64,000 nucleotides of DNA from Gemmatimonas groenlandica. Lineage in GTDB: Bacteria; Gemmatimonadota; Gemmatimonadetes; Gemmatimonadales; Gemmatimonadaceae. A program made the position numbers and the translations under genes. The notes under the pieces were generated by a model. It was not told where the DNA came from, searched no databases, and was given only the letters and a program-made list of their open reading frames with translations. This document shows positions 1 to 64,000 of the stretch, in pieces (position 1 is the stretch's first letter; each line of letters begins with the position of its first letter). The stretch is taken from the NCBI RefSeq assembly GCF_013004105.1, contig NZ_CP053085.1, positions 248,001 to 312,000 on the forward strand. Direction: 5' to 3'.

Positions 1-578
1 CATCGCAGCACGCGACGTCGGATCGCATTCATCTCGTGAATGGCGAGCCCTGACTCGAGCAGTGTTTCGGCGAGGGTGGCCAGATGCGACTGCGCGCGAT
101 CGGCATCACCAACCTCCTGCGAGAGTGTCGCGATCGGCGCCGCACAGAGCGAGGTGGTGCCACCCGACAGCAGCACGAGCACGATGCTGCCGTCGTCGAT
201 GCTATGGGCGAGATCATCGAGCGCGTCGGCGGCGTCGAGCGACGCAGGCCCGGGCACCGGATGATCACCGACCATGAGCCGAATACGGGCAGGCAAGTCA
301 CCGCCCACCTCGTCTCGCTTCGGTTCGTGCGCCGCGACCACGAGACCACCGTGCACCGTGCGCCCGCGTTGATCGAGCGCGTCGAGGGCACCGGCCATCA
401 TCGCCGGCGCGGCTTTTCCCAAAGCGATCACGTAGACGGGCGCATGCGCGGACAGCATGGAACGTGCGTCGAACCAGGCGCCCACCGCGTCACGTGTCCG
501 CGGAAACGGCGCCGCGCCCTGCACCGCGGCACGATAGAGTGCCGCGAGCAGGGCGCGGGGATGCTGCGAGGTATTCAC
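1..578 (-). CDS. Glycerate 2-kinase (DUF4147/MOFRL type), N-terminal part
   Basis: This reading frame runs off the left edge, so only about 192 N-terminal residues are present. The GTG start at 578 gives MNTSQHPRALLAALYRAAVQ, followed by VYVIALGKAAPAMMAGALD, a GDHPVPGPASL segment, LVLLSGGTTSL and MNAIRRRVLR. These are recognisable landmarks of the N-terminal domain of the DUF4147 glycerate kinases, which phosphorylate D-glycerate to 2-phosphoglycerate in the cytoplasm, linking glyoxylate or serine breakdown to glycolysis. The catalytic C-terminal MOFRL domain lies outside the window, so completeness cannot be judged. A peroxiredoxin lies immediately upstream on the same strand (49-bp gap), so the two could be co-transcribed. 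The family call is firm; the exact substrate is inference. Confidence 0.78.
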   Translation of the reverse strand, partial: MNTSQHPRALLAALYRAAVQGAAPFPRTRDAVGAWFDARSMLSAHAPVYVIALGKAAPAMMAGALDALDQRGRTVHGGLVVAAHEPKRDEVGGDLPARIRLMVGDHPVPGPASLDAADALDDLAHSIDDGSIVLVLLSGGTTSLCAAPIATLSQEVGDADRAQSHLATLAETLLESGLAIHEMNAIRRRVLR

Positions 579-626
579 GAACGGAGTATCGTAGTTCGCA
601 CAGGCGGACGTCGCTGTGCGAACGGG

Positions 627-1205
627 TTAGTGCGAGCCGCCGGCGTGTGAAATCGCGGCACCGAGGTCGGTGTAGGCGTCAGCCGCCATCTGGTTAAACG
701 GCGCGGCCACGTACGAGATCTTGCCCGACGGATCGATCACGTACAGCGTGCGCTTGTGGTAGCCGGTGCCCGCGTTGGCACCGTACGCCACGCCAACCTT
801 GCGGTCGGTGTCGGCGGCGAAATGGAACTGGAACTTCGCGTCCTTGGCCCACGAGACGAGCGCGGTGTCGCTGTCGATGCTGACGCCTACGAGCGTGACC
901 TTCTTCCCGCCCTGGAATGTCTGCGCGTACTTGTCGCGATACGACTCCATCTGCACCGTGCAGCCGCTGGTGCGCGCCTTCGGGAAGAACGCCAGCACGA
1001 CCGTCTCGCCCTTGTGCTCCGAAAGCTTGAACGGCTTCTTGGCGACGCCATCCGCCGTGACGACCGTCACCGTGAAATCAGGTGCCATCTCGCCGACCTT
1101 GAGCGGCGTCGGCGCGGGCGCGGCCTGCGCGCCAGCGATGGACGGAGCGATTGCGGCGACGGCGAGCACCGCAACGAAACGTGCGGCACGTGAGCGAATG
1201 GACAT
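627..1205 (-). CDS. Secreted peroxiredoxin (AhpC/TSA, BCP-like, 1-Cys type)
   Basis: The 192-residue protein starts with an Arg-containing hydrophobic signal peptide ending near SIAGAQA, so it is probably periplasmic. The mature part has the thioredoxin-like peroxiredoxin fold signature: KVGEMAPDFTV, then FFPKARTSGCTVQMESY, where the Cys in TSGCT is the peroxidatic cysteine. Most BCP proteins have a resolving Cys five residues later. Here that position is Met, so it is probably a 1-Cys enzyme needing an external thiol. GVSIDSD and the later YHKRTLYVIDPSGKI strand fit the family. ATG 1205 was chosen because the signal peptide begins there and a GGAG motif lies about 8 bases upstream; longer in-frame starts add only disordered sequence. 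Its role is presumably detoxification of peroxides in the envelope. Confidence 0.85.
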   Translation of the reverse strand: MSIRSRAARFVAVLAVAAIAPSIAGAQAAPAPTPLKVGEMAPDFTVTVVTADGVAKKPFKLSEHKGETVVLAFFPKARTSGCTVQMESYRDKYAQTFQGGKKVTLVGVSIDSDTALVSWAKDAKFQFHFAADTDRKVGVAYGANAGTGYHKRTLYVIDPSGKISYVAAPFNQMAADAYTDLGAAISHAGGSH

Positions 1206-1401
1206 CAAGAACTCCGGAAGAGTATGAACGGGGATTGAGCGGGTGTCGCTGAACGGAGACGGGTCGCTGACCACGCCTGTGGACAACGTACTACTCCAAA
1301 CTAACGTTTCCGGCCCATTTCGACCGGAAATCGATCGATTCGGCGTGGCACGACCCCTGCCTGGTGATGGTGGTGCAAGCACGATCATCTCAGGAGGATC
1401 C

Positions 1402-1992
1402 ATGACTCAAATCCGTACGCGCATCCGTCACGCCTCGTTGCTGCTGGCCCCCTTGGCCTTTGGAGTCCTGACGGGGTGTGGCGGAGCCGATTCGCGCCTC
1501 GACGAGCAGCTGAAGGCCGACCTGGCCGCCGCCGCGCAGGCGCCCGGCGCTCGCGGTCAGTTTGCGAGTCCGGCCGAGTTGGGATATCCGCAGGGGTACG
1601 CGCCGCAGTATCCGGGTCAGTATCCAGCGCAGTATGGCTATCCGCAGCCTGGGTACCCGCAGGGCTATCCGCCGGCGGCGTATCCCCAGGGCTATCCGGC
1701 GCCGCAGCCGCAGACTCGGGTGGTGTATGTGCCGCAGCAGAGCACCGTACGACGGACGAGCAGCGCCGGGAGCGGCGGGGGTTCGACCGGCAGTTCTGGA
1801 ACGCGGTCGGGCACGCAGCCGGCCAATACACAGAAGGGCGCCATCATCGGCGCGGCGACGGGGGCGGCGATCGGTGTCGCTACGTCGCGTGACAAGGTGA
1901 AGGGTGGAGCGATCGGCGCGTTGGGCGGCGCCGTGTTGGGCGGCATCATTGGTCATCAGATCAAGAAGCGTAGCGGGTCCGTGAGGGAGTAG
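1402..1992 (+). CDS. Glycine-zipper outer-membrane lipoprotein with YPQGY repeats
   Basis: The 196-residue protein has a type II signal peptide with lipobox LTGC (Cys26), so it is predicted to be a lipoprotein. After a short charged segment it carries a low-complexity stretch of repeated YPQGY/YPGQY/YPQPGY units (about residues 60-110), then a Ser/Gly-rich linker. The C-terminus (about 150-190) is a glycine-zipper segment, GAIIGAATGAAIGVATS followed by GGAIGALGGAVLGGIIGHQ, as in Rick_17kDa/SlyB-like proteins. Such zippers insert into or associate with the outer membrane; the precise role is unknown. AGGAGG lies just upstream of ATG 1402. It is transcribed divergently from the peroxiredoxin, with 196 bp between them holding both promoters. 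Confidence 0.8.
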   Translation: MTQIRTRIRHASLLLAPLAFGVLTGCGGADSRLDEQLKADLAAAAQAPGARGQFASPAELGYPQGYAPQYPGQYPAQYGYPQPGYPQGYPPAAYPQGYPAPQPQTRVVYVPQQSTVRRTSSAGSGGGSTGSSGTRSGTQPANTQKGAIIGAATGAAIGVATSRDKVKGGAIGALGGAVLGGIIGHQIKKRSGSVRE

Positions 1993-2022
1993 TTGCAGGA
2001 CGTGCTTCGTGGAGGGGCGCGC

Positions 2023-2056
2023 ACACGCCGTCACCGGGATTCCGGTGGCGGCGTGT
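2023..2056. terminator. Hairpin between convergent genes
   Basis: A 15-base arm (2023-2037) pairs with 2042-2056 around a GATT loop with a single G-T mismatch. It sits 31 bp after the lipoprotein stop and 34 bp beyond the stop of the converging lipid kinase gene. There is no run of T after it, so it may be a weak or bidirectional terminator. Confidence 0.5.
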
Positions 2057-2089
2057 TCTGCGTGTATGTCCGTCGCTACGCTATAAGCG

Positions 2090-3010
2090 CTACGCGATGA
2101 CCGTCAGCGCGCCGGCGCGAACGCTCACGGACACATCGCACGTCGCGGCCTGCTGCAATTCGCCATCGGTCTCGAACATCGGCGGCGTATCAAACCGCAG
2201 GTGAAAGTGGTGGTCGCGATGGAACGACACATGAGGCGACGTCAGGTGCGTGCCGCGCATCGCACGGGCGAACAACGGCACTCTCGCCCACGGCGAGATA
2301 TCGCGAATCGTGACGCAGTCGAGCGCGCCGTCATCGAGCCGCGCGTCGGGCGCGATACGAAACGCGCCGCCGAAGCAGCGGCCGTTGGCAAAGACCGTCA
2401 TGAGCTTCCGGCTCATGATGGCGGAGTCATTCGCCATGTTGGCGCGGAATCCGCGATAGCCGAACAATGCGCCGAGCGCGGTGCTGACATACGCCGCCGT
2501 GCCGCGTAGCACGCCCGGTGTGCGCATGTGCTCGAGGACTTCCACGTCGAATCCAAAACCGGCGGCATTCACGAACGGCACGTCGTCCACGAATCCGACG
2601 TCGACCACGTGGGTGTTTCCGGCGGCGATGTGCCTCGCCATGCGCGCCACGTGGTGCACCGGCACCACGAGCGACTTCGCGAAATCGTTGCCGGTACCAG
2701 CGGCGAAGATGGCCATCGGCACTCGCGCGCCACCACCGGCTTCGCCGTCGAGCAGACCGCGCACGGCATGACTGATGGCGCCGTCACCGCCGACCACGGC
2801 GAGTGCGCGCGCGCCGGTGGCGCTGGCCTCCGCCGCAATGCGCGCTTCGTCGCCACGCTCGCGAGTTTCGTGCACGTCCACCGCAAGATCGGCCGCACGT
2901 AGCGCCTCACTGGCCGCTTGCGCCACACGTCCGGCGCGGCCGCGTCCCGCGGCAGGATTCACCAGCAACACGACCGGCGCGTGGATGCGATCAGATGGAG
3001 AAAGCATCAT
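2090..3010 (-). CDS. Diacylglycerol/lipid kinase family protein (YegS/DgkB-like)
   Basis: The roughly 306-residue protein has the full set of DAGK catalytic landmarks: VVLLVNPAAGRGRAG near the N-terminus, the nucleotide-binding GGDGAISHAV, AAGTGNDFAKSL, a DDGALD motif and the C-terminal ETDGE. These are diagnostic for the soluble ATP-dependent lipid kinase superfamily that phosphorylates diacylglycerol, sphingoid bases or phosphatidylglycerol-type lipids at the membrane face. The substrate cannot be read from sequence. Two adjacent ATG codons (3010 and 3007) are the likely start; the upstream extension to 3112 lacks family similarity. No strong ribosome-binding site is visible. It converges with the glycine-zipper lipoprotein gene and its promoter region faces the next lipoprotein gene. 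Confidence 0.85.
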   Translation of the reverse strand: MMLSPSDRIHAPVVLLVNPAAGRGRAGRVAQAASEALRAADLAVDVHETRERGDEARIAAEASATGARALAVVGGDGAISHAVRGLLDGEAGGGARVPMAIFAAGTGNDFAKSLVVPVHHVARMARHIAAGNTHVVDVGFVDDVPFVNAAGFGFDVEVLEHMRTPGVLRGTAAYVSTALGALFGYRGFRANMANDSAIMSRKLMTVFANGRCFGGAFRIAPDARLDDGALDCVTIRDISPWARVPLFARAMRGTHLTSPHVSFHRDHHFHLRFDTPPMFETDGELQQAATCDVSVSVRAGALTVIA

Positions 3011-3218
3011 AAAGACATCATGTCGATGCGTGATGATGATCGATCTTTCCTTCAGTGCGAATGTATGCCAGCAGCGTAACGCACTTTGTCGGAAAGGCGT
3101 GCCATACGTCACGGAGTAGAAACCGCATAGCGGTCAACTTACCTCCGTACCCGCTCGGTCCGCTGGATCACATTCCGGCAGGCGCCGCTGATGCTGTACT
3201 TCCAAGGAGAGCCACCAC

Positions 3219-4082
3219 ATGAAGTCTATTCCGTCTGTGCTCACCGCCGCCGTCGCGGCGCTCGCGCTGTCCGCCTGCAGCGACGGCACGAGCCCGTCAT
3301 CCGCCAACAAAGTTGGTGTCGGATTTCAACTGGCCCGCACCTCTACAGCCGCCTCGATGACGGCCGCCAGTGTCGACGGCAGCACACGGAGCGTGCCGGG
3401 CAGCATGCCCACTATCACCGCGTCCCCCGCCGGCATGAATATCTCGCGCGATGGCGACGTGCTGCTCGTCACGAAGGCGCAGCTCGTGGTGCGCAACGTG
3501 AAGCTCAAGTCGGCAACGGCGGCCTGCGCGGACGACGATGACGACGAGGCGACAGGCAAACCGTCCACCTCGACGTCGGGTTCGTCGTCACGCCGTGAGG
3601 ATGACGATGAGTGCGCCGTGATTCGCGTCGGTCCGTATCTGGTGGATGTCCCGGTGAGCGGCGCCGACGGCGCGCGCGTGGCGGTGGAAGTGCCGGCTGG
3701 CACATACTCGTCGATCCGCCTGTGGCTGTACAAGGTCACGAGCGGCGATTCCGCCGACGTGGCGTTCCGTCAGGCCAATCCCGACTTCCGCGACATCAGC
3801 CTGCGCCTCGAAGGCACCTTCAACGGCACGCCGTTCATCTTCGTGAACGATGTCAACGCCAAGCTCACGGTGCCGCTCGCCGAGCCGCTGGTGGTGGGCA
3901 CCGGTGGCGACGATGTCACGGTCACGATCGACCTGAGCACGTGGTTCCTGCGTTCGTCGGGCGGGCTCTATTCACCGGCCGCCGCCAACACGCCGGGGCA
4001 GACGCGGGCGCAGGTGCAGAACAACATCCGGAATGCGTTCCGGGCGTTCAAGGACCGCAACAAAGATGGGCGCGAGGATTGA
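3219..4082 (+). CDS. Lipoprotein with acidic/Ser linker and EF-hand-like C-terminus (possible DUF4382)
   Basis: The 287-residue protein begins with a type II signal peptide (lipobox LSAC, Cys20), preceded by AAGGAG. It has a beta-rich N-terminal part, an insertion made of Asp and Ser/Thr runs (about residues 107-130, ADDDDDEATG to REDDDE), then a second beta-rich part with repeated valine strands (PYLVDVPVSG, RVAVEVPAGTYSSIRLWLYKV). That arrangement resembles DUF4382-type bacterial lipoproteins. The last residues, KDRNKDGRED, match the DxNxDGxxD calcium-binding loop of EF-hand/dockerin proteins. Function is unknown. The acidic linker suggests cation binding (inference). A strong hairpin follows the stop codon. 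Confidence 0.7.
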   Translation: MKSIPSVLTAAVAALALSACSDGTSPSSANKVGVGFQLARTSTAASMTAASVDGSTRSVPGSMPTITASPAGMNISRDGDVLLVTKAQLVVRNVKLKSATAACADDDDDEATGKPSTSTSGSSSRREDDDECAVIRVGPYLVDVPVSGADGARVAVEVPAGTYSSIRLWLYKVTSGDSADVAFRQANPDFRDISLRLEGTFNGTPFIFVNDVNAKLTVPLAEPLVVGTGGDDVTVTIDLSTWFLRSSGGLYSPAAANTPGQTRAQVQNNIRNAFRAFKDRNKDGRED

Positions 4083-4100
4083 GACTCACGTGAGTCTGAA

Positions 4101-4236
4101 GTGGTGAGTTCAAGTTTGGAGTCGCGAGTATAACGACGGGCTGCGGAGATTCACTCTCCGCAGCCCGTTTCTTGTGAGCTTCACGTCGTGTTTCGACTCA
4201 CTACTCACCACTTTTACTCAAAACTCAAAACTCACC
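4101..4236. repeat. Dispersed palindromic repeat, family C, copy 1
   Basis: The left arm (about 4101-4129, GTGGTGAGTTCAAGTTTGGA...) and right arm (4196-4236, ending AAACTCAAAACTCACC) are imperfect reverse complements built from GAGTTTGGAGT/GTGAGT units. They enclose the perfect hairpin at 4137-4167. A second copy with 20 of 22 matching bases in the left-arm core lies at 49093-49199. Both copies sit between convergent genes. Confidence 0.7.
4137..4173 (+). terminator. Rho-independent terminator
   Basis: A perfect 12-bp stem (CGGGCTGCGGAG, 4137-4148, with 4156-4167) and a 7-base loop is followed by TTTCTT. It lies 54 bp after the lipoprotein stop codon and 87 bp from the aconitase stop on the other strand, so it could serve both convergent genes. 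The T-tail favours the plus strand. Confidence 0.8.
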
Positions 4237-4254
4237 AGATCAGCCAGCCCTCAA

Positions 4255-6990
<2,736 letters not shown>

Positions 6991-7223
6991 GGAAGGGTTG
7001 GTCCTGCGCGGGCCTTTCCCCAGGGGTCGACCGCACGCGTTGCTGGACGGAGCCACTCATCGCGCCGTGATGCCGTCCTGCGGGTGGCAACCGGTTCCGA
7101 CGAGGCTACCGCGAAATATCGGGCGGCGGGGGCGGGAAGGCGAGGGGACGGGGCGGCTCGCCGGCAATCTGCCGATTTCGCGACTCGGCCCGGCGATGCC
7201 TCGAACGACGACGTGCCCTGACG

Positions 7224-9242
7224 CTACACCGCCGCCTTCCACGCATCCGGCGACGCCTCGGCTCGGCTGCGAATCCACGCGGTCAGCTCGTCGGCAGGCT
7301 TGGGTCGCGAGAAGAGATAGCCCTGAGCCAGCACGCAACCCATGCGCTCCAACTGCACTCGCTGCGACTCGTCTTCCACGCCCTCGGCCACCGTCTGCAA
7401 CCCGAGTGTTTCACCCAGCGTGAGAATCGTGCGAGCCAACGCGGCGTCGGAACCGCCTCGCGACACACCTTCCACGAACGCCCGGTCAATCTTGAGGACG
7501 TCCACCGGGAATCGTTGCAGGTAGCTGAGGCTGGAGTATCCCGTGCCAAAATCATCGATCGCGAGGCGAACGCCGAGCGTCTTCAGCGCGCGCAGGGTCT
7601 GCAACGAGGCCTCCGTATCCCGCATGATGACGCTCTCGGTGATCTCGAGCGTGATGCAATGCGCCGGCGCATTCGTGCGAGCAAGAATGTCGGCGACGGT
7701 CGTGACGAAGTCGGGCTCTTGCAGTTGCTTGCCGGAAATGTTGACGGCCACCGACGGCATCGAGGCGGGGTCCCAGCGCTCACTCCACCAGAGCGTGCGC
7801 CAGGCCACCAGCTGGCGGCACGCCGTTTCCAGCACCCAATTCCCGAGTGGAATGATGGTTCCAGTATGCTCGGCGACGGGAACGAAGACCATCGGCGCAA
7901 TCGGGCCGCGTGTCGCGTGATGCCACCGCAACAGCGCCTCGACGCTGCGCATCTGACCAGTACGCAGGTCAACGATAGGCTGATAGGCGAGGAAGAGCCC
8001 GGCCGACTCCGGCGCCACCGTCGCCGCCCGTAAGTCGGACTCCAGCTGCAGCCGCTGCATGATCGCGGTGTACATCGCGGGCTCGAACACGGCGTGGCGT
8101 GCCTTGCCCGCTTCCTTCGCTTCGTACATGGCCACGTCGGCGTTGCGCAGCAAGGTGTCGACATCTTCGCCCGGCTCGGCGAAGGCCACGCCGACGCTCG
8201 CCGACACCGACATGATGCGTCCCTGCAGCAACAGTGGCCGTCGCAAGGATATTTTGAGACGGTTGACGATGGTCAGGACTTCCGCGGGCGCGGCGATCTG
8301 CTCCATCAGGATCGCGAACTCGTCGCCGCCGAATCGTGCCACGGTGTCGGCGGCCCGAGTCTCCTCGCGGATACGCTCAGCAACCGCCTGCAGTAGCTGA
8401 TCACCCGCCTCGTGGCCCAGACTGTCATTGACCGCCTTGAAATCGTCGAGATCGAGGAACATGACGGCCACACGGAGGTCAGGCGTGCGCATGCGCATGG
8501 CGACGGCGTGCTCGAGCCGATCGCGAAACAGCGAGCGGTTCGGCAAGCCCGTGAGAGAATCATGGAACGCCTCGTGCATGAGGCGTGCCTCGAGTTGCTT
8601 TCGCTGCGTGACGTCGCGGAACACCGTTTGAATGGCCGACGTACCCTCGTAGGGAATACCGACCGACGCCGCGTCCACCTCGCGGATCATGCCGTCGACG
8701 CCAATGAGGCGGTACTGTACGCGCGACGCGTCGGGTCTCATGCGCTGCTGCACCAACGCGAGATCGTCACGGTGCACGAAGTCGGTCACGCGGCGTCCCA
8801 CCAGGCCGTCGGAGGTTTCGGCGCCGATCAGGGACGCACCCGCGGCATTCACGTAGACGACGTACCCGTTGCGGTGTACCGCGATGGCCTCAGGAGAGTT
8901 CTCGACTAACAGCCGATATCGTGCTTCGCTCTCCTGTAGGACGCGCTGACGCATTTCGAGTCGCTCACGCAGCGCCGCCTCGGCGGCGATCTTGCTCAGC
9001 ATCGACGCCTGTCGCTGCATCGCCAGGAACGCGGCGCCGGCGGCGATGCACGACCCAAACACGATCGTGATGCTGTGCGACTCCCAGATGGTCAGCGTGG
9101 GGAAGACGGCCGACTTGCTCGCCTCGAAGACGAAGAACACCAAGGCGCCGCCGAGGAAGGCCAGCGCGGTCGCGCGCGCCTGACGGGCGGCCGGAAGGAC
9201 GATGGCGCGAAATGAGGATGACGTGGTGTGCGGCAGCGGCAT
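7224..9242 (-). CDS. Membrane-anchored PAS-GGDEF-EAL cyclic-di-GMP protein
   Basis: The 672-residue protein has two hydrophobic helices at the N-terminus (about 20-70), a coiled linker, a PAS domain beginning ESEARYRLLVENSPEAIAVH (about 98-215), a GGDEF domain with intact ARFGGDEFAIL, and an EAL domain (about 400-655) with VEALLRWHH, NISGKQLQ, ITESVIM, IDDFGTGYSSLSYL, VAEGVED and GYLFSRP. Both catalytic signatures are complete, so it could make and hydrolyse c-di-GMP; which activity dominates cannot be told. The upstream gap holds an 18-bp perfect palindrome (9310-9327). In this family, PAS input usually tunes the output domain. Likely effects on motility or surface behaviour are inference. 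Confidence 0.95.
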   Translation of the reverse strand: MPLPHTTSSSFRAIVLPAARQARATALAFLGGALVFFVFEASKSAVFPTLTIWESHSITIVFGSCIAAGAAFLAMQRQASMLSKIAAEAALRERLEMRQRVLQESEARYRLLVENSPEAIAVHRNGYVVYVNAAGASLIGAETSDGLVGRRVTDFVHRDDLALVQQRMRPDASRVQYRLIGVDGMIREVDAASVGIPYEGTSAIQTVFRDVTQRKQLEARLMHEAFHDSLTGLPNRSLFRDRLEHAVAMRMRTPDLRVAVMFLDLDDFKAVNDSLGHEAGDQLLQAVAERIREETRAADTVARFGGDEFAILMEQIAAPAEVLTIVNRLKISLRRPLLLQGRIMSVSASVGVAFAEPGEDVDTLLRNADVAMYEAKEAGKARHAVFEPAMYTAIMQRLQLESDLRAATVAPESAGLFLAYQPIVDLRTGQMRSVEALLRWHHATRGPIAPMVFVPVAEHTGTIIPLGNWVLETACRQLVAWRTLWWSERWDPASMPSVAVNISGKQLQEPDFVTTVADILARTNAPAHCITLEITESVIMRDTEASLQTLRALKTLGVRLAIDDFGTGYSSLSYLQRFPVDVLKIDRAFVEGVSRGGSDAALARTILTLGETLGLQTVAEGVEDESQRVQLERMGCVLAQGYLFSRPKPADELTAWIRSRAEASPDAWKAAV

Positions 9243-9309
9243 GTGGGTAGAGTGCGAGGATGCTTTGAGGTATCGTCGCGCCTCTCGCCCACTACACTCG
9301 GCGGACCGA

Positions 9310-9327
9310 AGCCGTTACGTAACGGCT
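9310..9327. promoter_or_regulatory. Perfect 18-bp palindrome, possible operator
   Basis: AGCCGTTACGTAACGGCT is a perfect inverted repeat centred between the c-di-GMP gene start (68 bp away) and the end of the patatin gene. Its size and symmetry suit a dimeric regulator. No regulator gene is adjacent, so the assignment is inference. Confidence 0.4.
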
Positions 9328-9361
9328 GCGTCACGGGAGGCGGGAGCGCCGACTTGCCGTC

Positions 9362-10570
9362 CTACGCGCTGATCTCCAGCACCTCTTCCACCGGATCCCG
9401 ATCTGCACTCACGGGCACGACCGAAATCGCGCCGGTGGGACAGCAGTTCGCCACTGAGCCATCGGCGGGGGAGAATTCATGCACCCGCACCAGCGCGTAC
9501 GCTTTCCGCTGCGCGTCGAGCGCCATCAGCCCCGGCGAGCGCGCCACGCACAGCGCGCAGCCGGTGCACTTGGGGCGATCGACCACGATCTCCACCGCTG
9601 TGCGTGGGAAGATGCCGCCCGGGGCCGCCAGCATGGTGTCCAGATGCACCAGCGCCGCCTTCATGGCGTCGTAGCCCATTTGCAGCAGCTCCTCCACATG
9701 CGAGAAGCTGAACCACCCGATGTGCGACACCTTGGGACGCACCAGCAACAGCGGCGGTGTGGTCCAATGGTCGAGCGTGGCCTGCTGTTGCTCGTGCATC
9801 ATCATGGTGGCCGCGCGCATAAATATTGACGCGAAGCCCTGCTCGGCGATGCCGGTGGCCAGCGGCACGTCGGCGATCCCCACGTCCACCGCGATGAGGG
9901 CGTCCATGCCCATCGAGGCGATCGAGACCGGCAGATTATCGGTCGTGCCCCCATCAATGCAGACGCGATTGCCAACTACGCCGGGCGGGAAGAAGCCGGG
10001 CAGCGCGCACGACGCATACACGGCGTCGCGGACCCGTACATCGCGGAACCCCGGACGGCCGAACACCAGCGGAATGCCGCGCTCGATGTCGACCGCCGTG
10101 ACCAGTAGCGGTGTCTCCAGCTCCTCGAACGTGCCTTCCGCCACCAGATCGTCGCACAGGCTGCGCAGGGGCGACTCGAGGTAGATGGACCGCGACAACA
10201 TGCGATCCATCAGCATGCCTACGTGGTTGATGCGGAACAGATCGCGACGACGAAAGCGCAGCGCGCGTTCGGTGAGCTCATCAACGCTCCGGCCACTCGC
10301 GGCGGCGGCGGCGATCATGGCGCCGATGCTGGAGCCGGCGTACAACCGCGGCTTGATGCCGGCCTCGCGGATCGCTTTGAGCGCGCCGACGTGAGCCATG
10401 CCCTTCAGGGCGCCGCCACCGAAGACCACGCCGATCCGGGGTCGGATGCGCGGGCCGCTGCCACTCCCGGTCGCCGGGAACACCGACGTGAACGTGCCTG
10501 TCGACGCGATCGCGGGGCCACCGCGGTCGATCTCGTGGGTCGTTCCGTCGCCATGCGGATTCGTGTTCAT
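9362..10570 (-). CDS. Patatin-like phospholipase fused to a C-terminal ferredoxin domain
   Basis: The 402-residue protein has a disordered N-terminal 40 residues, then a patatin domain: oxyanion loop GVVFGGGALKGMAHVG, nucleophile elbow GSSIG (Ser81) and catalytic Asp in IDGGTTDN (Asp206). Such enzymes are Ser-Asp lipid acyl hydrolases. The last ~75 residues are unlike patatins: KCTGCALC (Cys335, 338, 341) followed by NCCPTGAI (Cys376/377) is the 3+1 cysteine pattern of a single [4Fe-4S] ferredoxin. The fusion is in frame with no sign of frameshift. ATG 10570 was chosen over 10594 because it leaves room for the divergent response-regulator gene at 10603; the two starts are only 32 bp apart. 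The role of the cluster is unknown (see findings). Confidence 0.88.
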   Translation of the reverse strand: MNTNPHGDGTTHEIDRGGPAIASTGTFTSVFPATGSGSGPRIRPRIGVVFGGGALKGMAHVGALKAIREAGIKPRLYAGSSIGAMIAAAAASGRSVDELTERALRFRRRDLFRINHVGMLMDRMLSRSIYLESPLRSLCDDLVAEGTFEELETPLLVTAVDIERGIPLVFGRPGFRDVRVRDAVYASCALPGFFPPGVVGNRVCIDGGTTDNLPVSIASMGMDALIAVDVGIADVPLATGIAEQGFASIFMRAATMMMHEQQQATLDHWTTPPLLLVRPKVSHIGWFSFSHVEELLQMGYDAMKAALVHLDTMLAAPGGIFPRTAVEIVVDRPKCTGCALCVARSPGLMALDAQRKAYALVRVHEFSPADGSVANCCPTGAISVVPVSADRDPVEEVLEISA

Positions 10571-10602
10571 GCTGCCGTCATCCACGCGGTACATTCTCCG
10601 AT

Positions 10603-11280
10603 ATGCGAGTGCTGCTGGTAGAGGACGACGATACGCTGCGGGAGAGCGCAACGGCCTTTCTGCGCGCGTCCGGCTTTGCGGTGGATGCGGCGGCAACAGG
10701 GAAGATGGCCCGTGAACTCGCGGCCGTCAGCCCCTACGACGCCGTGATCCTCGATATCCGGCTACCCGACGACGACGGATTTGCCTTGTGCACCGCGTTC
10801 CGCGCCAAGGTTCCCGCCCCCCGAGTGCTGATGGCCACCGCCCGCGATGGCGTGTCGGATCGTATTGCCGGCCTCGATCTCGGGGCCGACGACTACCTCG
10901 TCAAACCGTACGCCTTGGGTGAATTGGTGGCCCGCGTGCGCGCCCTGCTGCGGCGCCCGGACAATGCCGCGCCGACGCTGCTGCAGGTCGGTGATCTGGT
11001 GCTCGACCCGGCCACTCGCGAGGGACGACGCGGCGCGCGGCCCATCTCGCTGACCACGAAGGAGTTCGCGGTGCTCGAGGTGCTCATGCGCGCCAGCGGC
11101 CGCGTCCTCACCCGCGAATACATCGGCGAACATGCCTGGGACGACAACTTCGATCCGATGAGCAACGTGATCGATGTGTACATCGCTCGGCTGCGCAAGA
11201 AAGTTGACGGACCGCACGAGACGCCATTGCTCTCGACCGTGCGGGGCGCGGGCTATCGGCTCGCGCTCCCCAAGTCCTAG
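10603..11280 (+). CDS. OmpR/PhoB-family response regulator
   Basis: The 225-residue protein has a receiver domain with acidic pocket EDDD (7-10), phosphoacceptor Asp51 in LDIRLPDDDG, Thr in MATARD and Lys in LVKPYALGEL. It is followed by a winged-helix DNA-binding domain (LVLDPATREGRR..., SLTTKEFAVLEVLM, VIDVYIARLRKKV, TVRGAGYRL). It is separated by two bases from the sensor kinase gene, forming a classic pair. The pair lies upstream of the metal RND efflux operon, which suggests a CusRS/CzcRS-like role in metal-induced efflux. That link is inferred from position, because the FliS-like gene lies between on the opposite strand. Confidence 0.95.
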   Translation: MRVLLVEDDDTLRESATAFLRASGFAVDAAATGKMARELAAVSPYDAVILDIRLPDDDGFALCTAFRAKVPAPRVLMATARDGVSDRIAGLDLGADDYLVKPYALGELVARVRALLRRPDNAAPTLLQVGDLVLDPATREGRRGARPISLTTKEFAVLEVLMRASGRVLTREYIGEHAWDDNFDPMSNVIDVYIARLRKKVDGPHETPLLSTVRGAGYRLALPKS

Positions 11281-11282
11281 TA

Positions 11283-12632
11283 ATGGACCAGCAACGTCCG
11301 CGCATCCGGCTGCGCTTCACCGCCCTGTATGCGGTCACGCTGTTGGTCGTACTGCTCGGCGCTGCGGCGACGCTGCGCTACGCCGTGCACGACGCCTTGC
11401 AGCGAGAGTTCGACAAGTCGGTGCTCGCGTCGGCGGGACTCGTGCAGCAGTTCTTCCGGGCCGAGATCGAGGAGTACGTGACGGTGGAAGCCACGCTCGC
11501 GCACATCGCCGGCGAACTGGTGTTCGAGGAGCGCGCGATTCGCATTCGCAAGCCGGATGGCTCGCTGTTCAAGATCGTTGGCGCTCCGGTGCGTCGCGCC
11601 CGACGCCCGCTGTCGGGGCCCGTGCGCACCGTACGCTTTGCCCTCGACCCTGATCTGGCGCCCAAGTGGAACATCGAAGTCGATGCCAGCGAAGCCAACG
11701 TGATCGCGTTGCAGGCACGGATCGACCGGTGGTTCGGGGTCGGCATTCCGTTGCTCGTGTTATGTGCGGCGGTGGCCGGTTGGTGGCTCACCGGACGCAC
11801 GTTGCGCCCGGTCGGACGCATGGCCGATGCCGCGTCGCGCATCGCGCCCGCCAGTGGCGCGCGGCTGCCGATCGATGATCCCACCGACGAACTCGGGCGC
11901 CTGGGCCTTCGCTTCAACGCACTGCTCGATCGGCTCGACGGCGCCCTCGCGCAGCAGCGTGATTTCCTCGCCGATGCGGCGCACGAACTGCGCACGCCGA
12001 TTGCCCGGCTGCGTGCGCGCGTCGAGGTGGCGATGCTCAAACCGTCGATCGCGGGTGACAGCAGTGTGTTGCCGGCGATCGATCAGGAGCTGCGCGCCGT
12101 GTCGCAGCACGTGGATGAATTGCTGCAGCTCGCGCGCGCCGATGCCGCCGGCGAGGACGCGCCAATGCGGGCCGAGTCGCTGTTTTTGGATGATGTGGTC
12201 ATGGACGAACTCCCGCGCTGGCAACCCGAGGCACAGCGTCGCCACATGACGCTCGACTACAGTGCGTTGGAGGAGTCGCCGGTAGTTGGCGACGCGTCAC
12301 TGTTGCCGCGCATGATCAGCATCCTGGTGGACAACGCGATCCGTTATGGTCACGATGGTGGCCGAGTTCAGGTGCGGGTGCGTCCGGCCGACGCGGCGGC
12401 GGTGCTCGACGTCGAAGACGACGGCATCGGCATTCCCGAGCAGGATCGTGCGCGCATCTTCGATCGCTTTTACCGTGGCGATGCCGCCCGTATCCAACGT
12501 CCCGACGGCAGTGGACTCGGGCTCGCCATCGCTGCCTGGATCGTGCAGCAGCATCACGGCACGATTGCCGTGACGGCGGGTGCGCACGGCGGGACGCTGG
12601 TGCAGGTGCGACTGCCGCTCGCCGTGAACTAA
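11283..12632 (+). CDS. Two-component sensor histidine kinase
   Basis: The 449-residue membrane kinase has TM1 at about 14-34 (LYAVTLLVVLLGAAATLRY), a short periplasmic sensor region, TM2 at about 150-172, a HAMP linker, and a HisKA domain with the phosphoacceptor His in DAAHELRTPIARLR. The HATPase domain has N box LVDNAIRYG, G1 DVEDDGIGIPE and G2 GSGLGLAIAAW. All catalytic elements are present. The periplasmic region is about 115 residues and has no obvious His/Met metal-binding cluster, so the signal is uncertain. It follows the response regulator almost without spacing and is co-transcribed with it. Confidence 0.95.
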   Translation: MDQQRPRIRLRFTALYAVTLLVVLLGAAATLRYAVHDALQREFDKSVLASAGLVQQFFRAEIEEYVTVEATLAHIAGELVFEERAIRIRKPDGSLFKIVGAPVRRARRPLSGPVRTVRFALDPDLAPKWNIEVDASEANVIALQARIDRWFGVGIPLLVLCAAVAGWWLTGRTLRPVGRMADAASRIAPASGARLPIDDPTDELGRLGLRFNALLDRLDGALAQQRDFLADAAHELRTPIARLRARVEVAMLKPSIAGDSSVLPAIDQELRAVSQHVDELLQLARADAAGEDAPMRAESLFLDDVVMDELPRWQPEAQRRHMTLDYSALEESPVVGDASLLPRMISILVDNAIRYGHDGGRVQVRVRPADAAAVLDVEDDGIGIPEQDRARIFDRFYRGDAARIQRPDGSGLGLAIAAWIVQQHHGTIAVTAGAHGGTLVQVRLPLAVN

Positions 12633-12649
12633 CGAGCGGACTCTCGCGA

Positions 12650-13024
12650 TCAGCAGACCTGCTGGCCGGCCCGGAAGCGTGCGAATGTCGTGGGCGTGGG
12701 CCGCGCGGCGCGACGCCAGGCGTCACGGAGCGAGCGCAGACATTGGGCGGCGCCGACGAAGTCACGGCAGTCCACCGACTCTTCGCACCACGCATAGAGC
12801 GCGTCGAAGCTTTTTGAGGCGGGGGAGTCGAGCTCCAGTGCGCATCGCAGCACACTGATCGCTTCTCGCGAGCCGTCGTGGTCGAACGCTTCGCACGCGC
12901 GGATGGCGCGGTCGTACGCACGAACCAGACAGGTGAGGGGATCAGGCGCCTGGTGATCGACGTCGATCACCGCGTGTGAGAATGCAGGCGTGGGTACGGG
13001 CACTGTGCGGAGAGCTGAGGTCAT
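12650..13024 (-). CDS. FliS-like protein (possible flagellin export chaperone)
   Basis: The 124-residue product (from ATG 13024; the frame stays open to 13114) has an alpha-helical pattern very like FliS: LVRAYDRAIRACEAF, then a middle helix REAISVLRCALELD, ALYAWCEESV and a final LRSLRDAWRRA. In FliS the equivalents are LYDGAIRF..., ALYDYM and LRDAW. FliS binds the flagellin C-terminus in the cytosol before export. No flagellar genes are adjacent, which is unusual. It lies convergent with the sensor kinase gene and divergent from the RND operon. It could instead be a diverged paralogue with another partner. The start is uncertain because no clear ribosome-binding site is visible. Confidence 0.55.
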   Translation of the reverse strand: MTSALRTVPVPTPAFSHAVIDVDHQAPDPLTCLVRAYDRAIRACEAFDHDGSREAISVLRCALELDSPASKSFDALYAWCEESVDCRDFVGAAQCLRSLRDAWRRAARPTPTTFARFRAGQQVC

Positions 13025-13208
13025 TCGCAGGGCGATTCGCAGGGCGCGGGACTGCTGCGCCACACAAGGTTCATCGGCTCCGGCCCGTTTCGACTTGAGG
13101 AAATTCGAAACCAAAGTGGGACGAACGTCACATCACTGGCCGACCGGGTTCGGGACGTGACGGTCGGGCCATTCACGAAACGTTCATCCTCGCCTGATAC
13201 CTTGGCGC

Positions 13209-14528
13209 ATGAACGTATTCGTACCCTTTCGAACTGTGTCCCTAACCGTGCCCCGAGCTGCCCTTGGCGGGCTGGCGTTCTGGGGACTGGGGATGGCGAG
13301 CCCGGCGCCCGTGCGCGCGCAAGCCGCTCCGCTCGACCTGGCCGCGGCGTTGCAGGTGGCGCGCACGAGTGGACCCCTCCGCAAGCTCGCCGACGCGCGC
13401 GAGGTGGCCGGCACGGGACGGGTCGGCGAAACGGGCCAGTATCCCAACCCGAGCATCGAATGGCGCCGCGAGAATCTTGGGAGCTCGCTGCAACCCGACA
13501 TCTTTGCCACGGCTTACATCCCGCTCGACCTCACCGGCCGACGGCTTGCCCTGCGACAGGCCACCGGCGCCGGCCGACAGCGCGTGCAGGCCGACGCCGT
13601 GGCCGAACGTCGCGAAGCGGAGATCGAAGTGGCCCGCGCCTGGCTCCACGCCGCCGCCACCGATGGCGCGCTGGCGGTTGCCACGAGGCAACTCGAAGCA
13701 CTCGCCGAGATCGCCGGCATCGACGCCACCCGACTCCGTGAGGGACTGGTGTCGGAGGCGGTCGGGCTGCGCACGCAGCTCGAGGCGGATCGCGCGCGGG
13801 TAGCGCTGGTCACGGCCACCGGAGACGCGGCGCGCGCCCGGGCTCAGCTGGCCCGGGCGATTGGCATTCGTCCCGACGCGCTTCCGGCCCTCGCGGCGCT
13901 TGCCGCCCCGGTGATGCCAGCGGCCCCCGACAGCAACATCGTGCAGTCTGTCGCCCTGCGCGCGCGCCCCGAGGTCCGCGCTCGCGAGTCAGCACTGCGA
14001 GAAGCTCAGCGGCGCTACACGGCTGAACGTCGTGGCTTGATCGGCGACATGCAGCTACAGGGTGGGACGAAGCAGACCAGCGGCTTCATGACCGGACAGA
14101 TCGGGCTCGCCATGCCGTTTCCACTGTTCAATCGCAATGACGCCGCGCGTCAGCGCTCCCGCGGCGAGTACGCCGAAGCGCAGACGCTGCGCGACGATAT
14201 GCTCAATCAGATCGCGGGCAGTGTCGACGCGGCGTGGCGGGCCTATGTCGCGTCGCGCGGTGCGGCACAGGCGGCCTCCACGTTCGATGCGCGGGGCCGC
14301 GAAATCGCCCGCATCGCCCGCGTGGCGTATCGAGAGGGCCATTTCACGCTCACGGAACTGCTCGACGCCGAGCGGGCGGCCACCGATGCCATGAATACGC
14401 AACTTCGCTGGGCCGCCGACGCCTGGCTGTCCCGACTCGAGTTCGAGCGTGCATTGGGCGCGCGGTTGGATGAGTCCAGCCCCCTCGACCTGCCTTTGCT
14501 CTCCACCCTGCTGACGATCGGATCGTGA
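13209..14528 (+). CDS. TolC-family outer-membrane efflux protein (CzcC-like)
   Basis: The 439-residue protein has a signal peptide ending near PVRAQA and two repeats of the outer-membrane efflux protein fold, with long heptad-rich helices (LADAREVAGTGRVGETGQYPNPSIEW..., AYREGHFTLTELLDAERAATDAMN). The GQYPNPSIEW segment after the first helix and the REGHFTLTELLDA motif are typical of CzcC/CusC-type channels. It opens a three-gene operon. Its stop overlaps the start of the membrane-fusion protein gene, and the inner-membrane pump follows. Together they form a tripartite efflux pump crossing the envelope. Confidence 0.9.
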   Translation: MNVFVPFRTVSLTVPRAALGGLAFWGLGMASPAPVRAQAAPLDLAAALQVARTSGPLRKLADAREVAGTGRVGETGQYPNPSIEWRRENLGSSLQPDIFATAYIPLDLTGRRLALRQATGAGRQRVQADAVAERREAEIEVARAWLHAAATDGALAVATRQLEALAEIAGIDATRLREGLVSEAVGLRTQLEADRARVALVTATGDAARARAQLARAIGIRPDALPALAALAAPVMPAAPDSNIVQSVALRARPEVRARESALREAQRRYTAERRGLIGDMQLQGGTKQTSGFMTGQIGLAMPFPLFNRNDAARQRSRGEYAEAQTLRDDMLNQIAGSVDAAWRAYVASRGAAQAASTFDARGREIARIARVAYREGHFTLTELLDAERAATDAMNTQLRWAADAWLSRLEFERALGARLDESSPLDLPLLSTLLTIGS

Positions 14529-15769
14529 TGATGCCCTCGACGTTCTGCTCCCCGATCCCTCGTCGATTCGGTGCTGCCGGTCTGCTCCTCGGCAGTGCGT
14601 TTGCCGTCGCCTGCGGCGGTGCATCCGACGCGGCCAACGCGAAAGCGACCGCTGACGCCCCAGCCTTGCCGACCGCTGACACGGCGACGCTTTCGGCCAA
14701 GACGGTCGCCATCGGCGGCTTCACCTACGATACCGCGCGCCTGGTGCCGTGGCAGTCGTCGGTGACGGTGCCCGGTCGACTCATGCTCGACCCTAGTGCC
14801 CTCGAGACCATTGGGTCGATTACCGAGGGCCGCATCACGCACGTGCTGGTGCGCGTGGGTGACCGCGTGCAGGCCGGGCAGGTGCTGGTGCTTATTCACA
14901 GTCACGAGATCATGGACGCCCGCAGTGCGCTCGCCAGCGCCACCGCGAAGCTGTCGGCCGCCGAAGCAGAACGGGATCTCGCCGTCAGTTCGGCCGAGCG
15001 TGCGGCGCGTTTGCTCGAGGCGAAGGCGATGTCCAAGGCCGAGGTCGAGCGGGCCGACGTCGGCAAGCGCGTGGCCGCGGCCACATACCAGCAGGCGGTG
15101 GCGGAGCGCGATCGCGCGCTGGCCATGATCGATCATCTGGTGGGCTCCGGGAACGTGCCCAAGCTCGCCGACGAGCATGACGTACTCGTTCGCACACCGA
15201 TCGGCGGCGTGGTGACGTCGCGCGACGCGCAACCGGGCACGGTGGTGCTCCCGGGGACGCCACTGGTGTCGGTGGGCAATCCCGACCGGTTGCAGTTGCA
15301 GATGCACGTCAGTGGCGACGCGGCCGCGGGGGTGCAGGTGGGGGCGACGGTGCGCTTCGCATTGACGGAGTCGCCGACGTCCACGATGACGGCTACGGTG
15401 ACGCGCGTGGCGCCTACGGTCGACACCGTCACCCGAACCATCGAAGTGATCGCGATGCCGAAGGGCGGTGTGCGCAGCGCACGCGCCGAGTCGTTCGTGC
15501 AGGCCGAGATCTCGGGAACGGGCGGGTCGCAGGCGCTCGTGGTGCCGTCGTCGGCCGTGCAGGCACTCGAGGGTGACACGGTCGTGATCGTGGCGGATCA
15601 GCGCGGAGAAGGACTGCACATCGAAGCCGTGCGGGTGCGCACCGGACGACGCGCCGGGGATCGCACCGAGATTCTGTCGGGCGTCTCGCCTGGTCGTCGA
15701 GTGATTTCGGGCAGTGCCGCTATCGCGAAAGCAGAGCTGATCAAGCGGCGCTCACCCGAAGGAGAATGA
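14528..15769 (+). CDS. RND efflux periplasmic adaptor (CzcB-like)
   Basis: The roughly 413-residue adaptor has a signal peptide with a potential lipobox (AVAC, Cys29), then the membrane-fusion architecture: beta-barrel/lipoyl halves (GSITEGRITHVLVRVGDRVQAGQVLVLIHSHEI), an alpha-hairpin (residues about 135-200) and the returning lipoyl half (VLVRTPIGGVVTSRDAQPGTVVLPGTPLVSV). GTG 14525, ATG 14528 and ATG 14531 are all possible starts; all overlap the upstream stop. It bridges the TolC-like channel and the RND pump. No His-rich metal chaperone extension is present, so the metal cannot be named from it. Confidence 0.92.
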   Translation: MMPSTFCSPIPRRFGAAGLLLGSAFAVACGGASDAANAKATADAPALPTADTATLSAKTVAIGGFTYDTARLVPWQSSVTVPGRLMLDPSALETIGSITEGRITHVLVRVGDRVQAGQVLVLIHSHEIMDARSALASATAKLSAAEAERDLAVSSAERAARLLEAKAMSKAEVERADVGKRVAAATYQQAVAERDRALAMIDHLVGSGNVPKLADEHDVLVRTPIGGVVTSRDAQPGTVVLPGTPLVSVGNPDRLQLQMHVSGDAAAGVQVGATVRFALTESPTSTMTATVTRVAPTVDTVTRTIEVIAMPKGGVRSARAESFVQAEISGTGGSQALVVPSSAVQALEGDTVVIVADQRGEGLHIEAVRVRTGRRAGDRTEILSGVSPGRRVISGSAAIAKAELIKRRSPEGE

Positions 15770-15773
15770 CGCC

Positions 15774-18700
15774 GTGAAAGCCCTGATTCATTTCGCGCTG
15801 CACCGGCGCGGCCTTGTCATCGGTGTGACACTCGGTTTGATGGCGGCCGGGCTGTACGCCCTGCAGCACATCGCGTTCGATGCATTCCCCGATCTCACCG
15901 GCACGCGCGTGGAAGTCATCACGGTCGCTCCCGGAATGGCGCCCGAAGAAGTGGAACGGCTCGTCACCTATCCGATCGAGTCGTCGCTCATGGGCGTTCC
16001 CGATGCGGAAGGCGTTCGCTCCGTATCCAAGTTCGGACTGTCGCTGGTTACGGTGCCGTTTCCCGACAACGTCGACGTGTACTTCGCGCGGCAGTTGGTG
16101 CAACAGCGGCTCAATGATGCCAAGGCCGCACTACCAGCCGGTGTCGAATCCGCACTCGGTCCCGTGTCGACGCCGATGGGCGAGCTGTATCAGTACGTAC
16201 TCACCAGTGACTCTTTGTCGCTGACCGAACTGAAAACGCTCCACGACTACACGGTACGACCGCGGTTGCGCACGGTGCCGGGTGTGTCGGAGGTGAACTC
16301 GTGGGGCGGCCTCACCGAGCGCGTGGAAGTGATCGTCGATCCCGTGAAGCTGGCGGCCCGCCGCTTGACCATCGCCGACGTGCACGATGCGCTGGCCCGG
16401 AACACGCTGGCGTTCGGTGGCAGCTACCTCGAGCAGGGTGGTGAGCGCTACACGCTACGTGGCCTCGGCCGCGTGGAGAACACGAACGACGTGCTGCGCG
16501 TGCAGGTCGGCGCCTATCTCGGCGCCCCCGTGAGGGTGAGCGATATCGGCACCGTGGTCGTCGGAGCCCTGCCACGAAACGGCGCGGTCACGCACGACGG
16601 TAAGGAAGAGGTCGTGAGCGGTATGGTGCTCAAGCTCAAGGGTGCCGATTCGCGTGATGTCATCAAGCTCGTGCGCGAGCGGATGGCCGAGATTCAGAAG
16701 GCGTTGCCGCCCAGCGTGAAGGTCACGCCGTTCTATGATCAGACGGAGCTTGTTGGCCGTACGACGACCACGATCGTGAAGAACCTGGTGGAAGGCGGAC
16801 TGCTCGTCATCGCCGTGCTCTTCCTGTTCCTGCGCAACGTGCGCGCGGCGCTGATCGTGGCCTCGGTGATCCCGATCTCGATGCTGATCGCCTTCATCGG
16901 TATGGGCCTGTTCGGCTACTCGGCCAACCTGATGAGCCTTGGTGCATTGGACTTCGGACTCATCGTGGATGCGTCGATCGTGATGATCGAGAGTTTCATC
17001 CGACGCATTGAGTCGCATCGCGACACGCACCGGCTGGGACTGTTCGAGCGTGCCGCGGTAGAGGTGGGACGACCCATTCTGTTCGGCATCGCGATCATCG
17101 TGGCCGTGTACATCCCGATCTTCACGCTCGACGGCATGGAAGGCCGCATGTTCAAGCCGATGGCGTTCACGGTGGTGTGTGCGGTACTCGGTTCGCTGTT
17201 CCTGGCCCTCACGTATGTGCCGGCCGTGGCGTCGTGGGCGCTGCGCGACGGCGAGGCCACGCAGGCGCCGTGGCTCACGAAGCTCACGGCGCGCTATCGT
17301 CGCGTGTTGGCCAGCGTGATGAAGCGCCCGCAGCCGTTGCTGATCACCGCTGTCATTCTGGTGGTCATCGCCGTGGGCTCGTTGTCGAAGATCGGCACCG
17401 AGTTCATGCCGAAGCTGGATGAGGGATCGATCCTCATTACCACCCGCCGTCTGCCCAGCGTGGGAATGCAGGATGCCACGAAGCTCTCGATGGCGGCCGA
17501 GCGCATCGTGAAGCAGTTCCCGGAAGTCGTCACCGTGGTGACGAAGGAGGGGCGGCCCGACCTCGCCACTGAGGCGATGGGACTATTCGAAGGCGACATG
17601 TACGTGATTCTCAAGCCGCGCGTCGAGTGGACGACGGCGAAGGATCCCGAAGCATTGGTCGCGGCGCTCGATTCCGCGCTGCGCGTGGTGCCGGGCTTGT
17701 GGGTGTCGTTCACCCAACCGCTCGCCATGCGACTCGACGAAGCGGAAAGCGGCATCAAGACTGACCTCGGCATCAAAGTGGTGGGACCCGATCTCGGTCA
17801 GAACGAAACGATCGCTGAGCGTCTCCGCGCGATTGTGGCCTCGGTGCCGGGCAGTGCCGACGTGGCTGTCGAGATCGCCGATGGCAGTGGACAGGTACGC
17901 ATGGAGATCAAGCGTGAAGCGCTGGCGCAGTACGGTCTATCCGTGGCAGATGTGCGGGATGCCATCGAGCTGGCCATGGGCTCGCAGGTCGCCGCCGAGT
18001 TGATCGATGGGTTCCGACGCGTGGCCATCGTGGTTCGTCTGCCGGAAGCGTCGCGCGCCGATGCCGCGTCGCTGTCGCGGCTCACGATCCGCGCGCCGGG
18101 TGGTGAACTCGTGCCACTGTCGGCGGTTGCCAACGTGCAGACGACCACCGGACCGGAGATGATCGGCCATGAAGATGCGCAGCGTCGGTCGCTGGTGCTC
18201 AGCAATGTGCGCGGCCGCGACCTCGGCAGCTTCGTGCAGGAAGTACGGGCGCGGATTGCGCGCGACGCCGTGCTGCCGGCCGGTGTGTTTCTGGAGTGGG
18301 GCGGCCAGTACGAGAATCAGCAGCGAGCGACGTCGCGGCTCATGCTGGTGGTGCCTGGCGCGCTGTTTCTGATTTTCGGTCTACTCTACCTGTCATTTCG
18401 CTCTATTTCGCAGGCACTGCTCGTGTTGGCCAACGTGCCCTTCGCCTTAGTCGGCGGTATTGCCGCACTGTGGGTGCGCCAGCTCAATCTCAATTTGTCG
18501 GCCAGCATCGGCTTCATTGCGCTGTTCGGCATCGCGGTACTAAACGGCGTGGTCATGGTGGAGCATCTCAATCATCTGCGTCACGCTCCTGACGAGCAGA
18601 CGTTGAACGTGCTCGATCGCATTCTACTGGGCGCGGCCGACCGGCTGCGGCCGGTGTTGATGACGGCGCTGGTGGCGAGCCTCGGCTTCGTCCCGATGGC

Positions 18701-18899
18701 GCTCAGTACGAGCCCAGGCAGCGAAGTGCAGAGGCCATTGGCGAGCGTGGTGATCGGTGGCCTGATCACCAGCACGGTGCTCACCCTGTTCGTACTGCCC
18801 GTCCTGTACGGCTGGCTCGAAGACCGACGGGAGGCGCGCCTGGCGCGTCGAACGGCGACACGCCAGGCACACTCCTCAGCGGTGCCCGTTACTGGTTGA
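15774..18899 (+). CDS. Heavy-metal-type RND efflux pump (CzcA/CusA family)
   Basis: The 1041-residue protein uses a GTG start four bases after the adaptor gene. It shows the HME-RND pattern: FDAFPDLTGTRVEVITVAPGMAPEEVERLVTYPIE near the N-terminus, two porter loops and twelve transmembrane helices. TM4 carries the proton-relay acids in LDFGLIVDASIVMIESFIRR (two Asp and one Glu, as in CzcA). The family exports Co, Zn, Cd, Ni, Cu or Ag ions using the proton gradient; the exact cation is not decidable here. The 3' end overlaps the converging small gene by 11 bp. An upstream two-component pair may regulate the operon. Confidence 0.95.
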   Translation: MKALIHFALHRRGLVIGVTLGLMAAGLYALQHIAFDAFPDLTGTRVEVITVAPGMAPEEVERLVTYPIESSLMGVPDAEGVRSVSKFGLSLVTVPFPDNVDVYFARQLVQQRLNDAKAALPAGVESALGPVSTPMGELYQYVLTSDSLSLTELKTLHDYTVRPRLRTVPGVSEVNSWGGLTERVEVIVDPVKLAARRLTIADVHDALARNTLAFGGSYLEQGGERYTLRGLGRVENTNDVLRVQVGAYLGAPVRVSDIGTVVVGALPRNGAVTHDGKEEVVSGMVLKLKGADSRDVIKLVRERMAEIQKALPPSVKVTPFYDQTELVGRTTTTIVKNLVEGGLLVIAVLFLFLRNVRAALIVASVIPISMLIAFIGMGLFGYSANLMSLGALDFGLIVDASIVMIESFIRRIESHRDTHRLGLFERAAVEVGRPILFGIAIIVAVYIPIFTLDGMEGRMFKPMAFTVVCAVLGSLFLALTYVPAVASWALRDGEATQAPWLTKLTARYRRVLASVMKRPQPLLITAVILVVIAVGSLSKIGTEFMPKLDEGSILITTRRLPSVGMQDATKLSMAAERIVKQFPEVVTVVTKEGRPDLATEAMGLFEGDMYVILKPRVEWTTAKDPEALVAALDSALRVVPGLWVSFTQPLAMRLDEAESGIKTDLGIKVVGPDLGQNETIAERLRAIVASVPGSADVAVEIADGSGQVRMEIKREALAQYGLSVADVRDAIELAMGSQVAAELIDGFRRVAIVVRLPEASRADAASLSRLTIRAPGGELVPLSAVANVQTTTGPEMIGHEDAQRRSLVLSNVRGRDLGSFVQEVRARIARDAVLPAGVFLEWGGQYENQQRATSRLMLVVPGALFLIFGLLYLSFRSISQALLVLANVPFALVGGIAALWVRQLNLNLSASIGFIALFGIAVLNGVVMVEHLNHLRHAPDEQTLNVLDRILLGAADRLRPVLMTALVASLGFVPMALSTSPGSEVQRPLASVVIGGLITSTVLTLFVLPVLYGWLEDRREARLARRTATRQAHSSAVPVTG

Positions 18900-19305
18900 G
18901 ATAACGGTACAGGCCCACCAGGCCGATTCCGGCGCCGGTCAACACGATCACGGTGCCGGTATCGCCGTCCACGACGGTGCCGACGAGCAGCGTGGCCAGC
19001 CCAAACACCATCAGCGTGACGCTGCTGTTGCGGCTCTTCTTCATGTGCATCATCGGCGCGGTGGCCGAGTCGGCGACATAGCGCTGCAGACCCACGGCGC
19101 GCGTGGTGGTGAGCGGGCCGGTGGCGTTGTCGAGTGTCATGGTCGACGGCGTGGCAGCCGGAACGCTCACGGTGGCGGGCGCCATGATGAGCGTCGGCAC
19201 GGCCGGGGCGGCCACGGGCGCGATGTCCTGTGCGCTACTGATCGAGGGCAGCAACAAGGCCGCGGCGAGCGCCGCCAAGACGGTGGTGCGGGAGCGATGG
19301 ACCAT
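18889..19305 (-). CDS. Hypothetical secreted/membrane protein
   Basis: The 138-residue protein has a clear signal peptide (MVHRSRTTVLAALAAALLL...SISSAQ), a Pro/Ala/Thr-rich middle, and two C-terminal hydrophobic segments (SVTLMVFGLATLLVGTVV and TVIVLTGAGIGLVGLYRYL). The soluble middle would therefore lie in the periplasm ahead of a membrane hairpin. I recognise no family. It overlaps the 3' end of the RND pump gene by 11 bp on the opposite strand, so convergent transcripts would interfere. The start is supported by the signal peptide. Confidence 0.65.
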   Translation of the reverse strand: MVHRSRTTVLAALAAALLLPSISSAQDIAPVAAPAVPTLIMAPATVSVPAATPSTMTLDNATGPLTTTRAVGLQRYVADSATAPMMHMKKSRNSSVTLMVFGLATLLVGTVVDGDTGTVIVLTGAGIGLVGLYRYLNQ

Positions 19306-19453
19306 GGAATCTCCAGTTGTTCTGAGTGAAAAGACAGCAACGGCCTACGGAGCAACGTTCGTGCCCAGCGGTCGCGAGCGGAAGCGCAGCGATGAGGCTG
19401 CATGCCCAGGCCGGGCGCCTGCGGCGCCGCTTTCCGCGCGTTATCGTTGAGAC

Positions 19454-20653
19454 GTGACTACCTCTCCTGACACCTTGCTGCGATTCCGCGACGCCTTCCC
19501 GATCCTCGGGACATCCACGTATCTGGTCTCGAACTCGCTCGGGGCGATGCCGGCGGCGGTGACCGATCATCTCGCCGACTATGCGCGGCAGTGGCAAACG
19601 CGTGGGGTGCGCGCGTGGGCGGAAGGGTGGTGGGAGTTGCCGGTGAAGATGGGCAACGAGATCGCGCCGCTCATCGGCGCCGCCCCTGGAACCGTGGTGA
19701 TGGTGCCCACGGTGACGCAGGCAATGAGCGCGATTTTGTCGGCCATCGACTTCCCGCCCGAGCGCAACGAAGTCGTGATGACGGCCCTCGACTTCCCGTC
19801 GGTGCGCTATGCCTACGATGCACTCGCGCCGCGACTCGGCGCTCGCGTAACGGTGGTGCCCAGCGATGACGGCATCGCTATCGATCTCGACCGGATCCTC
19901 GCCGCGATCACCGAGCGCACGCGACTCGTGGCGATCTCGCATGTGCTCTTCCGCTCGGCGTACATCATGGACGCCGCGGCGATCTGCGCGAAGGCGAAAT
20001 CAGTGGGCGCGCTCATCGCGCTCGACGCGTATCACAGCGTGGGCGTCATCCCGGTGGATGTGCAGGCACTTGGTGCCGACTTCCTGTGCGGTGGCGTGTT
20101 GAAGTGGTTGTGTGGTGGCCCGGGCGGATGCTTCCTGTACGCGTCGCCCGGGGCGAGCGAGCAGTTGGCTCCGGCGCTGACTGGCTGGCAGGCGCATCGC
20201 GCGCCCTTCGCGTTTGCCGAGCAGATGGACTACGCGCAGGGGGCGTGGCGATGGCTCGGCGGCACGCCGGTGGTGCCGGCACTGTTCGCGGGCCTCGAGG
20301 GGCCGCGCATCATCGCTGAAGCGGGACTGGAGGCCATTCGCGCCAAGAGCACGCGGCAGACGTCGCGTTTGATCGAGATGGCGGACGCGCGTGGCTGGCG
20401 GGTGCATGCTCCGCGGGAGGCGGAGCGACGCGGTGGTACCGTGGCGTTCGACGTACCGCACGCCGCCGAAGTCGCCAAAACGCTGCTCGCCCGCGATGTC
20501 GTGATCGACTACCGCCCCGGGGCTGGCATTCGGGTGGCCCCCCATTTCTACACGACCGACGGAGAGCTCGAGGCCTGTGTGGCGGCGATGGATGACATCC
20601 TCGCGACCGGTGCGTGGACGGCGTTCGCCGGGGTGCACAGCACGGTGACCTGA
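19454..20653 (+). CDS. Kynureninase-like PLP enzyme (aminotransferase class V fold)
   Basis: The 399-residue protein uses a GTG start at 19454. Landmarks of the fold-type I PLP family are TYLVSNSLGAMP near the N-terminus, the Asp that pairs with the pyridine nitrogen in LDAYHSVG (Asp191), and the Schiff-base lysine in GGVLKWLCGGPGG (Lys217). The NSLG opening and the KWLCGGPG motif resemble kynureninase, which cleaves kynurenine to anthranilate and alanine. Other kyn genes are not adjacent, so a different cysteine-desulfurase-like or transaminase activity is possible. It is cytoplasmic. The C-terminal AGIRVAPHFYTTDGELE segment is typical for the family. Confidence 0.8.
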   Translation: MTTSPDTLLRFRDAFPILGTSTYLVSNSLGAMPAAVTDHLADYARQWQTRGVRAWAEGWWELPVKMGNEIAPLIGAAPGTVVMVPTVTQAMSAILSAIDFPPERNEVVMTALDFPSVRYAYDALAPRLGARVTVVPSDDGIAIDLDRILAAITERTRLVAISHVLFRSAYIMDAAAICAKAKSVGALIALDAYHSVGVIPVDVQALGADFLCGGVLKWLCGGPGGCFLYASPGASEQLAPALTGWQAHRAPFAFAEQMDYAQGAWRWLGGTPVVPALFAGLEGPRIIAEAGLEAIRAKSTRQTSRLIEMADARGWRVHAPREAERRGGTVAFDVPHAAEVAKTLLARDVVIDYRPGAGIRVAPHFYTTDGELEACVAAMDDILATGAWTAFAGVHSTVT

Positions 20654-20718
20654 GCTGGCGCCAAGTAAGTCACCTGATCATGTTTTTCGGATCATTCACG
20701 ACCCCTGACCCAGAGACG

Positions 20719-20964
20719 ATGAACTCGCCGACCAATCACCCGCCCAAGAAGTTGCGCAAGCAGTACACGAACAGCGCGTATCCGATGGTCGTGCTCAAGT
20801 TCGAAGACGGACACGAGATCAAGATCTATCAAAACACGGGCAAGGTGTTCGATGTCTGGTCGGGCGAGACGATCAAGGTGATGGCCGTGTATGACCCCAC
20901 GTCGAAAGAATGGGAGCTGGTGGAGTCCAAGAAGAGCGACGCCTTCGACGACGCGTCCGCCTGA
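20719..20964 (+). CDS. Hypothetical small protein
   Basis: The 81-residue protein starts MNSPTNHPPKKLRKQY and continues with alternating strands: VVLKFEDGHEIKIYQNTGKVFDVW, KVMAVYDPTSKEWELVE. It looks like a small beta-barrel or SH3-like fold with an acidic tail. An upstream in-frame ATG at 20680 would add 13 residues. No family is recognised. It lies 65 bp after the PLP-enzyme gene and 58 bp before psuG, on the same strand, so it may share a transcript with both. Confidence 0.6.
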   Translation: MNSPTNHPPKKLRKQYTNSAYPMVVLKFEDGHEIKIYQNTGKVFDVWSGETIKVMAVYDPTSKEWELVESKKSDAFDDASA

Positions 20965-21022
20965 CGAACTTCGTCGCGTCGGTGGCGTTGCGACACCGAG
21001 GTTTGCGCTGTACAATCGAGTT

Positions 21023-21958
21023 GTGCATGAGAGCCGAGTGCGCACGCGCAGCACCGTAGTCATCGAAGCCGCCTTTGCCCGCGGGGGCGCTGTCGTCGCC
21101 CTCGAGAGCTCGGTGCTCGCGCAGGGACTGTTGCCGCCGCACAATCGCGACGCCGCCGAGCGTATGCTGGCCGCGGTCGAGGCAGTTGGAGCGACCCCGG
21201 CGATCACCTCCATCGTGAAGGGCGTGCCGTCGTTCGGACTCGAGCCGGCCGATCTGGAGCGCTTCCTGGCCCGCGATGGCGTGCGCAAGGTGTCGTCGCG
21301 CGACCTGGGCATCGCGATCGCGCAGCATGCCGACGGTGCCACCACGGTGGCGGGAACGCTCGCCATGTGTACGCTGGCCGGCATCGAAGTCTTCGCCACC
21401 GGCGGCATCGGCGGTGTTCACCGCGATGCTCCGTTCGACGAGTCGGCCGATCTGGTCGCCCTTTCGCACACCCCGGTGATCGTGGTGTGCGCCGGTGCCA
21501 AATCGATTCTGGACCTGCCGGCCACGATGGAGCGGCTTGAAACGCTAGGCGTGCCGGTGGTCGGCTATCGCACGCACGAGCTGCCCGGCTTTTTCTCCAT
21601 GAACACCGGGCTCGCCCTCACGGCGTCCCTTGATACGCCCGAGCAGATCGCTACCGCCTGGCTGGCCCATCGCGCGGTTGGCGGTCGTAGTGCCATGCTG
21701 GTCGTGCAGCCCCCCCCGGCCGAGAGCGCCCTGCCGGCGGAGCTGGTGGACGATGCCACCGCGTCGGCGCTGGCTGCGGCGAGAGCGGCCGGGGTGCGTG
21801 GCGCGGCCGTCACGCCGTTCCTTCTCGCCGATATTCAGCAGCGCACGCAGGGAAAGTCGGTCGTCGCTAATCTGGCGTTGCTCGAAAGCAACGCCAGATT
21901 GGCCGGGCGAATCGCGGTGGCGCTGACCGCCGCCCGTTTCGAATCGGCTCCGTTATGA
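21023..21958 (+). CDS. psuG: Pseudouridine-5'-phosphate glycosidase
   Basis: The 311-residue enzyme (GTG start at 21023; GTG 21038 is an alternative) matches the IndA/PsuG family: VALESSVLAQGLLPPHN, carrying the catalytic Glu (Glu28), VPSFGLEPADLERFL, KVSSRDLGIAIA, FATGGIGGVHRDAPFDESADL, VCAGAKSILDLP with the catalytic Lys, and LPGFFSMNTGL. It cleaves pseudouridine 5'-phosphate to uracil and ribose 5-phosphate in the cytoplasm, completing pseudouridine salvage. The partner kinase psuK is not adjacent. Near the 3' end the coding sequence contains a perfect 14-bp hairpin (21869-21900), listed separately. Confidence 0.92.
   Translation: MHESRVRTRSTVVIEAAFARGGAVVALESSVLAQGLLPPHNRDAAERMLAAVEAVGATPAITSIVKGVPSFGLEPADLERFLARDGVRKVSSRDLGIAIAQHADGATTVAGTLAMCTLAGIEVFATGGIGGVHRDAPFDESADLVALSHTPVIVVCAGAKSILDLPATMERLETLGVPVVGYRTHELPGFFSMNTGLALTASLDTPEQIATAWLAHRAVGGRSAMLVVQPPPAESALPAELVDDATASALAAARAAGVRGAAVTPFLLADIQQRTQGKSVVANLALLESNARLAGRIAVALTAARFESAPL
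21869..21900 (+). other. Perfect 14-bp hairpin inside the psuG coding region
   Basis: AATCTGGCGTTGCT (21869-21882) is followed by a CGAA tetraloop and its exact reverse complement (21887-21900), about 60 bases before the psuG stop. It encodes NLALLESNARL without breaking the frame. It may slow transcription or stabilise the 3' end. No T-run follows, so it is not a classical terminator. Confidence 0.8.
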
Positions 21959-22077
21959 GTCGACGTTTTGTGGGTGCAGGAGCTCGACGTAGGGCACGAC
22001 GAGGGAACACGAGTGAACGAAGCACGAAGCGCACGGTACTATCCGGTAACCCGCTCGCTCCGGAGGTCTGACAGACA

Positions 22078-23232
22078 ATGCCCACCCCGTTCCTGAGTTC
22101 CGAGGAATACGACGAGCGCGCTCACGCCCTCTACAACGAGGGCAAGTACGACGAGGCGCTCGCCCTGCTGCGCGAAGCCGTGGCGCTGTATCCGAATGCC
22201 GTCGAGCTCCACGTCGGTTTCGGCTACGCGCGACTGGCCCGGGAGGAGTACGCCTGGGCTCGACGCAGCTTCGAGGAAGCGTTGGTGCTCGATCCCGACC
22301 ATGAGGACGCCCTCGCCGGCCTCGGCGAAGTCTTACTCAAGTTCGGTCAGGTCGACGCCGGATTGCGCGCCTTCGAAAGGACCGTCACGCTCGGCTACGA
22401 TGATGATGTCGATCTCATGCTCCAGATCGGCCGCGCGCTCTTTCGCGAAGGGTTCGTGGATACGGCACTCACGTATTTCGACCGCGCCGTAGCCCACGCC
22501 GACGACTCGGCGGAGGCCGCTGCGTGCGTAGGGTACGCGCAGCATCGCATGGGACGCGACGCCGAGGCGATCGAGTCGCTCACGCGCGCACTCGATCTCG
22601 ATCCGCAGCTGGTCGAGGCACGGGTGTACCTCGCCAATCTCATGTACGATGCCGGCGATCTCGATCAGGCCCTCGTCGAGTTCGAGAAAACCAAGCCCGA
22701 AGACCACTGGGACGAACTCGGCATCTGGCGACTGGTGGAACTCAAGAAATCGGTCTACAAGCTCGAGGACACCGACGGCGAGTTGAAGCCGTGGGAAGCC
22801 CGTCTCATCGAGCTGGCCGACGAGGCTGACGACATTGACGATCTGCTCGAAGAAGTGGAGCAGTCGATGATGGAGCAGGACGCCGAGGGAACGCCCGAGG
22901 CGCAGGGACAGCTCGAGGCACTGGGCAGCCTGCTCACCGGACTGGTGAACCAACACCAGGGTGAGCAGGCCGAGCCGGCTTCCACCGACGTGCTCGCGGC
23001 GGAGACCTCCCACCGCGTGATCATGCGTGACGGGAGCGTGTTCGAGGGCACCTGGGAGGAGATCGTGCGGGCGCTACGTGACGCGCGTGACGCCGGTCGC
23101 CCCCTCAACGAATACATGGCCGCCGAAGCGCGCCGCTTTTATGGCGCCACCGGCAAGCAGGTCGCGTCCGACGCGCCCGAGGCCTTTCTCCGTGGCGGTG
23201 CCGACGCCGGGATGCTCCGGATCGACCCTTAG
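22078..23232 (+). CDS. TPR-repeat protein
   Basis: The 384-residue soluble protein is built of tetratricopeptide repeats over residues about 10-220: ALYNEGKYDEALALLREAVALYPNAVELHVGFGYARLAREEYAWA, RRSFEEALVLDPDHEDALAGLGEVLLKFG, AIESLTRALDLDPQLVEARVYLANLMYDAGDLDQALVEFE. The C-terminal half is highly acidic (DEADDIDDLLEEVEQSMMEQD), then a short conserved-looking region (RVIMRDGSVFEGTWEEIVRALRDARDAGRPLNEYMAAEARRFYG). TPR arrays scaffold protein complexes; partners are unknown. The next TPR gene follows within 15 bp, so the two are probably co-transcribed with the M16 peptidase gene. Confidence 0.9.
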   Translation: MPTPFLSSEEYDERAHALYNEGKYDEALALLREAVALYPNAVELHVGFGYARLAREEYAWARRSFEEALVLDPDHEDALAGLGEVLLKFGQVDAGLRAFERTVTLGYDDDVDLMLQIGRALFREGFVDTALTYFDRAVAHADDSAEAAACVGYAQHRMGRDAEAIESLTRALDLDPQLVEARVYLANLMYDAGDLDQALVEFEKTKPEDHWDELGIWRLVELKKSVYKLEDTDGELKPWEARLIELADEADDIDDLLEEVEQSMMEQDAEGTPEAQGQLEALGSLLTGLVNQHQGEQAEPASTDVLAAETSHRVIMRDGSVFEGTWEEIVRALRDARDAGRPLNEYMAAEARRFYGATGKQVASDAPEAFLRGGADAGMLRIDP

Positions 23233-23247
23233 TGGGTATCACGTAGC

Positions 23248-24291
23248 ATGACTACCGGATTCGAACCGACCACATCCGACGCACGCGCCGCGCTCAACGC
23301 GGCGCGTTTCGTCTTGAGCCCCGAGAGCACGTCGCCGGCCCCGGCGGTGTGGGCGGGTGCACAACAGGTCCTGCGGGCCGTCACCGCGCGTCCCGAGCTC
23401 GGCGGCCAAGCACTCATCGGCGAGGCGCGTCGCATGGGCGCGCTCACCTTGACCGACGCCCACGCCCTGGTGGCACTGGTGACCTGGGCGGACGCCTCAG
23501 ATCGGCCCGCCGAAAGCGACTCGGAACGTGCGCTGCTGCGTGAAGCCTGGCTCGCGCTCGAGCATGCGGTCAGCATGAACCGCTCGACGGTCGCCGAGGC
23601 ACCGCTTCGCCCCACTGTGAACGACATGCCGGCGATCAGCGCTGAGCCGCGCGAGGGAGAACCTCGTCTGCGCGAACCGTACAGCGGCGAGCGTGCGCCG
23701 GATGCGCCGACCTCGCGACGTGTCTCGGCTGGGCTCATCATCGGTGTACTGGTCACGATCATCGTGATTGCGGCAGGTGCGTGGTGGATGCTGTCCCAGC
23801 GCTCCGACCGCGCGTACCAGGACGGCGTGGCCGCCTATGGCCGTGGCGCGCGCGAAGTCGCGCGTACGGCATTCGCACAGGCCGCGCAGCAGCATCCCGA
23901 CGACGCCGGTCCCCTCGTCTTCCTCGGGCGCATGTCGCGCGAAGAGGGTGATCTGCCGCGCGCGCGTCGATTCCTCACCACGGCGGTGCGCATTGCGCCG
24001 AACAGTGCGCTGGCGAATCGCGAACTCGGGTCGGTGATGTTGGCCGATGGGCAGCCGGAAATCGGCCGTCGATTCTACGTCCGAGCGCTGCAACTCGATC
24101 CTACCGATCGTGTGGCGCAGGGGTTTTTGGGGTGCGCGCTGTTTCGTCTGAATCGTTTCGACGAAGCACGACGGTGGGCCGATCGCGCCGGACCGGGAGA
24201 CTGGTCCCGCTGCATCGCGCCGATGCCACTGCCGGGCCAGATGCCTGCCGCCATGCCGGCTCCCGGCTATCCGACTTTACCTCCTCGATGA
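23248..24291 (+). CDS. Membrane-anchored TPR protein
   Basis: The 347-residue protein has a soluble Ala-rich N-terminal region (about 1-150), one transmembrane helix (SAGLIIGVLVTIIVIAAGAWWML, about 158-180) and three TPR-like repeats behind it (AYQDGVAAYGRGAREVARTAFAQAAQQHPDDAGPLVFLG, and two more ending LQLDPTDRVAQGFLGCALF). A Pro/Met-rich tail closes the protein. The repeats are probably periplasmic. Its stop overlaps the start of the M16 peptidase gene (ATGA), which indicates translational coupling and possibly a joint envelope protein quality-control role (inference). Confidence 0.8.
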   Translation: MTTGFEPTTSDARAALNAARFVLSPESTSPAPAVWAGAQQVLRAVTARPELGGQALIGEARRMGALTLTDAHALVALVTWADASDRPAESDSERALLREAWLALEHAVSMNRSTVAEAPLRPTVNDMPAISAEPREGEPRLREPYSGERAPDAPTSRRVSAGLIIGVLVTIIVIAAGAWWMLSQRSDRAYQDGVAAYGRGAREVARTAFAQAAQQHPDDAGPLVFLGRMSREEGDLPRARRFLTTAVRIAPNSALANRELGSVMLADGQPEIGRRFYVRALQLDPTDRVAQGFLGCALFRLNRFDEARRWADRAGPGDWSRCIAPMPLPGQMPAAMPAPGYPTLPPR

Positions 24292-26954
24292 CCTCACGTA
24301 TTCAGCGGCCGAGCGATGCGCTCGCGCTGCACCATGAGACCGTTCGCGAAATCCTTCCCAATGGCCTGACGTTGCTCGTACGTCGCGATCCGTCGGCTCC
24401 GGTGGTCGCGATCGTCACGCATGTGAAAGTCGGCTACTTCGATGAAGCCGACGATGTCGTCGGCATCGCGCACGTGCTCGAGCACATGTTCTTCAAAGGC
24501 ACGCCGACGCGTGGTGTCGGCCAGATCGCCCGCGAAACGAAGGCGAACGGTGGCTATCTCAACGCGCACACGATCTACGACCACACCACCTATTACACGG
24601 TACTGCCGTCGTCGTCGTTCGTGCAGGGGCTCGAGATTCAGTTCGACGCGTACGCCCGCTCCATTATCGACGCCGAGGAGCTGGCGCGCGAACTGGAAGT
24701 GATCATCGAGGAGACCAAGCGCAAGCGGGACACCGCGTCGGCGATGGCGATCGAGACGCTGTACGCGACGCTCTTCGACAAACATCGCATCCGACGCTGG
24801 CGCATGGGTGACGAACCGGAGCTGCGGGCGCTCACGCGCGAGCAGCTCATGTCGTTCTACAAGCGCTGGTATCGTCCGGATAACACGGTGCTGTCGATCG
24901 TCGGCGATGTCGATATCGATGAGGTGCGGCGCGAGGTCGCTTCGCGGCATGGACAGCTCGACAACAGCACGCCGCCGCGCGACCGCGGTCCCATCGAAGT
25001 GACGCCGCCGGGGTTCCGCTTGCGCGAGTGGAGCGGCGACATCGCGCAACAGCACGTCGCGTTCGGTTGGCGTACGCCGTCGCTGGAGCACATCGACACG
25101 CCGGCGCTCGATCTGGCCGGCCTCGCGCTCGGTTCCGGACGCGCCTCGCGTTTCTATCGCGCCATCCGTGAGCGTCAGCTGGCCTCGGCCGTCTCAGCAT
25201 GGGACTACACCGCCGGAGACATCGGCGTGTTCGTGGCGCACACCGAATCGCCGGCGGAGCATGCGCGCGAAGCCACGCGCTATTTGTGGCGCGAGCTGCA
25301 GGCCGCACGCACAGTCGGCTTTCGCCGCAGCGAAGTGGCCCGTGCCCAGAGCATCATCGAGGCGCGTTGGCTGCGTCGGCTCGAGAGTATGGACGGACAG
25401 GCCACGTATCTCGCGTCGTGGGAAGCGGAGGGCGGACTCGATCTCGCCAGCCGCTACTACGATGCCCTGTTGTCGCTGTCGCCGCGGGATTTGCAGGACG
25501 CCTTGGCGGCGCACCTCGACCCCGAGCAGCTGGCGGTGATTTCATATCGCCCGAATGGCGCCGCGCCGTTGGCGGAACATGAAGCGGCGCTGCGCGACAT
25601 GCTGCGCGCCGAGGAAGGGCAGGGCAGCAGTGTGCTGGTCGACCCCGGCGTGCTCACGCCGATGTCGAGTGACGTGATTGATGCATCGGCCGTGCACGTT
25701 GGTCTTCGGGCCGAGCGGGTGGAGCGCGACGTGCACGTGTATCGCACCGCGCAGGGGGTGCCGGTACTGGTGCTGCCTCGACCGGGATCGCCGCTGGTGA
25801 ATGTGGGCGTGTTTCAGCGTGGCGGGTCGTGCGTGGAGCCGACGTCGCATGAAGGGCTCTCTCGCATCACCGCGCAGGCTATGCTCAAGGGCACCGAGCG
25901 GCGCAGTGGCGCGCGGATCGCCGAGTTGGCCGAAGAGCTGGGAAGCAGTATCGGCGTCAGTGCGGCGCTCGAGAGCATTGGCTGGACGATGTCGGTGCCG
26001 GTGCGGCACTTCCCGGCAGCCACCGAGCTACTGGGTGATGTATTACAGCATCCGGTGTTCCCCGACGAAGGCGTGAGCACCGAACGGGCGCTTGCGCTGG
26101 CCGAAGTCACGCGTGCCCGCGACGATATGTCACGCTGGCCCATGCGCCTCGCGGCGATCGCGGCCTACGGTGCGCATCCGTACGCCCGATCGGTGATCGG
26201 CACCGAGGCGTCGCTGGCGCTGGTCGAAACGGACAGCGTGCGCGGCTTTCACGCCGATCACATCGCGCGTGGCGCGTCGGTGATTGCCGTCGTGGGCGAC
26301 GTCACCCCCGACGACGTGGCTGGCGTGATCGATCGCGCCTTTCCGCAAATGCGATGGCAGGAGGAAGTCGCTCCACCCCGAGTGCAGTGGCCGCACGAGG
26401 GGCATGTGTTGCGGGAGGAGCGCGCCAAGAAGCAGACGGCACTGGCGATGCTGTTTCCGGGACCGTCGCGGTACCACGACGATCGCTTCGCGGCGCGGGT
26501 GTTGTCGGCGGTGGCAAGCGGACTTGGTGGCCGTTTCTTCGAGCAGCTTCGCGACAAGCAATCGCTAGCGTACACCGTGAGCGCGTTCCCCATCGAGCGC
26601 CGGGCGGGAGGTGTCTTTGCGGCGTACATCGCCACGTCGCCGTCGCGCGAGCAGGAGGCGCGCGATGGATTACTCGGCGAATTCGCCAAGCTGTGCGACG
26701 CCGCGCCGACCGACGACGAAATGGAGCGGGCGCGCCGCTATCTCATCGGCACGCACGCCATCGCGCAGCAGTCGGGTGGTAGTGTCCTCGGCGACCTGGT
26801 GGACGCGTGGCTGTTCGGTGAAGGACTGCACGAGCGCCATGAAGTGGTGGATCGTCTGGCCGCGGTGCAGGGCGCTGATGTGCTGCGCATGGCGCGGGCG
26901 TCGTTCGATCCATCGCGTGTGGCGGAAGGTGTCGTGCGCGGCTCGCTCGGTTAG
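24288..26954 (+). CDS. M16 family zinc metallopeptidase with two M16 units
   Basis: The 888-residue protein starts at an ATG overlapping the previous stop. The first M16 unit has the inverted zinc motif HVLEH (His62, Glu65, His66) with the downstream Glu in LEVIIEETKRKRD. The second unit (about 470-880) lacks HxxEH and has the family C-terminal elements FFEQLRDKQSLAYTVSAF and GTHAIAQQSGGS, as in the inactive partner half. Together they form a clamshell peptidase. No signal peptide is evident, though the N-terminus is short. Relatives degrade peptides or process presequence-like substrates. It is translationally coupled to the membrane TPR protein. Confidence 0.93.
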   Translation: MTSRIQRPSDALALHHETVREILPNGLTLLVRRDPSAPVVAIVTHVKVGYFDEADDVVGIAHVLEHMFFKGTPTRGVGQIARETKANGGYLNAHTIYDHTTYYTVLPSSSFVQGLEIQFDAYARSIIDAEELARELEVIIEETKRKRDTASAMAIETLYATLFDKHRIRRWRMGDEPELRALTREQLMSFYKRWYRPDNTVLSIVGDVDIDEVRREVASRHGQLDNSTPPRDRGPIEVTPPGFRLREWSGDIAQQHVAFGWRTPSLEHIDTPALDLAGLALGSGRASRFYRAIRERQLASAVSAWDYTAGDIGVFVAHTESPAEHAREATRYLWRELQAARTVGFRRSEVARAQSIIEARWLRRLESMDGQATYLASWEAEGGLDLASRYYDALLSLSPRDLQDALAAHLDPEQLAVISYRPNGAAPLAEHEAALRDMLRAEEGQGSSVLVDPGVLTPMSSDVIDASAVHVGLRAERVERDVHVYRTAQGVPVLVLPRPGSPLVNVGVFQRGGSCVEPTSHEGLSRITAQAMLKGTERRSGARIAELAEELGSSIGVSAALESIGWTMSVPVRHFPAATELLGDVLQHPVFPDEGVSTERALALAEVTRARDDMSRWPMRLAAIAAYGAHPYARSVIGTEASLALVETDSVRGFHADHIARGASVIAVVGDVTPDDVAGVIDRAFPQMRWQEEVAPPRVQWPHEGHVLREERAKKQTALAMLFPGPSRYHDDRFAARVLSAVASGLGGRFFEQLRDKQSLAYTVSAFPIERRAGGVFAAYIATSPSREQEARDGLLGEFAKLCDAAPTDDEMERARRYLIGTHAIAQQSGGSVLGDLVDAWLFGEGLHERHEVVDRLAAVQGADVLRMARASFDPSRVAEGVVRGSLG

Positions 26955-26983
26955 TCCACTCGGCTAACCGAGTTCGGGCATCG

Positions 26984-28507
26984 TCACGGCGGCGACACTG
27001 GTCGCACGTCTCGCATCTGGCGCGCGGCGCGAGACAGCGCGGGCACACTACTGCGAATCCGTCCGTTGGCGGCGCGCAGTCCAACCCATCCGTCGTAGTC
27101 GGCCGGCTCTCCGATAATCGCGGCCGTGACCCACGCGCGTCGCGATCCCCACGCCAGCGCATGACGGATAGCCGCCAGCTGCGCGGCGTCACCGTGTGCG
27201 TGCGGCAGTCCGCCTGCGGTGACCAGCCAGTGCGGCTTCGCGCCACCGCCGCGGGTGACGGCGCGCTGATGCCAACGGTCGAAGGCGCGCAGGCGTGCGT
27301 CGACGGCGGGCAATCCGGAGAAGGACGGAAACGACACCGCACCGATCAGCGAGACCGGTGATGACGGCGATGCCGCCCAGACATACACCGCGCTGTCGAT
27401 CGCGTCGAGTCTCGACGCGCTCCAGCCCATGCGCGTGCGGGGGCGGACACGCTGCACCGTGGTGGCGCTCCGTAGCAGGAGGGCGCGCCACCAGTCGGAT
27501 GACCGTGGCGTCGTGCCGAGGATGGAGGGTAGTGGATCGATCAGACCGGGGAAGATGACATCGGGTCGAATGCGCAGCAGCACGCGTTCCACTGCCGCCT
27601 GTCGCTCCGCGTCGTCTGGCGCTGCGACGCCACGCGCGATGCGCAGCGCCACCGCGATCTGCACACTATCGTCGCGCAGTGGCTGCAACACCCGCGAGAG
27701 CGAGTCGAGCGCGCCGCCGCGCCACCCGTCCTCGTCGATCACGACGAGCACCACTTCTGGTTCGAGCGCTTCGATGAGACGTCGATCGGACTGCACCGCG
27801 CGCGCCGGCGGCGCACCGTCGAGAATCGGGAAGATGCGCATGCCGATCGCGAAGTCACCGGCCGGCCGCGCCTGCATCGGTTCGGCGTACGCGGCTTCGT
27901 AGCTTCGCACGGCGGCGATGCCGCGCGGCCATTCGAGCATGAGCAGCGTGGCCAGCGCGGTCGCAGCGAGGACGAGCACCGCGCGTACGGCACCGGACAG
28001 GCGCCAGCGCGCCGGATACGCCGGCGCGATCATCGGCACGAGCATCGCGAGTGGCGACACCAGGGCAGCGCGTCCGGCGGTCATACCGAGAATCACATCG
28101 CGGGCCGAGACCGCCGCCTGCAATTGAAGCGGGGCGACGCCTTGTTGCGACGCGAGATAGTCGCCGATCGCAATCACGGCGATCACCACGTCGTACAGCA
28201 GAATCGGCAGCGCGACGACCACCGACACCAGGCGTGTGACCAGCGAGTAGAGCACCTGCAGCACGAAGGCGCAGGCGATCATCGGCATCAGCCACGTTAT
28301 GCCTGAGATCGTTCGTGCGCCGGTCTCGGTGCCGGTGGCGACCGCCACGAGCAACGCCGGCGCGACCAGCAGGCCGCAGAAGGCGGTGAGATTGGTGAAG
28401 ACCCGCGGTGCTTCACGTCGGGCCGCGATCCATCCGGCGAGCGCGATATCCCACGCCAGCACGGCCATCGCTACGCCGAGCACCAGCAGTGCAAGCGGAT
28501 CAGTCAT
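26984..28507 (-). CDS. Hypothetical multi-pass membrane protein with soluble C-terminal domain
   Basis: The 507-residue protein (ATG 28507) has about seven hydrophobic helices in residues 1-205 (LLVLGVAMAVLAWDIALAG, FCGLLVAPALLVAVAT, WLMPMIACAFVLQVLYSLV, VVVALPILLYDVVIAVIAIGDYLA, and others). A soluble alpha/beta domain of about 290 residues follows. That domain has repeated strand-helix units (VVLVVIDEDGW, VQIAVALRIARG, VIFPGLIDPLPS, WLVTAGGLPHAHGD) that could form a TIM-barrel-like fold of glycosidase type. This is only a visual impression and no family is claimed. It is convergent with the M16 gene and divergent from pgsA. Confidence 0.6.
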   Translation of the reverse strand: MTDPLALLVLGVAMAVLAWDIALAGWIAARREAPRVFTNLTAFCGLLVAPALLVAVATGTETGARTISGITWLMPMIACAFVLQVLYSLVTRLVSVVVALPILLYDVVIAVIAIGDYLASQQGVAPLQLQAAVSARDVILGMTAGRAALVSPLAMLVPMIAPAYPARWRLSGAVRAVLVLAATALATLLMLEWPRGIAAVRSYEAAYAEPMQARPAGDFAIGMRIFPILDGAPPARAVQSDRRLIEALEPEVVLVVIDEDGWRGGALDSLSRVLQPLRDDSVQIAVALRIARGVAAPDDAERQAAVERVLLRIRPDVIFPGLIDPLPSILGTTPRSSDWWRALLLRSATTVQRVRPRTRMGWSASRLDAIDSAVYVWAASPSSPVSLIGAVSFPSFSGLPAVDARLRAFDRWHQRAVTRGGGAKPHWLVTAGGLPHAHGDAAQLAAIRHALAWGSRRAWVTAAIIGEPADYDGWVGLRAANGRIRSSVPALSRAARQMRDVRPVSPP

Positions 28508-28572
28508 GCGGGCAGGATACACAACGCGCGTCGTCGCTGGCACCCCGCACCCCGCCGTCGGTAGTTTCCACC

Positions 28573-29106
28573 ATGGCCCACACAGAGACTCCGACCGTCC
28601 TGACGGTGCCCAACCTGGTGTCCACGTCGCGCGTGGTGCTGGCGGTGGGTTTTCTGGCGATGGATGCCGTTCCGGTACGACTGGCCCTCATTGCGGTGGC
28701 GTCGCTCACCGATTTCCTCGACGGGTGGATCGCCCGCCGCACCAAGGTGGCGTCGCGCTTTGGCGCGCTGATCGATCCGGTGGCCGACCGCTTCTTCGTG
28801 CTCTGTGTGGTGATCGCGTATGTGTTGGGCGATCAGCTCACGGTCTGGCAGGCGGTGGTGATCTTCTTTCGCGACATCATGTCGCTGATCGGCTGGTTCG
28901 TGGCCCGCAACGTGAGCTGGCTGCGCCCCATCCGGTTCCGGGCGCGCCCACTGGGCAAGATCGTGACGGGGCTGCAGCTGCTGACCTTCATCGCCGTGTT
29001 GCTGGCACCGGCCACGGTAGACGGCCTGGTCATCGCGGTCGGTGTGCTGGGCTTGGTGGCGACGGTTGACTACACGCTGATGCTCTGGCGCGAGCGGGTG
29101 CGGTGA
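28573..29106 (+). CDS. CDP-alcohol phosphatidyltransferase (PgsA-like)
   Basis: The 177-residue inner-membrane enzyme has the complete family signature D-x2-DG-x2-AR-x8-G-x3-D-x3-D: Asp47, Asp50, Gly51, Ala54, Arg55, Gly64, Asp68 and Asp72 in TDFLDGWIARRTKVASRFGA and the following residues. It has about five transmembrane helices. Family members transfer a phosphatidyl group from CDP-diacylglycerol to glycerol 3-phosphate, serine or inositol phosphate. PgsA is the best guess, but the acceptor cannot be determined. It is followed by a dispersed palindrome and a hairpin. Confidence 0.88.
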   Translation: MAHTETPTVLTVPNLVSTSRVVLAVGFLAMDAVPVRLALIAVASLTDFLDGWIARRTKVASRFGALIDPVADRFFVLCVVIAYVLGDQLTVWQAVVIFFRDIMSLIGWFVARNVSWLRPIRFRARPLGKIVTGLQLLTFIAVLLAPATVDGLVIAVGVLGLVATVDYTLMLWRERVR

Positions 29107-29150
29107 GGCGCTGGGCTAGGGGGCTGGGCCCGGGGCTGAGATCGTGACCT

Positions 29151-29256
29151 GATCACGCAGAGAAGCAGAGAACGCAGAGCTCGCAGAGAACTGCAACAAG
29201 AAAAAATTTAAGCGTTGTGCTCTGCGACCCCTGCGCTCTCGGCGCCTCCGCGTGAT
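29151..29256. repeat. Dispersed palindromic repeat, family B
   Basis: The left arm starts GATCACGCAGAGAAGCAGAG (29151-29189). The right arm ends GCGCCTCCGCGTGATC (about 29219-29256) and is its imperfect reverse complement, with about 80% matching over 38 bases. An A-rich loop lies between. The arms are made of CGCAGAG-type units. It lies in the 308-bp space between pgsA and a converging small gene. Repeats of this composition occur in many unrelated bacterial genomes (general knowledge). Confidence 0.7.
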
Positions 29257-29293
29257 CTGTTCTCCAGAGTCAGCGAACCACACCCGCGAACGA

Positions 29294-29319
29294 CGAACGC
29301 CTCCCGGAGGAGGCGTTCG
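29294..29319. terminator. Hairpin terminator candidate
   Basis: CGAACGCCTCC (29294-29304) pairs perfectly with 29309-29319 around a CGGA loop and is followed by ATGTATTTCGT. It lies 187 bp past the pgsA stop and 95 bp past the stop of the converging small gene. The T-tail is weak, so it may act on both strands. Confidence 0.5.
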
Positions 29320-29414
29320 ATGTATTTCGTATATCGCGCCAGCTGAGGCTGGTCAGATATGTCAGTGCGATCTAGACGCCAAGGTCCCGTTGGGTCCGGC
29401 GCCGGATGAAGCGA

Positions 29415-29684
29415 TCAGACTGCAGCCGCTTCCTGCGCCTGCTTCCTGGTCGGCTGGGCAAAACGTTCGCCCAACGTGCGCAGTTCGGCAATTTCCGGAG
29501 CCTTGATCTCGGGATAGCGACCCGTGAGATACTCCATCGTGCTGTCGAACCACTCCTTCTGGTCGTCGGGGTGACACCCGATCACACCACACTGCATGAT
29601 CTGCTGGAAGAGCTCGTCACGGGCCTCCTGATACGGAGAGGGCACCATGGCGTCACGACGCGGACGAAGCTTGGGCTTGGCCAT
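29415..29684 (-). CDS. Hypothetical small protein
   Basis: The 89-residue soluble protein begins MAKPKLRPRRDAMVPSPYQE. It has mixed helices, two cysteines in MQCGVIGCHPDDQKEWFDST and a helical tail (EIAELRTLGERFAQPTRKQAQEAAAV). AGAGGA immediately precedes the ATG. No family is recognised. It ends in the repeat-rich intergenic space beyond pgsA and has about 100 bp of gene-free DNA upstream before the hydrolase gene, which is on the same strand. Confidence 0.6.
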   Translation of the reverse strand: MAKPKLRPRRDAMVPSPYQEARDELFQQIMQCGVIGCHPDDQKEWFDSTMEYLTGRYPEIKAPEIAELRTLGERFAQPTRKQAQEAAAV

Positions 29685-29786
29685 TTCCTCTGGGTAGTGC
29701 GTCGAACATCGCTGCCGGGGAACTCCGGATCAGCTGCATAAACCTAACCGATGAGACACCGGCTTCCTAGTGGCGTCTCACCCCTA

Positions 29787-30620
29787 TTACGCGATCCACG
29801 CCAGTAACGCTGAGACAAGCGCGGCCGGCGCATCCTCCGCCACCAGCGTTCCACAGGGGCGTACGGCGATCGGACGCACTGATGCCAAGGGGAGTACGCC
29901 GCGCCAGCGCTCGATGCGGGGCGCGAGATCGTCGTCGGCCTCTCGAGCGCCTGTCCAGAGGAGGACGTCGCCGCGCACGTCACCCAAGCGCTGGCGCTCG
30001 TCGTCGCTGAGGATCACGGCGCTCGCGCGCTGCAGGAGCTGCGCCGCACCGCTGCTGCCCACGAACGGTGCCAGATACCGCGCGACCAGCAGGTCGGGCA
30101 TATGGTCGCGGTCGGCCACGGCGTCGCGCAGGTACGGCTCCAGCAGCGGCCGCGCACCGAACAGGGCGTTAGCAGTCAGCGCCGAGAGGGCAGAGGTGCG
30201 CTGAAGCGATCGGATGGCTGGCCCTGGCAGATCGTCGGGGTCGAGCGGCTCGAGTAGGGCCAACCGGGCGGCCCGTTCAGGACGTTGTGCCGCGACCAGT
30301 AGCGCGACCAGGGCGCCCATGTCCTGGCCCACGAGCGTGACCTGGGCCAATCGCAGCGCGGTGAGCGCCCGTTCCACGTACTCTGCCTGCGCGCCGAGGC
30401 CGTACGACACGTCGAGTGACCGGTCCGACTCGCCGTGCCCCATCAAATCGATGGAGAGGGCCGTATATCCGGCGTCGGCCAATCGCGGCGCCACGGCGCG
30501 CCAGAGAAAGCTGCAGCTGCCGAAGCCGTGCAGCAGCACCACGGCTGGTCCCGCCCGTCCCACCCGCTCCACGTGTAGCGAGCCGGCACCCACGGGAATT
30601 CGGAGATGTTCGGTGTACAT
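29787..30620 (-). CDS. Alpha/beta hydrolase, haloalkane-dehalogenase/epoxide-hydrolase-like, with altered triad
   Basis: The 277-residue protein has the alpha/beta-hydrolase core: VVLLHGFGSCSFLWRAVAP with oxyanion HG, SIDLMGHGESD, and the nucleophile elbow VGQDMGALVA. Asp100 takes the nucleophile position, as in haloalkane dehalogenases and epoxide hydrolases. The C-terminal strand that normally carries the catalytic His (GHFLQEDxP in relatives) reads CGTLVAEDAP, with Thr258 where the His should be. A cap domain lies at about residues 125-205. The activity may be lost or changed; see findings. It has no signal peptide. The start at 30620 gives a good N-terminus. Confidence 0.8.
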   Translation of the reverse strand: MYTEHLRIPVGAGSLHVERVGRAGPAVVLLHGFGSCSFLWRAVAPRLADAGYTALSIDLMGHGESDRSLDVSYGLGAQAEYVERALTALRLAQVTLVGQDMGALVALLVAAQRPERAARLALLEPLDPDDLPGPAIRSLQRTSALSALTANALFGARPLLEPYLRDAVADRDHMPDLLVARYLAPFVGSSGAAQLLQRASAVILSDDERQRLGDVRGDVLLWTGAREADDDLAPRIERWRGVLPLASVRPIAVRPCGTLVAEDAPAALVSALLAWIA

Positions 30621-30746
30621 GGCCTCAGGGCAACGGGAGTCGGAGCGCCCATGCAGGATAGCGCCGATGATGGTGCGACAGATAGCTTACCGCCGCGGCC
30701 GCAGTGGTCCGTAGCCGGAGGACGCGAAGGAAGTTCCGGAGGCGTG

Positions 30747-31049
30747 ATGGCGGAAGATCAGACGTACGATGACGGACGCACCGAGATCCTGAAAGCCATG
30801 CTTCGGGCACTCGCCGATCGCATCCGGGCGCTCGATGCGGACGACGCCATGTTACCGCATGCCGGCGAGCTGATGAAGCTGATCGGTGACGTGCGCAGTG
30901 AGCTCTTTCACTACGAAGTGCGCTGCACGTACGACACCCCTGAAGTTGCTGAACATCGCCGTCTGGTCGACGAAGCCCGTCGTCCCGACGAGAGCGTATG
31001 GGAACCGACCGGCTGGACGCCGGAAGACGACGAGGAGATCGAGTGGTAA
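30747..31049 (+). CDS. Hypothetical acidic small protein
   Basis: The 100-residue protein starts at ATG 30747, with GGAGG just upstream. It is acidic and helical (ILKAMLRALADRIRALDADDAMLPHAGELMKLIGDVRSELF), ending in a Glu/Asp-rich tail. No family is recognised. The DsbA-like gene starts inside its last codons, so the two are translationally coupled and probably functionally related. Confidence 0.65.
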   Translation: MAEDQTYDDGRTEILKAMLRALADRIRALDADDAMLPHAGELMKLIGDVRSELFHYEVRCTYDTPEVAEHRRLVDEARRPDESVWEPTGWTPEDDEEIEW

Positions 31050-31771
31050 AGGCAACGAAGAAGAAGTCCAACAACGCGTTCCTGCCCATCGTGCTGGTGG
31101 TACTCGCCGTCGGCGGCGCCGCCATCTACTACAAAGTGCAGAACAAGCCGAAGCCCATCGAGCTGGCGCCGGGCACCGCGCTGCCGACGGCCGAAGGTCA
31201 GCTGCGTGGCGATCCGAACGCGCCCGTGACGATCATGGAGTTCGCGGACTTCGAATGCCCGGGCTGTGGTCAGTTCGCCGCGCTGCAGGGTCCCGACATC
31301 AAGACGCGCATCGTCGACGCGGGCCTCGCCAACTTTCGCTTCTACGATTTCCCGCTCACGTCGATTCACCAGAACACCATGGCGGCGCACCTCGCCGCGT
31401 CATGCGCGGCCGATCAAGGCAAGTTCTGGGAAATGCATGACGCGCTGTTCGCCGGTCAGATGGACTGGAACTCGCAGGCGACCACGAACCCGCGCAAGGT
31501 GTTCGATTCGTACGCCGGTCAGCTCGGTCTCGACATGACGGCCTACAACAGCTGCTTCGACACGCAGAAGAATCTGCCCAAGATTCAGGCGAACGCCGCT
31601 GCCGGCACGGAGCGAGGCGTGAGCAGCACGCCGACGCTCGTGGTGGGCAATAAGGTGTACGCGGGCGGCCTGACGTTCGATCAGCTCAAGAAGCTGGTGG
31701 ACAGCCTTCGCGCAGTGGCACCGGCAGCGCCGGCGGCAGCGCCCGTCGCGACGGACACGGCGAAGAAGTAA
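31043..31771 (+). CDS. DsbA/DsbG-like thiol-disulfide oxidoreductase (thioredoxin_4)
   Basis: The 242-residue protein (GTG 31043, with GAGGAG ahead) has an N-terminal signal anchor (FLPIVLVVLAVGGAAIYY, residues 13-30) and a periplasmic thioredoxin-fold domain. The redox motif is Cys72-Pro-Gly-Cys75 in FECPGCGQF; the cis-Pro loop is STPTLVVGNKVYAGGL. A helical insertion contains CFDTQKNL. These features match the thioredoxin_4 group, which forms or isomerises disulfide bonds in exported proteins. A Pro/Ala tail ends the protein. It is co-translated with the preceding small gene. Confidence 0.9.
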   Translation: MVKATKKKSNNAFLPIVLVVLAVGGAAIYYKVQNKPKPIELAPGTALPTAEGQLRGDPNAPVTIMEFADFECPGCGQFAALQGPDIKTRIVDAGLANFRFYDFPLTSIHQNTMAAHLAASCAADQGKFWEMHDALFAGQMDWNSQATTNPRKVFDSYAGQLGLDMTAYNSCFDTQKNLPKIQANAAAGTERGVSSTPTLVVGNKVYAGGLTFDQLKKLVDSLRAVAPAAPAAAPVATDTAKK

Positions 31772-31801
31772 CGCGACTCGCCGAACGGCTCGACGAGCGG
31801 G

Positions 31802-32176
31802 TTACGCCCGCCGTCGTGCCGCCGCTTCATCCAGTCGCAGTCTCGGCATAGGCACCGCTTCGGCGGTGCCTTCGTCGTTCACGGTATTCAAGGACGCCGC
31901 CGGCACGAGCGCCTCGCCCAGCGCCACGAGCGCGCGGGTCGCCACCACGGACGCCAGAGGGTCAGGCACACCCATTTCCCGCACGTAAATGTCGAGCGCG
32001 CGCTCATAGCCCACGTCCGTAGAAAGCGTGTCGACGAAGAGCAACGCATTCTCGACGTGCGTACGAATTAACGCTTCTTCCGCACGTGCCTGTACGAGAC
32101 GCAACCGCTGCTCGGTATCGGCCGACAGCTTGCGGGGGAACAGTGTTTCAGGAAACAGTTTGTTCAGAATAGACAT
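31802..32176 (-). CDS. Hypothetical protein
   Basis: The 124-residue protein begins MSILNKLFPETLFPRK at ATG 32176; the frame continues upstream to 32326 without recognisable sequence. It is mostly helical (SADTEQRLRLVQARAEEALIRTHVENALLFVDTLS), with a basic C-terminus. I recognise no family. It converges with the DsbA-like gene 30 bp away. Confidence 0.5.
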   Translation of the reverse strand: MSILNKLFPETLFPRKLSADTEQRLRLVQARAEEALIRTHVENALLFVDTLSTDVGYERALDIYVREMGVPDPLASVVATRALVALGEALVPAASLNTVNDEGTAEAVPMPRLRLDEAAARRRA

Positions 32177-32584
32177 ATGGGTACTGACGAATTTGAGGGA
32201 GCGTGTGTTTCGAACCCTGTGACCGCGATCACTCCCCTGTGCGAATCTCGTGCCTAGTGCCTTTTGGCTGGGGTCGTGGTACGGGCGGCATGCCGGTCGG
32301 GCACGTGGTAGGCGTGCACCCGCCAAGACCCGTGCGGGCCGTGCACCACACGCGCTAGGGCCAACCCCAATGCGTCGCGAAGCCCCCCCCGCGGGTCAAA
32401 GGTCCGCGCCCCGCGCCAGCGCGAGCACGGGCGCGACGGGCGTCCCGTGAGCCGATCTCTGCGGGGGGCCGCTCTTCACCCGACTGGCGCTCCCCAGTCC
32501 GTCCCCCCGCAGCAAGCGGCGAACGGGATCGACCCGGAGCGGCCCGGGCGTTCCCGCACACCAGCGCAGTTCAAGCGCAGTTAC
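32177..32584. other. 408-bp GC-rich gap without a credible gene
   Basis: The two short open frames here (+ strand 32250-32450 and - strand 32355-32561) are Arg/Pro-rich and lack a ribosome-binding site or homologous look, so I do not call them. The region holds several complementary stretches, the strongest at 32459-32512. It lies between the acs stop and the start of a small gene, so it must contain that gene's promoter on the minus strand. Confidence 0.5.
32459..32512. other. Nested hairpin, possible structured RNA
   Basis: An outer 10-bp perfect stem (CTGCGGGGGG 32459-32468 with 32503-32512) encloses an inner 6-bp stem (GACTGG 32482-32487 with CCAGTC 32494-32499, loop CGCTCC). No T-run follows on either strand, so it is unlikely to be a simple terminator. 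It may be part of a small RNA or a chance fold in GC-rich DNA. Confidence 0.35.
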
Positions 32585-34549
<1,965 letters not shown>

Positions 34550-34636
34550 GGAGACCTGGTGTCCGGTACGAACCGGCGCGGTGGGGTGTCCGACGGGGGA
34601 GTGCGCGGATCGCGGGCGTCCTGCTAATGTAGAGCG

Positions 34637-35407
34637 ATGCAGTCACCCCACGAAACAGGTGCGACAGGTGTCGCGTCCGCGAATGCCGCGGGTCCGGCGC
34701 TGACGGCTGAGGCGCTCGTACGCGCCTTTGGTGGCCGGCGCGCCGTGAATGGGGTGTCGCTCACGCTGCAAGAGGGCGCCTGTCTGGCGCTCTTTGGCCC
34801 GAACGGCGCGGGCAAAACCACCCTGCTGCGCCTGCTGGGTGGGCTGCTCAAGCCCACCACCGGGACCACCCGTCTGCATGGCCAGCCGCTCCCCGGTGAG
34901 GCCGAAACACGGCGACTGGTCGGACTGATCTCACATCACGCCATGCTGTACCCGGCGCTCTCCGTGCGCGAGAACGTGCGTTTTGCCGCCGAGTGTCAGG
35001 GTGTGATCGACGCCGACGACGCCACAACGCGTGTGCTGACCCAGCTGCGCGTGCTCGATCGCGCCGACACCGCGGTCCGCTATCTCAGTCGCGGCTTGCA
35101 GCAGCGCGTGTCGATCGCGCGCGCGCTGGTGCATGGGCCGCAACTGGTGCTGCTGGACGAACCGTACACGGGACTCGACGAAACCGGCGCCCAAGCGCTC
35201 ACCGATGCCTTGGGGGCGCTCAAGGCGAATGGCGCCACGTTGGTGCTGGTGACGCACAACCTGAGCGAAGGGCTCGCGCTCGCCACCCACTCGGCCATCA
35301 TGCAGAGCGGTAAGTTCGTGGATGAGCAGCTCGTGTCGTCGTCCGGCATCGACGTGCCGGGCTACCAGGCGAAATATCGCGCCCTCGTACACGAGGGGCT
35401 GGCGTGA
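34637..35407 (+). CDS. ccmA: Haem-exporter ATP-binding protein CcmA
   Basis: The 256-residue ABC ATPase has Walker [10 protein letters not shown], a degenerate signature [16 protein letters not shown] and Walker [14 protein letters not shown], followed by the H-loop VTHN. Position first in ccmABC and overlap with ccmB identify it as CcmA. With CcmB and CcmC it handles haem delivery to CcmE and releases holo-CcmE for cytochrome c maturation in the periplasm. The N-terminal ~25 residues are a non-conserved Ala/Thr extension. The gene starts 87 bp from the divergent acs gene. Confidence 0.9.
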
Positions 35408-36117
35408 GCGGGGGGCACACGGGTGCAACCCACAAGGCACCGTCGTATCTGGCCGACGCCTGGCGAATCGCCCGAAAAGACCTGCTGATCGAGTTCCGGA
35501 CTCGGAGCGCGTTTCTGGCGGCGACAGTGTTCGCCGTGCTGGCGGTCGTGATTTTCCGTTTCACATGGGACCCCACGGCGATTCCGGCCATGGATCTCGC
35601 GCCGGGTGTGCTGTGGGTGATCTTCACCTTTTCTGGACTGCTGGGGCTCAACCGCTCGTTCGGGCTGGAACTCGCCGAACGGGCTTACGACGGCCTGCTC
35701 GCGTCGCAGGTGTCGCGCGAGGCCATCTTTACCGGGAAGGTGATCGCGAACTTCGTCTTCGTGATGTGCGTTCAAGCGTTGGCGCTTCCCGCCGTGGCGC
35801 TCTTCTTCGATCTTTCGGTCGGTCCGTCGTGGGGGATCATCGTGGGCATCGTGCTGCTCGCGTCCCTCGGGTTGTCGGCGGTCGGTACGTTGTTCGCGGC
35901 GATCGCCTCGAACACGCGACTGGCTGAGTTGTTGTTGCCGATGATGACGCTGCCGTTCTTTGTGCCGCTGGTGATTCCGGCAGCGCAGGCCACCGCGGTG
36001 GTGTTGCGGGGGCAGCCGATCGCCGAGGGTATGGCGTGGCTCAAGGTGTTGCTCGCGTTCGATCTCGTGTTTGTCTCAGCCTGTATCGTGGTGTTTCCGT
36101 TCACCATCGAGGAGTAG
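35404..36117 (+). CDS. ccmB: Haem-exporter membrane protein CcmB
   Basis: The 237-residue protein uses a GTG start overlapping the ccmA stop (GTGA). It has six hydrophobic helices and the CcmB landmark DLLIEFRTRSAFLAATVFAVLAVVIFRFT, then FTFSGLLGLNRSFGLELAERAYDGLLASQVSREAIFTGK. It forms the integral-membrane half of the CcmAB ABC complex. Order and overlap with ccmA and ccmC support the call. Confidence 0.93.
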   Translation: MSGGHTGATHKAPSYLADAWRIARKDLLIEFRTRSAFLAATVFAVLAVVIFRFTWDPTAIPAMDLAPGVLWVIFTFSGLLGLNRSFGLELAERAYDGLLASQVSREAIFTGKVIANFVFVMCVQALALPAVALFFDLSVGPSWGIIVGIVLLASLGLSAVGTLFAAIASNTRLAELLLPMMTLPFFVPLVIPAAQATAVVLRGQPIAEGMAWLKVLLAFDLVFVSACIVVFPFTIEE

Positions 36118-36119
36118 GT

Positions 36120-36836
36120 ATGTCGTCGGTGTCGTCTGCTGCCCCGCGTCCGGCCACGTTGCCGGAGCCGAAGGGATTCGATGCGTTTCTCGCGATCGCG
36201 ATCGTCGCGGTGATCGCGGCGTGTGCGCGCGCGCTCTTCTTCACGCCCATCGATGCGATGCTCGGCGCGGCACAGAAGATCTTCTATGTGCATGTGCCGG
36301 CGGCGATCATCGGTCTGTACTTCGCCTGCGGCCTGCTGTTCATCAGCAGCATCATGTATTTGTGGATCAAAGACGAGCGCCTCGATCGCTTAGCCGAGTC
36401 ATCGGCTGAAGTGGGTCTCGTGTTTATGGGCATCGTACTGGTGACAGGCCCGGTCTGGGCGCGCACGAGCTGGGGCACCTGGTGGGTGTGGGAAGCGCGC
36501 ATCACAAGCACGCTGTTCCTGTGGTTGCTGGTCGTGGGCTATCTCGTGCTGCGCAGCGGCGTGGAGTCGATCGAGGTGCGCGCGCGGTTGTCGGCGGTGA
36601 TGGGCACGTTGGCCGCGTTGCTGGTGCCGTTTATTCACCTCACCGTGAAGCTGTTCCGCGGCATGCACCCGGAGCCCGTCGTGCTGGCGCCGGAGAAGCC
36701 CAAGATGCCGCCCGAGATGCTCATGTCGTTCGGCCTGTCGATGGCCGCGTTCCTGCTGCTGTTCTTCGCGCTGCTTCGACTTCGCTTTCGGTGGGCGACG
36801 CTGCGTGACGCACGCGCGGCCATGGAGGCGGCGTGA
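36120..36836 (+). CDS. ccmC: Haem-handling protein CcmC
   Basis: The 238-residue protein has six transmembrane helices. It carries the tryptophan-rich haem-handling motif in TSWGTWWVWEARITSTLFLW (usual family form WGxxWVWD; here Glu replaces the final Asp). Conserved histidines lie in IFYVHVPAA and VPFIHLTVKLFRGMHPEP. CcmC presents haem to CcmE. ATG 36120 overlaps no gene but follows the ccmB stop by two bases. ccmE itself is not in the window. Confidence 0.93.
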   Translation: MSSVSSAAPRPATLPEPKGFDAFLAIAIVAVIAACARALFFTPIDAMLGAAQKIFYVHVPAAIIGLYFACGLLFISSIMYLWIKDERLDRLAESSAEVGLVFMGIVLVTGPVWARTSWGTWWVWEARITSTLFLWLLVVGYLVLRSGVESIEVRARLSAVMGTLAALLVPFIHLTVKLFRGMHPEPVVLAPEKPKMPPEMLMSFGLSMAAFLLLFFALLRLRFRWATLRDARAAMEAA

Positions 36837-37051
36837 TCGTGCATGGCAGCGCGCTGCTGTCCTCGGCGCCGATGTTGACCGTTGCCACCGTACAGGACAC
36901 GGCCGGAAAGGTGGCCTATGTGCCCAAGGTGGGCGGGCCGCCTGATAGCAGTGGGTACATGTGGGCGGGCTACGCCATTGTTGCGGTGACCTACGGCGGA
37001 TACATCGTGCTGTTGCTTCGCCGCATGGCGCGGGCGAAGCGCGGACGTTGA
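36833..37051 (+). CDS. CcmD-like small membrane protein
   Basis: The 72-residue protein (GTG overlapping the ccmC stop) has one C-terminal transmembrane helix, YMWAGYAIVAVTYGGYIVLLLRRMARAKR. That matches the CcmD topology and its cytoplasmic Arg/Lys tail. CcmD links CcmC to CcmE. Its N-terminal 40 residues are longer than in most CcmD proteins. The call rests mainly on position after ccmC and on the W/Y-rich helix. Confidence 0.72.
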   Translation: MIVHGSALLSSAPMLTVATVQDTAGKVAYVPKVGGPPDSSGYMWAGYAIVAVTYGGYIVLLLRRMARAKRGR

Positions 37052-37069
37052 TCAACAGGTGATCGGCCG

Positions 37070-37861
37070 ATGATCATGGTGGCACGCGCACCCGAGCCGC
37101 GGCCGCTCGAGGGCGTGCGCATCGCGGTCACGCGTGCCGGTGAGCGTGGGTCGCCGTTGGCCCAGGCGCTGCGGGCCAAGGGGGCCACGGTGTACGAGGT
37201 GCCGCTCACCCGCATCGAGACACTGGACCTCACACCGTTGCACGATGCCGTGCGGCGATTGGTCGAATTCGACTGGGTGTTGCTCACCAGCGTGAACGCC
37301 GTCGAGCATCTGGCCCGCGTGGTGACCGACCGAGGCGCCGAAGCGGCCATGGCCACGCGGCGCCTGGCCGTGGTCGGTACCGCGACTGCCGCCGCCGCCG
37401 AACAGTGTGGCTGGCGTACGCCCACGGTTCAGCCCGAGAACGCGCAGGCGGTCGGGATGCTCGATGCCATGGCATCGCGATCGGACATCGAGGGCGCCCG
37501 CATGCTGTACCCGTGCGCCGCGGCCGCTCGCGACGTGCTGCCCGACGGCCTGCGGGCGTTAGGGGCGCTGGTCGAGGGCGTGCCGGCCTATCGCACGGCC
37601 CCCGATGCCGACGGTCAGGCCCGCGTCCGCGAGTTGGTCAAGTCCGGAGAGATCGACCTGGTCACGGTGGCAGCGCCGAGTGCCGTAGACGCGTTGCTCG
37701 ATGCCCTCCCGGCCGAGCATGCCGGTCGACTGCCGGTGGCGTGTATCGGCCCCGTCACCGCGCGCGCCGCGAAAGTGGCCGGCTTCCCCGTGAAGGTGGA
37801 ATCGGGGGCCGCCACGATGGAGGGGTGGGTGATCAGTATCGTGAAGGCCTGCGGCAAGTAA
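37070..37861 (+). CDS. hemD: Uroporphyrinogen-III synthase
   Basis: The 263-residue protein has the low-conservation HemD fold with recognisable segments: GVRIAVTRAGERGSPLAQALRAKGATVYEVPLTRIE at the N-terminus, FDWVLLTSVNAVEHL, LAVVGTATAAAAEQCG, EGARMLYPCAAAARDVLPDGLRALGA, AYRTAPDADG, IDLVTVAAPSAVDALLDAL and ACIGPVTARAAKVAG. It closes hydroxymethylbilane to uroporphyrinogen III. It stands directly before hemC and hemB, 18 bp after the CcmD-like gene, so haem synthesis and export genes may share a transcript. The start at 37070 is followed by a second ATG two codons later. Confidence 0.9.
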   Translation: MIMVARAPEPRPLEGVRIAVTRAGERGSPLAQALRAKGATVYEVPLTRIETLDLTPLHDAVRRLVEFDWVLLTSVNAVEHLARVVTDRGAEAAMATRRLAVVGTATAAAAEQCGWRTPTVQPENAQAVGMLDAMASRSDIEGARMLYPCAAAARDVLPDGLRALGALVEGVPAYRTAPDADGQARVRELVKSGEIDLVTVAAPSAVDALLDALPAEHAGRLPVACIGPVTARAAKVAGFPVKVESGAATMEGWVISIVKACGK

Positions 37862-37913
37862 TCCGGAATGGCGGGGGCTAACTGAACCTGCGGCTCCCCC
37901 AATAAGTTGTAGC

Positions 37914-38906
37914 ATGACTGATCTTGTCGTCCGCATCGGAACCCGTTCCTCTGAGTTGGCGCTGCGTCAGGCGCGCCAAGTTGCTGCTGCGCTCGCCGAG
38001 CGCGGCGTCGCGAGTGAACTGGTGGAGTACACCACCATCGGCGATCGCATTCTCGATCGCCCGCTCAACGCAATCGGTGAGAAGGGGCTGTTTACGGCCG
38101 AACTCGAAGCCGATCTCATCACCGGTCGCACCGATTGTGCGGTGCACTCGCTGAAGGATCTGCCCACGGCCGATCCCGAAGGGCTCACCATCGTGGCGCT
38201 GCTCGAGCGCGAGGATCCGCGTGATGCGCTGGTCGTCGGTCCGAACACGACCGCGCGTACCCTTCTGGAGCTGCCGAAGGGCGCGAAGGTCGGTACGTCA
38301 TCACTGCGTCGTCGCGCCCAATTGCGCGCGCTGCGTCCCGACTTCGATGTGCGAGAACTGCGCGGCAACGTGGGTACGCGGTTGCGGAAGATCGACGCTG
38401 GTGAAGTCGACGCCGCGCTGCTCGCTGCCGCCGGCTTGCGCCGTCTCGGACTCGGCGATCGCATTGTCGCGTTCATGGATCCGCCCGACTGGATCTCGGC
38501 GCCGGGGCAGGGGGCCATCGCCGTGCAGGCGCGCGCGAACGACGAGCGCATGACGGCGATTCTGGCCACGCTCGATCACGCGCACACGCGCGCCGCGGTG
38601 ACGGCGGAACGTGCACTGCTGGCCGCGCTCGAAGGCGGTTGTCAGGTGCCGATCGGCGCGTGCACCACGTACGAAGCGAAATACGGCCCGATGCTGCACG
38701 GCATCATTGCGTCGATCGACGGTGTGTCGGTCGTGCGCGGCGGATTGCCGATCAACGCCGATGATCCGGCGTCGAGCGGACGTGAACTCGCCCGGCAGCT
38801 GCACGCGGCCGGTGGTGCCGGCATTCTGGAAGAGTTGCGCGAAGAGCTGGCCGAAGCGGCGGCAGCGAAGGCGGCCGAGAAGGCGGCCGCGCAGGGAGCC
38901 AGCTGA
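37914..38906 (+). CDS. hemC: Hydroxymethylbilane synthase (porphobilinogen deaminase)
   Basis: The 330-residue protein has [48 protein letters not shown] with the Asp/Lys active site, [25 protein letters not shown] and the dipyrromethane-cofactor Cys243 in [11 protein letters not shown]. It polymerises four porphobilinogens to hydroxymethylbilane. The C-terminus ends in an unusual Ala/Lys/Glu tail (about 20 residues, [18 protein letters not shown]). The hemB start overlaps its stop. Confidence 0.97.
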
Positions 38907-39877
38907 TGCCGATGCGCATGCGTCGCTTGCGGCGCACCGAGGCACTTCGCCGCATGGTGCGCGAAACGCGGCTCGACCCGGCGCAGTTCATTTGGCCGTT
39001 GTTCGTGCGCTCGGGCACGGGCGTGCGCGCACCGATCGGGTCGATGCCGGGTGTGTCGCAGACGTCGGTGGATGAGATGCTGCGTGACGCCGAGAAAGCG
39101 GTGGCGGCGCAGATCGGCGGCATTCTGCTGTTCGGTATCCCGGACACGAAGGATGCCACCGGCTCGTCGGCGTGGGATCCGCAGGGCCCGGTGCCCGCCG
39201 CGGTGCGTGCGGTAAAGCGAGAGTTCCCGCATCTCGTCGTCGTGACCGACGTGTGTATGTGCGAGTACACCGATCACGGACACTGCGGCTTGCTCACGCC
39301 CTCTGGTGAGGTGGACAACGACGCCACGCTCGAACTGCTCTCGCGCGAAGCGTTGGCGCACGCCGAAGCTGGTGCCGATATCGTGGCGCCCAGCGACATG
39401 ATGGACCTGCGCATCGGGCACATGCGTCGCGCCCTCGACATGGCCGGCTTCACACAGACGCCGATCATGAGCTACGCCGCCAAGTACGCGTCGGCGTTCT
39501 ACGGCCCGTTCCGTGAAGCCGCGGAATCGACACCGGCGTTCGGCGATCGCCGCAGCTATCAGATGGACCCGGCCAACGGCCGAGAGGCACTGCGTGAGGT
39601 GAAGCTCGACGTGGAGGAGGGGGCCGATATCCTGATGGTGAAGCCAGCGGGCGCGTACCTCGACATCATTTCCGCCGTGAAGCGCGAGACGCAGATGCCG
39701 CTCGCGGCCTATCAGGTGAGTGGCGAGTACTCGATGATCAAGGCGGCGGCCGAACGCGGCTGGATCGACGGCGATCGCGCCATGATGGAATCCCTGGTGG
39801 CCATCGCCCGCGCCGGCGCCGACATGACGATTACCTACTTCGCACTCGAAGCGGCCGCTGCTCTGCGCAACCGCTGA
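38906..39877 (+). CDS. hemB: Delta-aminolevulinic acid dehydratase (porphobilinogen synthase)
   Basis: The 323-residue enzyme condenses two ALA molecules to porphobilinogen. Catalytic lysines are Lys193 ([14 protein letters not shown]) and Lys246 ([10 protein letters not shown]). The metal site has Cys117, Cys119 and Cys127 in [13 protein letters not shown], the zinc-dependent form. The start ATG 38906 overlaps the hemC stop by one base. Together with hemD and hemC it covers three consecutive pathway steps; hemA, hemL and hemE are outside the window. Confidence 0.97.
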
Positions 39878-39905
39878 TTTGTCTTCTTTCAACACCCCTT
39901 CGTCG

Positions 39906-40445
39906 ATGCACAATCCCTGGCGCGACATGCCCCCCGGTCCGCATGTGCCGGAGCTGGTCACCGCGATCATCGAAATCCCCGCGGGCTCGCGCAACAAGTA
40001 CGAGCTCGATAAGGAATCCGGACAGTTCAAGCTCGATCGCGTGCTGTATTCGGCCGTGCACTACCCGGGCGATTACGGCTTCATTCCGCGCACGTTGCAC
40101 GAGGACAACGATCCGCTCGACATTCTCGTGCGGATCAACGAGCCCACGTTCCCCGGCTGCCAGATCACCTGCCGCCCGATCGGCGTGCTGAAAATGCTGG
40201 ACAAGGGTGAGCCCGACGAGAAGATCCTCGCCGTGCCCAGCGACGATCCGTATCACAACGACATCTACGACATCGCCGACATGCCGGCGCACTACCTCAA
40301 GGAGATCGAACACTTCTTCGGCATCTACAAGGATCTCGAGGGCAAGCGCGTCGAGATTCAGGGATGGGAGAAGAGTGAGGTGGCGTTCAAGGTGATTCAG
40401 CGGTCCATTGAGCGGTATGCGGAGACGTACTTGAAGGGTGCGTAA
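39906..40445 (+). CDS. ppa: Inorganic pyrophosphatase
   Basis: The 179-residue family I pyrophosphatase starts MHNPWRDMPPGP at ATG 39906; a TTG at 39879 would add nine residues. Landmarks are IEIPAGSRNKYELDKE, GDYGFIPRTLHEDNDPLDILV with the metal-binding aspartates, and DDPYHNDI with the following helix. It hydrolyses cytosolic PPi, helping drive biosynthesis. It follows hemB by 28 bp. A family A palindrome begins seven bases after the stop. Confidence 0.96.
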   Translation: MHNPWRDMPPGPHVPELVTAIIEIPAGSRNKYELDKESGQFKLDRVLYSAVHYPGDYGFIPRTLHEDNDPLDILVRINEPTFPGCQITCRPIGVLKMLDKGEPDEKILAVPSDDPYHNDIYDIADMPAHYLKEIEHFFGIYKDLEGKRVEIQGWEKSEVAFKVIQRSIERYAETYLKGA

Positions 40446-40451
40446 ACGGGA

Positions 40452-40585
40452 CTGAAACTGCCAACTGCTTAGTGTGCAGGAAGGAGGGTGTCAGGGCGGA
40501 GAGGGCAGGGAGACCACGCGCGGTTTCTCTGCGTTCTCCTTCCTGAGACCCTCCCCCCTGCTTCCTAGGCAGTTGGCTTTTTGAG
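40452..40585. repeat. Family A palindromic element, bare copy
   Basis: The left arm reads CTGAAACTGCCAACTGCTTA and continues to about 40510. The right arm ends TAGGCAGTTGGCTTTTTGAG and is its imperfect reverse complement (about 80% over 56 bases). The tip is ACGCGCGG. It occupies the whole space between the convergent ppa and ketosynthase genes. The ketosynthase stop codon (40565-40567) and its last codons (Pro-Thr-Ala) are inside the right arm. Other copies: 54542-54670 and, with cargo, 58139-58731. Confidence 0.85.
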
Positions 40586-41851
40586 CACCAACGCGGCGTT
40601 AATCCCACCAAACCCAAAACTGTTCGACAGCACCACCTTCGGGCTCAGCTCGCGCCCGTGCTGCGGCACGTAGTCCAGATCGCAGCCGTCGTCGGGCGTT
40701 TCCAGATTGAGCGTGGGCGGAATCCAGCCGCGTGAGATCGTGAGCGCGCTGATCGCGGCTTCGAACGCGCCTGACGCACCGAGCGCGTGGCCGTAGTAGC
40801 CCTTGGTGCTCGACACCGGTACGCGGTACGCGTGATCGCCGAACACCTGCTTGATCGCCATCGTTTCCGTGGGGTCATTGAGCGGCGTGCTGCTGCCATG
40901 CGCGTTGATGTAGTCGATCTGCTCCACGCCGACCGACGCATCACGCAGCGCGTTGCGCATACAGCGTGCGGCCTGCGCGCCGTCGGGGCGCGGTGCGGTC
41001 ATGTGATGCGCGTCGTTGGTGGTACCGTAGCCGCTCAGCTCCGCATAAATGCGGGCGCCACGCGCTTCCGCGTGTGACCACTCCTCCAGCAACAGCACGG
41101 CGCCGCCTTCGCCCATCACGAAGCCATCGCGGTGTTTGTCGAACGGACGCGACGCGCGCGCCGGATCGTCGTTGCGCGTCGACATCGCGCGAATGAGCGC
41201 GAACGCGCCGAAGCAGAGCGTGGCCAGCGGCGCTTCCGATCCGCCGGCCAGCATCACGTCGGCGTAGCCATCGCGGATCTGACGGAACGCTTCGCCGATG
41301 GCCATGGAGCCCGATGCACAGCTCATCGCGTTGGTGGAGTTGGGGCCTGACACGCCGAACTCGATGGCCATGTTGCAGCTGGCCGAACCGCCGAACACCG
41401 CGAGGGCGAGCGTGGCATCGACGGCGCGCAGTCCTCCGTGCAGAAAGCGAGCGGCCTGTTCCTCGGCGTAGCCGACGCCGCCCAGCGCGGTACCCATCAT
41501 CGCGCCCACGCGATCACGATCTTCGTTGGCCAGATCGAGATTGCCGTCTTCGAGCGCGAGTATGGAGCTCACGACCGCGAATTCGCTGAAGCGGTCGAGC
41601 CGCTTCACGCGCTTCGCATCGATCCACTTCGTGGCATCGAAGTCGTCGATCTGCGCGGCGCACTGCGATCGATAGATCGACGCATCGAAGCGCGTGGCGG
41701 GAACCACCGCCGAACGCTCGGCGCGCAACCCCTGCCAAAGCGCTTCGACGCCGGTGCCGATCGGTGTGACGCACCCGATGCCGGTGATGGCGACCCGGCG
41801 TCGGGATGGTGAGGATTCGGGCGTGGTGTGCGACTGCGGCGGATTGGTCAT
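40565..41851 (-). CDS. Beta-ketoacyl-ACP synthase II-type ketosynthase
   Basis: The 428-residue protein is a FabF-like condensing enzyme with the full Cys-His-His triad: Cys178 ([13 protein letters not shown]), His318 ([11 protein letters not shown]) and His355 ([16 protein letters not shown]). It also has [11 protein letters not shown] and [11 protein letters not shown]. In fatty-acid synthesis FabF elongates acyl-ACP. Here, however, no fab or acpP gene is nearby, and it ends a tight five-gene operon with redox and methyltransferase genes, so a specialised product is likely (inference). Its start overlaps the SRPBCC gene (ATGA). The stop codon is supplied by a family A repeat. Confidence 0.9.
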
Positions 41852-42387
41852 GAAGGATCCCGTTCAGCGACGGCGGCCAGACCCGCCAGCGTGCGCGACG
41901 CGATGCCGTGCACAAATACCGGAGCGATCACCTGCGTGGCCGCGAACCGTCCGATCACCGGCCACAACGGGCCGTTCCACACGTGCACGATACGCGTGAG
42001 CGTACCGCCCTCGACCGGCGTGAAGCTCCACTCCACATCCATGCGCGTGGTGACACCACCAACGTGCTTGAACCGAACCCACGGTACGTCATGATTCACC
42101 GCCATCTCTGACAGCCACCACGTGGGCCAGTTGAACAGGCCGAACGGGCGATTGGCCGCCATCTCCACCATACCACCGCCATCGGGCGTGCGATGACGGA
42201 ACCGTACGAACCGGTAGTGCGGCAGATACGCCGGCCAATGCTCCACCTCGCGCGCGATCTCGAAGATGCGCGCGACCGGCGCTCGTACGATCCGCTCGTC
42301 GATCTGTGTCACCAGTTGATCCGCCGGTGGCGGACCCAGTTCGTAGTTCGCGTGCATGGTCGAGGCTGAGGGAAAATTGGGCGACAC
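41848..42387 (-). CDS. SRPBCC/START-like protein (polyketide cyclase/dehydrase type)
   Basis: The 179-residue protein starts at a GTG that shares its G with the upstream TAG stop. It shows the SRPBCC pattern: an opening strand ([37 protein letters not shown]), central strands, and a long C-terminal helix ([32 protein letters not shown]) that lines a hydrophobic cavity. Such proteins bind or cyclise polyketides, lipids or sterol-like ligands. Position between a methyltransferase and a ketosynthase supports cyclase or carrier roles, but the family is diverse. Confidence 0.78.
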
Positions 42388-43112
42388 TACGAGCGCCTAC
42401 TGGCCTGTTGCAATGGTGACCAGACGGCTACAACACGGAACCCCAACGCCCGGCCCGTGCGTACCGGACATCCGGTGGCCCGCTCCACGAGCCGCTGCAA
42501 CTCGTCGCGCGTAAAGCCACGCAGAATTGAGACGATGCCGTCGTGGCGGCTGACGGGATGAAACCCCAGCACGAACGATGCCGCCCAGAGCCCGGCCACC
42601 GCAAACCAACTGCGACGCAGGTCGCCGATGATCACCGCCGACCGCGCCACGCGCGTGCATTCCTGTAACAAGCGCTCCGCCTCCGCCCCGTCGAAGTGGT
42701 GCAGCACCTGCGAGCAGGTCACAATGTCGATGCTTCCATCGTGGAACGGCAGCACCATCGCGTCAGCGGCCAGCGCGTGCGTGCAGGCGGCGCTCGCTGC
42801 GTGCGCCAGCGCCGGTACGAGTTCTACACCGATGGTGGTGAGTGGCACTGCCGTTCCGGCGGCCATGCGTTGCGCGGCGCGCGGGATGTCGCCGAGTCCG
42901 GTGCCGATATCGAGCAGCGTGATCGCGGTGCTGGCTCCATCGAGCGCCCGCTGCCGAAGCAGCTCGCGCCGAACCTCTGCGAGCACGGCTCGGCGCCCAC
43001 CAAAGAAACGATTCGCCAACGCGACATCACGCAGCGAGCGCAACGCGAGCGCGGGATCCTCGCCGGGGTCGTCGAGGATCTCACTGCCGCGTTGGCGAGC
43101 CGGCGTGAACAT
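42387..43112 (-). CDS. Class I SAM-dependent methyltransferase
   Basis: The 241-residue protein has the SAM-binding motif I LLDIGTGLGDIPRAA, then LPFHDGSIDIVTCSQVLHHF. The N-terminal RGSEILDDPGEDPALALRSLRDVALANRFFGG is typical of methyltransferases found beside type III polyketide synthase and FAD oxidoreductase genes (family knowledge). The substrate is unknown. Its stop shares a base with the SRPBCC start, and the flavin reductase gene ends 17 bp upstream. Confidence 0.88.
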   Translation of the reverse strand: MFTPARQRGSEILDDPGEDPALALRSLRDVALANRFFGGRRAVLAEVRRELLRQRALDGASTAITLLDIGTGLGDIPRAAQRMAAGTAVPLTTIGVELVPALAHAASAACTHALAADAMVLPFHDGSIDIVTCSQVLHHFDGAEAERLLQECTRVARSAVIIGDLRRSWFAVAGLWAASFVLGFHPVSRHDGIVSILRGFTRDELQRLVERATGCPVRTGRALGFRVVAVWSPLQQASRRS

Positions 43113-43129
43113 GGAGGCGAAGGGCGAGT

Positions 43130-43603
43130 CTATCGTTCCAACTGCGCGTAACCACCGCGATAGTAGAGCAGCGGCTTCGCATCGCGTGCGGCCGCCTGTT
43201 CGACATGTCCGACCACGATGACATGGTCGCCGGCTTCATGGCGCGCCACGATGCGGCATTGCATCGAGGCCAGCACGTCATCGAGCACGGCATCGCCCAG
43301 CTCACCGTCCACGTAGCCCACTCCGGCGAAACGATCGTCTACCTTGCCGGCGAAACGGCGGGATAGCGCCTCCTGTGAGTCGGCAAGCACATTGACCGCG
43401 AAGCTCGTAGCCTGCGTCATGACGGGTGCCATAGTGGCGTCGTTGCCGATGCACACCAGCACGAGGGGCGGGTCGAGACTCAGCGAGGAAAAGGCACTAA
43501 CGGTCATGCCGTGCGGCGTCCCGCTCGCATCACGGGTCGTGATGACGGTAATGCCGGAAGCGAAGCGGCCGAGGACGGCCCGGAACAGGTCTTGATCGAT
43601 CAT
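43130..43603 (-). CDS. Flavin reductase family protein (FMN-binding split barrel)
   Basis: The 157-residue protein has the HpaC-like flavin reductase pattern: LGRFASGITVITTRDASGTPHGMTVSAFSSLSLDPPLVLVCIG, FAVNVLADSQEALSRRFAG and GDHVIVVGHVE. Such enzymes reduce free FMN/FAD with NAD(P)H for a partner monooxygenase. It overlaps the FAD oxidoreductase gene (TGATG), so it may feed that enzyme or another flavoenzyme in the operon. Confidence 0.88.
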   Translation of the reverse strand: MIDQDLFRAVLGRFASGITVITTRDASGTPHGMTVSAFSSLSLDPPLVLVCIGNDATMAPVMTQATSFAVNVLADSQEALSRRFAGKVDDRFAGVGYVDGELGDAVLDDVLASMQCRIVARHEAGDHVIVVGHVEQAAARDAKPLLYYRGGYAQLER

Positions 43604-44844
43604 CAGGAAAGGAATCGGAGCAGGGTGCGCGGGCGAAGCACCGCCGACGGCGGGACAAAGTCGCCCGTGACCCCGATCAACAGGTCAGCGAGATCGCGAT
43701 CGCGCGTCAGCACTCGCGCGGCGTGATTCATCAACGTCGGAAAGGCCACGGCGGCTCCAATGAGCTTTTCGACGCGCCACTTTCCCGCGAAGGTACGCTT
43801 CCGCGCCTGCTCATAGGCCCTGAGTGCTCGGCGCATGCCGCGCGCGTCGGACTGCTCGCGGGCATGCACCGCGTCGACGGCGAACGGGGCCAGCAACTCA
43901 CCGCCGCGCAGGGCGGCGTAGATGCCTTCCCCGGTGAAGGGATCGTAGAAGTCGGCGGCGTCTCCGGTGAGCATCGCGCCCGGCGCCCAGGCTCGGGTCG
44001 CGTGCGATGCGAACGGGCCGGTCGCGCGTACGGGCGTCTCACGCACGGCGTCGAGAAAACGCGGGTGCAACGCCGGTTGCGCGGCAATCCACGCCTCGAG
44101 AAACGCCGACGGATCGCCCGCCATCCCTTGGGCCGCACTTCGCGGCACGACCAACGCCACGTTGGTCAGGCCACCGGACACCGCGGCGAGTCCCACGTAG
44201 CCGTTGCGCGTGACATGCATCTCGCCAAGGGTGCCGATGTCGCGCACCCCCCGATAGTGCGCCACCAGCGCCACGCGTCGCGGCCAACGCGATTGATGCG
44301 CCAGTTCCAGGCGGCGCGACACGATCGAACGCAGTCCGTCGGCGCCGATCACGAGTGAGGCGCGCATCGTACGCATGCCCTCGTCGGTGCGCACCTCGAC
44401 GCCGCTCACGGCGCCACTCGCGTCGAGAGTGACGCCCTCGACTTTCGCGTCTTCCAACACGCAGACACCGGCCGCCCGCGCACGCTCGATGAGCAGCGTG
44501 TCGAGAATCTCGCGTCGCACGCCGAGTCCGCGATCGCGGAATCCGCGAAAGCCATGACGCGCGACGAACTCGCCGTGAATGCGGTCACCCGATGGGGCAT
44601 GCACGACCATTCCCGTCAACGACGCCGCACCGCCGTGTTCGAGCGGCGCCAGCGCCCCCATGGCATCGAGAATGCGGCTGGCTTCCGGGCTGACGTACTC
44701 AGCGCAGGGCTTGGCCCGGGGAAACCGCGCCCGGTCCAGCAGGCACACCTCGAGGCCCGCCGTGGCGAGATGCCAGGCCGCCGAACTGCCGGCGGGGCCA
44801 CCGCCCACGACGATCACCTGCCAGGCGCGCGAGTAGTCGGACAT
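43603..44844 (-). CDS. FAD-dependent oxidoreductase (geranylgeranyl-reductase/halogenase-like)
   Basis: The 413-residue flavoprotein (ATG 44844) has the Rossmann motif VIVVGGGPAGSSAAWHLATAG, CAEYVSPEA near the N-terminus, VIGADGLRSIVSRRL and the FAD-contact motif GDAADFYDPFTGEGIYAALRGGELLA. This matches the geranylgeranyl reductase/FAD monooxygenase family that reduces polyprenyl or hydroxylates aromatic substrates. It is the first gene of the five-gene operon. The 119-bp gap upstream should contain the promoter. No halogenase WxWxIP motif was seen. Confidence 0.87.
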   Translation of the reverse strand: MSDYSRAWQVIVVGGGPAGSSAAWHLATAGLEVCLLDRARFPRAKPCAEYVSPEASRILDAMGALAPLEHGGAASLTGMVVHAPSGDRIHGEFVARHGFRGFRDRGLGVRREILDTLLIERARAAGVCVLEDAKVEGVTLDASGAVSGVEVRTDEGMRTMRASLVIGADGLRSIVSRRLELAHQSRWPRRVALVAHYRGVRDIGTLGEMHVTRNGYVGLAAVSGGLTNVALVVPRSAAQGMAGDPSAFLEAWIAAQPALHPRFLDAVRETPVRATGPFASHATRAWAPGAMLTGDAADFYDPFTGEGIYAALRGGELLAPFAVDAVHAREQSDARGMRRALRAYEQARKRTFAGKWRVEKLIGAAVAFPTLMNHAARVLTRDRDLADLLIGVTGDFVPPSAVLRPRTLLRFLS

Positions 44845-44963
44845 GAAGTTCGGAATGGGACAACACAAAACCAGAGGAATCCAGAGAAGCTAACTCCTCG
44901 AGCGGGCTCACAGATCCCAGGTGCAAGCGAGGGGCCAGCCGGGCGAGTGGACGTGAGCCGTCG

Positions 44964-45797
44964 CTAGGCGACCGCGCCATTGATGAGCCAGGCCAGCAGG
45001 GCCGCCGACGCTGTGCACACGAAGTTCACCTCGTCGTTGCCGAGCCATCGCCAGCCTCCCCGGTGCCGCGTATCGGTGCCGCAGGAATGGCGAGACTGCT
45101 CGGTGGCCATTTCGCAGGAGGGGCACCAGCGTCGCTGCTGCACCAACGCGCCGGCGACGGTGTCGACGATCGCCCCGAACAGTGCCGCCACGGCCACGAT
45201 CCACCACTGTGGGGCCGGTACGAGTCCCATCGCTACAGCGATGGCGGCCAGCACGAGCGCACTCAGCAGCGTGGCAAAACTTCCGGCAGCGCTCACGGCA
45301 CCAGACGTACCGGTGGGCACCGGACGCCATGTCCGTACGGAGCGCGGGATCCCGCCGATCCAGGTGCCGATTTCCGTGCCCAGCGTGTCGGCACCGGCTG
45401 CCGCGAGGCTCGCCGCGCCCCACACTGCCACCTGCGCCCACGGATCGCCTCGCACGAGGGTCAGTGTAGCGGCCATGGCGAAGACGCCACCGTTGGCCAT
45501 GACCTGGACCGCGTCGCGTTGCGCGCCTTTCTCCACAACGCCGGCGGTTCGCTGTTCCTTTCGAGCACGTCCCAGTCGAGAGGCGAGCGTTGCCCACGCA
45601 AACCAGGCGATCAGGAATCCGCCCCAGGGCCAGCCCGCGCGAAGGGCGATTGCCCCCACCACCGCCGCGGCCAGCGCGCCGCTCGTACGAAGACTCTGCT
45701 GGCGCCACGCGGCACCAGCGATGAGGATGGCGAGACCGAGCGCCACCGGGGTGGACGGGCCCGCCACGCTCGACCACGCGGGCACGGCCGCCGACAC
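44964..45797 (-). CDS. DUF92 family integral membrane protein
   Basis: The approximately 277-residue protein has six or seven hydrophobic helices and the DUF92 landmarks RDAVQVMANGGVFA, AGADTLGTEIGTWIGGIPRSVRTWRPVPTGTSGAVSAAG and the C-terminal ATEQSRH...GGWRWLGNDEVNFVCT. DUF92 includes phytol kinase-like and TMEM19 proteins; the exact reaction is not known. GTG 45797 was chosen because it follows the upstream stop closely, but no clear ribosome-binding site is visible and a start further up cannot be excluded. A pair of cysteines (WCPSCEMATE) near the C-terminus is notable. Confidence 0.75.
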   Translation of the reverse strand: MSAAVPAWSSVAGPSTPVALGLAILIAGAAWRQQSLRTSGALAAAVVGAIALRAGWPWGGFLIAWFAWATLASRLGRARKEQRTAGVVEKGAQRDAVQVMANGGVFAMAATLTLVRGDPWAQVAVWGAASLAAAGADTLGTEIGTWIGGIPRSVRTWRPVPTGTSGAVSAAGSFATLLSALVLAAIAVAMGLVPAPQWWIVAVAALFGAIVDTVAGALVQQRRWCPSCEMATEQSRHSCGTDTRHRGGWRWLGNDEVNFVCTASAALLAWLINGAVA

Positions 45798-45805
45798 GAT
45801 GGAGA

Positions 45806-46159
45806 TCAGCGCGACGCGAGGATCTGCGCCGCGCGCCGACGCAGCGCGTCGCTCGCGCAGGCTGTTGTCTGCTCCCGTCGCGCGAGGGCGCGCAGCGCGG
45901 CACGCAGTGCCTGCAGCTGCCGTTCGAGCCGCGCACAGGGCTCGCACACGCGCACATGCGCACCGACCAGCTCCGTGAGCGGGTGGTCGTGGCCATCGAA
46001 CGCGGTGAGCTCACCATCCACGAAGGCATCCAGATGCATCCGGATGTGTGCGCAATCGGTGAGGGACGCGACGGGCGCGTCGGGCGGGAGGTGCTGAGCC
46101 ATCTTAACGAACACGCTGCCTACTGAATCGCCTTCGCGCAAGATGACGAGCCGAACCAT
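45806..46159 (-). CDS. Zinc-finger (zf-HC2-like) anti-sigma type protein
   Basis: The product is 117 residues from ATG 46159, or 98 from ATG 46102. It carries CAHIRMHLDAFVDGEL followed by HVRVCEPCARLERQL, the spacing of the HxxxCxxC zinc-finger found in anti-sigma factors, then an Arg/Ala-rich helix. No transmembrane helix and no sigma-factor gene is adjacent. In related systems the finger binds an ECF sigma factor. It is directly upstream of the DUF92 gene. Confidence 0.65.
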   Translation of the reverse strand: MVRLVILREGDSVGSVFVKMAQHLPPDAPVASLTDCAHIRMHLDAFVDGELTAFDGHDHPLTELVGAHVRVCEPCARLERQLQALRAALRALARREQTTACASDALRRRAAQILASR

Positions 46160-46254
46160 GAGCGGGTCGGCGTCGCCGATCTCATCAGGTTCGGCGTGTC
46201 TTTGCGTCGTTCTGCGCTTGTAATCGTGACCGGGGACACGTTAGCATCCACCGC

Positions 46255-46938
46255 GTGTCCTCTCTGATTGACGGCCGGCCTGCCCGCGCCACTGTCCCTG
46301 CTGAATCCACGCTGGTGCTCTCGGGCAAACCGCTCGACGCGCGGCTCCCGCTGGCGCTGCTCGAGGCCGTCAAGGCGATCGATACGCCGGAAGCGGAACT
46401 CGATGCCGAGCTGGTGCATGAACTGCGCAACAAGCGGCTTGGTCTCAGCGATACGGTCTACCAGCAGATCCGTCGCTACAGCGACGCGGTCCGGGCTCGT
46501 CAGCGCGTGGGTTTCGACGAAGTGCTCGCGCTTGCGCGCCTCATCGGCCGTCGTCCAGATGCCGACCTCGCGTTCCGCGAAGCCGGACGGCGGTGGGCGC
46601 GCTCGTACGTGTTGACCATCAGCGGACTCCAGCGCGGCGCCGCCCGTTCGCTCCCGTCGCTGATCGGGCGACCGATCGCGTTGCGACTGCTGCGAAAGCT
46701 GTCGCGTCGCTACATGAACGGCGTGCTCGTGCGCCAGGGCAGCACCTTGCTGCTCGACGTGGAGTCGCCCGTGTCCGCCGATGCCGCGCCCCGGGCCGTC
46801 GGCTGTGGTCTCTACGAAGCGGCGTTCAGGGAAGCGCTTCTGCTGCTGGCCGACGCCGATGGTGCGATCGAGCATGTGATGTGCCGCACGCGCGGTGATC
46901 GCCACTGTCAGTGGCGCGCCGAGTGGCGTCGCCGCTGA
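46255..46938 (+). CDS. Hypothetical protein with C-terminal V4R-like domain
   Basis: The 227-residue protein starts with GTG at 46255. Its first ~120 residues are helical (LEAVKAIDTPEAELDAELVHELRNKRLGL, FDEVLALARLIGRR). The final 45 residues, GLYEAAFREALLLLADADGAIEHVMCRTRGDRHCQWRAEW, have the Cys-x6-Cys ending (C-R-T-R-G-D-R-H-C) of V4R/XylR-N ligand-binding domains. Such domains sense small hydrophobic molecules or haem-related ligands. The assignment is based on this motif only. It is divergent from the zinc-finger gene. Confidence 0.55.
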   Translation: MSSLIDGRPARATVPAESTLVLSGKPLDARLPLALLEAVKAIDTPEAELDAELVHELRNKRLGLSDTVYQQIRRYSDAVRARQRVGFDEVLALARLIGRRPDADLAFREAGRRWARSYVLTISGLQRGAARSLPSLIGRPIALRLLRKLSRRYMNGVLVRQGSTLLLDVESPVSADAAPRAVGCGLYEAAFREALLLLADADGAIEHVMCRTRGDRHCQWRAEWRRR

Positions 46939-47018
46939 TTTGTTGATAGGCCCCGTCGAATCGTCGGCGGAGCGTCGATGGTGCACTGCCGTGCACTGAT
47001 CCTGACATCCAGACTGCC

Positions 47019-48200
47019 ATGCTGACCCCCGAAATGCTGCCGCGCCTCCAGCAGCTGCTTGCCGACGCCGATCTCGACGGCTGGTTGTTGTACGACTTCC
47101 GCGGTACGAACGCCATCGCGTCGGGGCTGCTGGGCTTCGACGGCCTCGTGTCGCGTCGCGTGTTCGCGCTCATTCCCCGCGAAGGTTTGCCGATCGGTAT
47201 TGCGCACGCGATCGAACCCGGCCCGTGGGCACAGTGGCCGAAGGCATGGCCTCTGCGGACCTACAGCGGCTGGCGCGCGCTCGAGTCGGAAGTGGCGTCA
47301 CTGGTGCAGGGCAAACGGGTAGCGATGGAGTACTCGCCGGGTGACGCGATTCCGTATCTCGATCGCGTGCCGGCCGGTGTGTTGGAAATGGTGCGCGCAG
47401 CCGGCGCGACGGTAGTCTGTTCTGGCGATTTGGTGTCGCAGATCTACGCCACGTGGACACCCGACCAATTGCTGTCGCACGAGCGGGCGGCCGAACGCAT
47501 CATGCACATAGCGCACGGGGCGATCGCCTACGCCGGTGACATGGTCGCGCTGGGCACGCCGGTGGCCGAGCACGAGCTGCAGGCGCGAATTCTCGAAGCG
47601 TTCGAACGGGCCGGACTCGAGACGCATCACGGCCCCGACGTGGCCGCCAGCGAGAACGCGGCCAACCCGCACTACATGCCGTCGGCCGCTTCGCCCCGGC
47701 TCATTCAGCGCGGCGACACGCTGCTCATCGACTTGTGGGCGCGCGAGAAGAACGGCGGCGTGTACGCCGATCAGACGTGGATGGCATCGATGGGCGCCCC
47801 GACCGAGCGCGTGGTGACGGTGTGGGAAGCGGTGCGCGACGCGCGTGACGCGGCGCTGTCGCTGCTGCAGAGTCGCATCACGGCCGGCCTGCCGGTGCGC
47901 GGCGGCGAAGCCGATGACGCGGCGCGCGCCGTGATCGAAGCGCGCGGGTTCGGCCCGCAGTTCTGGCATCGCACGGGGCACAGCATCGACTCGCGTGAAC
48001 TGCACGGTTCGGGTCCGCAGATCGACAATCTGGAATCGCGTGATGATCGCCTGCTGATTCCGGGCGTGGGCTTCTCGATCGAACCGGGTATTTACTTGCC
48101 CGGCGAGTTGGGTGTGCGGTCGGAAGTGAACGCGTACGTGGCCGAAGATTCGTTGCTGGTGACGCCCGGCGACGTGCAGCGCGACCTGATCGTCGTTTGA
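47019..48200 (+). CDS. M24 family metallopeptidase (Xaa-Pro aminopeptidase-like)
   Basis: The 393-residue protein has an N-terminal creatinase-like domain (DGWLLYDFRGTNAIASGLLGF) and the pita-bread catalytic domain. Metal ligands are in TLLIDLWAREKNGGVYADQTW (Asp, Asp), HRTGHSIDSRELHG (His), FSIEPGIYLPG (Glu) and VRSEVNAYV (Glu). It releases N-terminal residues before proline from peptides. It is cytosolic. The following lipoprotein gene starts inside its stop codon. Confidence 0.93.
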   Translation: MLTPEMLPRLQQLLADADLDGWLLYDFRGTNAIASGLLGFDGLVSRRVFALIPREGLPIGIAHAIEPGPWAQWPKAWPLRTYSGWRALESEVASLVQGKRVAMEYSPGDAIPYLDRVPAGVLEMVRAAGATVVCSGDLVSQIYATWTPDQLLSHERAAERIMHIAHGAIAYAGDMVALGTPVAEHELQARILEAFERAGLETHHGPDVAASENAANPHYMPSAASPRLIQRGDTLLIDLWAREKNGGVYADQTWMASMGAPTERVVTVWEAVRDARDAALSLLQSRITAGLPVRGGEADDAARAVIEARGFGPQFWHRTGHSIDSRELHGSGPQIDNLESRDDRLLIPGVGFSIEPGIYLPGELGVRSEVNAYVAEDSLLVTPGDVQRDLIVV

Positions 48201-49063
48201 CGGCTCGCGCGTACGGCCGTTGGAGTTTGGTGCTGCTGGCGACACTCGTCGCCTGCGGTGAGTCGCGATCGTCGAACGAGGCGAACGGACGCATCGCGGA
48301 TGTACAGACCACCGCCGGCGCGGGCGCCGATCGGGCGGGCGCCGATCAGGCGGGCGCGGTGTCACGCGACAGCGCGGTGTTGTCGCTCACGCGAGCGGCC
48401 GGCGGTGCCGACGGAACGCAGTACACCCTGTCGGCGCAGGCTAGCAGCGGATTCATCGTGGGCAAGATCGGCGGTGGCGCACCGCGTGACACCAGCATTG
48501 CGCCCACGCACGATCTGTCGGTGTGCCGTCCCTTCACGCAATCGCTGGTGCCCAGTCGCGACGGTGGCGTGGGGAATAGCGTGGTGTGGCTGGTGGGCGT
48601 CGCCACCGGCCCCCGCGACGACGCGCCGCGTCGCGTGCGCGTGATGCTCGACGGCTGTCGGCTCGATCCGCGCGTGCAGCGCGTCGCGGCCGGTGGCACG
48701 GTCATGATCACGTCACGCGACGCGATGATGACACGATTGCAGTTCATCGACGTGGGCGCCTCGTCGGCGTCGCGCGGCACGGTGCTGTTCAACGACGCGG
48801 GGCAGGTGGTGCCCACGAGCGATGCGGCCAAAGCGCCTGGGCTCGTGCAGATCCGCGACGATCTCCATCCGTGGGTGCGCGCCTATCTCGCGGTCACACC
48901 GCATCCGTTCGTCGCGATTACCGCCGCCGACGGCCAGTTCCGCTTCGACAACGTCCCGCCCGGATCGTACACGCTGGTGGTGTGGCACGAGCGGTTCGGC
49001 ACGAAGCAGCAGCGAGTAAAAGTCGACGCACACGTGGAGACGCGGGTGGAGCTGGCGTACTGA
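48197..49063 (+). CDS. Plastocyanin-like lipoprotein with carboxypeptidase-regulatory end
   Basis: The 288-residue product uses a TTG start overlapping the previous stop; a start inside the signal peptide is possible. A lipobox LVAC (Cys20) marks a lipoprotein. The C-terminal half resembles the plastocyanin-plus-carboxypeptidase-regulatory proteins of soil bacteria: IRDDLHPWVRAYLAVTPHPFVAITAADGQFRFDNVPPGSYTLVVWHERFG. In relatives the DDLHPW position is typically C-D-x-H-P-W with a copper-ligand Cys; here Asp replaces it, so metal binding is doubtful. The role is unknown. Confidence 0.68.
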   Translation: MTARAYGRWSLVLLATLVACGESRSSNEANGRIADVQTTAGAGADRAGADQAGAVSRDSAVLSLTRAAGGADGTQYTLSAQASSGFIVGKIGGGAPRDTSIAPTHDLSVCRPFTQSLVPSRDGGVGNSVVWLVGVATGPRDDAPRRVRVMLDGCRLDPRVQRVAAGGTVMITSRDAMMTRLQFIDVGASSASRGTVLFNDAGQVVPTSDAAKAPGLVQIRDDLHPWVRAYLAVTPHPFVAITAADGQFRFDNVPPGSYTLVVWHERFGTKQQRVKVDAHVETRVELAY

Positions 49064-49092
49064 CGTCTCTGGCGTTGCTGCGCGACCCAGGC

Positions 49093-49199
49093 ACTCACGT
49101 GCGTTGGGAGTCGTGCGTTCAAGTTCGGAGTCGTGAGTGGGCGAACTGTGGTGGCTTGACTCACGACTCGAAACTTCCACTCACAACTCCAAACTCACC
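49093..49199. repeat. Dispersed palindromic repeat, family C, copy 2
   Basis: The left arm (49093-49138, with GTTCAAGTTCGGAGTCGTGA) and right arm (49158-49199, ending AACTCCAAACTCACC) are reverse complements at about 80% of positions over 40 bases. Left-arm core and right-arm end match copy 1 (4101-4236). It fills the space between two convergent genes. Confidence 0.75.
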
Positions 49200-49210
49200 C
49201 GCCCTGTTGC

Positions 49211-50956
49211 TCAGCTCAGCTGATGCAACCGCGCAAAGAGTCCATCCTCTCGGCCGAGCAGTTCGTCGTGGCCGCCGGTCTCCACGATGCGGCCCTGATC
49301 GAGCACCACCACGCGGTCGGCGCGGCGGACGGTGCTGAGGCGGTGCGCGATCAGCAGCGTGGTGCGACCCTGCAGCAACTGCTCGAGCGCCTGCTCCACG
49401 TACCGTTCGCTCTCAGTGTCGAGACTGGAGGTGGCCTCGTCGAGAATCACCACCGCGGGGTCCTTCAGAAACACGCGCGCGATCGCGATGCGCTGACGCT
49501 GGCCGCCAGAGAGCTTCACGCCGCGTTCACCCACGCGCGCGTTCCACTGGTCGGGGAGCCGCTCGATGAACTCCCAGGCATGCGCCGCCTGCGCCGCCCG
49601 TAACACGTCGGCGTCGCTGGCGTCGGGGCGCGCGTACGCGATGTTCTCGCGGATCGTGCCGCTGAACAGCACCGGTTCCTGCGGCACGATCCCAATCGCG
49701 CCACGCAGCGTGTCGAGTGACAGGTCGCGGATATCAATGCCATCGAGCGTGATGCGGCCCGACGTGACGTCCCAGAAGCGCGGCAACAGACTCGCGATCG
49801 TAGTCTTGCCGGCGCCGGAGCGCCCGACCAGCGCGACGACTTCACCCGGCGCGATGTCGAGCGAAATGTCCTGCACCACGTCGGGCTGATCGGGTTGATA
49901 CCGGAATGCCACCGACTCCAGCGCCACCGCACCGCGCACGGGCCCGGTGAAGCGATGCGGCTGCGCGGGGTCGCGCACCGTGGGCTCGGCATCGAGCAGC
50001 TCGAAGACGCGCGTGGCGGCACCGACCGCTTCCTGAAAGTTGCCGAAGAGCGTAGCCAACGAGCCCACGGCCGCCGCGACGAACAACGCGTAAAACAGGA
50101 ACGCCACCAGCGTGCCGGCTGTGAGCTTCCCCTCCAGCACCTGCGCGCCGCCCTGCCACAGCACCGCCGCCACCGAGCCGAAGGCCACGAAGCCAACCAC
50201 GCCGAAAAACAGCGCCCGCATGCGCGCGCGATACACCGCCACCCCGACGAGGTCGTACAACAGCGCGCCGAAGCGTTCGGTCTCGATCCCTTCGCGCGTG
50301 AAGCTCTGCACGGTGCGAATGGAGCCGAACGATTCATCGGCCATGCCCATCGCCTCGCCGATGCGGTCCTGCACACTCGTGCTGGCTTTACGCAGCGCTC
50401 GGCCGAAGGTGAAGGCCGCGCCGACCACCAGCGGGACCACGGCCAGCGTGGTGAGTGTGAGCCGCGGGTTCGTCACGAACATCATCGCGATGCCGCCGAT
50501 CAGAAAGAGCGTCTGTCGCGACAGTTCGGAGATCCACGTGCTCAGCAGCGATTGCAGCAAGGCGAGGTCGCTGCTCAGGCGGCTGGTGAGCTCACCGGTG
50601 CGCCGCTCGGTGAAGAACGCCGGCGACAGCCGAATGAGATGCGCATAGGTCTGTTCGCGCAATGTCGCGACGATCCGCTCGGTGGAGGAGCTGAGCAGAA
50701 ACACCTGCGCGAAGTTCGCGACCGCCTGCACCGCGAACACGCCGAGGAGACCAAGCGCGATGCGGTCCAGCGCGTCACGGTCTTTCAGTTCGAACGCGGC
50801 GTCGAGCAGATACCGTAGCACGGCGGGGAACACCAGCCCCGCCGCCGCGGCGACGACCAGAAAGAGAAACGCGACAACTAGTCGCGACGTGTACGGCCGC
50901 ACGAGCGGCACCAGCCGCGCCAGCGGGCGCGGCGACACCGAGCGGCGTGACGTCAC
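49211..50956 (-). CDS. ABC exporter, fused permease/ATPase (MsbA-like)
   Basis: The 581-residue half-transporter has six transmembrane helices (about 20-310) and a nucleotide-binding domain with Walker A VGRSGAGKTT, Q-loop VPQEPVLFSGTIRENIAYA, signature LSGGQRQRIA and Walker B VVILDEATSSLDTES. GTG 50956 was chosen because it overlaps the ctaB stop (GTGA); a longer frame to 51199 is non-homologous and lies over ctaB. MsbA-like exporters flip lipids or lipid A; multidrug export is also common. It follows ctaA and ctaB in an apparent operon. Confidence 0.93.
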   Translation of the reverse strand: MTSRRSVSPRPLARLVPLVRPYTSRLVVAFLFLVVAAAAGLVFPAVLRYLLDAAFELKDRDALDRIALGLLGVFAVQAVANFAQVFLLSSSTERIVATLREQTYAHLIRLSPAFFTERRTGELTSRLSSDLALLQSLLSTWISELSRQTLFLIGGIAMMFVTNPRLTLTTLAVVPLVVGAAFTFGRALRKASTSVQDRIGEAMGMADESFGSIRTVQSFTREGIETERFGALLYDLVGVAVYRARMRALFFGVVGFVAFGSVAAVLWQGGAQVLEGKLTAGTLVAFLFYALFVAAAVGSLATLFGNFQEAVGAATRVFELLDAEPTVRDPAQPHRFTGPVRGAVALESVAFRYQPDQPDVVQDISLDIAPGEVVALVGRSGAGKTTIASLLPRFWDVTSGRITLDGIDIRDLSLDTLRGAIGIVPQEPVLFSGTIRENIAYARPDASDADVLRAAQAAHAWEFIERLPDQWNARVGERGVKLSGGQRQRIAIARVFLKDPAVVILDEATSSLDTESERYVEQALEQLLQGRTTLLIAHRLSTVRRADRVVVLDQGRIVETGGHDELLGREDGLFARLHQLS

Positions 50957-51861
50957 CGCGTAATCGCCCGATCGACCGCCATCGCGAGAAAGAGCAGCGC
51001 CAGGTACAGCAACGAATACTTGTAGACCCACCACGCCGGACCGGTCCACGGCTTCGACGCGCGCGCGGCGAAGAGCACCTTGAGTACGCCGCCCATCAAC
51101 AGCGCGTTCAACAGGATCGCCGACAGCAGATACAGCGTGCCGAACGCCCCGAACAACACCGGCAGCAGCGTCAGCGCGATGAGGATCACCGTGTACCACA
51201 CCATCTGATACATCGTTTCGCGCTCACCCCACACCAACGGGGCCATCGGCACCTTGGCGCGGCCGTAGTCGACCTGCTTGAGCAGAGCGAGCGCCCAGAA
51301 ATGCGGCGGCGTCCAGTAGAACACAATCAGGAACATGCACAGCGCGGAGACGTCGAGCGTACCCGTCACCGCCGCCCAACCCACCAACGGCGGAAACGCA
51401 CCGGCCGCGCCACCGATCACGATGTTCTGCGGCGACGACCGCTTGAGCCATCGTGTATAGATGAACACGTAAAAGTAGAAACCGGCCAGTGCGAGTCCGG
51501 CCGTGAGCACATTCACGAAGTGCGCGAGCAGCCACGTGGCGAAGGTCGCGCAGGCGACCCCGAAGGCGAGCACCTGAATCGGCGACATGCGTCCGCTCGG
51601 AATCGGACGCAGGCGCGTGCGCGCCATGACGTCGTCGATATCGCGATCGAGATACATGTTCACCGCATTCGCGCCGCCGGCCATGAGATAGCCACCGATG
51701 CTGACCAGCAGCACCGTCAGCAACGTCGGCGAGCCCGCCGCATACATCGGCGCTACCGTCGTCACGAGCAGGAGCGAGATGATACGCGGCTTGGTCAGCG
51801 CGATCAGATCGCGCGAGAGCGGCGTTGGGGCTTTGTCGGGGTCCAGCGCGACTCCGGTCAT
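50953..51861 (-). CDS. ctaB: Haem O synthase (protoheme IX farnesyltransferase)
   Basis: The 302-residue UbiA-family enzyme has the aspartate-rich motif NAVNMYLDRDIDDVMARTRLRP, the second loop YTRWLKRSSPQNIVIGGAAGAFPPLVGWAA, and about nine transmembrane helices. It attaches farnesyl to haem B to form haem O for terminal oxidases. The start ATG 51861 overlaps the ctaA stop (ATGA). Confidence 0.96.
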   Translation of the reverse strand: MTGVALDPDKAPTPLSRDLIALTKPRIISLLLVTTVAPMYAAGSPTLLTVLLVSIGGYLMAGGANAVNMYLDRDIDDVMARTRLRPIPSGRMSPIQVLAFGVACATFATWLLAHFVNVLTAGLALAGFYFYVFIYTRWLKRSSPQNIVIGGAAGAFPPLVGWAAVTGTLDVSALCMFLIVFYWTPPHFWALALLKQVDYGRAKVPMAPLVWGERETMYQMVWYTVILIALTLLPVLFGAFGTLYLLSAILLNALLMGGVLKVLFAARASKPWTGPAWWVYKYSLLYLALLFLAMAVDRAITR

Positions 51862-52856
51862 GAAATCGATGGAACCGCACGAGCCGACACCGGAGCGGTG
51901 CCTGCTCCCTTCGCCTGCGACGCCACCACCGTACGGCCGGCGGCGATGCGCGCCAGATACACCATGGCGAACGTCGTCACCCAGATCAGAATGCCCGTGG
52001 CCTGATGCAGCGAGCGCACCACGCCAGGGAAGCCACCGGTCACCATCCAGCCGGCCCACACGATCTGCAGCACCCCGAGCCCGAGCCCGATCCACGCCGC
52101 CCGCAACATGGCCGAGGGTTCCCCTCGCTTGCGGAAGATCATCGGCAGTGAGATCAGGTGCGCGACCAGCAGGTACGCCAGAATGCGATGCGTGAGCTGC
52201 ACATGCTGCGCGCCACCGCCGAGCGAGCCTTCACCACAGAGCGGGAAGCCCGCACAGGCCACCGCCGCACCGGGAATCTTCGCCGTGAGGCCGCCCAGCA
52301 ACACCACCAGCAACGCCAGCACCGCAGCGCCCGTGGCACCGCCCACGGCCTTCGTCGTGCCCTTCGCGGTCAAGATCGACGTGCCACCGAGTCCGCCGGC
52401 CCGAATCGTCGCCACCGTAAGCACCGCCAGCAGTGACGCGGCCAGCAGCTTGTGCACCACGGTCGCCCACGCCGGATTTCCGGTGAACACCGTCACCGCA
52501 CCGAACAGCGCCGGCGCAAACCACAGCCCGAGGGCCACGCGCGACGCATTCCAGACGCCACCGCGTCCACCCACCGAGGGATGCGCACGATGCGTCCACG
52601 CACTTGCCACCAACACCGCGATGCTCACGAACAGGGCGATGGCGAGATAGCGATGGAAGACCTCGATGATGAGGTCCATACGCTCGAGTGGCGGAAACCA
52701 GTAGCCGTAGCACTTCGGCCAGTTGTCGCCGCATCCCATGCCTGAGCCGGAGATGCGCACGATGGCGCCAAAAATGATGTGCACCAGCGAGACGAACAGC
52801 GCGGCGTAAGCCGACCGACGCACCGAGGCCGGCGGCAGCGAGAGAGACGTGCTCAT
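51858..52856 (-). CDS. ctaA: Haem A synthase
   Basis: The 332-residue membrane protein has eight hydrophobic helices and conserved histidines and cysteines: GSGMGCGDNWPKCYGYWFPP, IIEVFHRYLA, VVHKLLAA, ACAGFPLCGEGSLGG, VQLTHRILAY and RSLHQATG. It oxidises haem O to haem A, which implies an aa3-type cytochrome oxidase in this organism. Start ATG 52856 overlaps the upstream small gene. Confidence 0.95.
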   Translation of the reverse strand: MSTSLSLPPASVRRSAYAALFVSLVHIIFGAIVRISGSGMGCGDNWPKCYGYWFPPLERMDLIIEVFHRYLAIALFVSIAVLVASAWTHRAHPSVGGRGGVWNASRVALGLWFAPALFGAVTVFTGNPAWATVVHKLLAASLLAVLTVATIRAGGLGGTSILTAKGTTKAVGGATGAAVLALLVVLLGGLTAKIPGAAVACAGFPLCGEGSLGGGAQHVQLTHRILAYLLVAHLISLPMIFRKRGEPSAMLRAAWIGLGLGVLQIVWAGWMVTGGFPGVVRSLHQATGILIWVTTFAMVYLARIAAGRTVVASQAKGAGTAPVSARAVPSIS

Positions 52857-53098
52857 AGAGGCAGGGCGCGATACGCGCCAATGAAGACGGCGATCAGTCC
52901 ACCCACCGGCAGGACCACCCACAGGATTTCCGTGAGGCGATGCGGCGTCGGCACCTGCGACGACGACGGCAGGATGGGCAGTGTACGGAACACAGCGCGC
53001 AAAATGAACAGTTGCGCGATCACGCAGGCCACGACGGCGCTCCAGAACAGCGCGGTCACAACAGCCGGCGGAAGGGACACAGTGAGGACGGAAGTCAT
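52853..53098 (-). CDS. Small COX2-transmembrane-like protein
   Basis: The 81-residue protein has two transmembrane helices (VVTALFWSAVVACVIAQLFIL and EILWVVLPVGGLIAVFIGAYRAL). The second follows the pattern of the second helix of cytochrome oxidase subunit II (LEIxWTxIPxxIL), but there is no CuA domain. It overlaps the ctaA start by four bases and opens the haem A operon. It may be an assembly factor or a truncated subunit; see findings. Confidence 0.6.
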   Translation of the reverse strand: MTSVLTVSLPPAVVTALFWSAVVACVIAQLFILRAVFRTLPILPSSSQVPTPHRLTEILWVVLPVGGLIAVFIGAYRALPL

Positions 53099-53162
53099 AG
53101 CCCTTGAAAAGTAGACGACGGCACCCCGTGCGGTACTGTGCGCGGCGTACTACCATAGCGTC

Positions 53163-54545
53163 ATGACCTCACCATCGGTTTCCTCGACGAGCAGAAATTC
53201 CGGAACCAGCACGGAGCTGCCGCGCCGCTTAGGGCTGTGGAGCGCCATCGCCGTTCTGGTCGGTACCACCATCGGCTCGGGCATCTTTCGGTCCCCGGCC
53301 GGGATCGCCGATAAGCTCCCCGGACCGCTGCCCCTGATGGCGGTTTGGGTCACCGGCGGCATTTTCGCCCTCTGCGGTGCCCTCACCCTGGCCGAGTTGG
53401 CTGGAGCGATGCCGCGGACCGGTGGCTACTTCGTGTACATCCGCGAAGCGTGGGGTCGCTTGCCCGCCTTCTTGTACGGCTGGTCGGAGCTCACGCTCAT
53501 CCGGGCCGCAGCACTTGGCGGTATCTCGACCACCTTCGCCGAGTACCTGTTACGCGGGCTGGGCTATAATCCCGCCCTAGCGCCATACGATACCTACGCG
53601 CATTGGATCGCGGCGGCCACGGTCGCCCTCATGGCGGTGATCAACGTGGTGGGGCTCAAATGGGGGGCCCTCGTCCAGAACTTCACCACGGTCGCCAAGT
53701 ACGGCGGCCTCATGCTGATCATCCTGCTCGCCCTGATTCTTGGGCTCCCACAAACCGGCGGGCACTTTACCCCGGCCATGCCGCCGGGAAGCTTCTCGGT
53801 CTCCGCCTTCGGTTTGGCCCTGGTCTCGGTGCTCTGGGCGTTCGACGGCTGGGGCGACCTGTCCAAGGTGGCTGGCGAAGTGAAGGACCCCGAGAAGACG
53901 CTCCCCAAGGCGATCGTCCTCGGTACGCTCAGCATCATCTTCATCTACCTGCTGGCCAACATCGCCTACCTGTCGGTGCTCTCGGTCGACGAGATCCGCG
54001 GCGCCCGGCTGGTCGCGGCCGACGTGGCCGAGAAGCTGATCGGCCCGATCGGGGTCACGCTGGTCGCGATTACGGTGCTGCTGTCGACCTTCGGCTCGGT
54101 GAACGGCTCGCTCCTCACCGGCCCTCGCATCTTCTTCGCGATGGCCGACGACGGGCTGTTCTTCAAAAAAGTCGCGGCCGTGCATCCGACGTTCAAGACG
54201 CCCTACGTGGCGATTCTGCTCACCGCGACGATCGCGATCGCCTTCGTCTTGGTGCGCACCTTCGAGCAGCTGGCCGACATCTTCGTGACCGCCTCGCTGG
54301 TGTTCTACATCCTCAGCATCGGCGCCGTTTTCAAGCTGCGGCAGCGCCCTGACTGGAATCCACCGGTACGCACGCCGTGGTATCCGCTGGTCCCCGCACT
54401 GTTCTGTCTGGCAACGCTGTTCCTGTTGGTGAACGCGCTGATGGACGACGCACAACGGGTGCCCACGCTGGGCGTGTTTGGCGTGATTCTGCTGGGGGTG
54501 CCGGTGTACTACCTGACGGTTGGGAGAAGGGCCTCAAGGCCCTGA
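53163..54545 (+). CDS. APC-family amino acid permease
   Basis: The 460-residue protein has twelve hydrophobic helices. The helix 1 substrate motif LVGTTIGSGIFRSPAG, the GAMPRTGGYFVYIREAWG stretch, and the helix 6 stretch WAFDGWGDLSKVAGEVKDPEKTLPKAI are typical of the APC superfamily. It imports or exchanges amino acids; the substrate is unknown. Its stop codon at 54543-54545 lies in the terminal CTGA of a family A palindrome. Confidence 0.94.
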   Translation: MTSPSVSSTSRNSGTSTELPRRLGLWSAIAVLVGTTIGSGIFRSPAGIADKLPGPLPLMAVWVTGGIFALCGALTLAELAGAMPRTGGYFVYIREAWGRLPAFLYGWSELTLIRAAALGGISTTFAEYLLRGLGYNPALAPYDTYAHWIAAATVALMAVINVVGLKWGALVQNFTTVAKYGGLMLIILLALILGLPQTGGHFTPAMPPGSFSVSAFGLALVSVLWAFDGWGDLSKVAGEVKDPEKTLPKAIVLGTLSIIFIYLLANIAYLSVLSVDEIRGARLVAADVAEKLIGPIGVTLVAITVLLSTFGSVNGSLLTGPRIFFAMADDGLFFKKVAAVHPTFKTPYVAILLTATIAIAFVLVRTFEQLADIFVTASLVFYILSIGAVFKLRQRPDWNPPVRTPWYPLVPALFCLATLFLLVNALMDDAQRVPTLGVFGVILLGVPVYYLTVGRRASRP

Positions 54546-54670
54546 CTGCCAACAGCTTAGGAGGCCGGGAGGAGGGTGTCAGGGAGGAGGAGGCAGGGGC
54601 CATACGTGGTTCACCTGCCTCATCCTCCCTTTTCACCTCCTCCCTGCCTCCTCGGCAGTTGGCAGTTCAG
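54542..54670. repeat. Family A palindromic element, bare copy
   Basis: The left arm begins CTGACTGCCAACAGCTTAGG and the right arm ends CGGCAGTTGGCAGTTCAG. The arms are reverse complements over about 55 bases with a few mismatches. The tip (about 54600-54612) carries no gene. It sits between the APC permease stop and the TonB-dependent receptor start, and its first bases supply the permease stop codon. Confidence 0.85.
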
Positions 54671-54799
54671 CGTGACCCGCCGGTTACACCACTGTGTTGC
54701 CCCTCTGTAACGGCGACCCTAGCTTTCCCGATCTTGGTGGCCGGTCTGGTCTGTCCAGCGCCGAGAGAAGTCTCCTCCACAAACGGACAAACTGCATCT

Positions 54800-57700
54800 A
54801 TGCGTATCCAACGTTGGCTTAGCCTGGCCGTCGCGGTCGCGGCTCTCGCCGTCGGTTCCACCACGCCGCTCGCGGCGCAGGGAACCACGACGGGCGCGAT
54901 CACCGGTACAGTGACGGACGAAAAGAACGCCCCGGTACCGAACGTCGCGGTCGAAGTGGTCAATCGCACCAATGGTGCGAAGGCCAGCCAGATCACGCGC
55001 GACAACGGGCGCTTCTTCATCCCGAACCTTGAAGTCGGCACCTACAGCGTCACGGCGCGCCGCATCGGTTTCATGCCGCAGACGCGCACCGATATCGTCG
55101 TCAGCCTCACGCAGGCGACACGCCTCGACTTCCAGCTGAAGGAACAGGCGACGCAGCTCGCCGCCGTTCGCACGGAAGCGGTGACCACGACTTCCGACTT
55201 CTCGGCCACCCGTCAGGGCGTGCAGACGGTCCTCACCGATACGCTCGTGCGTCGCTTGCCGACGCTCAATCGCGACGTGACGGACCTGATCCGCAACTCG
55301 CCGCAGGTCAGCGTCTCGCAGGACGGCCGTATTTCGGCCGCCGGCCAGAACAACCGCTTCAACAATATCCAGATCGACGGTGTGTCGCTCGCCAACCGCT
55401 TCGGTCTTGGCGCGTCGCCGACGGTCGGTGCGCAGGTCGGTGGCCGCGCGCTGCCGCTCGACGCCATCAAGGAATTCCAGGTGCTCGTGTCGCCGTACGA
55501 CGTGCGCCAGGGCAACTTCACCGGCGCGCTCGTCAACGCCGTGACGCAGTCGGGCACAAACGAGTTCACGGGCTCGGCCTTCATCTACTATCGCGACCAG
55601 CAGATGGGTCGTGACACGGCGTTCCTCCGCACGTCGCCGTTCGTGCGACGCCAGCTCGGCTTCTCGCTGGGTGGCCCGATCATCAAGAACAAGCTGCGCT
55701 TCTTCGCCACCGTCGAAACCAGCCAGAACGTGTCGCCGTCGTCGGGACCGTTCTACGATCCGACGTCGCCCACCGGCCTGGTCAACTCGTCGGTCGCCAC
55801 CGCGCGTATCACCCCCGCGCAGGTCGACTCGTTCGTGAACTATCTCTCGAGCAAGGGCATCGCCGCCGGTAGCGCGGGCCTCACGACCAACGAGAACCCG
55901 CTGCTCAACACGTTCGTGCGTCTCGACTACCAGCTGTCGGGCAACACGCGTCTCGTGCTCCGCAACATCTACAACGATCAGGAGGCGTTCGACTTCTCCC
56001 GGTCGCTCGGCACCTTCAACTTCTCGTCGAACGGTTTCCGCCGCACCGAAAAGTCGAACCAGATCGTCGGCCAGGCGTTCACGAATTTCTCGAACGGCTT
56101 CTCGAACGAATTCACCGTCGGTCTCACGACCACGCGCTTCAAGCGTGTCTCGGATGTGCTCGCGCCGCAGGTGCTGGTGCAGAACATCGGTGGCACGGGC
56201 TCGGGCATTGGGTTCCGCGCCGGTACGGAAAACAGCTCGCAGGGCAATGAGCTGCGTGAAGACCTGTACGAAATCCAGAACAACTTCACGATGCCGCTCG
56301 GCAATCACATCGTGTCGATCGGAACGCGTAACGAGATCTACAAGGCCTACAACGCCTTCCTGCAGAACTCGTACGGCAACTACACCTTCAACTCGCTGAA
56401 CGACTTCGTGGCCAACCGCGCCCCGGCTTCGTTCTCGGGTTCGGGCGGACTCGGTGGTGACGTCGTGGCCAACTTCTCGGCCGCACAGCTCGCCGGATAC
56501 ATTCAGGATCAGTGGACGGTGACGCCGCGCTTCACCACCACGCTCGGCCTGCGTATCGACGTGCCGCTCTTCTTCGACAAGCCCTCGTTCTCCGCCTCCG
56601 TGCAGCGCGACTTCGGCCGCAGCACCGCCGACCTCCCGTCGGGCAACTTGCAGTTCTCGCCGCGTATCGGCTTCAACTGGGATGCCACCGGCGACCAGAT
56701 GAATCAGATCCGTGGTGGTGTCGGTCTGTTCCAGGGTATCCCCGCCTATGTGTGGATGTCGAACCAGTTCCAGAACACCGGTGCCGGTCTCGCGCAGTTC
56801 ACCTGCGGCGGTGGTGTAACCGCGACCAACGGCGCCTCGCCGCTGTTCAATGCGTCGCCGGTGTCGCCGCGTGGTTGCGGCCTGAAGACGAACAACACGC
56901 CGGGACGCAGCCTCGATGACGGCACCTTCCTCGGCACTGTGAATCTGGCCGATCCCGACCTCAAGTTCCCGCAGTTGCTGCGCGCCACGCTCGGCTATGA
57001 CCGCAAGCTGCCGGGTGATGTGATCGCGACGTTCGACGCACTGTACTCGAAGTCGATCAACAACTTCTTCTACAACAACATCAACATCCCGCAGACGGGT
57101 CGCATCGACGCACAGGGACGCACCGTATTCGCCAATTTCGCGGCGACCGGCATCCCGACCGTCGCGCCGCTCTTCCCGGTGTATGGTTCGAACGTGATCG
57201 AGCTCTCCAACCAGAGCAAGGATTACGCGTATAGCGGCACGGGCCAGCTACGCAAGCGCTTCAACGGCGCGTTCGAAGGGTCTGTGGCCTACACGTACGG
57301 TCGCAGCTACTCGGTGACCGACCTGACGTCGTCGGTGGCGCTTTCCAACTGGCAGTTCGGCCGCGTGTACTCGGGGCTGCAGACCGACCAGCCGGTGAAC
57401 GCGTCGCTGTTCGATCAGCCGCATCGCGTGCTGGTCAACGGCACCTACACGGCGCCGTGGAAGTCGAACCAGACGAACATCACGTTCTACTACAGCAAGG
57501 CGTCGGGCACCCCGTACTCGTTCGTGTACGGCGGCAATGGTGGCCGTGGCGACATGAACGGCGACGGCTCGAATGCGAATGACCCGATCTACATCCCGAC
57601 GGGTCCGACCGATCCGAAGCTGGGCTTCGTGGCCACGACGGTGAGCGGGGTGACGTACACGCCGGCGCAGCAGGCCGCGTTGCTCGACCAGTTCATCAAG

Positions 57701-58063
57701 GACAACAGCTGCCTCGAAACGCAGCGTGGCACGATCATGAAGCCGACGTCCTGCCGCAACCCGATGTTCGATCGCTTCGACCTGACGATCGAACAGCAGC
57801 TCCCGACGATCCGTGGAGAGCGCGCGACGCTCCGCCTCGACATCTTCAACGCCGCCAACCTGCTCAACAGCAAGTGGGGACGGATCAAGTCCGCCACGGC
57901 CAACGGCAACGCGACGCTGCTGCAGGTCCAGTCGTTCACCAGCGCCGATCCGTCGACGCAGGTGCCGGTCGTGACGTTCACGAACAACTTCAACACGCAG
58001 TTCACGCCGCTCAACTTCAGCCAGTTTTATCAGCTGCAGGCCAGCTTGCGGTTGTCGTTCTAA
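54800..58063 (+). CDS. TonB-dependent outer-membrane receptor, Oar-like
   Basis: The 1087-residue protein (ATG 54800) has a signal peptide (MRIQRWLSLAVAVAALAVGS...LAAQ) and a carboxypeptidase-regulatory domain (GAITGTVTDEKNAPVPNVAVEV, about 28-110). A plug domain follows (DVTDLIRNSPQVSVSQDGRISAAGQNN... to VNAVTQSGTNEFTGSAF), then a beta-barrel ending in FYQLQASLRLSF, whose terminal Phe is the usual outer-membrane signal. Oar-like proteins are common in diderms and import large substrates or act in adhesion. The substrate is unknown. A strong terminator follows. Confidence 0.95.
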   Translation: MRIQRWLSLAVAVAALAVGSTTPLAAQGTTTGAITGTVTDEKNAPVPNVAVEVVNRTNGAKASQITRDNGRFFIPNLEVGTYSVTARRIGFMPQTRTDIVVSLTQATRLDFQLKEQATQLAAVRTEAVTTTSDFSATRQGVQTVLTDTLVRRLPTLNRDVTDLIRNSPQVSVSQDGRISAAGQNNRFNNIQIDGVSLANRFGLGASPTVGAQVGGRALPLDAIKEFQVLVSPYDVRQGNFTGALVNAVTQSGTNEFTGSAFIYYRDQQMGRDTAFLRTSPFVRRQLGFSLGGPIIKNKLRFFATVETSQNVSPSSGPFYDPTSPTGLVNSSVATARITPAQVDSFVNYLSSKGIAAGSAGLTTNENPLLNTFVRLDYQLSGNTRLVLRNIYNDQEAFDFSRSLGTFNFSSNGFRRTEKSNQIVGQAFTNFSNGFSNEFTVGLTTTRFKRVSDVLAPQVLVQNIGGTGSGIGFRAGTENSSQGNELREDLYEIQNNFTMPLGNHIVSIGTRNEIYKAYNAFLQNSYGNYTFNSLNDFVANRAPASFSGSGGLGGDVVANFSAAQLAGYIQDQWTVTPRFTTTLGLRIDVPLFFDKPSFSASVQRDFGRSTADLPSGNLQFSPRIGFNWDATGDQMNQIRGGVGLFQGIPAYVWMSNQFQNTGAGLAQFTCGGGVTATNGASPLFNASPVSPRGCGLKTNNTPGRSLDDGTFLGTVNLADPDLKFPQLLRATLGYDRKLPGDVIATFDALYSKSINNFFYNNINIPQTGRIDAQGRTVFANFAATGIPTVAPLFPVYGSNVIELSNQSKDYAYSGTGQLRKRFNGAFEGSVAYTYGRSYSVTDLTSSVALSNWQFGRVYSGLQTDQPVNASLFDQPHRVLVNGTYTAPWKSNQTNITFYYSKASGTPYSFVYGGNGGRGDMNGDGSNANDPIYIPTGPTDPKLGFVATTVSGVTYTPAQQAALLDQFIKDNSCLETQRGTIMKPTSCRNPMFDRFDLTIEQQLPTIRGERATLRLDIFNAANLLNSKWGRIKSATANGNATLLQVQSFTSADPSTQVPVVTFTNNFNTQFTPLNFSQFYQLQASLRLSF

Positions 58064-58099
58064 GCTGTTTGGTGATGGTGATGGTGATGGTGTAAGGAG

Positions 58100-58126
58100 A
58101 GCGGCGCCGGAGACGGCGCCGCTTTT
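58100..58126 (+). terminator. Rho-independent terminator of the TonB receptor gene
   Basis: The 10-bp perfect stem AGCGGCGCCG (58100-58109) pairs with 58114-58123 around a GAGA loop and is followed by TTTT. It lies 36 bp after the receptor stop. A short GGTGAT tandem repeat (58071-58092) precedes it. Confidence 0.88.
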
Positions 58127-58138
58127 CCGTTGCGCCGA

Positions 58139-58731
58139 CTGAAAACTGCCAACTGCTTAGGAGGCAGGGAGGAGGGTGTCAGGGAGGAGGGTGCAGGGGG
58201 CGTCGCGGCGAGAGCGGCGGCGTACTTCGGGTGACACCGATAGTGTGGACCGCCAGTATCCTCGGCGGCATGCAAGATCCTGCCAACATTCAGGCGTGGC
58301 ACCGCGCGATAGAGCTGGCGGTGCGCGTTCATCGGATCACGCGGAGCATCCGCCGCGCCGAAGCGCCTGGACTCGCGTCGCAGCTTCGACGGGCGGTGGG
58401 TTCAATTCCCACCAACATCGCCGAGGGTGTCGGCCAGCCGACAGCGGCCGACTGCGCGCGATTTCTCAGCTACGCGATCTCGTCCGCGTTCGAGGTGGAA
58501 AGCCACCTCGTCCTCGCCGAGAAGCTCGGCCTCCGACTTCCCGGCATCGGCGACGCCATAGACGAAACCCGCCAGGTCCGCCGAATGACCTACGGCCTCC
58601 GGCAACATTTCGTCCGCAAAGCAGCCGATGAAAAAGCAGCCGCCAAAGGAAAGGAGGCAAGCCGCCCAAGCGACCTGCCCCCTCCCCCCTGACACCCTCC
58701 CTCCTGCCTCCTAAGCAGTTGGCATTTTCAA
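58139..58731. mobile_element. Family A element carrying an S23-type gene between 38-bp perfect terminal inverted repeats
   Basis: TGCCAACTGCTTAGGAGGCA and its continuation (58147-58184) is matched perfectly by its reverse complement at 58687-58724. Imperfect pairing continues outwards (CTGAAAA / TTTTCA) and inwards for about 12 bases. The arms are the same as those of the bare elements at 40452-40585 and 54542-54670. The interior, in place of the bare tip, is about 500 bp with one gene (58270-58692) for a four-helix-bundle protein. Its stop codon lies inside the right arm. The element fills the gap between the receptor terminator and the mlaD-like gene. No target-site duplication is visible. 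Confidence 0.8.
58270..58692 (+). CDS. Four-helix-bundle protein, 23S rRNA intervening-sequence (S23) family
   Basis: The 140-residue protein (ATG 58270; an upstream ATG at 58231 adds 13 residues) has the family signature SIPTNIAEG (residues 45-53) flanked by AWHRAIELAVRVHRITRSI and FLSYAISSAFEVESHLVLAEKLG, giving four amphipathic helices. S23 proteins are encoded in 23S rRNA intervening sequences of Leptospira and Coxiella and are related to the Avd accessory protein of diversity-generating retroelements; their function is not established. Here no rRNA or reverse transcriptase is near. The gene lies within terminal inverted repeats, and its Pro-rich C-terminus and stop are encoded by the repeat. 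Confidence 0.88.
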   Translation: MQDPANIQAWHRAIELAVRVHRITRSIRRAEAPGLASQLRRAVGSIPTNIAEGVGQPTAADCARFLSYAISSAFEVESHLVLAEKLGLRLPGIGDAIDETRQVRRMTYGLRQHFVRKAADEKAAAKGKEASRPSDLPPPP

Positions 58732-58733
58732 TC

Positions 58734-59621
58734 TTAGAAGATTCTCAGGTTGATGTACTTCTTTGGATTCTTCTTCAAATCCATCACCAGCGAGTCCACG
58801 CGCAGCAGCAGCGTGTCCAGGCGCGCGTACACCGCCGGATCGTTCAGCAGCTTGCCCGCGGTGCCGTTGCCGTTGCTCACTTTGTCCAGCACGCCTTGCA
58901 CCTGCACGTTGGTCTGCTTGAAGTCGCGCGTGAGCTGCTCGAGCTGCGCCGACGTGGCCTGCAGATTCTTCACCGTCGAATCGACCTTGGTGGAATCCAC
59001 GCTGGCCAGGGTGCGACGCACGGTCTGCTGGGTGAGCGTGAGCTGCTTCGACTGTTCGGCCGTCACCGAGCTCAATTGCGCCACGAGCTTCGTGAGGTCG
59101 GCGATCGTCTGCCGCACATCCTTCACACCGCCGCCTTCCACGAACTGCGTGCGTGCTTCGTCGGTGAGGGCGCGGATGTTGAGCGCGATCGAATCGCCCT
59201 TGCTCAGCAACTCCGGTACGCCCGGCGAGCCGGTGCCGGTCGGAATCGTATCGCCTTCCGACATGTAGCCCTGGCGGCCGATGATCGGCGTGAGGGCGAT
59301 CAGCTGGTCGCCGAAGATACCGTTGGCCTGCACCGTCGCTGTGGTGCCGGCCGGCACCTTGTACTGCGACTGCAGCTTGAGTGCGACCGCGATCGTGCCG
59401 TCGGGAATCAGGTCGACCTTGTCGACATAGCCCACCTGCACACCGGCCAACAACACAGGCTGCCCCTGCTTGAGTCCGGCGCCCCACTTGAAGCGGGCGA
59501 ACATGGGGTAGCCGCTGGCGAGACCGCCACGGGCGATCCAGATCGTGCCGCCGATGCCAAGAATCACCGCCACCAGCAGCAGCAGACCGACAAGCAGTTC
59601 GTCGCGTCGTTTCGTCGTCAT
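58734..59621 (-). CDS. MCE-family lipid-transport protein (MlaD-like)
   Basis: The 295-residue protein has an N-terminal membrane anchor (ELLVGLLLLVAVILGIGGTIWIA), one MCE domain (KQGQPVLLAGVQVGYVDKVDL...) and a long helical coiled-coil region (about 130-270). It ends in KKNPKKYINLRIF, the motif seen at the C-terminus of MCE proteins in diderms such as Bacteroidota. MCE proteins form rings that shuttle phospholipids across the periplasm. It follows the permease gene by 21 bp. Its stop lies a few bases from the end of the S23 element. Confidence 0.9.
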   Translation of the reverse strand: MTTKRRDELLVGLLLLVAVILGIGGTIWIARGGLASGYPMFARFKWGAGLKQGQPVLLAGVQVGYVDKVDLIPDGTIAVALKLQSQYKVPAGTTATVQANGIFGDQLIALTPIIGRQGYMSEGDTIPTGTGSPGVPELLSKGDSIALNIRALTDEARTQFVEGGGVKDVRQTIADLTKLVAQLSSVTAEQSKQLTLTQQTVRRTLASVDSTKVDSTVKNLQATSAQLEQLTRDFKQTNVQVQGVLDKVSNGNGTAGKLLNDPAVYARLDTLLLRVDSLVMDLKKNPKKYINLRIF

Positions 59622-59642
59622 GTATGAAGAGAGAGCAGGCGG

Positions 59643-60437
59643 TCAGGCCTGAATGAATGGAGCAAGGACGGCAGCCACGAGGGCATCGAGCACCAGAATG
59701 CACACCGACGCGATGACGACGGCGAGCGCGGTGGAACGACCCACGCCCTCAGCGCCCGCTTCGGTGACGTAGCCCTCGTACGAACAGACGAAGGAAATGG
59801 CCGCTCCGAACAGGAACGCCTTGATCAGCGAATACACCACCTGGAACGCCGTGAAGGCCAGACGCAGCCCGGCGAGAAAGTCGTCGGTGCGCACGTCGGT
59901 GGCCGTCACCAGAATGGCCCACGCGCTCGCGATGGCGGTGGCGTTCGCCAGAATCACCAAGGCGGGCAACATCACGATACCGGCCAGAAAGCGAGGCAAC
60001 GCGAGATACGCCACCGGATCGAACGACAGCGTTTCAAGCGCGTCGATCTGCTCGGTCACGCGCATGGTGCCGATTTCTGCCGTCATCCGTGCGCCGACGC
60101 GGCCCGTGAGCACCAGTGCCGTGAGCAGCGGCCCCAGTTCCAGCACGATGCTCTGTCGCGTGATCAGACCGACGACCGAGAGCTGCACGCCGGGAAAGAG
60201 CTGATAGCGCGTCTGGAAGGCTGTCACGCCGCCCAGGAACGCCGCCACGATAATAGTGAGGGGCACGGACTCGACGCCCATCGTCCGCATCTGCCTGATC
60301 GTTTCGGGGACCCACGTGCCGGGGTCGCGTACGCCGCGCACGATATCTCGCGCGAAGTAGCCGCGCTTGCCGAGCGCGCGCAGAATGCCCCCGGTGCGCC
60401 GTTCGGCCAACCGGACTACGAGGTCCATACCGAGCAT
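59643..60437 (-). CDS. MlaE-type ABC permease
   Basis: The 264-residue protein (ATG 60437 overlapping the lptG stop, TGATG) has the MlaE signature helices: VPLTIIVAAFLGGVTAFQTRYQL, LGPLLTALVLTGRVGARMTAEIGTMRVTEQIDALE and FLAGIVMLPALVIL. It would form the membrane channel for the MCE protein that follows. The partner ATPase (MlaF-like) is not in this operon, so it must be encoded elsewhere or be absent. Confidence 0.93.
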   Translation of the reverse strand: MLGMDLVVRLAERRTGGILRALGKRGYFARDIVRGVRDPGTWVPETIRQMRTMGVESVPLTIIVAAFLGGVTAFQTRYQLFPGVQLSVVGLITRQSIVLELGPLLTALVLTGRVGARMTAEIGTMRVTEQIDALETLSFDPVAYLALPRFLAGIVMLPALVILANATAIASAWAILVTATDVRTDDFLAGLRLAFTAFQVVYSLIKAFLFGAAISFVCSYEGYVTEAGAEGVGRSTALAVVIASVCILVLDALVAAVLAPFIQA

Positions 60438-61522
60438 CAGGTACGCACCCGATAGAGCAGCACCAGCGCGAAGAGCCCGCACGCCACGTTGGGGACCCAT
60501 GCCGCCAGGTCGGGGGGCATGAGCCCCTTTCCACCGATCGCCTTGGTCAACTGAATGAGCACGAGAAAGAGAATGGTCGTGGCCAGACTGACCGCGATAC
60601 CGTAAGCGGCTCCACCGCGCTGCGAACTGGTCGCCAGCGGTGCACCGAACAAGGCAATGATGAGACAGGTGACCGGAATCGCCAACTTCAGCATCCGTTC
60701 CACCCTGAGCAAGTTCACGTCGGCCCCCGAGCGTTCCAGCGCGGTGATGAATCGCGTGAGATCCGCGAAATTCATTTCACTCGGCTGCCGCTCGGTCGCC
60801 TGTAGATCCTGTGGCTTCTCCGTAAAGTGCCGGTCCACGAGGGAATCGTAGGCCACGGCACGGTCGGTGGAGTCGTTGGGGACCATATGCACGATCCCCG
60901 ACTTCAGGACCCAACCGCGATTGTCGTACCACGTCGCATTCTTGGCCGCCACCAGCAGTCCAGGTCGCTTGGCCGACCCGCGCTCTTCGATCTCCATGTT
61001 CTCGACGAAGCGCTGCTTCACGTCGAGCGTGTAGATACGGTAGACACGGCCCGTTTCGCTGGCAAACGCGAAGTTGTAGCGATTATTGTCGCGGTCCTGA
61101 CCTTTACCGGCCAGCAGCTTGAGACGCTGCGCGTTGGCCGGTGGCGCAATCTCGGCGAACACCACGTCGATGCCCATGGCGACCATCGACATAAAGAGGA
61201 TCGGCGCGATGAATCGATAGAAGCTGATCCCGGACGCCTTCGCGGCGGTGATCTCGGAATAGCGCGTGAACGTGCCAATGGAAAATACCGTGGCGAACAG
61301 CACGGCGGCCGGGAGCACCATGAACAGCGTGTCGGGAATCCAGTACACGTAGCTGAGGGCCACCGCTTTGAGCGCGAGCTTGCGCTCGGTGTACTTCCGC
61401 AGGTTGTCCACCAGATCGATCACGAACACCAGCACCGGGAAGCCCAGTGTGGTGATCGTAAAGATGCGGGTGAACTCGGCCGCCACGTACCGATCGAGCG
61501 GCGTAATGAAGCGACGGCTCAC
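60437..61522 (-). CDS. lptG: LPS export permease LptG
   Basis: The 361-residue protein (GTG 61522 overlapping the lptF stop) belongs to the YjgP/YjgQ family: LDRYVAAEFTRIFTITTLGFPVLVFVIDLVDN, TLFMVLPAAVLFATVFSIGTFTRYSEITAAKASGISF, a periplasmic jellyroll, then three C-terminal helices (RMLKLAIPVTCLIIALFGAPLAT). With LptF and LptB it extracts LPS from the inner membrane. Which of the two is LptG was decided by length and order. Confidence 0.88.
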   Translation of the reverse strand: MSRRFITPLDRYVAAEFTRIFTITTLGFPVLVFVIDLVDNLRKYTERKLALKAVALSYVYWIPDTLFMVLPAAVLFATVFSIGTFTRYSEITAAKASGISFYRFIAPILFMSMVAMGIDVVFAEIAPPANAQRLKLLAGKGQDRDNNRYNFAFASETGRVYRIYTLDVKQRFVENMEIEERGSAKRPGLLVAAKNATWYDNRGWVLKSGIVHMVPNDSTDRAVAYDSLVDRHFTEKPQDLQATERQPSEMNFADLTRFITALERSGADVNLLRVERMLKLAIPVTCLIIALFGAPLATSSQRGGAAYGIAVSLATTILFLVLIQLTKAIGGKGLMPPDLAAWVPNVACGLFALVLLYRVRT

Positions 61523-63174
61523 GCGCCCACCGCCGCCGCCGATCCCTTGCCCGCCGCCTTCGCGGCCTGTTCCTGCTTCATCTGGGTCGCCAGCGCGCGT
61601 CGCGCCCCGCGATCCGCCCACCAGTCACGAATCCCGCCGCCGCGCGACGTATCGGTCGTCGACTCCACTCGCCACAAGAGCACCACACCGGTCACCGTGA
61701 AAATGGCATTCGCGATCCACATCGCGATCGACGGTGGCACCAGACCCTTGTCGGCCAGTGCTTCACCACCCATCAGACACACGTAGTACAACCCGAACAC
61801 GCCGATGCTGACGCCGATCGTCACCCCGACACCGCCGCGCGGAAAGCGCAGCGCGATCGGTGGGCCGAAGAGCACGAACACGAGGCAGGCGAACGACAGC
61901 GCGAACTTCTTGTGGATCTCGACCGTCAGGCTGTCGAGTCCTTCGCGCGACGCCACCAGCTGGGCATCGGCCGCGTTCATCGCGCCGCGATACATCGTCA
62001 CGGTATCGAGTGCCGGCGGAATCGGCGCCGACATCGTCACGGCGGGCGGCGGCGTAGGGACGACCGCGCCGAGCGTGTCCTTCTTCAACGTGTCGCCGGG
62101 CTGCGCGATCACGGGGGCGCCGGGCTGCGCAATCACCGGGGCGCCCTGCGGTGTGACCACGGGAGCCTGTGGGATGGTTGACACTACCGGTGCTTGCGCC
62201 TTGGCTTTCTTGGGGAGGAAGAGCGACGGCAACGTCACACAGTAGAAGCGCGAGAGGCCTTCCTCTGGGGGCCGGTCACGCGGCGCCGTGAGCGTCTTGG
62301 TGCCCGGTGCCACGAGGCGGCTGGCGTACATGATGTACTCCTGACGCACTCGCCGGAACTCCAGCGCATCGGCCGCGTACCGCCGGTGCATCTCGCACAC
62401 CGTCATCTCGCGGTCGCTGCGGAAGTCGTCCTTGCTGGTGCTCTCGAAGCCACGGGTGATGCCGCGCACCTTCACCGTCTGATCTATGAAGAAGCTGCGC
62501 TGCAGCCGCTTCGCATCACCACGGACAAACTCCTGCGTATATCCATCGAACAGCCGCAGCAGCAGATCCTGCCCGTTCGACGTCAGCGAGAACACGCCGC
62601 TGTCGGCGTAGATCGTCTTGCGCTCCGGTCCCCTGGTGAGATCGTAGATCACGACGTCGTACATCTTGTTCGTGTTCGCATCGCTGCGGGCAATCCGCAT
62701 GAAAAACTGGTCCGTGATCGCATTCATCGCCTGGTCCCTCAAGGCGAGCGTCGGCTTCGTCTTCGCGATATCGTTCTGCAGAATACGCAGTTCGTGGTTG
62801 GCGCGCGGCAGCACCTGATCGTTGAACGCGACCATCGCGATCGACAACAGGAAGGCGCAGGTCAACACCGGCAGCATCAACGTGCGGACACGCACACCAC
62901 TCGCCTTGAAAGCGGTGATCTCGTGTTCGGCGGCCATACGGCCGAAGGTGTACAAGGTCGCCACCAGCACGGCCATCGGCATCGTCATCGCGACGGTGAA
63001 TGGCAGCGACAGGACGAAGAATTTACCGATGGCCGACCAGGGGAGTCCCTTGCCGGCAAGGTTCGCAAGCTGGCGCGCGACGTACTGCAGCATGAGCAGC
63101 GACGTCAGCGCAGACAGCGCAAACAGGAGAGGTCCGACGTGCTCGCGCACGACATAGCGGGTAACAAGCTTCAC
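61519..63174 (-). CDS. lptF: LPS export permease LptF with Pro-rich insertion
   Basis: The 551-residue protein (GTG 63174, with AAGGA upstream) has the YjgP/YjgQ fold: TRYVVREHVGPLLFALSALTSLLMLQYV, SLPFTVAMTMPMAVLVATLYTFGRMAAEHEITAFKASG, a periplasmic domain and C-terminal helices (FALSFACLVFVLFGPPIALRFPRGGVGV). It is about 190 residues longer than usual. The extra part, roughly residues 320-440, is rich in Pro, Ala, Val and contains tandem APVIAQPG units (about 62092-62146). The insertion falls in the periplasmic domain. Confidence 0.88.
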   Translation of the reverse strand: MKLVTRYVVREHVGPLLFALSALTSLLMLQYVARQLANLAGKGLPWSAIGKFFVLSLPFTVAMTMPMAVLVATLYTFGRMAAEHEITAFKASGVRVRTLMLPVLTCAFLLSIAMVAFNDQVLPRANHELRILQNDIAKTKPTLALRDQAMNAITDQFFMRIARSDANTNKMYDVVIYDLTRGPERKTIYADSGVFSLTSNGQDLLLRLFDGYTQEFVRGDAKRLQRSFFIDQTVKVRGITRGFESTSKDDFRSDREMTVCEMHRRYAADALEFRRVRQEYIMYASRLVAPGTKTLTAPRDRPPEEGLSRFYCVTLPSLFLPKKAKAQAPVVSTIPQAPVVTPQGAPVIAQPGAPVIAQPGDTLKKDTLGAVVPTPPPAVTMSAPIPPALDTVTMYRGAMNAADAQLVASREGLDSLTVEIHKKFALSFACLVFVLFGPPIALRFPRGGVGVTIGVSIGVFGLYYVCLMGGEALADKGLVPPSIAMWIANAIFTVTGVVLLWRVESTTDTSRGGGIRDWWADRGARRALATQMKQEQAAKAAGKGSAAAVGA

Positions 63175-63235
63175 GACGTAAATTCCTTGGTGACCACCCG
63201 CATTATCAAGGGCGCGTCGGCCTAGAGTCGACAAT

Positions 63236-64000
63236 ATGCGCTCGCAGTTTTTGACCGTACCGCGGCGACATGGCTGGCCGCTGGTACCCCACGACCGGAG
63301 TTCGGTGCGCAGGCTGCTCCAAACATGGGCGCTCGCGGTAGTGCCCATGGCCTGGCCCATGGCGCTGCCGATCGCGTTGCTCCCGGCCGTTTCCCTTTTG
63401 GCGTCGCCGCTCGCGGCTCAACAGGTCGTCCCGAGGCCTGCGCCGCTGCCTCCAGGGGCGCGTCTGGCCGCGGACACGCTGCGGCTCAGGGTCCCCTCCA
63501 TACTCGGCCCTCTCGGGGTCGCTACGGCGCTGCGCCCGGATCCGGCCCGGGTCGCCGACCGTGCCGTGGCCATCGCCCGCCGGCTCCACGACGAGCGGAT
63601 TGTGGCCCGCTGGGGACAAACTGTGGTGCGCGGACTCTCCGCGCCCGGGCCGACGGTCGCGGTTGTCCGGTCGGACAGCGGTCCGACCCCGGGCGCCCTC
63701 GTCCCGCTCGTCCCGCAGCGCCGGGTGGGTGCCGACGCGGCCACCCAGCTGGCGACCGACCTGCTGGGCGACATCGGCGACCTCGGGATCGCGCTCCAGT
63801 CGCGCCTCGAGTCGAAGGTGCAGCGCAGTCGCAACGAGCGATGCACCACGGCGCAGCTGACCATCCTCGGCAACAATTGCTTCGGCATCTTCCAGCCCGC
63901 CTTCGACTTTCAGTTCAACGTGCGCACCGGCGGCGTCGTCGCCGATCGCATCTTTGTGAATGTCGACTACGACTCGCAGCGCGAGTTCGACGCGTCGAAC
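63236..64000 (+). CDS. SprA-like secretion/gliding protein, N-terminal part
   Basis: The frame is open to the right edge (about 255 residues seen). It begins with a basic N-terminus and a long hydrophobic segment (LALLPAVSLLASPLAAQ) acting as a signal peptide. The later part, LGIALQSRLESKVQRSRNERCT and FDFQFNVRTGGVVADRIFVNVDYDSQREFDASN, resembles the start of SprA, the outer-membrane translocon of the type IX secretion system, in which FNVDYDSQREFDASN-type text is conserved. The match is recalled rather than searched. ATG 63236 is 62 bp from the divergent lptF start. Confidence 0.55.
   Translation, partial: MRSQFLTVPRRHGWPLVPHDRSSVRRLLQTWALAVVPMAWPMALPIALLPAVSLLASPLAAQQVVPRPAPLPPGARLAADTLRLRVPSILGPLGVATALRPDPARVADRAVAIARRLHDERIVARWGQTVVRGLSAPGPTVAVVRSDSGPTPGALVPLVPQRRVGADAATQLATDLLGDIGDLGIALQSRLESKVQRSRNERCTTAQLTILGNNCFGIFQPAFDFQFNVRTGGVVADRIFVNVDYDSQREFDASN

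Follow-up and report, generated by a model that had tools for sequence, protein, structure and literature searches.

What does an S23 gene do between inverted repeats that also occur elsewhere in the same genome with no gene between them? The question is raised by a window of 64 kb (the whole stretch of DNA analysed here, positions 248001-312000 of a single-contig genome of 5.18 Mb), in which an S23 element occupies positions 58143-58728 and consists of three parts:

58143-58197, + strand: left arm of the S23 element (inward strand G-rich; lag-7 autocorrelation z 4.9)
58270-58692, + strand: S23 / 23S-rRNA-IVP four-helix-bundle gene (140 aa)
58674-58728, - strand: right arm of the S23 element, holding the gene's last codons and stop

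The gene belongs to PF05635/TIGR02436 (E 7e-24 and 7e-26), its start codon (ATG, 58270) is kept across orthologues, and the protein begins MQDPANIQAWHRA. The arms are 55 nt long, inverted and 91% complementary. A preliminary description of this DNA had correctly placed an S23-type gene between inverted repeats, with its stop codon (TGA, 58690-58692) and Pro-rich tail (PPPP) inside the right-hand arm, although the 38-bp repeat that it called perfect (58147-58184 and 58687-58724) actually agrees at 36 of 38 positions. With a score of 44.5 the element is the sole position above 18.5 among 420 sliding positions of the window (99th percentile 14.3). It is flanked by protein genes, the locus has no rRNA match, and a search of Rfam returned zero family matches.

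The same arms occur without cargo at two other places in the window, where they had been placed at 40452-40585 and 54542-54670; both hairpins are real, with slightly narrower bounds:

40456-40581, no strand assigned: bare hairpin of the window's S23 arm family, located between an inorganic-pyrophosphatase-like gene and a FabF-like gene whose ends converge
54544-54667, no strand assigned: bare hairpin of the same arm family, directly 3′ of the stop codon of a permease-like gene

As RNA these two fold at -92 to -94 kcal/mol, with z about -10 against shuffled sequences. The proposal of a dispersed element, which depended on the arms being found elsewhere in the genome, stood up to a tally of copies made with pattern searches and BLAST: the arm pattern has 42 occurrences (22 forward, 20 reverse) and the same pattern read backwards has 0. 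These 42 half-sites fall into 25 places, the S23 element being one, and there are at least 25 bare copies once diverged copies (including that at 40456) are added. An alignment of twenty bare hairpins (118-134 nt each) gives modest covariation, at 4 of 37 pairs. For 18 bare sites the gene neighbourhood was examined: each is no more than about 20 nt from the 3′ end (stop codon) of a gene, and divergent gene pairs never enclose one. Codon-position GC was the sole basis for calling ORFs here, and this crude caller over-extended the downstream frame at one site, which was consequently scored as 'inside' a gene. The 54544-54667 site is occupied in five relatives. At the 40456 site the relatives (L156-L163) carry palindromes that are full, shortened or replaced, differing in both sequence and length, which suggests symmetric deletion or conversion of hairpins; one relative (G025) retains a 24-nt perfect palindrome as a remnant.

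The S23 gene of the window is not the only one in its genome, which encodes four more, five in total. Three of the four further genes lie between inverted arms of their own and the remaining one (L001) lies beside a complete hairpin, such that four of the five S23 genes are inside inverted arms. The five arm families all differ from one another, and S23 genes of one genome lack common arms more generally (1% of pairs similar). The arms of the window's S23 element are therefore not shared by the other four genes, and every one of their arm families is likewise present as bare hairpins, at 12, 11, 8 and 5 places. Five S23 genes and five hairpin families thus amount to one gene per family. The L001 gene (G000:C1:1978063-1978377) has its hairpin alongside at 1977898-1977994 with no matching arms around it, and on its other side is a half-array of GTACTCC heptamers; elsewhere in the genome (G000:C1:2764176-2764539) five hairpins of the L001 family form an array with a spacing of about 75-80 nt. 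Another of the genes (L004, G000:C1:2497243-2497563) contains one in-frame TAG; at this locus several relatives have no stop, and in two others the S23 gene is internally deleted or absent.

Arms of this kind are a general feature of S23 loci and accompany most of the S23 genes analysed, which span four bacterial phyla. In a Gemmatimonadota set of 65 loci (the five above and 60 drawn from its genus, family and order), 58 have inverted arms at an inverted-repeat score above 14.5, so most S23 genes in relatives are flanked as the preliminary description would have them. The same is true of 64 of 73 loci outside Gemmatimonadota, mostly from Xanthomonadales, Cyanobacteria and Chloroflexota, whereas that score is exceeded by 6% of mismatched flanks and by 1.1% of random positions in X. 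arboricola. Within Gemmatimonadota the arm sequence varies from locus to locus, but a 7-nt period is common: mean autocorrelation z is 3.0 at lag 7, 2.2 at lag 14 and 1.1 at lag 21, with other lags near zero. Outside Gemmatimonadota lag 7 is the best lag for 55 of the 64 loci above that score (mean z 4.9); the five Chloroflexota arms prefer lag 8 over 7. The inward strand has more G than C in 112 of 122 arms. A G-quadruplex was considered as a common principle and rejected, as many arms (AACAGCG, GTCATTT, TCAGTTA, AAAAGTC) have no G-tracts. The arms in the window have diverged from exact heptamers and their 7-nt period is statistical only, while exact heptamers surround S23 genes in Xanthomonadales and Cyanobacteria.

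Intergenic repeats with such units, 7 nt long and often four per array, have been described before (PMC4692102, PMC4679880). Xanthomonas has GGGAATC, of which 70-75 pairs are inverted, and Nostoc has GGGGA(C/T)T (PMC4692102); TAACTGA occurs in Beggiatoaceae and Cyanobacteria, and a role in translation was proposed for it in Beggiatoa (PMC4679880). Neither of these two papers mentions S23, and we found no paper in the open-access literature that links S23 to dispersed or heptameric repeats. We predicted in advance that the S23 genes of heptamer-bearing organisms would lie between heptamer arrays, and found this in Xanthomonas with arrays of the GGGAATC type. The genomes used here were chosen by a heptamer-pattern scan of species genomes, which returned Xanthomonadales, Cyanobacteria and Chloroflexota among others; S23 is present in 21 of the 24 genomes chosen, and inverted heptamer arrays enclose most of the S23 genes in them, such as GGGAATC arrays in X. 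euroxanthea, GGGATTC arrays in Pseudoxanthomonas and Dokdonella, and GGGCATT arrays in Tychonema. Among solved structures the nearest to the window protein is 2gsc (E 1.9e-13), a five-chain entry for XCC0516 of X. campestris, the organism in which heptamers were described. In Xanthomonadales the S23 gene sits within operons, accB-S23-accC at 16 loci and carA-S23-carB at 9, with arrays that abut the S23 start region and, at several loci, also the accC start codon. At individual loci (L325, L329, L330 and others; L321, L368, L385) the S23 cassette interrupts accB-accC or carA-carB with different heptamers at each site.

The coupling is also specific. When eight genomes were searched with the arms of 14 S23 genes taken from six genomes, every match listed fell in the genome that had supplied the arm; the per-genome counts show a single departure from this, one weak match in G000, and none in G029. 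Across 149 genomes of the Xanthomonas family, where a match was defined as three consecutive GGGAWTS units, at least 30 matches occur in 38 of 64 genomes with S23 versus 3 of 85 without it (p 7e-15, a value that ignores phylogeny among related genomes), and matches total 7246 in the former and 318 in the latter. Thirteen of the 64 S23-bearing genomes have zero copies of the heptamer tested. Two (G063 and G220) carry only a carAB-type S23, with GGGACCC arms, yet contain 233 and 123 GGGAWTS arrays, and arrays are also carried by genomes without S23 (G185, 74; G194, 51; G195, 33).

Five relatives carry the window cassette at the corresponding locus, and in a sixth it is truncated; dN/dS for its S23 gene is 0.03-0.06 against same-type orthologues in G015 and G027 (0.03-0.07 within S23 types), which indicates strong purifying selection on the protein. 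Elsewhere, decaying S23 genes have suffered an internal deletion or acquired a stop codon. The window locus has two versions of the cassette, which differ in both arms and the ORF together: arms agree at 89-95% within an element and at about 60-75% between versions, and synonymous divergence of S23 from G000 is 0.43 to G015 and 1.26 to G025, even though the flanks are about equally similar. As arms and ORF change jointly and S23 divergence is unequal despite similar flanks, the cassette was presumably replaced at this site. Among S23 pairs with 50-60% identity, arms are common to 2%, and in Gemmatimonadota S23 phylogeny has no overall correlation with the arms except among very close proteins; arm turnover must therefore be fast. 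In Xanthomonas, arrays at matchable sites keep their position, with changes in unit number or locally rearranged neighbours. Clean pairs of an insertion and an empty site with target duplication were found neither at five S23 loci and three bare loci nor in 360-400 kb of two Xanthomonas species, and candidate empty sites under the criterion used for MITEs proved to be occupied, shortened or too diverged. Judging from these comparisons, the bare copies are old and mostly fixed in place.

Several known systems resemble this arrangement in part. As in REP/RAYT (REPIN) systems, each repeat family goes with one coding gene, which is single-copy, vertically inherited and enclosed by the repeat in inverted orientation, and extragenic palindromes of the family are dispersed in large numbers at the 3′ ends of genes; unlike in REP/RAYT, the protein is a PF05635 four-helix bundle rather than an HUH/Y1 transposase, and a 7-nt period runs through the arms. 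The S23 system works as REP/RAYT does, yet without a transposase, and so is no member of that class. Intervening sequences in 23S rRNA, which also exist in forms without an S23 ORF, offer a second likeness. In Leptospira and Coxiella a long inverted-repeat stem, 28 bp in Coxiella (PMC4990558), carries the S23 ORF in its loop; unlike these intervening sequences, the elements described here are intergenic or within protein operons rather than in a 23S rRNA helix, and the window element is a member of a dispersed family. Avd of diversity-generating retroelements belongs to a fold family related to S23, and the bAvd profile matches the first S23 member with a score under the curated cut-off, the best E across all members being 5e-7; unlike such retroelements, the present genome has no reverse transcriptase. 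The complete genome has no match to either the reverse transcriptase profile RVT_1 (PF00078) or the Y1/RAYT transposase profile PF01797, and RVT_1 is also without a match in 16 of 24 S23-bearing genomes tested. A diversity-generating retroelement or RAYT engine in this genome is thereby ruled out as far as these profiles detect them.

With neither engine available, we propose an oligomeric S23 that works through host enzymes. The evidence leans, if only slightly, towards a two-part element, in which an S23 master recognises the heptamers of its own family and maintains or spreads satellite hairpins in trans. The proposal builds on the physical coupling of S23 genes to arms, the generality of that coupling, the single arm family per S23 gene, the match of arms to dispersed copies within each genome, their co-occurrence and the selection on the protein. 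The master would be the single resident copy, an Avd-related four-helix-bundle gene between inverted arms, and the satellites would be the many non-coding hairpins of about 125 nt at gene 3′ ends, in which the arms fold directly together. The arms are inverted arrays of units of about 7 nt, degenerate in the window and near-perfect in Xanthomonas and Cyanobacteria. S23 would act as an oligomer (compare the five chains in the XCC0516 entry), binding its heptamers as RNA or single-stranded DNA, and this recognition would maintain or spread the satellites by way of host replication or repair enzymes. The preliminary description had suggested an element of the REP/RAYT kind with S23 as its mobilising protein: the logic of one gene with dispersed bare copies of the same arms is strongly supported and extends to other phyla, whereas S23 as the mobilising protein stays hypothetical, given a locus resident in five to six sister species, mostly fixed bare copies, no clean empty site and the lack of a known catalytic domain. 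A broader reading, to which we give even chances, is that S23/IVP proteins are the cognate factors of phylum-spanning satellites that need no transposase or reverse transcriptase, that the heptameric repeats of Xanthomonas, Cyanobacteria and others are these satellites, and that S23-carrying 23S rRNA intervening sequences would be members that landed in rRNA. This would join two loose ends, namely the common and structurally solved S23 proteins without known function and the intergenic heptameric repeats without a mechanism. Should the coupling prove functional, a protein gene would be paired with genome-wide repeats in a new way, the protein being neither a transposase nor a reverse transcriptase. 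The coupling also makes the function of S23 directly testable.

The main rival, which we regard as unlikely but serious, is that S23 is a host RNA-binding regulator in the manner of a TRAP-type ring, its subunits binding successive heptamers in hairpins at mRNA 3′ ends and so setting mRNA stability or processing; the repeats would then be a regulon rather than selfish satellites, and S23 would regulate itself via arrays that surround the start and stop codons of its own gene. Such a regulon would suit hairpins that lie within about 20 nt of a stop codon at 18 of 18 sites and never between divergent genes, array positions kept between species, the strong purifying selection on S23, the Xanthomonadales genes inside accB-accC and carA-carB with arrays abutting the S23 or accC start, and the translational role proposed for the TAACTGA heptamers of Beggiatoa (PMC4679880). 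It accommodates less readily arms that turn over far faster than the protein (common to 2% of pairs at 50-60% identity), which is odd for a conserved regulon, or several unrelated arm families per genome, each with its own S23, or copies that are decaying. The satellite and regulon readings both predict that S23 binds its cognate repeats, and differ in the effect that deleting S23 should have.

S23 might instead travel as a passenger: hairpin repeats would arise and spread on their own, through replication slippage and template switching for example, and S23, as a small mobile gene, would insert into them, the arms simply marking its favourite target. That arms follow the repeats of the genome rather than S23 phylogeny, and that cassette types are replaceable at one locus, is what such a passenger would produce, but independent repeats should not be nearly absent from relatives without S23, the cassettes sit at conserved loci, and each repeat family in this genome holds one S23 copy rather than several; we consider this improbable. 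Very improbable, in our view, is movement of the hairpins in trans by a RAYT/Y1 transposase or by a DGR-like reverse transcriptase partnered with an Avd-like S23: the architecture does resemble REP/RAYT and S23 is related to bAvd (best E 5e-7), yet the complete genome lacks PF00078 and PF01797 and 16 of 24 S23 genomes lack RVT_1. Finally, low-complexity, G-rich arms could match one another by chance or through base composition, an explanation that we can practically dismiss given null distributions built from these flanks, from this window and from a Xanthomonas genome, the 0 matches of the reversed pattern in the genome, and the out-of-sample heptamer result in Xanthomonas, which came true.

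Two minor observations concern the wider set of loci. A cyanobacterial S23 subfamily (L359, L363), in which KIAQG replaces NIAEG, is without flanking inverted repeats and may be a host-adapted branch. In draft genomes, many S23 genes are located no more than a few hundred bases from the end of a contig, as would result from assemblies breaking at flanking repeats.
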